From Acidobacteriaceae bacterium (lineage in GTDB: Bacteria; Acidobacteriota; Terriglobia; Terriglobales; Acidobacteriaceae), in the NCBI GenBank assembly GCA_031296325.1, contig JARLFY010000084.1, forward strand, positions 1 through 34,217: DNA of 34,217 nucleotides. Direction: 5' to 3'. Numbering within the stretch: the first letter of the stretch is position 1; each line of letters starts with the position of its first letter. Below the pieces are notes generated by a model. The model ran no database searches, was not told where the DNA came from, and was given only the letters and a program-made list of their open reading frames with translations. The position numbers were made by a program, and so were the translations under genes. Below are positions 1 through 34,217 of this stretch, piece by piece.

Positions 1-212
1 AACTTCAATCCATTTGCGTCTATGGTAAGCGAGCCTTTTTCGTTTAGTTTTGCGTTGGGAAGGCCATAGACGTGTTGAACATTCGGTGAATTCCATGCGA
101 CGGCTTGCGCTGGCGCGATTACAGAAGGAACGGTTGACTGTGCAGCAATACCAGGCTCGTTCAGAAGGATGTGCGTCGAAAGCAACAGCAAAGCTTTTAT
201 GATTCGGTTCAC
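1..212 (-). CDS. Secreted protein of unknown function, N-terminal fragment
   Basis: This minus-strand reading frame enters from the left edge, so only about 70 N-terminal residues are visible. It starts with GTG at 212, preceded by a GAGG-type ribosome binding site about 9 bases upstream. The first 25 or so residues form a signal peptide: MNRIIKALLLLSTHILL, then a short polar region ending near IAAQS. The mature part contains QHVYGLPNAKLNEKGSLTI, a pattern I recall from acidobacterial secreted hypotheticals (VYG(L/V)P...K.N.KG.L), but no function is known to me. The rest of the gene lies outside the window. The start choice is reasonable because no ATG is available nearby in frame. Confidence 0.55.
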   Translation of the reverse strand, partial: MNRIIKALLLLSTHILLNEPGIAAQSTVPSVIAPAQAVAWNSPNVQHVYGLPNAKLNEKGSLTIDANGLK

Positions 213-577
213 AGGCGGCGACCTCGTATATATAAAATACGTACTAGTAGGTATTGAATACCATGATCGAAGATTTGTAAATGCGAGAGAAAGCTAAGAA
301 GCTACTCCAACGCTCTGCTTCGGCTATCAACGCATCGCGTTCCTCGAACCGTAAACGTTAGTCGAGTTGAGGTCGTAATTCAGGAATTGGTGAGAGCAAG
401 GGACTTGGCATCGATGTCTGTGCCTGTATGCAATGATCGATGCAAATAAAGGATGGAGATTCTTCGCTTTGAATGAGGATGAAAATTAATATTGCATGTT
501 GTGGGAGAGTTGCCCTAAATCGCCGGCGATCATTTTAATGAGTCATATGATCTCTGCCGCCGGATACACTCGTATGT
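213..577. other. Gene-free stretch between divergent genes
   Basis: This is 365 bases between the minus-strand secreted protein and the plus-strand CPBP protease. It is more AT-rich than its surroundings and should hold promoters for both genes. A run of TATATAAAATAC near 230-240 could serve as a -10 region for the minus-strand gene, but no convincing -35 partner was found. No ORF, RNA gene or copy of the repeat family was recognised. Confidence 0.5.
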
Positions 578-580
578 GTG

Positions 581-1663
581 ATGAATTCTCTTGATCCCGA
601 TTCGGCTGATCTGCCTGATTCGCATGGTCTGCCAGAGCAGGACTTGCCGAGTCCGCCTGCGACAGAGTCTGGCTTTACCCTCGCCGATCTCTTCTTTGGC
701 GACGATGGGCTGCGCGCTGGCTGGGGAATTCTGCTCTTTCTCGCTCTGCGCGATGTTCTGGCAGATGGCGTTACCCCGCTGCTCTCGAAGCTGGTTCCCC
801 ACACGATGGGCGGAATCTTTCATCCTCGCCGCTTGATGGCATACGAAGGACTTGCCTTGCTGACGGTCATCGTGGCGACCGGGTTGATGGCCCGGATCGA
901 GCGCCGTCCAGCCTCGGCCTACGGACTGGGCGGAAGGCATCGCCTGAGCAACTTCTGCGCGGGGCTTGGCTGGGGAGTTGCGCTGCTCTCGCTGCTGGTC
1001 TTCAGCCTGCGCGCCTGCGGTCTGCTGGTCTTTGATGAGCGTCTGCTGTTCGGAGCAAGCGCACTGCGCTACGCCGCGATCTGGGGCGGGGGATTCCTGT
1101 TGGTAGGACTCTTCGAGGAGACCTTCTTTCGCGGCTATTTACAGTTCACCCTGTCGCGCGGCATCGGAGGCATCTACAACTGGATTTGCGCAAACCTCTC
1201 GCCGGTGCCCGACTCCGATGCGACTGCCTCGCACATGGCAGGTTCAAGAGCGACTGGTCAGAATGCCTTCGGATTCTGGAGTGCGGCCCTGCTGCTCTCC
1301 TTCGGCTTTGGCTTTACCCATAGCTCGAACGTGGGCGAGTCCCCGATCGGACTCTTCTCTGCTGCGCTGATCGCGGTGGTCTTCTGTTTTAGTCTGTGGC
1401 GCAGCGGGTCGCTCTGGTGGGCGATTGGATTCCATACGGCGTGGGATTGGGCGCAGTCGTTTCTCTACGGCGTCTCCGACAGCGGCATCGGGATAGCGGG
1501 ACATCTATTCGCGACGCACCCCGTTGGCCGAGCGATCTTCTCCGGAGGACTGACCGGCCCCGAGGGAAGCCTCTTCATTCTGCCCATCATCGCTCTGACC
1601 GTGGTGGTCATTCATCTCACGCTGCCCCGCGAATCCAGCGTTGATTTGTCCACAGAGAGGTAG
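581..1663 (+). CDS. CPBP-family (Rce1/Abi-type) intramembrane metalloprotease
   Basis: A polytopic membrane protein of 360 residues. All three motifs of the CAAX protease/bacteriocin-processing (CPBP) family are visible: EETFFRGYL (E179, E180, R184), FGFTH (H247) and FHTAWDW (H285). In Rce1-type proteases these glutamates and histidines form the active site within the membrane. A hydrophilic tail of about 40 residues precedes the first membrane segment, and the hydrophobic profile gives about seven segments. A loop of about 30 polar residues (near 205-230) separates motif one from motif two. The substrate cannot be told from the sequence; bacterial members act in peptide maturation, immunity or unknown roles. 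The start is either GTG 578 or ATG 581; neither has a strong ribosome binding site. The TAG stop at 1661 falls at the edge of a repeat. Confidence 0.85.
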   Translation: MNSLDPDSADLPDSHGLPEQDLPSPPATESGFTLADLFFGDDGLRAGWGILLFLALRDVLADGVTPLLSKLVPHTMGGIFHPRRLMAYEGLALLTVIVATGLMARIERRPASAYGLGGRHRLSNFCAGLGWGVALLSLLVFSLRACGLLVFDERLLFGASALRYAAIWGGGFLLVGLFEETFFRGYLQFTLSRGIGGIYNWICANLSPVPDSDATASHMAGSRATGQNAFGFWSAALLLSFGFGFTHSSNVGESPIGLFSAALIAVVFCFSLWRSGSLWWAIGFHTAWDWAQSFLYGVSDSGIGIAGHLFATHPVGRAIFSGGLTGPEGSLFILPIIALTVVVIHLTLPRESSVDLSTER

Positions 1664-1774
1664 AGCATTTCACGGTTATGTAATACAAAATGATATTGTC
1701 ATTCTGAGCGTAGCGATGAATCCCCGCATTTTGCTCGTAGCGCGATAAATTACACCATCGCTGAAAATACTCTA
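1661..1774 (+). repeat. Family A interspersed repeat with an inverted tail piece
   Basis: From about 1695 the sequence carries a full family A unit: TTGTCATTCTGAGCG, then (T)AGCGATGAATCCCCGC, ATTTTGCTCG, and a tail ending TACACCATCGCTGAAAATAC. The same order recurs at 10344, 24932 and 32933. At 1661-1671 the bases TAGAGCATTTC are the reverse complement of the unit's tail end (GAAATGCTCTA), so a partial inverted copy abuts the gene and contains its stop codon. No terminator-like T-run is seen. Confidence 0.75.
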
Positions 1775-1827
1775 AGTCCATCAGAACACACAAACAGCCC
1801 ATCTCTGGATTAGACTTGCGATAAGCC

Positions 1828-4608
1828 ATGAGCAGCGATAACTCAAACTCGAACGAGGAAAAGTCTTCTCCCAATACCGCGCGGCCCGACCTTCACTACG
1901 GCGACTACACTCGTCAAGTCGACGCGTCGTCGCGCAGCAAAGCAGAGCCAGAGTCTGATCAGCCTTCCGCCGCTAGCGAGTCAAACAGCGCAGCGTCCAA
2001 GCCTCCTGTCGGCCACAAGCTGATCGCACTCAGCCTCGCTTTGCTGCTGGTCGCAGTGTTCGTTGTGGTCGGAATCTTTGCCGCGCGCAGCTACGTTCAA
2101 AAGGCGATGCGCGCGAATCTGCCGCAGTTGGACGGTTCGCTGGCGGCCTATGGACTGACCGCGCCGGTCACTGTTACCCGCGATGCGCAGGGAGTTCCGC
2201 ACATTCAGGCAAGCTCGATGGACGACCTCATCTTTGCGCAGGGCTACGTCACGGCGCAGGATCGCTTGTGGCAGATGGATCTGCTGCGTCGCCACGCGGC
2301 TGGCCAACTCGCGGCAATCTTTGGCCGGTCGATGCTGGAACATGATCGCCTACAGCGCACACTGCAACTGCGCGCCGCCGCCGACCGTGCCGTCGTCGCG
2401 CTGCCCGCCGACCAGCTTCACTGGCTGGAGGTCTACGCGCGAGGGGTGAACTCCTCCATCGCCCAACAGAACGCGCACCTGCCCATCGAGTTTCGCCTGC
2501 TCGGTTACAAACCCGCCGCGTGGACTGCGCGCGACTCTATTCTGGTCGAGATGGTTCTGTTTCAGGATCTGACCACCGGCTTCCCGCAGAAGCTGGGCCG
2601 CGAGGCTCTGGCCGCGCATCTTCCGCCTGAGTTGATCGCCGATTTGTACCCCACCGGCTCCTGGCGCGACCACGCTCCCGGTCAGCCGATTCCGGATCTC
2701 TCCGCGCCCCAGCCCGAGATTCCAGATCTTCCGCTTGAGGAGCCGCAATCGAGTCTGCGCCATCCTAAGAAGCCGGGTGCCACCTCCGCATCGGACCTTT
2801 TGGCGCTCCAGCGAACGCTCGCGCTCTTCCACTCTCCCTGCTCCGCCTGCGTCGCCGGATCGAACTCCTGGGCTGTCTCCGGTTTGCATACCGCCTCCGG
2901 CAAGCCGATTCTGTCCAACGACATGCATCTCTCGCTCATGGTTCCGGGACTGTGGTATGAGGCTGACCTGCAAACCACCAACTCCGCGCCAATGGCCAAC
3001 TTCCACGTCGCTGGAGTTACCTTGCCCGGAACGCCCTTCGTCATTGCGGGACACAACGACCACGTCGCCTGGGGATTCACCAACCTCGGAGCGGACGTGC
3101 AGGATCTCTACATCGAGCACACCCGCGGCACTTCCAGCGGAGCCGAGTTCCAGACCGCCAGCGGCACATGGAGTCCTGTTCGCTACCATACCGAGGTGAT
3201 TCAGGTGCGCGGCTCGTCCAACGTCGTACTCGACGTTCCGCTCACCCGCCACGGCGATGCCGACACGCCAATCCTCTCCAGCATCTTCCACGGCGAGCGG
3301 CGCTCAATCAGCCTGCGTTGGACGATCTACGACGCGGCCAACGTCACTGCGCCCTTCTTTGCCGTCAACTCCGCCAGCGACTGGCCCTCGATGCTGGCCG
3401 CGCTCGCCGGCTGGGGAGGGCCTGCGCAGACTCTCGTCTACGCCGACGATCAGGGTCACATTGGATTTCACGCTCTGGGCCGCATTCCCCTGCGCGGAGA
3501 TGCAACCAATCCCAGCGCGCTCTCGCCCGTCCCCACCGACGTCAGCGCGCCCGATGCGCTCAGCCACGAGTGGGCGGGCTACATTCCCTTCGACCAGCTT
3601 CCGCAGGCCTTCGACCCAGCCGACGGAATTCTGGTCACGGCCAACGCACGCGTCACTGCGGATGGCTACCGCTTTCCCATCACCCTCAACTGGATGGCTC
3701 CCTACCGCACCGAGCGCATCTACAAGGTTCTGGCGTCCAACCATCCACTCACTTCGGCAGACATGCTGACGCTACAGACTGATGTCTACTCCGAGCCGGA
3801 TCACATCTTCGCGCAGCGTTTGGCATACTCCATCGACCACACTACAGGCTCGCTGAAGGATGATAAGACGCTTCATCAGGCCGCCGACCTGTTGCGCAAG
3901 TGGAACGGTCGTGTGGACGCCAACGCCAGCGCTCCCGCCATCGTCAACGCGGCGCGCGCTGTCTTCTGGCCGATGCTGCTGATCCCCAAGCTCTCTCCGC
4001 AGGTTGCCGCGCAGCTTGTGCAAGGAGCCGACCTTTCAAAGTCCAAAGGAGTTCCCGCCGATGTTGCGAGCACCGCAAATCTCTGGCAACTCTACACCTG
4101 GGGAGAGCGAGACAGCGTTCTGGAGCAGCTTGTCACGCACGCGCCTGCCCGCTGGCTTCCCTCCGGCTACGCTACATGGGACGACTTTCTCGCCGCCGTC
4201 GTTGCGCGCAGCCTGCGCAACGCCCACGCTCCGCACGACCTTGCCACCTGGCAGATGGGTCGCGCCCTGCCGCTGGAGATCGACCACCCCATCTTCTCCC
4301 ACATTCCCCTCTTCGATCGATTCCTCGGCGTCGCCACCGGAACCGGTCTACAGCAGCAGAGTGGCGACATGACAACAATCAAGCAGGCCGGCAACGCCTT
4401 CGGCCCATCGGAACGCTTTACCGCCGACCTTGCCGACCTAGACCGCACCACGCTGAACATCGTCCTCGGCCAGTCCGGAGACCCGGTCAGCCCGCTATAT
4501 ATGGACCAGTTCCAAAGCTGGCTGCACGGCACTACCTACTCGCTGCCCTATACTCCAGCCGCGACCCAGCCCACCATCACCCACACCCTGACCCTCACGC
4601 CCAGATGA
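1828..4608 (+). CDS. Penicillin acylase family (Ntn-hydrolase) protein, membrane-anchored
   Basis: The 926-residue precursor has a polar N-terminus of about 62 residues and one membrane segment (about 64-86), followed by the penicillin amidase fold. The alpha-chain signature DLIFAQGYVTAQDRLWQMD is at 133-151. The autocatalytic cleavage site and nucleophile are seen as G344-S345 in GSNSWAVSG, where S345 would become the N-terminal serine of the beta chain. HNDHVAWGFTN (409-419) and a C-terminal block with SGDMTTIKQAG and GQSGDPVSPLYMDQF are typical of the family. The family hydrolyses amide bonds of beta-lactams or acyl-homoserine lactones; the substrate here is unknown. The single anchor would place the enzyme on the outer face of the inner membrane. 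The gene overlaps the next one by four bases (ATGA at 4605-4608), so the two are probably co-translated. Confidence 0.92.
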   Translation: MSSDNSNSNEEKSSPNTARPDLHYGDYTRQVDASSRSKAEPESDQPSAASESNSAASKPPVGHKLIALSLALLLVAVFVVVGIFAARSYVQKAMRANLPQLDGSLAAYGLTAPVTVTRDAQGVPHIQASSMDDLIFAQGYVTAQDRLWQMDLLRRHAAGQLAAIFGRSMLEHDRLQRTLQLRAAADRAVVALPADQLHWLEVYARGVNSSIAQQNAHLPIEFRLLGYKPAAWTARDSILVEMVLFQDLTTGFPQKLGREALAAHLPPELIADLYPTGSWRDHAPGQPIPDLSAPQPEIPDLPLEEPQSSLRHPKKPGATSASDLLALQRTLALFHSPCSACVAGSNSWAVSGLHTASGKPILSNDMHLSLMVPGLWYEADLQTTNSAPMANFHVAGVTLPGTPFVIAGHNDHVAWGFTNLGADVQDLYIEHTRGTSSGAEFQTASGTWSPVRYHTEVIQVRGSSNVVLDVPLTRHGDADTPILSSIFHGERRSISLRWTIYDAANVTAPFFAVNSASDWPSMLAALAGWGGPAQTLVYADDQGHIGFHALGRIPLRGDATNPSALSPVPTDVSAPDALSHEWAGYIPFDQLPQAFDPADGILVTANARVTADGYRFPITLNWMAPYRTERIYKVLASNHPLTSADMLTLQTDVYSEPDHIFAQRLAYSIDHTTGSLKDDKTLHQAADLLRKWNGRVDANASAPAIVNAARAVFWPMLLIPKLSPQVAAQLVQGADLSKSKGVPADVASTANLWQLYTWGERDSVLEQLVTHAPARWLPSGYATWDDFLAAVVARSLRNAHAPHDLATWQMGRALPLEIDHPIFSHIPLFDRFLGVATGTGLQQQSGDMTTIKQAGNAFGPSERFTADLADLDRTTLNIVLGQSGDPVSPLYMDQFQSWLHGTTYSLPYTPAATQPTITHTLTLTPR

Positions 4609-6668
4609 ATTCCGACCCAAACCATCCAGCAAAGATCTCGAACAGCAACCTCGCGGACGAGAAGATCTCGGGTGCCCCATCCATCGCGGCCTCATCGCCA
4701 TGGGTGGGATTGTCATGGCTGCTCATCCCTCTGCTCGCGCTGGTCGCCGTCCTACCGCTGATCTTTCATGGAGCCTCCTGCGGCCACGACTTCGACTTCC
4801 ACCTGCTCAGTTGGATGGAGGCGGCGCGCCAGTTCTCCCTCGGCAACCTGCACCCGCACTGGGCCTACACTCCGGCCTACAACGCGGGCGAGCCGCGCTT
4901 CGTCTTTTACCCGCCGCTCTCCTGGACGCTGGGCGCGCTGCTTGGCCTCATTCTCACCCACCTCCCCCACGTCAGCGAGGCCGCCGCCTGGAGCGCCACG
5001 CCGATTCTCTTCACCTGGATCGCCCTCACCCTCTCCGGCTTGACCTTCTATCGCTTGGCCCGCAGCTTTGCAGGTGCGAATGCAGCGCTTCTCGCCGCTG
5101 CGCTCTACCTTGCCAACCCATACATGCTGTTCACCGCCTACGAGCGCACGGCCTACGCCGAACTTCTCGCCGCTGCATGGATTCCGCTGCTTCTCCACGC
5201 CATTCTGCGCCGACGCGTAACCATCCCGCGCATCGCTCTGCCGGTCGCCCTGCTCTGGCTCACCAACGCTCCCGCCGCCGTCATGGGCACCTACACGCTC
5301 GCATTTCTAGCCGCTCTCCGTTTGGCCACAGAAGCCTTCCGAGCCAATCGAGACGCGCATACTGTTCAACGAACCCATGAAAATTGTCTTTCTGACACTG
5401 CACGAAGTGCAGGGGAAGAATCCCCGCATTCCGTCCACAGGGCAAAGCTCTCCATCATATTCTTGGCACTGAAAGTCGCAGCCGGAACCGCTCTTGGCTT
5501 TGCTCTCGCAGCCTTCTATCTCGTCCCCGCCGCCTACGAACGCCGCTTCGTGCAGATTGCGATGGCCACCATCTCCGGCATGCGCATCGACGCCAACTTC
5601 CTCTTCGAGCACACCGGAACCACCGCCGACGACCTGCTCCACGACACCGTTCTGCATACTGCCTCGTCGATCGCCGTCGCCCTCCTCATCACCACTGCAC
5701 TGGCCTTGATTGCCGTATATCTCCTGTGCACAAAGCAGGGCACTTCGGCTGAGAGTGGGGAACTGAGCGACCGATCCAACTTTCCAATTCTTCCTCTCGG
5801 CCTGCTCACCGCCGGGATCGCCTTTCTCCTTGTACCGATCAGCCTGCCTATCTGGAATCACCTGCCGCAGGCCACCTTTCTGCAATTTCCCTGGAGATTG
5901 TTGGCGATCCTCGCTCCGGTCTGCGCGCTCACTCTGGCGCGAGTCTTCACCAACCTGAGTGAGAAGGTAGCCGCCTCGTCTTTCACAACGCGCTGGTTAA
6001 AGAGAATTCGCCCTACCGCAACCGCCTTCGTCGCCGCTACGCTGGCCATAGTCCTGACCGCCGCTCTTGCTCGCCCCGCCGTCCACCGCTTTCGTCAGGT
6101 CTGCGACGACGAGGACACCGCTCCGGCTCGCCTCGCACTCTTCCACTCCGACCTCGGCGCCGATCCCACCGACGAGTACACCCCCGTCACCGCCGACAAC
6201 GACGCACTCAATCCCGAGGGTGCGGTCCACACCCCGGCTCCCGCCTACTGGATAGCTGACACGCCCAATGCGCCATCCCCAACCAGCAGCGCAAAGGCCC
6301 GAACGGACGCCGATGACGATGCAGATGTTTCCGATCATGCCCCGCAGAACGAGGTTGCAACGCAGTCCGCCCCCACAAATCTAGCTCCCACGCACCTCAC
6401 CCTGGCTACACCGCGCGCCGAGTTCCTGATTCTCAACCTGCGCAATTACCCTGCATGGAGCATCACCCGCAACGGCGTAGCGATTCCGCAGGACGAACAG
6501 CGCGAAAACCTGCGCGACGACGGCCTTATCGCCATTGCCCTGCCTGCTGGCCTGTCCACAGTAGACATTCGTTTTGCCTGCACCGCCGACCAGAGCCTTG
6601 GCGACATTCTCACCCTGATCGCCCTCGTCCTCTTGCTTCTAGCGCAACGCAGCGAGGAAATGCTTTAG
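4605..6668 (+). CDS. PTPS-related multi-spanning membrane protein (putative glycosyltransferase-like)
   Basis: The 687-residue protein starts at ATG 4605 inside the stop of the acylase gene (ATGA overlap). The same frame is open upstream only as a shadow. It has about ten or more hydrophobic segments, the first at 35-55, followed by a loop with GHDFDFHLLSWMEAARQF (60-77) and EPRFVFYPPLSW (96-107). These fit the 6-pyruvoyl-tetrahydropterin-synthase-related membrane family (PF10131 type), whose layout resembles PMT/YfhO-type glycosyltransferases. A Pro/Ala/Asp-rich linker (about 550-598) leads to a beta-rich extracytoplasmic segment (AWSITRNG) and a last membrane helix. Two pieces of the interspersed repeat family are read in frame, at residues about 22-36 and about 259-275, and the stop codon sits in a repeat tail. 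The function is inferred from fold only; no catalytic residue is certain. Confidence 0.75.
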   Translation: MNSDPNHPAKISNSNLADEKISGAPSIAASSPWVGLSWLLIPLLALVAVLPLIFHGASCGHDFDFHLLSWMEAARQFSLGNLHPHWAYTPAYNAGEPRFVFYPPLSWTLGALLGLILTHLPHVSEAAAWSATPILFTWIALTLSGLTFYRLARSFAGANAALLAAALYLANPYMLFTAYERTAYAELLAAAWIPLLLHAILRRRVTIPRIALPVALLWLTNAPAAVMGTYTLAFLAALRLATEAFRANRDAHTVQRTHENCLSDTARSAGEESPHSVHRAKLSIIFLALKVAAGTALGFALAAFYLVPAAYERRFVQIAMATISGMRIDANFLFEHTGTTADDLLHDTVLHTASSIAVALLITTALALIAVYLLCTKQGTSAESGELSDRSNFPILPLGLLTAGIAFLLVPISLPIWNHLPQATFLQFPWRLLAILAPVCALTLARVFTNLSEKVAASSFTTRWLKRIRPTATAFVAATLAIVLTAALARPAVHRFRQVCDDEDTAPARLALFHSDLGADPTDEYTPVTADNDALNPEGAVHTPAPAYWIADTPNAPSPTSSAKARTDADDDADVSDHAPQNEVATQSAPTNLAPTHLTLATPRAEFLILNLRNYPAWSITRNGVAIPQDEQRENLRDDGLIAIALPAGLSTVDIRFACTADQSLGDILTLIALVLLLLAQRSEEML
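4670..4710 (+). repeat. Family C hairpin repeat read in frame
   Basis: GGGTGCCCCATCCATCGC is followed by a short loop and CCATGGGTGGGAT. Its near-twin at 12019-12060 has the same left arm (CCACCCATCGC) and right arm (GCGATGGGTGG). Here it is translated as about GAPSIAASSPWVG in the N-terminal tail of the PTPS-related membrane protein. The copy is slightly degraded, with mismatches in both arms. Confidence 0.65.
5382..5431 (+). repeat. Family A head read in frame inside the membrane protein gene
   Basis: ATTGTCTTTCTGACACTGCA, then CGAAGTGCAGGGGAAGAATC and CCCGCATT, match the head of the unit at 10344-10390 almost base for base (ATTGTCATTTTGACACTGCA, CGAAGCGCAGGGGAAGAATC, CCCGTATT). Here the segment is translated as about NCLSDTARSAGEESPH, between two membrane segments. 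It adds a polar loop without breaking the frame. The tail module is missing. Confidence 0.75.
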
Positions 6669-6698
6669 GCATTTTGCTATTGCTTTAGAGCAACTTTG

Positions 6699-6780
6699 CT
6701 TGTCATTCCGCAGCGAAGCGAAGGAATCTGTTTTTTCACTCGCGCCATGGAAATCTATACCATTGGTGAAAATGCTTTAG
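6699..6780 (+). repeat. Family B interspersed repeat unit
   Basis: This is the first of three units that fill the 323-base gap between the convergent PTPS-related gene and rseP. The head TTGTCATTCCGCAGCGAAGC is followed by GAAGGAATCTG, and then a tail with CTCGCGCC and ATACCATTGGTGAAAATGCT like the family A tail. A separate tail scrap, GAAATGCTTTAGGCATTT at about 6656-6673, overlaps the end of the membrane protein gene. No gene was seen in the gap. Confidence 0.75.
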
Positions 6781-6857
6781 GCATTTCACTCAAGGGTGTA
6801 GATCGCGACACCGCGAGCGAAATGCGGGGATTCTTCGCTCCGCTCAGAATAACAATT
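6778..6857 (-). repeat. Family A interspersed repeat unit, inverted
   Basis: Read on the minus strand this begins TTGTTATTCTGAGCGGAGCG, continues AAGAATCCCCGCATTTCGC, and ends with the tail TACACCCTTGAGTGAAATGC. It abuts the tail of the family B unit at 6699-6780, so the two form a tail-to-tail inverted arrangement around TTTAGGCATTT. Confidence 0.75.
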
Positions 6858-6884
6858 CATTTGTGGTCAAGGGATTGCAATGTT

Positions 6885-6968
6885 TAAGGCGTTTCGGTAA
6901 TGGTGTAGACCGTCTTGGAGCGAGCAACAGTAGATTCCTTCACTTTGCTACGGAATGACAAGCAAATT
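6885..6968 (-). repeat. Family B interspersed repeat unit, inverted
   Basis: The minus strand reads AATTTGCTTGTCATTCCGTA, GCAAAGTGAAGGAATCTAC, then a tail with GCTCGCTCCAAG and CTACACCATTACCGAAACGC. It is the third unit in this gap and lies 23 bases before the rseP stop codon. It is more diverged than the other two. Confidence 0.7.
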
Positions 6969-6991
6969 GGGCTACAGCAATTCGGAAAATG

Positions 6992-8347
6992 CTATAGCTT
7001 GAAGTGGGCGAAGAGGCTGAGCTTGCTCAGATCGTTGAAGATGACCATTGCGGCGAAGAGCAGAATGCAGACGAAGGCGACCTGAAAGATTCTCTCCTTG
7101 ATCTGCATGGGCAGGTCGCGGCGAAAGATGCTCTCGAAGATCAGCAGGAAGATCATACCTCCGTCCAGAATCGGGAAGGGAAGCAGGTTAAACATTCCGA
7201 GGTTGATCGAGATCATTGCAACGGTGCCAACCAGCGGCGTCCATCCCGGAGCCTCGGCCGCATCATGCACTACCTGACCGATGCCGATGGGGCCGGAGAG
7301 ACTCTTGACCGGAACGCGGCGCTGGAACATGCCCACCAGCACATCGCGGATCAGCAGGGAGTTCTTCGCCGTAAACTGCCAGGACTTGGCGAGGGCCTTG
7401 TCTGCGGAGATCTTCTCCACCTTGACCGGAGGCGGAACCGGCTGGAAGCCGAGGCGGTAGGCCTTGGTTCCGTCGGCATCGCTGATCTCCGGGGTGACGT
7501 TCATATAGATCGGAAAGGATTTACGCAGTACGACGAGAACCGCCGGCTTGCCCTTCTGAGCCTGCATGTAAGCCAGCAGTGCGGGGACGGAGTGCAGTGT
7601 AAGTGCGTCGATGCTGACGATCTCGTCGCCGGGCTGGAGTCCAGCGCGCGCGGCAGGCGTGCCGGAGACGGTCTCCGCAACCTTGATCGGCGTGAGCTGC
7701 ATTCGGGGAATGAAGCCAAGCGTATCGGCTGTAAAATTATCTGGTGTGGAGGCCTTCGATGCGACGAAAAAGGTTGTGTCGACGCGCTGGCCATCGTGCG
7801 TGTAGGAGAAGGGCAGCGTCTGGTTCAGGTTCAGCGCGCAGTGGTTGATGACATCGTCCCAGGTTGGGTTCTCGATGTTGGCGAAGCGAACGATGGTGTC
7901 GCCGGAGTGGATCCCGGTCTTGGCGACAGGGCTGTCGGGCGAGATGTAGTCGGTGACCGCCGGGCCGGAGGTGTATTCATCCACCTCGTTATGCACCATG
8001 TAGACGCCCGCCATCAACACGAAGGCGAGAATGAAGTTTGCAAATGGGCCTGCCAGAGCGATCAACATGCGCTGCCAGCGTGGGTGATTGTTCAGTTCGC
8101 CGGGATCGTTCGAGACCTCTTCGCCGGGAATCTCGCCAGCCATCTTGACGTATCCGCCCAGTGGCAGGGCGTTGATCTGGTAGCTGGTCTCGCCGCGCTG
8201 GATTCCGACGACCTTCTTGCCGAAGCCGATGGCGAAGGTCTCCACGCGCACGCCACACCACTTGGCCACGACAAAGTGGCCAAACTCATGCACCAGAACC
8301 ATCAGGCCAAGGACTAGAAGCAGTTCAACGATTGCGGAGAGCGACAA
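6992..8347 (-). CDS. rseP: RIP metalloprotease RseP (site-2 protease family)
   Basis: A 451-residue membrane zinc protease. The first membrane segment carries HEFGH (H20, E21, H24), the zinc-binding HExxH motif. ALPLGGYVKMAGE (60-72) is the conserved loop after it, and LLPFPILDGG (388-397) holds the third ligand region, D395. Two PDZ-like stretches lie between (about 125-200 and 215-300), the second with AARAGLQPGDEIVSID. Family members cut anti-sigma factors within the membrane and clear signal-peptide remnants. It follows dxr by 40 bases on the same strand, a common bacterial neighbourhood, and nth-dxr-rseP probably form one transcript. The length is normal for the family. Confidence 0.95.
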   Translation of the reverse strand: MSLSAIVELLLVLGLMVLVHEFGHFVVAKWCGVRVETFAIGFGKKVVGIQRGETSYQINALPLGGYVKMAGEIPGEEVSNDPGELNNHPRWQRMLIALAGPFANFILAFVLMAGVYMVHNEVDEYTSGPAVTDYISPDSPVAKTGIHSGDTIVRFANIENPTWDDVINHCALNLNQTLPFSYTHDGQRVDTTFFVASKASTPDNFTADTLGFIPRMQLTPIKVAETVSGTPAARAGLQPGDEIVSIDALTLHSVPALLAYMQAQKGKPAVLVVLRKSFPIYMNVTPEISDADGTKAYRLGFQPVPPPVKVEKISADKALAKSWQFTAKNSLLIRDVLVGMFQRRVPVKSLSGPIGIGQVVHDAAEAPGWTPLVGTVAMISINLGMFNLLPFPILDGGMIFLLIFESIFRRDLPMQIKERIFQVAFVCILLFAAMVIFNDLSKLSLFAHFKL

Positions 8348-8387
8348 AGCGGTTTACCTCGAAGATTGAATCCATCACAACGAAAAA

Positions 8388-9560
8388 CTACACAGACGCC
8401 TTCGCGATAATCTCGCGTGCGCACTCCCTTGCCGCCTCGTCCGCCGCGAGTACGTCTTCTATAGACGCAGGAGCGTTGGAAGGGGTAGCGTTCAATACCT
8501 GCTCGATTGTACGCGGGATGCCGAGAAATGGGATTTTTCCGTCGAGGAATGCGGCGACGGCGATCTCGTCTGCCGCGTTCAGCGCGATACAGGCCGAGGG
8601 GCCGGATTCGGCAGCCTCGTAGGCCAGACGCAGGCAGGGGAAGCGAGCCGGATCCGGCGGAGAGAAGTCCAGATGGCTCAGTGTGGCCAGATCGAACGCC
8701 AGCGACGGCGCGGAGGGCCGTTCCGGGTAGGCCATCGCGTAGAGAATCGGCAAGCGCATGTCTGTGACCGAGATCTGCGCCAAAATCGAGCCGTCGACGT
8801 ACTCGACCAGCGAGTGAACGGTCGACTGCGGATGCACCGTGACGCGAACCTTGGCCGGGGGAAGATCGAAGAGGCGACATGCCTCAATGACCTCGAAGCC
8901 CTTGTTCATCATGGTGGCCGAGTCGATGGTGATGCGTCGCCCCATCACCCAGGTCGGGTGCTTCAGAGCCTGCGCGGGAGTGATGCGCTCGAACTCTGCG
9001 GCGGGAGTGTTGCGGAACGGCCCGCCCGAGGCGGTCAGCCAGATCTGCTTGACCTCTGCGGTTTCTCCGCCGCGCATGCACTGGTGTACGGCGTTGTGTT
9101 CGGAGTCGATGGGGAGCAGAGCCACGTTATGCTTGCGCGCCGCCTCCAGAATGAGCGAGCCAGCGGTGACCATGCACTCCTTGGTCGCCAGTCCGATGGT
9201 TTTTCCGGCGCAGACAGCCGCGTAGGTCGCCTCTAGCCCGGCCACGCCGACGATCGCCGAGACGACAAAGTCAACTTCCGGCAACGTGGCCACGCAGACG
9301 GTTCCAGCGGTTCCGTACAGAACCTCGGTGTCGTTCAGCCCAGCCTCGCGCAGGCGTTTGGCGAGTTGGCTGGCAATCTCCTCGGTAGCCATGGAGATGA
9401 TGCGCGGACGCCAATCCCTGCACTGCTCGAAGGCCACATCGATGTTGCGGCCCGCAGCCAGCGAGACGACGTTATAACGATCAGGGAAGGATTCGCAGAT
9501 AGAGAGCGTGCTCTGGCCGATCGAGCCGGTCGAGCCAAGAATGGCAATCTTTTTCACCAT
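8388..9560 (-). CDS. dxr: 1-deoxy-D-xylulose 5-phosphate reductoisomerase
   Basis: A 390-residue enzyme of the non-mevalonate (MEP) isoprenoid pathway that converts DXP to 2-C-methylerythritol 4-phosphate with NADPH. The NADPH-binding loop GSTGSIG is at 9-15. The metal and substrate residues are in DSEHNA (D152, E154), and the mobile loop and catalytic segment include SGGPF (178-182), MGRRITIDSATMMNKGFEVI (206-225) and HPQSTVHSLVEY (243-254). The frame stays open upstream to 9857, but that part overlaps nth and reads as low-complexity Arg/His sequence. ATG 9560, giving MVKKIAILG, is therefore the start. It lies 35 bases after nth and 40 bases before rseP. Confidence 0.96.
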   Translation of the reverse strand: MVKKIAILGSTGSIGQSTLSICESFPDRYNVVSLAAGRNIDVAFEQCRDWRPRIISMATEEIASQLAKRLREAGLNDTEVLYGTAGTVCVATLPEVDFVVSAIVGVAGLEATYAAVCAGKTIGLATKECMVTAGSLILEAARKHNVALLPIDSEHNAVHQCMRGGETAEVKQIWLTASGGPFRNTPAAEFERITPAQALKHPTWVMGRRITIDSATMMNKGFEVIEACRLFDLPPAKVRVTVHPQSTVHSLVEYVDGSILAQISVTDMRLPILYAMAYPERPSAPSLAFDLATLSHLDFSPPDPARFPCLRLAYEAAESGPSACIALNAADEIAVAAFLDGKIPFLGIPRTIEQVLNATPSNAPASIEDVLAADEAARECAREIIAKASV

Positions 9561-9595
9561 TCTATTTTCGCAGATTCGCGGCGAGTGTGCTGACG

Positions 9596-10285
9596 CTAGT
9601 GCGAGGCGAAGGTCTTGTCCTCGGCGTTGCAGAGCGGTTCCAGCGGGCAATCGGCGCAGCGAGGCTTGCGCGCGACGCATATGGCGCGTCCGTGAGCGAT
9701 GATGCGGTGGGTGAAGTCTATCCACTCCGATTGCGGAAGAATCTGCATCAGGTCGCGCTCGACCTTCTCCGGCGTGGTCTCTTTTGTGAGTTCGAGGCGG
9801 TGGGCGATCCGCAGAACGTGCGTGTCCACCACGACCCCGTCGGCGATTTTGAACCACGAGCCGAGGACGACGTTGGCCGTCTTGCGCGCGACGCCGGGGA
9901 TGCGCAACAGCTCGTCGATCGTCTGCGGAACCTTGCCGCCGAACTCTTCCGTAACGACTCGCCCCGCGCCCTGAATCGACTTCGCCTTGTTGCGAAAGAA
10001 GCCGGTAGTGCGGATTAGCTCTTCCAGTTCAGGAAGACTTGCGGCGGCCATAGCTCTGGGCGTGGGGAAGGTCTTGAAGAGTGCAGGAGTGACCAGATTA
10101 ACGCGCACATCGGTACACTGCGCCGACAAGATGGTGGCGACCATAAGCTGCCATGCGCTCTTGTGGTCGAGCGCGCAAACGGCCTTCGGGTAGGTTTTCT
10201 GTAGCGCGTCGAGAATAGCGTTTACGCGCTCTGGACGGATGGCGTCGCCAGCCTTGCGCCGAGTTGATTTCTTCGCTGCTTCCAT
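9596..10285 (-). CDS. nth: Endonuclease III (DNA glycosylase/AP lyase)
   Basis: A 229-residue base-excision repair enzyme that removes oxidised pyrimidines and nicks abasic sites. The helix-hairpin-helix LLRIPGVARKTANVVLG (126-142) carries the catalytic lysine K135, and VVDTHVLR (152-159) carries the catalytic aspartate D154. The C-terminal 4Fe-4S loop is complete: C203, C210, C213 and C219 in C-X6-C-X2-C-X5-C spacing. The N-terminal 20 residues are basic. The start at ATG 10285 is the only plausible one. It is the first gene of the nth-dxr-rseP group and diverges from cdd, with a repeat in the shared upstream region. Confidence 0.96.
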   Translation of the reverse strand: MEAAKKSTRRKAGDAIRPERVNAILDALQKTYPKAVCALDHKSAWQLMVATILSAQCTDVRVNLVTPALFKTFPTPRAMAAASLPELEELIRTTGFFRNKAKSIQGAGRVVTEEFGGKVPQTIDELLRIPGVARKTANVVLGSWFKIADGVVVDTHVLRIAHRLELTKETTPEKVERDLMQILPQSEWIDFTHRIIAHGRAICVARKPRCADCPLEPLCNAEDKTFASH

Positions 10286-10343
10286 CGACCTAGTGTAGTG
10301 CGAAATAGAATAAGTTGGCCGTCAATCAACGGAGCGCAGGAAC

Positions 10344-10433
10344 GTATTGTCATTTTGACACTGCACGAAGCGCAGGGGAAGAATCCCCGTATTTTGCTCG
10401 GTGCGCGATACTCTAACAACATTGGCAGAAATT
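10344..10433 (+). repeat. Family A repeat between divergent nth and cdd
   Basis: TATTGTCATTTTGACACTGC, ACGAAGCGCAGGGGAAGAAT and CCCCGTATTTTGCTCG are followed by a tail GCGCGATACTCTAACAACAT and TGGCAGAAATTC. The tail ends only a few bases before the ribosome binding site of cdd. The head is the closest relative of the in-frame copy at 5382. Confidence 0.7.
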
Positions 10434-10446
10434 CAAGGTGGACTCT

Positions 10447-10881
10447 ATGGCTTTTACTTTTACTTCAGACGAGATTGCAGCCCTCACTCAGCGCGCCGCT
10501 CAGGTCGCCGAGAACTCCTATTCGCCTTACAGCCACTTTCGCGTCGGCGCGGCGATCCTGCTTGCCGCGGACGAGCGGCAGAAGGGAGCTATCGTTGCGG
10601 GAACCAACGTCGAGAACGCCTCTTATCGCCTGACCTGCTGCGCCGAGCAGTCGGCGATTGCGGCGGCGGTCGCTCTCTACGGCCCGCAGATTCGCATTCG
10701 CGCCGTCGCCATCGTCAACCTGAACCATGAGGCCTGCGCCCCCTGCGGAGCCTGTCGCCAGACGATTCTGGAGTTCGCCACGCCGGAGACTGTCGTCTTC
10801 TTCCCCAACGCGGCGGGAGAGACCGTCTCCAGCACGATCGCCAAGATGCTCCCCGCAGCCTTTAATTTGCAACGCGAATAG
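10447..10881 (+). CDS. cdd: Cytidine deaminase
   Basis: A 144-residue zinc enzyme that deaminates cytidine and deoxycytidine to uridine and deoxyuridine. The active site motif is TCCAEQSA (63-70) with zinc ligand C65 and proton shuttle E67, and PCGACRQ (99-105) supplies C100 and C103. NVENASYRL (54-62) is the usual substrate-binding stretch. The length fits the homotetrameric small form. ATG 10447 is preferred over GTG 10438 because AAGGTGG at 10435-10441 is well placed as its ribosome binding site. The gene is followed 27 bases later by thymidine phosphorylase, a common pairing in pyrimidine salvage. Confidence 0.95.
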   Translation: MAFTFTSDEIAALTQRAAQVAENSYSPYSHFRVGAAILLAADERQKGAIVAGTNVENASYRLTCCAEQSAIAAAVALYGPQIRIRAVAIVNLNHEACAPCGACRQTILEFATPETVVFFPNAAGETVSSTIAKMLPAAFNLQRE

Positions 10882-10908
10882 ACATCCTTTACGCATAGAA
10901 TCATAAAC

Positions 10909-12450
10909 GTGAACATCCATCCGATTGACGTGATCCAACACAAGCGCGACGGACTTGTCTTGTCCGACGCAGAGATTCAGGGCTTCATTCAGGCGTTGGT
11001 CGAGCGTCGCTCCCCCGCCGACACGCCGACCGACGCGCAGACCGCCGCTCTGTTGATGGCGATTCTCATTCGCGGCCTCAATCCGCAGGAACTGGCCGCG
11101 CTGACGCAGGCGATGCGCTTCTCCGGCGAGACGCTCGACACCTCCTCGCTCGGCTCGTTCACGGTCGACAAACACTCCACTGGCGGCGTTGGTGACAAGG
11201 CCTCGCTGCTAATCGCGCCGATCATCGCCGCCGCTGGCGCACCCACAACCAGCGGCGAACCCTACAGCCTCTGCGACCCGATGATCTCTGGACGCTCGCT
11301 CGGCCACACCGGAGGTACGCTGGACAAGCTGGAGACGATCCCTGGCTTCCGCACCCAGCTTCCCCTGCCGGAGTTTTTGGCAATCCTCGGGAAATGCGGC
11401 TTCGCCATGGCCGGACAGACCCCGACGCTGGTTCCCGCCGACCGCATCCTCTACGCGCTGCGCGACCACACCGGAACGGTCGAGTCGCCGTACCTCATCA
11501 CCGCCAGCATTATGAGCAAGAAGCTCGCCTCCGGCCTGAACGCGCTGGTTCTCGACGTGAAGACCGGCTCGGGAGCCTTTCTCTCGCGCTACGAGGACGC
11601 GCAACTGCTGGCGCGTCTGATGGTCGAGACCGGCGAGTTGGCAGGAACGCGCACCGTCGCGCTGCTCACCTCGATGGATCAGCCGCTTGGTCGCTTTAGC
11701 GGCAACTGGGTCGAGGTGCAGGAGTGTCTCGAACTCTTCCAGCACTTCTCGCCCGATTGCGCCTTCACCCTGCCGCCGGAGAAGCTGCGCCTCTCGGCAG
11801 ATCTGCTCGCTTTGACCCACGCTCTTACCGGCCAGATGCTCTACCTCGGCGGCAAGGCGGCAACGCCAGAGACGGGCGCGCAGCTCTCCGCGCAACTTCT
11901 CGCCGACGGTTCGGCTTATCGTCACTTTCTACAGATGGTGGAGCTACAAACCGCTCAACCTTTGTTGTCATCCCGCAGCGAAGCGGAGGGATCTGCTTCC
12001 CTCGCTAGCCACGAACGCCGGGTGCCCCACCCATCGCAGTCTCACCGCGATGGGTGGGATTCGATTCCCAAATGCACAAGCGAGTCCCCCTATCTCGCAG
12101 CCTTCGCCAACCCCGCCGCCTTTCACAAGCCAACCGCGACACGCACCCTCACCGCCGACCGCGCGGGTTTTCTCGCCGCGATGGACTGCACCAAGATTGG
12201 CTGGGCGGTGCAGCGACTCGGAGCGGGGAGGACGCATCCTGGCGCGCCGGTCAGCGCTCACGCCGGCATCGAGATGCACGCCAAGCTCGGAGACCGTATC
12301 GCCATCGGTCAGCCGCTAGCAACGCTCTTCAGCGAAGATGCCGCGCTGCTCGATGAACCGGAAGCAATGCTGCGCGAGACGCTCGAAATCGCCGATGCGC
12401 CGCCTACGCCGATTCCGCTTATCCGCGAGATTATTGTGAAGAAGTCGTAG
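10909..12450 (+). CDS. deoA: Thymidine/pyrimidine-nucleoside phosphorylase with in-frame repeat insertion
   Basis: A 513-residue enzyme, against about 440 for typical family members. It cleaves thymidine or deoxyuridine with phosphate to the base and deoxyribose 1-phosphate. The signature KHSTGGVGDKASL (88-100), SGRSLGHTGGTLDKLE (127-142) and SIMSKKLASG (200-209) are clear. Two additions stand out. About ten residues (GAPTTSGEPYSLCD, 110-123) replace a three-residue link just before SGR. About 45 residues (351-395), encoded by two copies of the interspersed repeats, sit between the alpha/beta domain and the C-terminal domain (LTADRAGF, MDCTKIG, GAGR, HAKLGD). The start is GTG 10909 without a strong ribosome binding site, 27 bases after cdd. 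The end overlaps a convergent gene by 20 bases. Whether the enzyme is active with the insert cannot be seen. Confidence 0.9.
   Translation: MNIHPIDVIQHKRDGLVLSDAEIQGFIQALVERRSPADTPTDAQTAALLMAILIRGLNPQELAALTQAMRFSGETLDTSSLGSFTVDKHSTGGVGDKASLLIAPIIAAAGAPTTSGEPYSLCDPMISGRSLGHTGGTLDKLETIPGFRTQLPLPEFLAILGKCGFAMAGQTPTLVPADRILYALRDHTGTVESPYLITASIMSKKLASGLNALVLDVKTGSGAFLSRYEDAQLLARLMVETGELAGTRTVALLTSMDQPLGRFSGNWVEVQECLELFQHFSPDCAFTLPPEKLRLSADLLALTHALTGQMLYLGGKAATPETGAQLSAQLLADGSAYRHFLQMVELQTAQPLLSSRSEAEGSASLASHERRVPHPSQSHRDGWDSIPKCTSESPYLAAFANPAAFHKPTATRTLTADRAGFLAAMDCTKIGWAVQRLGAGRTHPGAPVSAHAGIEMHAKLGDRIAIGQPLATLFSEDAALLDEPEAMLRETLEIADAPPTPIPLIREIIVKKS
11963..11998 (+). repeat. Family B head read in frame inside deoA
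   Basis: TTGTCATCCCGCAGCGAAGC followed by GGAGGGATCTGCTT matches the heads at 6699 and 16059 (TTGTCATTCCG, AGCGAAGCGGAGGAATCTGC). It is translated as LLSSRSEAEGSA. The match is close enough to indicate a recent insertion. Confidence 0.8.
12019..12060 (+). repeat. Family C hairpin repeat read in frame inside deoA
   Basis: CCACCCATCGC (12027-12037) and GCGATGGGTGG (12047-12057) form a perfect 11-base inverted repeat with a 9-base loop. It is translated as about VPHPSQSHRDGWD. It lies 20 bases after the family B head, so the two repeat types are stacked here. It looks like a terminator stem but has no T-run and sits in the middle of a coding sequence. Confidence 0.75.
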
Positions 12451-13294
12451 AGGTAGAAGGAGTCGTCATAGGCTTTGTCGATGCGTCCGCTGGCAATGCG
12501 CTCTTGCTTGCGCTATGGCTCTTGGTCCACCACTCGCGCGAGGGGACGCGAGGGAAGGGTAGATGCAGCTTGCGGGTGACGCGGCGGATCTCCGGGGCGA
12601 ACTCGCGTGAGACGTTGTTTCCCGCGTATCCGACGAAGCGACCCTCGAATCTCACGGCTCCGTCGCCGGGTGAGTTGAAGCCGTCGGGAAGATAGAGATT
12701 GCCAACGAATCCGCTGGCTGCGGCTCCGGCAAAGTTGGCCACGGCGAGAGTTCTGTGGCCGGAGTCGGTACGATCCGCAAAGGTATAGCCGAGAGCGTAG
12801 AAGAGTCGCGCCACGCCCTGTTTGCCCGACGGGCGGTAGCGGAAGTCTTCGTGCAACAGCGCTCCGGCGGCGTAGCGTCCCGTCTGTTGAGCGACGCGGG
12901 TTCCAAGCGCTGCGCCGTACTCTCTGCCGAAGGCTGGGCCACCGTCGATCCACTCCCGAGGATAGCCGCTGGGCGGACGCGCCATCTTCATCGCCGCAGA
13001 AAAGGCTGGCGAGACAAAGGCTCGCGGCCCAAAGGTCGCGACAACGTATGAGCGAGTCTTCTTGCTCAGGCTCTGCGGGCCGTTGCCGGTCGCCAGCGGA
13101 GCGTAGAGCGAGTCGCCCACCGCAGGCTCTGGATCCTTGAGATGGGAAACATTTCGCCCTTCAGTATCACTCGTCGTTGCGGGAGCCTGTGCTACGGGAG
13201 CCTCTGGTAACGCTGTCGAAGAAGCCGTCTGACCATTGGCCGTGCCGATTGCAATCGACAGTAAGAGCGCAAAAACTTTGCATCCAATCCGCAT
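12431..13294 (-). CDS. Secreted protein of unknown function
   Basis: A 287-residue protein with a clear signal peptide (MRIGCKVFALLLSIAIGTANGQ, cleavage near 21). A low-complexity Ala/Pro/Thr region follows, then a conserved-looking core with GALLHEDFRYRPSGKQG, DSGHRTLAVANFAGAAASG and NLYLPDGFNSPG. I recall this TDSGHRT...N..GA..SG..(N)xYYPD pattern from acidobacterial hypotheticals but know no function. AGGAG six bases before ATG 13294 supports the start. The gene is divergent from the nucleoside permease with a 202-base shared upstream region, and its 3' end overlaps deoA by 20 bases. An outer-membrane or periplasmic role linked to nucleoside uptake is possible but only by position. Confidence 0.75.
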   Translation of the reverse strand: MRIGCKVFALLLSIAIGTANGQTASSTALPEAPVAQAPATTSDTEGRNVSHLKDPEPAVGDSLYAPLATGNGPQSLSKKTRSYVVATFGPRAFVSPAFSAAMKMARPPSGYPREWIDGGPAFGREYGAALGTRVAQQTGRYAAGALLHEDFRYRPSGKQGVARLFYALGYTFADRTDSGHRTLAVANFAGAAASGFVGNLYLPDGFNSPGDGAVRFEGRFVGYAGNNVSREFAPEIRRVTRKLHLPFPRVPSREWWTKSHSASKSALPADASTKPMTTPSTSTTSSQ

Positions 13295-13400
13295 TCAATC
13301 TCCTGACCGCGAGGTCGTTTCCTCCGATCATACCGGCCTGCGATGCGTCTGGCGAAGTCGTCTCAATATATATCTTTGCATCCATGGATTCGCCGCAGGT

Positions 13401-13420
13401 GAGTGTAATTGGGTACACTC
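13401..13420. promoter_or_regulatory. Palindromic operator-like site upstream of nupC
   Basis: GAGTGTA-N6-TACACTC is a perfect 7-base inverted repeat in the 202-base region between two divergent genes (secreted protein and nucleoside permease), 77 bases before the permease start. Its size and position suit a dimeric repressor binding site. No matching regulator is encoded nearby, and promoter elements around it are not clear. Confidence 0.35.
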
Positions 13421-13496
13421 AAGCCACGCCCAATTAACGCCGCAGCATCGCTTCAACGCCGCAGCGCGGACACACGCGCACACAGGGAGCAGACTC

Positions 13497-14744
13497 TTGG
13501 CACGATTCACCGGACTACTCGGACTTATCCTATTTCTCGGCCTCGCCTATGCGCTTTCCACCGATCGCCGTTCCATTCGCTGGCGCACCGTGGCCTGGGG
13601 ACTCGGCCTACAGATTCTCTTCGCCTTCCTGGTCATCAAGTGGGCCTATGGACAGCGCATCCTTCAGGTCGCCAGCAACGCGGTCACGTCGATGCTGGGC
13701 CACTCCGCCGATGGCTCCAAGATGGTCTTCGGGCAGATGGGCGATCCGCACAGCGCGCTCTCCACCTTTGCCTTCGCCGTTCTGCCGACTATCATCTTCG
13801 TCAGCGCCTTCTTCGCCGTGCTCTACCACATCGGCGTGATGCAGCGCGTCATCAAGGTCGTTGCGTGGATCATGCAGCGCACCATGGGAACCAGCGGCGC
13901 GGAGAGCACCAACGTCGCCGCCAGCATTTTTATGGGACAGACCGAGGCTCCGCTCACGATTCGTCCCTTCCTCGCCGGAGCCACCAACTCCGAGTTGATG
14001 ACCATTATGACCTCCGGCATGGCGCACGTCTCCGGCGGCATCATGGCGGCCTACATCAGCTTTGGCATCAACGCCAAAGACCTGCTCTCGGCGGTGATTA
14101 TGACCGCGCCGGGAACGATTCTCGTGGCCAAGATGCTGGTGCCGGAGACCGAAGTCCCTGCCACCGCAGGAACCGTCCACATGCCGCCCAGCGAGGAACA
14201 TGCCAACGAAAACTTCATTGGATCGATCGCACGCGGCACCATCGACGGAGGCCAACTCGCCTTCAACGTCGCCATCATGCTGGTCAGCTTTCTCGCGCTC
14301 GTTGGCCTGTTGAACGCCACGATGAGCGGCGTCTCCGACTTTGCGTGGGCGCATGGACGCATCCCGTTTCCCCACTCGCTGAACGCGATTCTGGGCTTCT
14401 TCGGCGCGCCCATCGCGTGGCTGATCGGTATTCCCTGGCGCGAGGCCTCGACCATCGGAAACCTGCTCGGTACGCGCGCCGTACTCAACGAGTTTGTCGC
14501 CTACACTCAACTCGGATTGATGAAGACCGGCCCCGGCGCGCTCTCGCCGCGCACCTTCTCCATTGCGACCTTCGCTCTCTGCGGCTTCGCCAATCTCGGC
14601 TCCATCGGAATGCAGATCGGAGGCATCGGCGCGCTGGTTCCCAATCGTCGCAACGATCTTGCCCGACTCGGCTTCCGCGCCATGCTGGCCGGAACGATGG
14701 CCAACCTGATGTCGGCGGCGATTGTCTCGATGTTGATTAAATAA
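13497..14744 (+). CDS. nupC: Concentrative nucleoside transporter (NupC/CNT family)
   Basis: A 415-residue inner-membrane symporter that takes up nucleosides with protons or sodium. The family core GAESTNVAASIFMGQTEAPL (134-153) and NEFVAYTQL (331-339) are present, with GNLLGTRAVL before the latter; the glutamates and asparagines here bind nucleoside and cation in characterised CNTs. The start is TTG 13497, with AGGGAG seven bases upstream and a hydrophobic N-terminus MARFTGLLGLILFLGLAYAL straight after it. The frame is open further upstream to 13236, but that part overlaps the divergent gene's start and looks non-coding. Together with cdd and deoA this completes a nucleoside uptake and degradation set. 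Confidence 0.93.
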   Translation: MARFTGLLGLILFLGLAYALSTDRRSIRWRTVAWGLGLQILFAFLVIKWAYGQRILQVASNAVTSMLGHSADGSKMVFGQMGDPHSALSTFAFAVLPTIIFVSAFFAVLYHIGVMQRVIKVVAWIMQRTMGTSGAESTNVAASIFMGQTEAPLTIRPFLAGATNSELMTIMTSGMAHVSGGIMAAYISFGINAKDLLSAVIMTAPGTILVAKMLVPETEVPATAGTVHMPPSEEHANENFIGSIARGTIDGGQLAFNVAIMLVSFLALVGLLNATMSGVSDFAWAHGRIPFPHSLNAILGFFGAPIAWLIGIPWREASTIGNLLGTRAVLNEFVAYTQLGLMKTGPGALSPRTFSIATFALCGFANLGSIGMQIGGIGALVPNRRNDLARLGFRAMLAGTMANLMSAAIVSMLIK

Positions 14745-14938
14745 TTACTTTGTCCTCGTAAATTTGCAGTTGGCAGTCTTCCTTCGGTGACGTAGAGCGG
14801 TAATCTTTCCGTCCGCTGCAACACTCCGTCCGCAATCGATCTCCTGCAAAGCTGCTAAACTGTGCCTTCATGGCTTTTTTGCGGGCCATGGTTGTTCAGG
14901 ACTCGCCAGCCCGCATCTACCTTAAGAAGGAGAAACAC

Positions 14939-15967
14939 ATGGCAACCCCAGCACAGAACGGCAGCAACGGCGCATCGTCCTCCACGGAGCAGTCGCTCCG
15001 CCTCAAGCTCGGTCTGGCCGAGATGCTCAAGGGCGGCGTCATCATGGACGTGATGAACGTAGAGCAGGCGCGCATCGCCGAAGAGGCCGGAGCCATCTCC
15101 GTCATGGCGCTGGAACGCGTTCCCGCCATGATTCGCGCCGAGGGCGGAGTCGCCCGCATGGCCAGCCCCAAGCTCATCAAACAGATCATCGCCGCCGTCA
15201 CGATTCCTGTCATGGCCAAGGCCCGCATCGGTCACTTTGCCGAAGCGCAGGTTCTCCAAACCCTCGGCGTAGACTTCATCGACGAGTCCGAAGTTCTCAC
15301 CCCAGCCGATGAGACCTACCACATCGACAAGCACGCCTTCACCACGCCCTTTGTCTGTGGCGCGCGCAATCTGGGCGAGGCTCTGCGGCGCATCGCCGAG
15401 GGAGCGGCCATGATCCGCACCAAGGGCGAACCCGGCACTGGAGACGTCGTCCACGCCGTGCAGCACATGCGCCAGATCGTGCGCGAGATCAAGGCTCTCA
15501 CCGTGCTCGACGATCAGGAACTCTACAACGCCGCCAAGGTTCACGGCGCGCCCTACGAGCTGATCCGCATGGTCGCCAAATCCGGCAAGCTGCCCGTGCC
15601 GAACTTCTCCGCAGGCGGCATCGCCACCCCCGCGGATGCATCGCTGATGATGCAGCTTGGTGCGGAGAGCATCTTTGTTGGCTCGGGCATCTTCATGAAG
15701 GAACGCGCTACGCCGCTCGATGTTGAACTCTGGCACGAGGAGGAAGCCACCGTCGGTCTCTGCTCCGCAGCCGACATCGGCAAGCCGCGCAACCCCGAGG
15801 AACGCGCCGAAGCCGTCTCCCGCGCCAAGGCCATCGTCATCGCCACCACCCACTTCGCCGACGCCCAGATCGTAGCCGACGCCAGCGAGACCGTAATCGG
15901 CAGCATGAAGGGCCTCGCCGCCGCCGCAATAGAAGAGCAAGACTTAATGCAAACCCGCGGCTGGTAG
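14939..15967 (+). CDS. pdxS: Pyridoxal 5'-phosphate synthase subunit PdxS
   Basis: A 342-residue TIM-barrel enzyme that makes PLP from ribose 5-phosphate, glyceraldehyde 3-phosphate and ammonia; the ammonia normally comes from the PdxT glutaminase, which is not in this window. The catalytic aspartate is D37 (GGVIMDVMN) and the two active-site lysines are K94 ([10 protein letters not shown]) and K162 (RTKGEPGTG). FVGSGIF (246-252) and the C-terminal MQTRGW are typical. The usual length is about 294. The excess is about 18 residues at the N-terminus and an insert of about 35 residues (about 257-293) between SGIF and [11 protein letters not shown]. The start is ATG 14939, with AGAAGGAG seven bases before it; in-frame ATGs at 14870 and 14888 lack such a site. 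Confidence 0.95.
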
Positions 15968-16022
15968 CATTGCATGCAGCAGGCGCGCTTTGCGCAAAAC
16001 CTTAAACTACCGCTACAACGAC

Positions 16023-16048
16023 AAAGGCCGCCAGCTATGGTGGCCTTT
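16023..16048 (+). terminator. Rho-independent terminator after pdxS
   Basis: AAAGGCCGCCA-GCTA-TGGTGGCCTTT forms an 11-base stem with one G-T wobble and a 4-base loop, followed by GTTCTTT. It lies 56 bases after the pdxS stop and just before a repeat head. Confidence 0.7.
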
Positions 16049-16058
16049 GTTCTTTGCT

Positions 16059-16093
16059 TGTCATTCCGTAGCGAAGCGGAGGAATCTGCTTTT
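16059..16093 (+). repeat. Family B repeat head
   Basis: TTGTCATTCCGTAGCGAAGC followed by GGAGGAATCTGC is the same head as at 6699 and 11963. The tail is reduced to TTTTGCATTTG. It lies between the pdxS terminator and argS. Confidence 0.75.
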
Positions 16094-16195
16094 GCATTTG
16101 CCGTTGCCTAGTCTCCTCCATCCACCTAGCACAGCTCTACTCCGGTACACTAGTTCCTGCGCCCAAATACTTCGCGCAACGGATAAGACAGACGG

Positions 16196-18268
16196 ATGAT
16201 TCGCACAATTCAGCTCACGCTTCAGGCCCGGATTCAGGCCATTCTTCTCGCCAAGTACGACGTAACCCTCGCTCAGCTCGCAGTAGAGCAGCCGCCCAAC
16301 ATCGCTCTTGGCGAGTTGGCCTTGCCGGTCGCGTTTGAGCTGGCCAAGCGTCTGCGCAAGGCTCCGCGCGCCATTGCGACCGAGCTTGCCGCCGAGCTGA
16401 ATGCGCTGATCGCCAGTTCGCCGGACGAGCTTCCCGGCATTGCCTCGGTCGAGATTGCCGGAGCTGGCTACCTGAACATTCGTCTCGACCGCGCCGCGAC
16501 GGTGCGCCGCATCGCCAGCGACGACCACGCCGAGATTGGCGGCGAAGGCTTCCGCCTGATTGAGCACACCAGCATCAATCCCAACAAGGCGGCGCACATC
16601 GGACACCTGCGCAACGCTATTCTGGGCGACACCTTCCAGCGCCTGCTCCGCCCCGACAGCTTCAAGCGCGGCTATCAGGTCGGCGTGCAGAACTACATCG
16701 ACAACACCGGAGTTCAGGTCGCCGATGTCGTCGTCGGTCTGGTGCATCTGGAGGGAAAGACGCTGGAATCGACCCGCGCGCTGCTGGCCGATCTGCTTGC
16801 GACTGGCCAGCGCGTGGACTTTTATTGCTGGGATTTATACGCGCGAGTCAGCCAGTGGTACGGCGGAACCGGCGTGGACGACGCGACTCCGCCTGCGTCT
16901 GGCGAACTCACGCGCCGCAAGCAGCTTCGTCTGGACACGCTGCACGCGCTCGAAACAGGTGGCAACGAGACCGCGCAGATCGCCGAGCTGATCTCGACCG
17001 CAGTGCTGCGGCGGCACTTGGAGACGATGCAGCGGCTCGGTATTGAGTACGACTTCCTGCCCCGCGAGAGCGAGATTCTCAGCCTGCACTTCTGGGACGC
17101 GGCGCGCACGCTGATGCTGGATCGTGGCGTTCTCTACGAAGAGACGGCGGGCAAGAACAAGGGCTGTCTGGTCATGCGTCGCGCTGGAAACACCGCAGTA
17201 GCAGCGGAGCAGGGAAGCAATACTCCTGAAGCTGAGACCGGCCCGGATGAAGACGCCAAGGTCATTGTGCGCTCGAACGGGACGGTGACTTACGTTGGCA
17301 AGGACATCGCCTATCACCTATGGAAGTTCGGACTGCTTTCCGGCAAAGACTTCGGTTACGCACGCTTCCACGAGTACCCGTCGCACACCTGCTGGATCTC
17401 GACCACTGCGGCCAGCGATCCTGCCGCGCCGACCTTTGGCCGCGCCGACGCCATCTACAACGTCATCGACTCGCGGCAGAACGATCCGCAGAACAACGTG
17501 GTTGCGGCGCTGCGTGGCATGGGCTTTGCCGATGCGGCGGATCGCTACACACACTTCAGCTATGAGATGGTAGCGATGACGCCGCGCTGCGCGGTCGATC
17601 TCGGCTATATGCTATCGGAGGAGGACAAGGCTCGCCCCTTCGTCGAGGTCAGCGGTCGCAAGGGCTACGGCGTCAAGGCCGACGATTTGCTGGACAAGCT
17701 GATCGCCGCAGCGCAGGCCGAAGTGGACACGCGCCATCCCGAGCTTGCAGCGAATGAGCGTGTGCAGATTGCCACCCAGATCGCTGTTGGTGCGCTGCGC
17801 TTCTTTATGCTGCGCTTCACCCGCAACACGGTGATCGCCTTCGACTTCAAAGATGCGCTCAGCTTCGAGGGCGAGACGGGTCCGTATATTCAGTACGCCA
17901 TCGTCCGCGCAGCCAACATCTTCCGCAAGGCCGAGACGAACGAAGAGGCTGCGCTGGCCGCCGTCGCGGAACTCGACCTGACAACGCTTGCCAGCGAGGA
18001 CGGAACCAGCCTGTGGGAGACGTGGCTGCTGGCTGCTCGCCTGACCGTGTTGATCGATCAGGCTATCGCTACCTCCGAGCCTGCGCATCTGGCGCGTTAC
18101 GCGTTTCAGTTGGCGCAGCAGTTCAATAACTTCTATCATCGGCACCACATCTTGAACGAGACTGACGCTACTCGGCGCGCGTTGTTGCTGGCCACCGCAG
18201 CCGTAGCGCGTCGCGAGATGGTTCGCGCACTGGGCTATCTCGGCATTGAAGCTCCGCCGGTCATGTAG
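16196..18268 (+). CDS. argS: Arginyl-tRNA synthetase
   Basis: A 690-residue class I synthetase that charges tRNA-Arg. NPNKAAHIGHLRNAILGD holds the HIGH motif (134-137), preceded by an N-terminal additional domain of about 110 residues. The second active-site loop is present as SGRKGYGVKADDLL (486-499), a form found in place of KMSKS in some ArgRS. FEGETGPYIQYA and the C-terminal helical DALR anticodon-binding domain (ARYAFQLAQQFNNFYHRH) complete it. It is about 100 residues longer than E. coli ArgRS, mainly in the catalytic domain (about 320-360 and 400-430). The ATG at 16196 has only a weak ribosome binding site. It ends three bases from a convergent response regulator gene. Confidence 0.95.
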   Translation: MIRTIQLTLQARIQAILLAKYDVTLAQLAVEQPPNIALGELALPVAFELAKRLRKAPRAIATELAAELNALIASSPDELPGIASVEIAGAGYLNIRLDRAATVRRIASDDHAEIGGEGFRLIEHTSINPNKAAHIGHLRNAILGDTFQRLLRPDSFKRGYQVGVQNYIDNTGVQVADVVVGLVHLEGKTLESTRALLADLLATGQRVDFYCWDLYARVSQWYGGTGVDDATPPASGELTRRKQLRLDTLHALETGGNETAQIAELISTAVLRRHLETMQRLGIEYDFLPRESEILSLHFWDAARTLMLDRGVLYEETAGKNKGCLVMRRAGNTAVAAEQGSNTPEAETGPDEDAKVIVRSNGTVTYVGKDIAYHLWKFGLLSGKDFGYARFHEYPSHTCWISTTAASDPAAPTFGRADAIYNVIDSRQNDPQNNVVAALRGMGFADAADRYTHFSYEMVAMTPRCAVDLGYMLSEEDKARPFVEVSGRKGYGVKADDLLDKLIAAAQAEVDTRHPELAANERVQIATQIAVGALRFFMLRFTRNTVIAFDFKDALSFEGETGPYIQYAIVRAANIFRKAETNEEAALAAVAELDLTTLASEDGTSLWETWLLAARLTVLIDQAIATSEPAHLARYAFQLAQQFNNFYHRHHILNETDATRRALLLATAAVARREMVRALGYLGIEAPPVM

Positions 18269-18271
18269 CTT

Positions 18272-18985
18272 CTAGCAGGATGGAACAAAGCAGCGCGGGG
18301 CTTCTTTCTCGATGCGGCTCAGAATCCACTCGCGGCACTCGGGGCTGAGGTAGTCGAAGGCGACTCCAGCCTTGCCCCGATCGCTGTCAACCCAGAGTAC
18401 GGTGCCCTGCGCCTCCAGACTTAGCCCTTCCTTGGCGAAGCGCAGGGAGAGGTCGATTCTCTCGCCCTCCTTCAGGGGAAGAGTGCAGTCCAGAGAGCAA
18501 CCTCCGCGGCCCAGAGTGAAGGCGTGAGTCGCCAACGCCTTCTCCAGGCTGGCCATATCGAGCGAGGCGTTTAGATCCATCGGTTCTGTTGAGGGAGTCA
18601 ACCACTTGATGGTCGAATCCGACAGGCAGCGATCCATCGCCTGAAGCAGGTCCTGCCGACTGAGAGGCTTATCCAGCAGCGCCTCGACGCCCAGTCCGTG
18701 AATCTCTCGCCGCGAAATATTTCCGTAGCCCGAGACGAATAAAATCTTCGGTGGCACGATCTCTTTCTCGTTGATCTGCCGCACCAGCGTTACGCCGTCC
18801 ATGATCGGCATACGAATATCGGAGATCAGCACGTCAATCTGCTCAGACTGTAGAATCTTCAGCGCCTCGGCACCATTGGGCGCGGTGAAGACCTCGCATC
18901 CGCTGCGTCCCAGCCATGCGGCGAAGATCTCCAGCAGTTCCAGTTCGTCGTCTACCACCAGGATTCTGGCCTCTTCAATCCTCAT
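18272..18985 (-). CDS. Response regulator with C-terminal PilZ-like domain
   Basis: The 237-residue protein has a receiver domain (about 6-122) with acidic pocket D12-D13, phosphorylation site D56 in DVLISDIRMP, S85 and K106. The C-terminal part (about 150-230) reads FTLGRGGCSLDCTLPLKEGE, ending in GVAFDYLSPECREWI, and fits a PilZ-like beta-barrel. The RxxxR and (D/N)xSxxG residues used by PilZ domains to bind c-di-GMP are not seen, so it may not bind the nucleotide. The start is ATG 18985, with GAAGGGAG six bases upstream; the longer frame to 19048 is rejected. It overlaps the histidine kinase stop by four bases (ATGA on the minus strand), so kinase and regulator are a coupled pair. Confidence 0.88.
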   Translation of the reverse strand: MRIEEARILVVDDELELLEIFAAWLGRSGCEVFTAPNGAEALKILQSEQIDVLISDIRMPIMDGVTLVRQINEKEIVPPKILFVSGYGNISRREIHGLGVEALLDKPLSRQDLLQAMDRCLSDSTIKWLTPSTEPMDLNASLDMASLEKALATHAFTLGRGGCSLDCTLPLKEGERIDLSLRFAKEGLSLEAQGTVLWVDSDRGKAGVAFDYLSPECREWILSRIEKEAPRCFVPSC

Positions 18986-20445
18986 GTCGAACTCCCTTCT
19001 GTTCGAGCAGACAGAACCGGAAGCGTGAGGCGAAAACAGGTCGGCCAATCCGGGGGCATCAACACCAGACTACCGCCATGATCCTCGGCGATCGTTCGCG
19101 AGACGCTCAATCCAATCCCCATTCCAGCCCCCTTCGGCTTGGTGGTAAAGAAGGTCTCCATCAGATGACCACGAATCTCTGGCAAGATTCCAGGACCACC
19201 GTCCACGACATCGATCTGCACTGCTTCCGCTGCATCGATCTCGCCGGTTGGCGGACGCATTGCAACTCGCACCTGTACCCAACGCATACTACTCTGATCC
19301 GCCTCGATTGCGTCGAAAGCATTGGTCAGCAGGTTCACCAGAATCTGCTCGATCTGCACCTCGCGACACTCAACCATTGGCAGATCGTCTGGAATAATAA
19401 CCTCCAACGAAATGCCATGCGTCTCGTAACGCGCCCGTAAGAGATCTACGGACTGTTCGATCATTGTACGCACGTCGGTCTTTTGCATAGGATCGTGTGA
19501 TCCTCTGTGGGCCAGCGCTTCCACGCCGCGAATCACTCGAATGGCTCGCTCGGTGGTCTTCACGATGCTGTCGCAGGTCTGTGCCACGAAGGCTGTTTGT
19601 AGCAAAGCTCCATCGGTCGCCATCTCGCGCAGATCGCTGGCTCGCGCGTGAATGATTGCCAAAGGATTTTTAATCTCATGCGCCAGTTCGGCGGCCAGCC
19701 GAGCCAGAACCTCATTTCTCTGTCCTCGCAGGTCGCGTTCCCGCTCCAGTTCACGTTCCAACTGCTTGCGATCGGTTACATCGCGAATCACAGCGGTTAT
19801 AAGCAATCCATGCTCGGTCTTCATTGGACTAAGGCCGATCTCGACCGAGAACTCGCTGCCATCCTTGCGCAGGCCGTGACGATCCATCGTTCCCTTATCT
19901 ACCCTGCGGTAAGCTCCTGAATGAACAAAATGTTGAACCTCTGCTCCGTGTGCGGCTCGATGAGCGTGCGGAACCAGAAGATCGACGTTGCATCCAATCA
20001 ACTCCTTATGGCCATAGCCAAACATCTGCTCCGCAGTCTGATTCGCAATGATGATCGTCCCCTTCGCATCAACCTGCATGATGGCGTCGGGAGCGTTATC
20101 CATCAACTCCTGAAAGCGGTGGTCGGCAATCCGATCCGGAATAGTAAAAACGTCGGGAATGACTCGTACCAGAACAATCAACGTGACGACTAGGATTGCT
20201 GCTGTTGCAGCTTTAATGCTGACGATCCCCCAGTTGTTTGGGTGCGCCAGCATAATCGCCTGCATCTCGTGGACGATTGCAAAGGCTACGGCAGTTGCAG
20301 CAAAGCAATACAGGATGCCGTTGAATCGAAACCCGCGACGCCGGTGGATAATCCGCAATAGGGCAATCGAAGCCATAAGACAGGCCAGCGCAATCAACGA
20401 CTCCGAAACCACATGTAGTCGCAGCAACCCTGGTCCCCAAGCCAT
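18982..20445 (-). CDS. Sensor histidine kinase with ethylene-receptor-like membrane domain and PAS
   Basis: About 487 residues from ATG 20445 (GGTGG eight bases upstream); TTG 20478 is an alternative. Three membrane helices (about 10-100) match the domain shared with plant ethylene receptors: LRLHVVSESLIALA, RRRGFRFN and an AIVHEM helix. A PAS domain follows (107-226: NAPDAIMQVDAKGTIIIANQ), then a HisKA domain with AELAHEIKNPLAI (H256). The HATPase domain has NLLTNAFDAIE (N375), DVVDGGPGI (D415) and GAGMGIGLS. In the membrane domain the copper cysteine expected four residues before the histidine is Phe (F55, H59), and the usual Asp is Glu (E15), so ethylene or copper binding is unlikely. It would phosphorylate the coupled regulator. 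Confidence 0.9.
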   Translation of the reverse strand: MAWGPGLLRLHVVSESLIALACLMASIALLRIIHRRRGFRFNGILYCFAATAVAFAIVHEMQAIMLAHPNNWGIVSIKAATAAILVVTLIVLVRVIPDVFTIPDRIADHRFQELMDNAPDAIMQVDAKGTIIIANQTAEQMFGYGHKELIGCNVDLLVPHAHRAAHGAEVQHFVHSGAYRRVDKGTMDRHGLRKDGSEFSVEIGLSPMKTEHGLLITAVIRDVTDRKQLERELERERDLRGQRNEVLARLAAELAHEIKNPLAIIHARASDLREMATDGALLQTAFVAQTCDSIVKTTERAIRVIRGVEALAHRGSHDPMQKTDVRTMIEQSVDLLRARYETHGISLEVIIPDDLPMVECREVQIEQILVNLLTNAFDAIEADQSSMRWVQVRVAMRPPTGEIDAAEAVQIDVVDGGPGILPEIRGHLMETFFTTKPKGAGMGIGLSVSRTIAEDHGGSLVLMPPDWPTCFRLTLPVLSARTEGSST

Positions 20446-20584
20446 GAAGGTGTCCACCGGTCCACACTCTCGGGACAACCAATCAACTACGCAGAGTCCC
20501 AGTAGCGTCTAATTAAATACCTAACCTGATTATCAACTTCAGTTTACGCAAGTTTGATGTGACCGGCGTATTGGATGTCACAAT

Positions 20585-22144
20585 TTATTCTGAATACGCC
20601 CGCACCCACTCCAGGATGGAGCGCACCGCAACCCCGGACGGCCCATAGGCAATCCACGGCTTCTTCTCCTCGATCCACGCACATCCCGCAATGTCCAGAT
20701 GCACCCATGGCGTCTCGCCCGCAAACTCTTTCAGAAATATTGCCGCATTGATCGCTCCTCCCCAGCGATTCTTGCCCGTGTTCATGATGTCGGCAATCTC
20801 GCTGGTGATGCGGTCACGATACTCGTCAGTGCAGGGAAGTCTCCAGAAGCTCTCGTCGGAGGTCGCCAAGGCCTGTACAAACTTCGCGCAGGCTGCCTCA
20901 TCGTTGGAGAAGAGTCCGGCATTCAGCGTTCCCAGCGCCACGACGCAGGCACCGGTCAAGGTCGCCGCGTCGATCAAGTGGGTCGCTCCCAGCGTCTTCG
21001 CATAGTGCAGCCCATCGGCCAGCACCAGACGTCCTTCGGCGTCGGTATTGACGATCTCGATCGTCGTGCCGCTCATCGCCGTGACGACGTCGCCCGGCTT
21101 TGTGGCGCGCCCATCGGGCATATTCTCCGCCGCACAGACTACCGCGACGACCTTCACCGCAGGCTTGATCCGCGCAATCGCGTGCATTGCTCCGATCATC
21201 GCCGCTGCGCCCGCCATGTCGTACTTCATCTTCTCCATGCCGTCGGAGGGCTTGATCGAGATCCCGCCGCTGTCGAAGGTGATTCCCTTGCCGACCAGCC
21301 CCAGCACGGGCGCGCCCTTGGCGACTTCAGACGCAGGCTCGTAGGTCATTACGATCAGCGCCGGTGGCTGCTCCGAACCCTTTGCCACGGCCCAGAAGGA
21401 CTCCATCTTCAACTCGCGAATCTTTTCGGTCGAGTAGACCTCGCAGCCCAGCCCAGCCTCGTCGCACATTGCCTTGGCCCGCGCGCCAAGCTCGGTCGGC
21501 GTCAACACATTGCCCGGCTCGTTGACCAGCGTGCGGGTAAAATTCTGCGCCGCCGCAACGATCAACCCTTCGTCGAATCCCTCCTGCGTCGCCTGCTCGG
21601 TGGCGGCTGAAGACGCCTTGGCAAGCAGCGACAACTCGCGCAGCGACGTGTCCTTGCGGTCGCTGCGATAGGTGTCCCAGTCCAACTCGGCCAACTCGGC
21701 TCCCTCAACCAAAGCCCGCGCGGTCAGCTTCGCCGATAGTTCTGGCAGAGACTCGCCTGCCAGCGCATCGGTCTCTGGGAAGGCAATCGCCAGATCTCGC
21801 ACAGTCCGCGCCTTGGCCGCTCGTACCGCTGTTCCCGCACCCTTGCGCAGTTTGTCCAGCGAGAGATCCTTCGCTTTGCCCAGTCCCACCACCAACAGCC
21901 GCTCGGCCTTCAATCCGTCGGCTGCATTCGAACCTGTCAAGTGAATCAGAACCGTCTCGCCCAGCCCAGCCTTGAACTCGCCCGGCCCCAGAACTCGCGC
22001 CGCTGCATCCGCCAGTTCTTTCGACAGCGTCAGCAACTCGGGCTGCGCCTCTGTGCCCTTGCCGTTCGCCAGGTCCACAGCAAAGACCGCCAACATCGGC
22101 GTCGAAAATCCGTTCGCATCTGCAAAGATCAGCTTTGTATTCAT
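20585..22144 (-). CDS. pepA: Leucyl aminopeptidase (cytosol aminopeptidase, M17)
   Basis: A 519-residue two-metal exopeptidase that removes N-terminal residues from peptides in the cytoplasm, usually as a hexamer. The metal and catalytic residues are in VGKGITFDSGGISIKPS (K286, D291) and the family signature NTDAEGRL (366-373). MKYDMAGAAA follows the first. The N-terminal about 160 residues form the less conserved macro-like domain. ATG 22144 gives MNTKLIFADANG, the usual beginning of the family; an upstream ATG at 22168 is possible, with no better ribosome binding site. It diverges from the acetyltransferase gene across 81 bases. The HK gene lies 139 bases downstream on the same strand. Confidence 0.95.
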   Translation of the reverse strand: MNTKLIFADANGFSTPMLAVFAVDLANGKGTEAQPELLTLSKELADAAARVLGPGEFKAGLGETVLIHLTGSNAADGLKAERLLVVGLGKAKDLSLDKLRKGAGTAVRAAKARTVRDLAIAFPETDALAGESLPELSAKLTARALVEGAELAELDWDTYRSDRKDTSLRELSLLAKASSAATEQATQEGFDEGLIVAAAQNFTRTLVNEPGNVLTPTELGARAKAMCDEAGLGCEVYSTEKIRELKMESFWAVAKGSEQPPALIVMTYEPASEVAKGAPVLGLVGKGITFDSGGISIKPSDGMEKMKYDMAGAAAMIGAMHAIARIKPAVKVVAVVCAAENMPDGRATKPGDVVTAMSGTTIEIVNTDAEGRLVLADGLHYAKTLGATHLIDAATLTGACVVALGTLNAGLFSNDEAACAKFVQALATSDESFWRLPCTDEYRDRITSEIADIMNTGKNRWGGAINAAIFLKEFAGETPWVHLDIAGCAWIEEKKPWIAYGPSGVAVRSILEWVRAYSE

Positions 22145-22225
22145 GCTTCTATCGTATCTCTGTTTCATCGTTATTGGCACAGTTTACCCGCGCCCTTCGC
22201 AACGATCTATACTTGACCAGTCCGA

Positions 22226-22726
22226 ATGCTGCACAGAGACTACAAATCCGGTTCCTCGATTAGCATCCGCGCGGCGCAGCCGGTTGACGTTCCGCGCCTG
22301 ATTCGCACCGTCAATGCTGCCTTTTCCATTGAAAAGCATTTGGAAGGAACTCGCACCGATCCCGAGCGTCTCGCGGCTCTGATGCGTAGCGGGGTTGTTC
22401 TGCTGGCGGAAGACAGCGTCGGCCAACTTCTTGGTTGTATCTACGCCGAGGTGCGCGGTTCATCTGGATACCTCGGAATGCTGGCCGTAGATCCTGCGCA
22501 TCAGGGGGCTCACCACGGACGCGCGCTGATGGCCGCAGCCGAGGCTCATCTGCGCAGCAAGGGATGCGCGGCGGTGCAGATTGACGTCCTCAACTGGCGC
22601 TCCGAACTGCTGCCCATCTATCGTCGATTCGGATACATCGAGACTGGTATTGAGCCGTTTTGTCCATCGCAGCCGCTCAAACCCGGCATTGAATGCCACT
22701 GCGTTGTCATGTCAAAAACTCTGTAA
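22226..22726 (+). CDS. GNAT family N-acetyltransferase
   Basis: A 166-residue single-domain acetyltransferase. The acetyl-CoA binding motif A is LGMLAVDPAHQGAHHGRAL (83-101), with QG-A-HHG in the Q/RxxGxG/A position. Motif B is seen in LPIYRRFGYIETG (129-141), the usual C-terminal strand and helix. The N-terminus ISIRAAQPVDVPRLIRTVNAAF is the typical beta-1/alpha-1 start. The substrate cannot be deduced; small GNATs act on amines of metabolites, antibiotics or proteins. It begins at ATG 22226, divergent from pepA, and lies 104 bases before the lgt-like gene. Confidence 0.88.
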   Translation: MLHRDYKSGSSISIRAAQPVDVPRLIRTVNAAFSIEKHLEGTRTDPERLAALMRSGVVLLAEDSVGQLLGCIYAEVRGSSGYLGMLAVDPAHQGAHHGRALMAAAEAHLRSKGCAAVQIDVLNWRSELLPIYRRFGYIETGIEPFCPSQPLKPGIECHCVVMSKTL

Positions 22727-22830
22727 ACAGCGGTATCCTTTATGCCACAAGTGGGTGGCTCCGCATCCTTTCTCCTCGGCATATCCCTGTTTCCCTTTGT
22801 CCAGATATACTTTGAGGGGAAGAGAGGTTT

Positions 22831-23739
22831 ATGTATCCCTATCTGAATCTTGGTTTTTTCCATCCTGGAACCTTCGGGTTGCTGTTGTGGCTGGCCGCAG
22901 TCGTTGGAACGATCGTTCTGCACAAGAACTTTACTCGCAAGAGCGTAGACGCGGATTCGTTGAACGTGGTGGCGATGGTTGTGGTCGCAGGAGTTATCGG
23001 CGCCAAGACCTGGCACGAACTGCAAAATATTAACGATCTGCGCTACGCGCTGCGCGTGATTGGTCATCCCGGATGGCACCATCCGTGGCTGGTGGCGTAT
23101 CTGTTTCTGGGCTGGTTTCGCGACGGGTTCGCGTGGTTTGGCGGAATGCTGGCGGCGATTGTCGTCCTGATGTTTCAGGGCCACTGCGCTCGCTTCAAGG
23201 GGCCCGGATGGAAGTCTCTGGAAGATCCAGGCCCGGTGCTAGGCATGCGCTTGGGCGCGGTGCGGATGCTGGATCTGGCGGCTCCGGGCGCGGCGATTGG
23301 CTATGGCGTAGGACGCATCGGCTGCCTGCTCTCGGGCGACGGAGACTACGGAATCAACACTACGCTGCCGTGGGGAGTTCACATGGCAAAGAACGCGCTG
23401 GTGCCGCCGAATCCTCCGACTGCGCTGGTGCAGCCAACGCCGATCTATGAGCTGCTCTTCTCGTTGGTGGTTTGCTGGCTGCTCTGGAAGTTGGGAGAGC
23501 GAGTAAAGCCCGTGGGCTGGCTCACCGGACTCTACCTGACACTGAGCGGCATTGGCCGTTTTCTGGTCGAGTTCGTGCGCATCAACCCAAAGCTCTACTT
23601 CCACAACACGATGAGCAACGCGCAGGTGGCCGCCGCAGCCAGCATCCTGGTTGGGCTGCTTGTGATCGCAGTGGCTCAGGCATCGGGCGTAGTGTGGACT
23701 CCTGCCTCGTCCGAAATTGAAGTCGAGGCCAAGCCTTAG
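22831..23739 (+). CDS. lgt: Prolipoprotein diacylglyceryl transferase family protein
   Basis: A 302-residue polytopic membrane protein of the Lgt family, whose enzymes move diacylglycerol from phosphatidylglycerol to the lipobox cysteine of lipoproteins. Family landmarks are GAKTWHEL (58-65), GRIGCLLSGDGDYG (161-174), TTLPWGV (177-183) and QPTPIYE (201-207). The second is a variant of GRxGNFxNxE, with Asn replaced by Cys. The HGG block that carries an important histidine in E. coli Lgt reads AWFGGMLAA (101-109), without histidine. It may be a functional divergent form or a paralogue. AGAGAGG before ATG 22831 is a good ribosome binding site. mtnA follows 96 bases later on the same strand. Confidence 0.85.
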   Translation: MYPYLNLGFFHPGTFGLLLWLAAVVGTIVLHKNFTRKSVDADSLNVVAMVVVAGVIGAKTWHELQNINDLRYALRVIGHPGWHHPWLVAYLFLGWFRDGFAWFGGMLAAIVVLMFQGHCARFKGPGWKSLEDPGPVLGMRLGAVRMLDLAAPGAAIGYGVGRIGCLLSGDGDYGINTTLPWGVHMAKNALVPPNPPTALVQPTPIYELLFSLVVCWLLWKLGERVKPVGWLTGLYLTLSGIGRFLVEFVRINPKLYFHNTMSNAQVAAAASILVGLLVIAVAQASGVVWTPASSEIEVEAKP

Positions 23740-23835
23740 ATCGCTGAGACTCTACCCCTCTGCTTGCGCATGAAGATGGCGCAAGCGACGAACTCTTGTG
23801 CCCTGCACAACCAACGAAATACAGGAAGGAATTGC

Positions 23836-24888
23836 ATGATCCCGACACTGGAATGGCTCCCCGAAGGCGTGAATTTTCTCGATCAAACCAAGCTCCCGCT
23901 GGAGGAGACCTATGTGCTTGCGACCGACTACAAACAGGTCGCGGTAGTCATCCGCGACATGATTGTGCGCGGTGCCCCGGCGATTGGCGTTGCGGCTGCG
24001 ATGGGCGTTGCGCTGGGCATTGAGCGCAGCACTGCGACGACGCTCGACGCGCTGACGGCTGAGGTTGCTATCATCGCCAAGACGCTGGCCGAGACGCGTC
24101 CCACGGCGGTCAACCTCTTCTGGGGTATCGACGAGGTGCGCGGGCTATATAACTCGCTGGCAGCAAAAGGCGCGCCCATCGCCGAGATCAAGCTGGCAGT
24201 GATTGCGCGAGCTTGCCAGATGTACGACGAAGACATTGCCGCATGTCAAAAGATGGGAGCATTCGGAGCGCCTCTGTTACCGATGCAGGGAACTGTTCTG
24301 ACTCACTGCAACGCCGGAGCTTTGGCGACCTGCGGATATGGAACCGCGCTGGGCGTGATTCGCGCGGCCATCGAACAGGGACACAAGATCGACGTCTTCG
24401 CCGATGAGACGCGTCCGTTTCTGCAAGGCGCGCGGCTGACCGCATGGGAGTTAATGAAGGACGACATCAAGACGACCGTGCTGTGTGACAACATGGCTGC
24501 GGCATTGATGCGGCAGGGACGGATTCAGGCGGTGATCGTCGGCTCGGATCGCATTGCAGCCAACGGCGATGTGGCCAACAAAATCGGAACCTACGGCGTC
24601 TCGATTCTGGCGCACGAACATGGGATTCCGTTCTACGTTGCGGCTCCGTGGTCTACGGTTGACATGGCGACAGCCAATGGCGATCTTATCCCGATTGAGC
24701 AGCGCGACGCCCGCGAGGTGACTCACTCCAACGGACGACAGATGACCCCCGATGGCGTGGGAATTGAGAATCCGGCCTTTGATGTGACGCCCGCGAAGTA
24801 TGTTACCGCGATCATTACCGAACGTGGTGTGCTTCACGCTCCTTACGCGGAGTCGATTCGCGCCATGGCAAACGCTGCGCGTTCCTAG
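23836..24888 (+). CDS. mtnA: S-methyl-5-thioribose-1-phosphate isomerase
   Basis: A 350-residue enzyme of the methionine salvage pathway that converts methylthioribose 1-phosphate to methylthioribulose 1-phosphate. Motifs are [13 protein letters not shown] (45-57), [11 protein letters not shown] with catalytic cysteine C158, and [18 protein letters not shown] with catalytic aspartate D238. VDMATANGD and [11 protein letters not shown] close the domain. It is distinguished from eIF2B-like relatives by these two catalytic residues. The start is ATG 23836, with AGGAAGGA five bases upstream; the frame to 23764 is rejected. No other methionine salvage gene is in the window. It is convergent with the GGDEF-EAL gene. 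Confidence 0.95.
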
Positions 24889-24931
24889 TGCTTTTTATAA
24901 CGGCTCTCAAATTACTGTAGACCAGAGATGA

Positions 24932-25012
24932 ATTGTCATTCTGAGCGTAGCGAAGAATCCTAGGATTTTGCTCGCGGTGCGATACGTTACACCATTGCTG
25001 AAAATGCTCTAA
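24932..25012 (+). repeat. Family A interspersed repeat unit
   Basis: ATTGTCATTCTGAGCGTAGC, GAAGAATCCTAGGATTTTGC, TCGCGGTGCGATACGTTACA and CCATTGCTGAAAATGCTCTAA form a full-length unit, one of the best-preserved copies. It lies in the 265-base gap between the convergent mtnA and GGDEF-EAL genes. Confidence 0.8.
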
Positions 25013-25037
25013 TGAGGTAGCCCGTAGCGAGCAGAAG

Positions 25038-25075
25038 CAGATTCCTCCGCTTCGCTGCGGAATGACAATCAAATT
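25038..25075 (-). repeat. Family B repeat head, inverted
   Basis: The minus strand reads AATTTGATTGTCATTCCGCA, GCGAAGCGGAGGAATCTG. It faces the family A unit at 24932-25012 tail to tail, as in the cluster at 6699-6857, with a shortened tail between (GAGCAGAAG side). Confidence 0.75.
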
Positions 25076-25092
25076 GGTTGAAATCGCAAGAA

Positions 25093-25127
25093 AGTGTCCC
25101 ACTCCGTGGCAACGGAAGTGGGGCACT
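25093..25127 (-). terminator. Hairpin between convergent mtnA and GGDEF-EAL genes
   Basis: AGTGTCCCACTCCGT and ACGGAAGTGGGGCACT pair over about 15 bases with one bulged A and one G-T, around a 4-base loop. On the minus strand the stem is followed by TTCTTGCGATTT, a T-rich run, and it lies about 27 bases past the GGDEF-EAL stop. It most likely terminates that gene and could block read-through from mtnA as well. Confidence 0.55.
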
Positions 25128-25153
25128 GTAGCTTGAGCGCATGAATTCAATAC

Positions 25154-27535
25154 TTATCCGGCCAGTTGAACTTCTTCAAAGTGCTCATTCTCGATTAGTT
25201 TGCGCTCGTCAAGGGTGCGATGAATTGATTCCACTGCTGCAATAAATCCAGCAGCCGAAACAGGGCGCGAGAAGTAGTAGCCTTGTGCCTGATCGCAGTT
25301 GCGCTTGGAGAGAACCTTGAGGTGATCGGTCGTCTCCACGCCCTCGGCTGTTACCTTGATGCCCAGATGTTGCGACATCGACAGAATTGCCCGCACAACC
25401 GTCGCTGCGTTTGGCTCCGTGACTGCCTTCATGATGAAGCTCTGATCGATCTTCAGGCAATCAACCTGATACTGCAATAGATAAGAGAAACTACAGAAGC
25501 CCGTTCCGAAGTCGTCGATGGCAATGCGCGCGCCCAACTCGCGAATCTGTTGCAACTTCTTCAGATTTGAGGCGGAGTCAACCATCAGCATCCGCTCTGT
25601 CAACTCCACCTGTAGACTCTTTGCGGGAAGACCGCTCTCGTTGAGCGCTTCGCCGATTACCTGTAGCAGATTACTCTGATCGAACTGTCGCGGGGAAAGG
25701 TTGATCGAGACGGAAAGATCCATTCCCAACTCGTCGCAGATTGCCTTTGCTTCCTTGCACGACTGTTTCATCGCCCATTCGCCGATGGGAACAATCAACC
25801 CTGTCTCTTCCGCCAACGGGATAAAGGTCGTGGGAGAGATCAGCCCCAGTTTCGGATGATGCCAGCGTAACAACGCCTCCATGCCGACAACGCGCCCCGT
25901 GGCAAGCGATACCAGAGGCTGGTAGTGCAGAAACATCTCCTCGCGCTCCAGAGCATGACGCAGCGCAGAATCCATCGACATGCGCTCCTGCGACTGCTTC
26001 AGCATGGCGTCGGCGAATATCTGATACTGGTTGCGACCGTTTTCCTTTGCGGCGTAGGTCGCTGCATCGGCGCGTTCCAGCATGTTGTCAACATTGTCCG
26101 CAAAATCTGGATAGACACATACGCCAATACTGGCTGTCAGGTTTACGGCTCTGTCTCCGATCCGATCCGTACTGGAAATGCGTTCGACAAGCCTCTGAGC
26201 ACAGCGCTCCACGTCGGCGACGTTGGCAATGTGCGGCATGACGACAACGAACTCGTCGCCGCCAAGCCGTCCCAGCGTGTCGGAGCGTCGCAGCGATTCC
26301 TGCATCCGCTCGGCCATGCCCACCAGAATCTCATCTCCTGCTCGATGTCCCAGAGTATCGTTCAAGCGTTTGAATTGATCCAGATCGATCACAAACACCG
26401 CAACCTTGCGTCCATTCTTTATTGTTCGCTCAATAGCATCCGAGATGCGCTCGCGCAGCATCTTGCGCCCAGGAAGACCGGTCAACTGGTCGTGCGAAGC
26501 CATGTGATTCAGATACGTCATCAACTGCCTGCGCTCTGAGATGTCTGACGCGATAGCAATGAATCCGCTGATTTTGCCATCTCCATCGCGCACTGCGGTT
26601 ATCGCAACATGCACGGGCAGCGTTGTTCCGTCTCGCTGGATGTAGGTCCAATCCCGCTCTTCGACCTCGCCTGTCGCGGCCTGCGCCGTAAGTCGCATAA
26701 AATCATCTATCGCCAGATCGTCTTGCGACCTGGCATCGTCGGGTTGCTGGCTAAGCTCGTTGGCATCGTGCAACGCCGTCAGCGGGATCTTTCCTACCGT
26801 CTCTGAGCGTTCATATCCGGTCAGCTTTTCGGCTGCGTGGTTCATCGCCCGAATCATACCGTTCAGATCGGTTTCAATAATGCTGAATGGGGCCGTTTCA
26901 AAGACCGAGTTGCTTAGATTTGACAGGTTGCGATACCGATCCTCAGTGGCCCTGATCTCGGTTGTATCGCTGACTGTGACCGCTACGCCGTCATCCAGCT
27001 TGATAACGCGTCGCCGAAGCCATCTCTCAGACCCATCCTCCAGAGTGATCCGAAAATTCTCGCTGAACGGCTCTCCGGTCAACACAACCTTGCGATAGTT
27101 CTTCATCAGTTTGCGGGTGCAGTCGGTGGGAGAGACCTCGCACATATCCTTGTCTAACATCTGTATGCGCGATTTATTCCACAGTTTCTCGGAGTGAGAG
27201 TTCACATATTTATAGTGAAATCCAATAATCTCACCCGCCTCATCTCTGACCGAGTCGAGGATGGAAAAGGCATCTGGGCTGGTCTCTGCTGCCGCGATAA
27301 ATCGCGCATTCTCCTCACTGGTTCGGCGATTGCTCGCTGCATGATTCCGCTCCCGCCACAGCAGCAGAATTACCGTGAGAAACGTTGTTCCCCAGATAAA
27401 TCCATTAGCCACCGTAGGAGTTAAGGAGGCTTGTCCTAACTGCGCCACCTTGTGTATTAGCAGAGATAGCGCACAAATTCCTCCTGCCCAGCGAATCAGT
27501 TGAATGCGTCGATAGTTCTTGACCAGTAATTCCAT
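25154..27535 (-). CDS. PAS-GGDEF-EAL dual-domain c-di-GMP protein
   Basis: The 793-residue protein has two membrane segments at about 15-32 and 43-60, so the rest would be cytoplasmic. Two PAS domains follow (about 76-195 and 205-335). The diguanylate cyclase domain (about 345-505) has an intact GGDEF at 425-429 and an RxxD inhibitory site (R416, D419). The EAL phosphodiesterase domain (about 520-770) has intact EAL (E553-L555), ELTE (644-647), DDFGTG (674-679), KIDQSF and AEGVET. Both activities are therefore possible, and the net direction cannot be read from sequence. It is transcribed alone. The REC-PilZ-like regulator about 6 kb away is a possible but unproven partner. The ATG at 27535 has only a distant AAGG as ribosome binding site. 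Confidence 0.93.
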   Translation of the reverse strand: MELLVKNYRRIQLIRWAGGICALSLLIHKVAQLGQASLTPTVANGFIWGTTFLTVILLLWRERNHAASNRRTSEENARFIAAAETSPDAFSILDSVRDEAGEIIGFHYKYVNSHSEKLWNKSRIQMLDKDMCEVSPTDCTRKLMKNYRKVVLTGEPFSENFRITLEDGSERWLRRRVIKLDDGVAVTVSDTTEIRATEDRYRNLSNLSNSVFETAPFSIIETDLNGMIRAMNHAAEKLTGYERSETVGKIPLTALHDANELSQQPDDARSQDDLAIDDFMRLTAQAATGEVEERDWTYIQRDGTTLPVHVAITAVRDGDGKISGFIAIASDISERRQLMTYLNHMASHDQLTGLPGRKMLRERISDAIERTIKNGRKVAVFVIDLDQFKRLNDTLGHRAGDEILVGMAERMQESLRRSDTLGRLGGDEFVVVMPHIANVADVERCAQRLVERISSTDRIGDRAVNLTASIGVCVYPDFADNVDNMLERADAATYAAKENGRNQYQIFADAMLKQSQERMSMDSALRHALEREEMFLHYQPLVSLATGRVVGMEALLRWHHPKLGLISPTTFIPLAEETGLIVPIGEWAMKQSCKEAKAICDELGMDLSVSINLSPRQFDQSNLLQVIGEALNESGLPAKSLQVELTERMLMVDSASNLKKLQQIRELGARIAIDDFGTGFCSFSYLLQYQVDCLKIDQSFIMKAVTEPNAATVVRAILSMSQHLGIKVTAEGVETTDHLKVLSKRNCDQAQGYYFSRPVSAAGFIAAVESIHRTLDERKLIENEHFEEVQLAG

Positions 27536-27951
27536 TGATTCTGAGGCCTTCCATGATTCGGCAGTGATGGAATATCCCTTACATCTACCATAAATCCTAT
27601 TCAGTTCAATAAGCTAAACTGGACTACGGTGAGGAAGCAACTCTTTATCATGCCGGAACCAAGATTCAAACTATCACCTGAGCAAGCCGAATATCATGAC
27701 CCGACGCAGGATTTCTCTTGCAACTATAGTGGCAAGAGGTGGATTGTTATGCGCCCCAGAAGTTTGCAGGCTACAGATCACCCCTTTGACTCTATTTATT
27801 GAGAGATGCGCCTTTGGCGTTAAAGGCTGAGCGCCGTTATTTGCAGGGGAGGCAGAAACACCTGCCATGTTGTCGTATGCGCTTTCTCCAGGAATGTCTG
27901 GTGGCGAAATTCTTCGTGTCGACCGCAAAATGCGGCTTTAGCCGGATGTTG
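27536..27951. other. Gene-free stretch before the arginine operon
   Basis: No convincing gene lies in these 416 bases, which are more AT-rich than the flanks. Small frames exist: plus strand 27696-27830 begins MTRRRISLATIVARGG, which could be a leader-peptide remnant, and a minus-strand frame at 27674-27928 is also open. Neither has a ribosome binding site or recognisable family. CCGCA-AAA-TGCGG at 27922-27934 is a small hairpin. The stretch may be a decayed gene plus promoters for the minus-strand GGDEF-EAL gene and the plus-strand arg operon. Confidence 0.45.
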
Positions 27952-27986
27952 TGTATAATTATTCAAAGTGAGTGCATCTTTATACA
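27952..27986 (+). promoter_or_regulatory. Tandem ARG-box-like operators over a TATAAT -10 element
   Basis: Box 1 is TGTATAATTATTCA (27952-27965), one base from the perfect palindrome TGAATAATTATTCA of the ArgR consensus. Box 2 is TGCATCTTTATACA (27973-27986), which keeps the TGnAT-N4-ATnCA pattern. Their centres are 21 bp apart, the spacing of paired ARG boxes bound by ArgR hexamers in E. coli. TATAAT at 27954-27959 lies inside box 1, so bound ArgR would cover the promoter. A good -35 hexamer is not evident. The argR start is about 150 bases downstream. Confidence 0.7.
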
Positions 27987-28136
27987 TCCAGGCGCTTCCG
28001 TGAACTCCACCGATTGACGCGCTGGAAGATGCAGGCATCGTATAAATGACACGTTCTATTTTAGATTGTCGTGTCTCTGCTGGCAAAGATTGATCTAGCT
28101 GTAAGACTCTAAAGGAAGATCGGTAGATAGGCTCCA

Positions 28137-28580
28137 ATGAAGCAGCAGCGTCATACCGCAATTCGCGAGGTGCTGAATCAAGGCTCGGTGCCGAGTCAGG
28201 ATGAGTTGCGTCGTAGGCTGGCCGGACGCGGATTTCATGTGACGCAGGCTACGCTATCGCGTGACATTCATGAGTTGAGGCTGTCCAAGGGGCCAGCGGG
28301 CTACTCGCTGCCGGGCAATGTTATGGTCGAGGACGAAGACGCTTTGCCGGGAATCCGCGAGGTGTTGAGCAGCTTCGGAATCGAAGTTCGTCAGGCGATG
28401 AACCAGTTGGTGCTGATTACGACGACCAGTGCGGCGCAGCCGGTTGCGGCGGGCATTGACTACGAGGATTGGCCGGAGGTTGTGGGTACCATCGCTGGAG
28501 ATGACACGGTCTTTATTATCTGCCCGGATGAGCGGCAGGCCAGAACTTTGAAGGCGCGGATTGAAGGGTATATTGGCTGA
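28137..28580 (+). CDS. argR: Arginine repressor
   Basis: A 147-residue transcription regulator. The N-terminal winged helix-turn-helix includes GFHVTQATLSRDIHELRLSK (32-51), with the SRDI recognition segment. The C-terminal arginine-binding, hexamer-forming domain has GTIAGDDTVFIICPD (117-131), where the GDD aspartates contact arginine in known ArgR proteins. It is the first gene of the arg cluster and has ARG-box-like sites upstream, so it probably represses itself and the operon when arginine is abundant. The leader between those sites and the ATG is about 150 bases. argC follows after 76 bases. Confidence 0.95.
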   Translation: MKQQRHTAIREVLNQGSVPSQDELRRRLAGRGFHVTQATLSRDIHELRLSKGPAGYSLPGNVMVEDEDALPGIREVLSSFGIEVRQAMNQLVLITTTSAAQPVAAGIDYEDWPEVVGTIAGDDTVFIICPDERQARTLKARIEGYIG

Positions 28581-28656
28581 GGCCGACGAGGCTTGCGGAC
28601 GCGAAAGGCTATAGCGGAGATTTTAGCGGTGCCAGAATAAAAAACGGTTGGTTACT

Positions 28657-29772
28657 ATGCAGAATTTGAGCAGGGAAGTCGAAGCGGTATCGAGTAGAAA
28701 GCAGTCGAAGACAACTGTGCGCACGGCTGTGGCCGGGGTTGGCGGATACGCGGGCGGAGAATTGGCTCGGCTATTGCTGGCGCATCCGAAGCTGGCTGCG
28801 ACCAAGCCGCTCTTTCTGGGGCGGGTGGCGGATAACGCCGCCGGAGGGAGCGTCCCGCTGGAGCAGCTACATCCGCAGTTGGCGCTGGGCGAAGGGAAGA
28901 CCCAGCCTGCGGTTCATGCCTTTAGTTGGGAGTTGGTGCGCAAGGCGGGAACGGAGATTGTGTTTCTTGCGCTGCCGCATGAGACCTCGCGGGAGTGGAC
29001 TCCCGAATGGCTGGAACATGGCGTTCGCGTTGTCGACCTGAGCGGTGCATGGCGGCTGGATCATGCTGCCAATCGTGCGGTATACAAGCTCGTGGATAAA
29101 GATGTTGAACTGGCGAAGAAGCTGCAAGCTGAAGCCGTTTTTGGCTCGCCGGAGTTGCATCGTGAGGAGATTGCCGGGGCGCGCTTGGTGGCCAATCCGG
29201 GGTGTTATGCTACGTCGATCATTCTGGCTCTTGCTCCGCTGGTACGCGCTGGGGTGGTCGATCTCGACCACGGGATTGTGTGCGACGCGAAGAGTGGCGT
29301 GAGTGGCGCGGGCAAGGCGGCCACGGCGAAGACGCACTTCATGTATGCGGCGGAGAATTTGTCGGCATACGCAATCTTTGGGCATCGCCACACCGGCGAG
29401 ATGCTTGAGCAGCTTGGGTTAACCTCCGACCAGATTCAATTTACGCCACACCTGCTGCCAATTCCTCGTGGAATTCTCTCGACGATCTATCTGCGGGTGG
29501 CCGAGCGCAAGAGTCCAGAAGAGATCGAGGCTTGTTTACGCGCTTTCTACGCACACAGCCCGATGGTGCGCGTTCACGCGACGCCGGATCTGCCGCAGAT
29601 TCAGAATGTGGTGCGGACAAACTACTGCGATATTGGCTTCGAGTTGGCGAAGGACGGCAAGCGGCTGGTGATTGTTTCCTGTCTGGACAATCTACTGAAG
29701 GGCGCAGCGGGTCAGGCGGTGCAGAATATGAATGTGATGTGCGGATGGAATGAATCGGAGGGGCTCAAGTGA
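28657..29772 (+). CDS. argC: N-acetyl-gamma-glutamyl-phosphate reductase
   Basis: A 371-residue NADPH enzyme, the third step of arginine synthesis. The dinucleotide-binding start is VAGVGGYAGGELARLL (about 25-40). The catalytic cysteine is in ANPGCYATS (C183). SGVSGAGK and the catalytic-histidine block FGHRHTGEM follow, with HLLPIPRGILSTIY near the C-terminal third. There is a polar N-terminal extension of about 20 residues. ATG 28657 is preferred to TTG 28648. The stop overlaps the argB start by four bases (GTGA at 29769-29772). Confidence 0.95.
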   Translation: MQNLSREVEAVSSRKQSKTTVRTAVAGVGGYAGGELARLLLAHPKLAATKPLFLGRVADNAAGGSVPLEQLHPQLALGEGKTQPAVHAFSWELVRKAGTEIVFLALPHETSREWTPEWLEHGVRVVDLSGAWRLDHAANRAVYKLVDKDVELAKKLQAEAVFGSPELHREEIAGARLVANPGCYATSIILALAPLVRAGVVDLDHGIVCDAKSGVSGAGKAATAKTHFMYAAENLSAYAIFGHRHTGEMLEQLGLTSDQIQFTPHLLPIPRGILSTIYLRVAERKSPEEIEACLRAFYAHSPMVRVHATPDLPQIQNVVRTNYCDIGFELAKDGKRLVIVSCLDNLLKGAAGQAVQNMNVMCGWNESEGLK

Positions 29773-30551
29773 AATTCGTTGTGAAGTTGGGCGGTGCCTC
29801 CATCGAAAACAAGACGTTGCTGCATGCCTGTGGCAAGGCGATCTTCGAGTTGGTGCGCGATGGCAATCAAGTGGCCGTGGTGCATGGCGGCGGAGTGCAG
29901 CTTACAAAAGTACTGGCGCAGATGGGCAAGAAGAGCGAGTTTGTCAGCGGACTGCGCGTGACTGACGCGGAGACGCGAGATGCGGCGTTGATGGTGTTGG
30001 CCGGGCGCGTGAATAAATCCCTGGTGGCTGCGCTGCGGACGCACGGGCAGTCGGCAATGGGACTGGCGGGCGGCGATGGCAACGTCTTTCGCGCGCGCAA
30101 GAAGAAGACAAATCCTGATCTCGGCTTTGTGGGCGAGATTGCGGCGACGGATCCGCTGTGGCTCGAAGCCATTTGGAAGATGGACGCTGTGCCGGTGATC
30201 TCGTCGATTGCGCTGGGCTTTGATGGCGAGTACTACAACATCAATGCGGACGAGATGGCTGCGGCCTGTGCGGTATGCACCAAGGCCGACATGCTGGTGT
30301 TTCTGACCGACGTTCCTGGAGTGAAGGGAGCAGATGGCGAGGTCTTTCGCTGGCTCTCGCTGAAGGATGTTCCGGCGATGCAGGAGAGTGGAGTGGTTTC
30401 GGGCGGAATGATTCCCAAACTGAACTCCTGCCGCGAGGCGCTGACACATGGCGTGAAGCGAGTGCGGCTGTTGCCTGCGGCATCGGTGCAACGATTACCT
30501 GATCTATGTACGACCAAGGTTAACGAAGGAACGGAGGTCGTGGTCGGATGA
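29769..30551 (+). CDS. argB: Acetylglutamate kinase
   Basis: A 260-residue amino-acid kinase, the second step of arginine synthesis and the usual feedback point. Motifs are KFVVKLGGAS (2-11), VVHGGGVQ (37-44), GLRVTD (61-66), the NINADE block (157-162) and SGGMIPKL with K217. The N-terminal helix linked to arginine feedback in hexameric forms is absent: the protein starts directly at strand one. So the short, arginine-insensitive type is more likely (inference). The start is GTG 29769 within the argC stop, and the end overlaps argD by ATGA. Confidence 0.95.
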   Translation: MKFVVKLGGASIENKTLLHACGKAIFELVRDGNQVAVVHGGGVQLTKVLAQMGKKSEFVSGLRVTDAETRDAALMVLAGRVNKSLVAALRTHGQSAMGLAGGDGNVFRARKKKTNPDLGFVGEIAATDPLWLEAIWKMDAVPVISSIALGFDGEYYNINADEMAAACAVCTKADMLVFLTDVPGVKGADGEVFRWLSLKDVPAMQESGVVSGGMIPKLNSCREALTHGVKRVRLLPAASVQRLPDLCTTKVNEGTEVVVG

Positions 30552-31831
30552 GTGATTCTCTGAAGAAAGAAGAAGGACAGATGAAATTGGAGTCGATTCA
30601 GGCGGCGGAACAGAAGCTGATGCTGCAGACCTATCAACGTTACCCCGTGCTGTTTGTGGGCGGCAATGGCGTGTATCTGCGCGATGAACAGGGCGTGGAT
30701 TATCTCGATCTATTGAGCGGCATCGGCGTCTCTGCTCTAGGCTATGCGCATCCCGCAGTCGAGGCGGCGATTGTGGCGCAGAGCAAGACACTGCTCCATA
30801 CATCGAACCTCTACTATCACGAGCACACGGCGGAACTCGCGCTGCGGCTGACTGAGATCAGCGGTATGGATCGCGCCTTCTTCTGCAACTCCGGCACCGA
30901 GGCGTGGGAGGCTGCGCTGAAGCTGGCTCGGGCTCATGCGGGCGTGTTGCGCAGTGAGGGAAAGACGATTGGGACGAAGTTTCTGGCGATGGATCAGGGC
31001 TTCCACGGACGCACGATCGGCGCAGTTTCGACGACGTACAAGGAGAAGTATCGCGCGCCGTTTGCTCCGGTGATGCCGGGTGTTGAGTTTGTGCGATTCA
31101 ATGATGTGGCGGATCTGCGCGAGAAGTTTTCCAACGAGGTATGCGGCATCTGCATCGAGGCGGTGCAGGGCGAGGGCGGAGTTCGTCCAGCGAGCCAGGA
31201 GTTCATCGCAGCGGCTCGTGAGCTTTGCAATTCGACCGGAGCGCTGTTGCTGGCCGATGAGATTCAGTCAGGATTGGGGCGGACGGGCGAGTGGTTCGCA
31301 TATCAGCACTATGGAATCCAGCCGGACGTTACGACGCTGGCCAAGCCGATTGCCAACGGCCTGCCGATGGGCGCAATGCTCTGCACCGAAGAGGCTGCGC
31401 GTGCGATTACGCCTGGCATGCATGGGACGACCTTTGGCGGCGGGCCGCTGGTCTGTGCGGTTGCCATCGCGGTTATCGACACGATGAAGCAGACCAAACT
31501 GCTGGAGCATGTGCGCGAGGTTGGCGGCTACTTCAAGCAGCGGCTGGAGTGGCTGAAGTCGCGGCATGAGTGCGTGGCGGCGGTGCGCGGGATGGGTCTG
31601 ATGTTGGGCATGGAGATCGCCTCAGAGGAACTGGCTACGCGAGCCGCCTCGGAGATGATGCAGCAGCACATCATCGTCAATCGCACCAGCGAGACAGTGT
31701 TGAGATTTCTACCGCCATTCATCTTGGAGCGATCGCATGTTGATATAACGATTGCTGCGCTGGATAAGGTTTTCAGCGGATTTACATTGAAGAGTTCCGT
31801 ATTGGCCAGCGCAGTGCTGGCAGGAGAATAA
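30548..31831 (+). CDS. argD: Acetylornithine aminotransferase
   Basis: A 427-residue class III PLP aminotransferase that converts N-acetylglutamate semialdehyde to N-acetylornithine. SGTEA (115-119) and FHGRT (152-156) bind the cofactor phosphate and ring. ADEIQSGLGRTG holds the cofactor aspartate D237, and the Schiff-base lysine is K266 in TLAKPIANGLPMGA. The motif is AKPIANG where many relatives have AKGLGGG. ATG 30548 overlaps the argB stop; a second start at ATG 30581 (MKLESIQ) has a better ribosome binding site (AGAAGGAC) and would give 416 residues. argF starts four bases after the stop. Confidence 0.93.
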   Translation: MSDSLKKEEGQMKLESIQAAEQKLMLQTYQRYPVLFVGGNGVYLRDEQGVDYLDLLSGIGVSALGYAHPAVEAAIVAQSKTLLHTSNLYYHEHTAELALRLTEISGMDRAFFCNSGTEAWEAALKLARAHAGVLRSEGKTIGTKFLAMDQGFHGRTIGAVSTTYKEKYRAPFAPVMPGVEFVRFNDVADLREKFSNEVCGICIEAVQGEGGVRPASQEFIAAARELCNSTGALLLADEIQSGLGRTGEWFAYQHYGIQPDVTTLAKPIANGLPMGAMLCTEEAARAITPGMHGTTFGGGPLVCAVAIAVIDTMKQTKLLEHVREVGGYFKQRLEWLKSRHECVAAVRGMGLMLGMEIASEELATRAASEMMQQHIIVNRTSETVLRFLPPFILERSHVDITIAALDKVFSGFTLKSSVLASAVLAGE

Positions 31832-31835
31832 GCAC

Positions 31836-32909
31836 ATGGCTAGCAAAGATTTCACAATCAATCCGGAGCCGGTTCGCTCCGCCAAGCAACTCGGCATTCA
31901 ATCCGACAATGCGTTTTCAGAGGCCTCGAAGCGCCTGTGCGGACGCGATCTTTGCTCCATCGCCGACCTGACGGTGGAGGAGATGGCGGCGATTATGGAG
32001 CTGTCGCACGCGGTGAAGGGGAATCCCGAGGACTTTCGCCACTCGCTCGATGGGCGGCAGATGGTGCTGTTCTTCGAGAAGGCATCGCTGCGCACACGGC
32101 TGACGTTTGAGGCAGCGATCAACACGCTGGGCGGCAACGCGATCTTCGTCGATCAGACGCAGTCTCCGCTGGGCGAGCGTGAGTCGCTGGCCGATATGGC
32201 GCACAACATTGAGCGATGGATGAGCGCGATCGTCTTGCGCACCTACGCGCACGAGACGATCACGGAGATGGCCGCCTGCTCGCGCATTCCGGTCATCAAT
32301 GCGCTGTCGGACTTCGAGCATCCCTGTCAGGCGATTGCGGACTTCTTCACGCTGGAGGAACGCTTCGGATCGGCGCAGGGCCTGCGCTTTACCTATGTGG
32401 GCGATGGCAATAATGTCTGTCACTCGCTGATGTTGACGGCGGCGCAGCTCGGTGTGCATTGCACGGTTGCCAGCCCCAAGGGATTCGCGCCCAAGCTGGA
32501 TATTATTCACAAGGCGATCGAGATCAGCGAGCAGACTGGTGGAAGCATTACGTTGATGCAGGATCCGGTGAAGGCCGTCGATGGCGCGGACGCTGTTTAC
32601 ACAGACGTTTGCACCAGCATGGGATTTGAGCATGAAGCGACCAAGCGCGCGCCGATCTTTCAGCCGTATCAGGTGAACGAGGCGCTGATGGCCCATGCGC
32701 GGCAGGACGCTGTGTTTATGCACTGTCTTCCGGCGCATCGCAACGCCGAGGTTACCGATGCAGTGCTTGATGGGCCGCAGTCGGTGGTCTTCGATCAGGC
32801 GGAGAATCGGATGCATGCACAGAAGGCGATTCTGCTGATGCTGCTGGGCGGCGCGAAGAGAATCTCCAATGCGCGCGACAAGGGATTGCAAGCACGCAAG
32901 CGAAGCTAG
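31836..32909 (+). CDS. argF: Ornithine carbamoyltransferase
   Basis: A 357-residue enzyme forming citrulline from ornithine and carbamoyl phosphate. The carbamoyl phosphate motif is EKASLRTRL (81-89), so STRT is SLRT here. HPCQ (162-165), SMG (261-263) and HCLPAHR (296-302) are present, along with VVFDQAENRMHAQKAIL near the end. The N-terminus is about 35 residues longer than in E. coli. GGAG nine bases before ATG 31836 supports the start. SLRT-type loops are known in acetyl- and succinyl-ornithine transcarbamylases as well as in some true OTCases; the SMG and HCLPAHR signatures favour ornithine as substrate. Confidence 0.92.
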   Translation: MASKDFTINPEPVRSAKQLGIQSDNAFSEASKRLCGRDLCSIADLTVEEMAAIMELSHAVKGNPEDFRHSLDGRQMVLFFEKASLRTRLTFEAAINTLGGNAIFVDQTQSPLGERESLADMAHNIERWMSAIVLRTYAHETITEMAACSRIPVINALSDFEHPCQAIADFFTLEERFGSAQGLRFTYVGDGNNVCHSLMLTAAQLGVHCTVASPKGFAPKLDIIHKAIEISEQTGGSITLMQDPVKAVDGADAVYTDVCTSMGFEHEATKRAPIFQPYQVNEALMAHARQDAVFMHCLPAHRNAEVTDAVLDGPQSVVFDQAENRMHAQKAILLMLLGGAKRISNARDKGLQARKRS

Positions 32910-32932
32910 ATTATTTTTATGCTTGATGGAAG

Positions 32933-34217
<1,285 letters not shown>

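Follow-up and report, generated by a model that had tools for sequence, protein, structure and literature searches.

The deoA gene in the window (the whole stretch of 34,217 nucleotides analysed here) carries two different interspersed repeats, a family B head and a family C hairpin, and its reading frame stays open through both. The finding is sound and is wider than its first reading in the earlier note, which had described this pair. The repeats recur across the genome, the segment is absent from orthologues, similar inserts lie in other core genes, and the families differ between species at the same loops. Both deoA repeats were found where they had first been described, without a stop codon; their translation, like any effect on the enzyme, is a prediction from the sequence. 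The gene and its repeats are as follows.

10909 to 12450, plus strand: deoA, thymidine/pyrimidine-nucleoside phosphorylase, 513 amino acids, frame open through both repeats.
11962 to 12000, plus strand: family B repeat head, in frame in deoA; core at 11967 to 11994, read as LLSSRSEAEGSAS.
12016 to 12084, plus strand: 69-nt insert in deoA with a family C hairpin at 12019 to 12061; residues 370 to 392; the sister gene is without this insert.

The B core in deoA matched the genome-wide B pattern exactly, as did the left arm of the hairpin the C pattern, and the hairpin was 88% identical to a second copy at 4669 to 4711 of the window. From our reading of the alignments, the head would begin at about residue 352 and the C insert would correspond to residues 370 to 392. 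About 45 added residues (351 to 395) had been proposed; the extension is real and its length slightly less, at 41 codons more than in the nearest insert-free relatives, L003 to L007. Between the same anchors there are 92 codons in the window gene, 77 in L002, and 51 in L003 to L007. Pfam placed Glycos_trans_3N at residues 7 to 73 of DeoA, Glycos_transf_3 at 85 to 337, and PYNP_C at 422 to 495. The repeat segment falls between the end of the second domain and the start of the third and, as first described, between conserved parts of the enzyme. Solved relatives, of which 1brw was the best, aligned on either side of it.

An AlphaFold2 model of DeoA, built on a shallow alignment of 15 sequences, reached a pTM of 0.76 and a mean pLDDT of 72.8 (the other four models scored 48 to 59). 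Residues 351 to 391 had a pLDDT of about 30 and no secondary structure and were flanked by helices at 335 to 348 and 397 to 400. This was the longest stretch with a pLDDT below 50; there were four others, the longest at 205 to 221. The residues encoded by the repeats probably form a disordered loop that the enzyme tolerates.

A deoA match was present in 57 of the 60 same-genus genomes searched, and in most of these it was split, with one part stopping near residue 348 and the next starting near residue 396. Thirty deoA loci were obtained for the 57 genomes, namely, the window's own (L001) and 29 others, which were aligned. Twenty-eight of the 29 lacked the repeat segment, so the insert is not commonly shared; the family B head was missing from L003 to L030, and L024, among the 28, had about ten other extra residues slightly further on. 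The exception was the nearest relative, L002, which carried a family-A-like repeat at the same spot and no hairpin. A pattern search of the 29 loci gave zero A, B, or C copies, though the A-like head that L002 carries escapes these patterns. In a second set of 14 named relatives, 13 had no insert at this place. The remaining one, L031 (Granulicella sp. bog_404 MAG), encodes a DeoA 84% identical to that of the window and carries a family-A-like head. L002 and L031 are probably one contig, because both end 193 bases from deoA.

In the DNA alignment, the 69-nt C insert was present in the window gene and absent from the sister. The hairpin would thus be younger than the split of the two species, unless the sister lost it. 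The ends of this insert showed, in our reading of the alignment, at most a 3-nt CGA repeat. The two genes have different heads, each of which starts after one shared CCT codon, and the frames in which these heads lie also differ. Judged from these alignments, either the heads were inserted twice or one replaced the other.

We searched the genome itself, a 2.6-Mb draft of 94 contigs that is 88.8% complete, for the three families. With up to 3 mismatches allowed, there were 319 copies of B and 155 of A; with up to 2, there were 90 of C. Reversed-pattern controls for A, B, and C gave 0 each. The repeats therefore recur genome-wide, as the first reading required, and all three are high-copy dispersed repeats, as protein-coding palindromic repeats are. 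The consensus was TTTGTCATTC for B and aTTGTCATTC for A. Across 62 genomes of the genus, the number of B copies ranged from 0 to 319, with at least one in 49; four other genomes (G058, G010, G012, and G017) had 92 to 183. Of 199 genomes taken from across the phylum, 23 had family A, the organism's own genome counted in.

Several B copies sit at contig ends of the own assembly (G000; C2:99, C3:60, C21:54, C39:150, C40:60, and C46:50), and inverted B pairs (B+/B−) spaced 80 to 99 nt apart occurred in 7 cases. Together these suggest that the assembly is broken by a longer repeat whose copies are near-identical. Rfam gave 0 matches to the window. The transposase family Y1_Tnp (PF01797) also gave 0 matches, here against the 88.8% complete genome, and this absence argues against a RAYT as the mobilizer.

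The first reading had also held that the same sequences occur elsewhere in the window as noncoding repeats. Intergenic copies were indeed found, and a second gene, at 4605 to 6668, also carries an in-frame repeat. The further copies and this gene are listed here.

1695 to 1775, plus strand: family A copy, intergenic.
4605 to 6668, plus strand: gene of 687 amino acids, no Pfam match, two further repeats; membrane-like by our reading of its hydrophobic sequence.
4669 to 4711, plus strand: family C hairpin at the N terminus of the 4605 to 6668 gene, residues ~22 to 36.
5383 to 5430, plus strand: family-A-like repeat, in frame in the 4605 to 6668 gene.
6694 to 6743, plus strand: family B copy, intergenic.
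6809 to 6868, minus strand: family A copy, intergenic.
6919 to 6970, minus strand: family B copy, intergenic.
10346 to 10410, plus strand: family-A-like copy, between the gene at 9596 to 10285 and the gene starting at 10438.
16052 to 16101, plus strand: family B copy, intergenic.
24932 to 25012, plus strand: family A copy, intergenic.
25026 to 25077, minus strand: family B copy, intergenic.
32932 to 33012, plus strand: family A copy, past the gene ending at 32909.

The orthologue match to the 4605 to 6668 gene was interrupted in many genomes, where it ended at residues 241 to 250 and resumed at residues 275 to 292.

Counting copies in frame within genes had been proposed as a check, and it was carried out on a sample. 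Stretches (140 in all) were taken around 100 of the 319 B, all 90 C, and 100 of the 155 A copies; three of 143 planned regions, on contig C93, were left out. With the window they make 801 kb, or 31% of the genome, chosen around repeat copies. This sample held 341 copies (158 B, 116 A, and 67 C, the last with up to 1 mismatch), and the reversed control gave 0. A codon score, which picked the right frame in 88 of 88 known-gene windows (an optimistic figure, the same genes having been used for training), classified 298 copies; the other 43 were edge cases too near the end of a stretch. Twenty-four of the 298 were in frame and open through both coding flanks, within 19 open frames. This class needs both flanks to be coding-like on one strand and so misses genes broken beyond recognition. 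Seventeen of the 19 frames had a Pfam family over its curated cutoff, one had a match below the cutoff, and one had none.

The hosts include DeoA, MnmG (three repeats), valyl-tRNA synthetase (ValRS; B and C), and isoleucyl-tRNA synthetase (IleRS; C). Others are a tRNA-guanine transglycosylase (TGT), a MurD-like ligase, a transcription-repair coupling factor-like helicase, an NAD(P)H-hydrate dehydratase, an OmpR-type regulator with the repeat in its linker, an MFS carrier, and further proteins. When ValRS, MnmG, TGT, and MurD were compared with solved structures, there were large gaps at the inserts, plus some other gaps. Copies lie in frame within otherwise conserved genes and are absent from other orthologues.

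What of the copies with coding flanks on one strand that were not in frame? Were broken genes to persist, their frames would be expected to reach a repeat and end within it. For those whose flanks were in different frames, 20 of 20 had an upstream stop 37 to 141 nt before the repeat, and for those whose flanks shared a frame with stops, the stop came before the repeat in 12 of 12. All 32 therefore follow the stop of the upstream frame. The position of the 20 (A, B, and C copies) just past a stop is a REP-like placement, partly forced by the sampling, as coding flanks were taken from 70 nt outwards. The window copy at 4669 is one of the 20, and a different open frame runs across it, so that this copy may be read in frame at an N terminus; the true start of the 4605 to 6668 gene could lie after the hairpin. 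None of the copies classified in the 801-kb sample interrupts a gene, which agrees with the removal of harmful insertions, with the proviso that genes too decayed to score escape the count.

The in-gene forward B copies of the own genome shared a single frame (7 of 7), and the forward A copies likewise shared one (6 of 6), although a second frame is open in most copies. This preference is post hoc and serves as a lead only. Over all copies, the open fractions of the three frames were 0.57, 0.83, and 0.92 for forward B and 0.98, 0.97, and 0.03 for forward A. Two sister copies (L031 deoA and L225) lie, by our reading of the alignment, in another frame, against the preference. Hydrophilicity was tried as a rule for the choice of frame and set aside: the frame in use was the most hydrophilic open one for 15 of 24 copies, where 10.3 were expected (P = 0.04), a weak effect, and family C mostly breaks the rule (2 of 7).

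The inserts turn over between species at the same loops. At the ValRS loop where the own genome carries B, L198 also has B and L199 has an A-type peptide; the sister L197 is without both. In MnmG, 9 of 13 orthologous loci had one or more copies of A, B, or C. All three families occur at the first MnmG loop, and at the last one the own copy of B points forward and that of L213 is reversed. The orthologous loci of four proteins, 52 in total, contained 19 in-gene copies, and 19 of 19 were open for 150 nt on each side, with 0 copies in the reversed control. Thirteen of these had 0 or 1 mismatch, five had 2, and one had 3, so that a few could be weak calls; the patterns used on the 52 loci missed the A-like heads of L002 and L199.

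Three further observations were made in relatives. A family A repeat at G031:C4:178137-178161 splits the ValRS match at about residue 687 within a 1,013-amino-acid open frame, at a site different from both ValRS sites of the own genome. One genome has two mnmG-like matches (G017:C29 and G017:C30), with open frames of 714 and 881 amino acids. At L104:3025-7485, a single frame of 1,487 amino acids joins a sodium:solute symporter (SSF), a beta-lactamase-like domain, and NamZ (exo-beta-N-acetylmuramidase), with two B copies at domain junctions. A fusion made by the repeats was considered for L104 and rejected: a matching frame of at least 1,258 amino acids occurs in 33 of 40 other same-genus genomes searched, which makes the fusion older than its B copies.

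We consider it very probable, from these sequence comparisons, that A, B, and C are short, high-copy, nonautonomous interspersed repeats of a REP/MITE-like kind in a Granulicella-like soil acidobacterium, kept only where they are in frame in permissive loops, the probably disordered DeoA loop among them. Copies would insert at many sites, and those that break genes would be lost. Open copies that happen to be in frame at permissive surface loops or linkers would survive and be translated. In deoA, a head repeat separates the alpha/beta domain from the C-terminal one, and the C hairpin would have joined this head once the lineage had split from its nearest sampled relative. We infer the insertion by mobility, the purging of broken copies, the translation, and the near-neutrality for the enzyme. 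Weighing against this reading are the 0 matches to PF01797 in the 88.8% complete genome and the incomplete state of that 94-contig draft.

A different history for the shared loops would be descent, in deoA, ValRS, and MnmG, of all families at one loop from one old insert that was converted or diverged. The window deoA and its sister do share AGCCACGAA and more flank beside their differing heads, and common origin was the favoured view for RPE-4, -6, and -7 in Rickettsia (PMC3767692). Against this, the nearest relative is without the ValRS B copy and without two MnmG copies (A and reverse B), three families occur at one MnmG loop, and B lies in opposite orientations at another in two species. 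We regard such a single old insert as unlikely.

The in-gene hairpins might instead be kept for a role in RNA (mRNA stability or pausing) or in DNA structure, with the coding effect incidental. Family C forms a long hairpin; A and B vary in palindromicity, and three of six folded window copies beat their shuffles. These three lie well inside genes: the deoA C hairpin (−28.7 kcal/mol, z of −3.63, 0 of 200 shuffles as stable), the deoA B copy (−19.8 kcal/mol, z of −2.50), and the A-like copy at 5383 (−16.6 kcal/mol, z of −2.87). Their stability leaves room for a role at the RNA level. The other three, one of them at a gene N terminus, had z values of −0.96, −0.72, and −0.29, zero Rfam families matched the window, and the repeat families found at a given loop differ from species to species, all of which speaks against it. 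Taken together, we judge a primary RNA or DNA role improbable. Decay of deoA into a nonfunctional gene that is open by chance is very hard to credit: GC-rich DNA readily yields long open frames, and the assembly is an incomplete draft, but conserved blocks flank the insert (84% identity to the sister, 55 to 81% to the 13 others), codon scores on both sides of the repeats favour one frame, and similar inserts occur in ValRS and MnmG.

Nonautonomous repeats kept in permissive loops have known counterparts, and the Rickettsia precedent cited at the outset holds, though the behaviour is not confined to that genus. The palindromic elements of Rickettsia (RPE-4, -6, and -7) and Wolbachia are likewise short repeats in many core genes that leave frames unbroken. 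RPE-4, -6, and -7 are reported from tRNA synthetases and other core genes; orthologues carry different groups at nearby sites, the inserts are exposed to solvent, and ATGAC is a frequent motif (PMC3767692). The A and B heads have this motif as GTCAT. Unlike those elements, ours belong to another phylum and high-GC DNA, and A, B, and C have other sequences as compared by eye. At the Rickettsia sites studied, an insert is kept by all orthologues, whereas 28 of our 29 aligned deoA orthologues are without the segment.

Intragenic REPs are also described from several other genera, where clusters of them encode 43 to 82 residues and some tRNA synthetases bear REPs (PMC3733652). The CGTC-tagged REPs of that paper are palindromic, as is family C by its fold and, to a varying degree, A and B copies; our families resemble them in being grouped, with intragenic copies and no dedicated transposase known. 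They differ in that T precedes GTC in A and B, so that the CGTC tag is absent; the part of the paper that we draw on names five phyla for CGTC repeats, and Acidobacteria are not among them. GTAG-tagged REPs with RAYT transposases are, in the same paper (PMC3733652), palindromes that are similarly high-copy and sometimes intragenic; the A, B, and C consensuses are without GTAG, and PF01797 is absent from the 88.8% complete genome. Like MITEs, the repeats are noncoding and dispersed, with some inverted pairs (the seven B+/B− cases). The MITE hallmarks are terminal inverted repeats and a target-site duplication, against which the deoA C insert offers at most CGA at its ends.

Granulicella aggregans appears in a table of a REP analysis (PMC12306157), and a literature search combining palindromic elements, in-frame insertion, and Acidobacteria found Di Nocera 2013. 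In the literature outside subscription papers and supplements, there was no match for the peptide CHSERSEES or the string GTCATTCTGAGCG. Among the papers listed, subscription papers excluded, neither these families, nor this phylum, nor a mixture of families at one loop was found. The kind of event was already known from Rickettsia, Wolbachia, and REPs.

With these data, the in-frame insertion of repeats reaches the Acidobacteriota, where other repeat families take part, and the hosts (MnmG, ValRS, IleRS, MurD, TGT, and DeoA) provide a natural map of where core enzymes tolerate insertions. Close species that differ in having or lacking a copy offer a direct test of whether inserts are neutral, selected, or removed. 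For annotation the inserts are a warning, as peptides like CHSERSEESPHF or LSSRSEAEGS can be translated repeat DNA. Our tentative view, for which we claim less than even odds, is that across the genus core proteins have been lengthened repeatedly by several unrelated families at the same few permissive loops, with selection acting on the reading frame itself. If true, repeat DNA would steadily supply proteins with new loops that have passed a reading-frame filter, in what is probably a free-living lineage.
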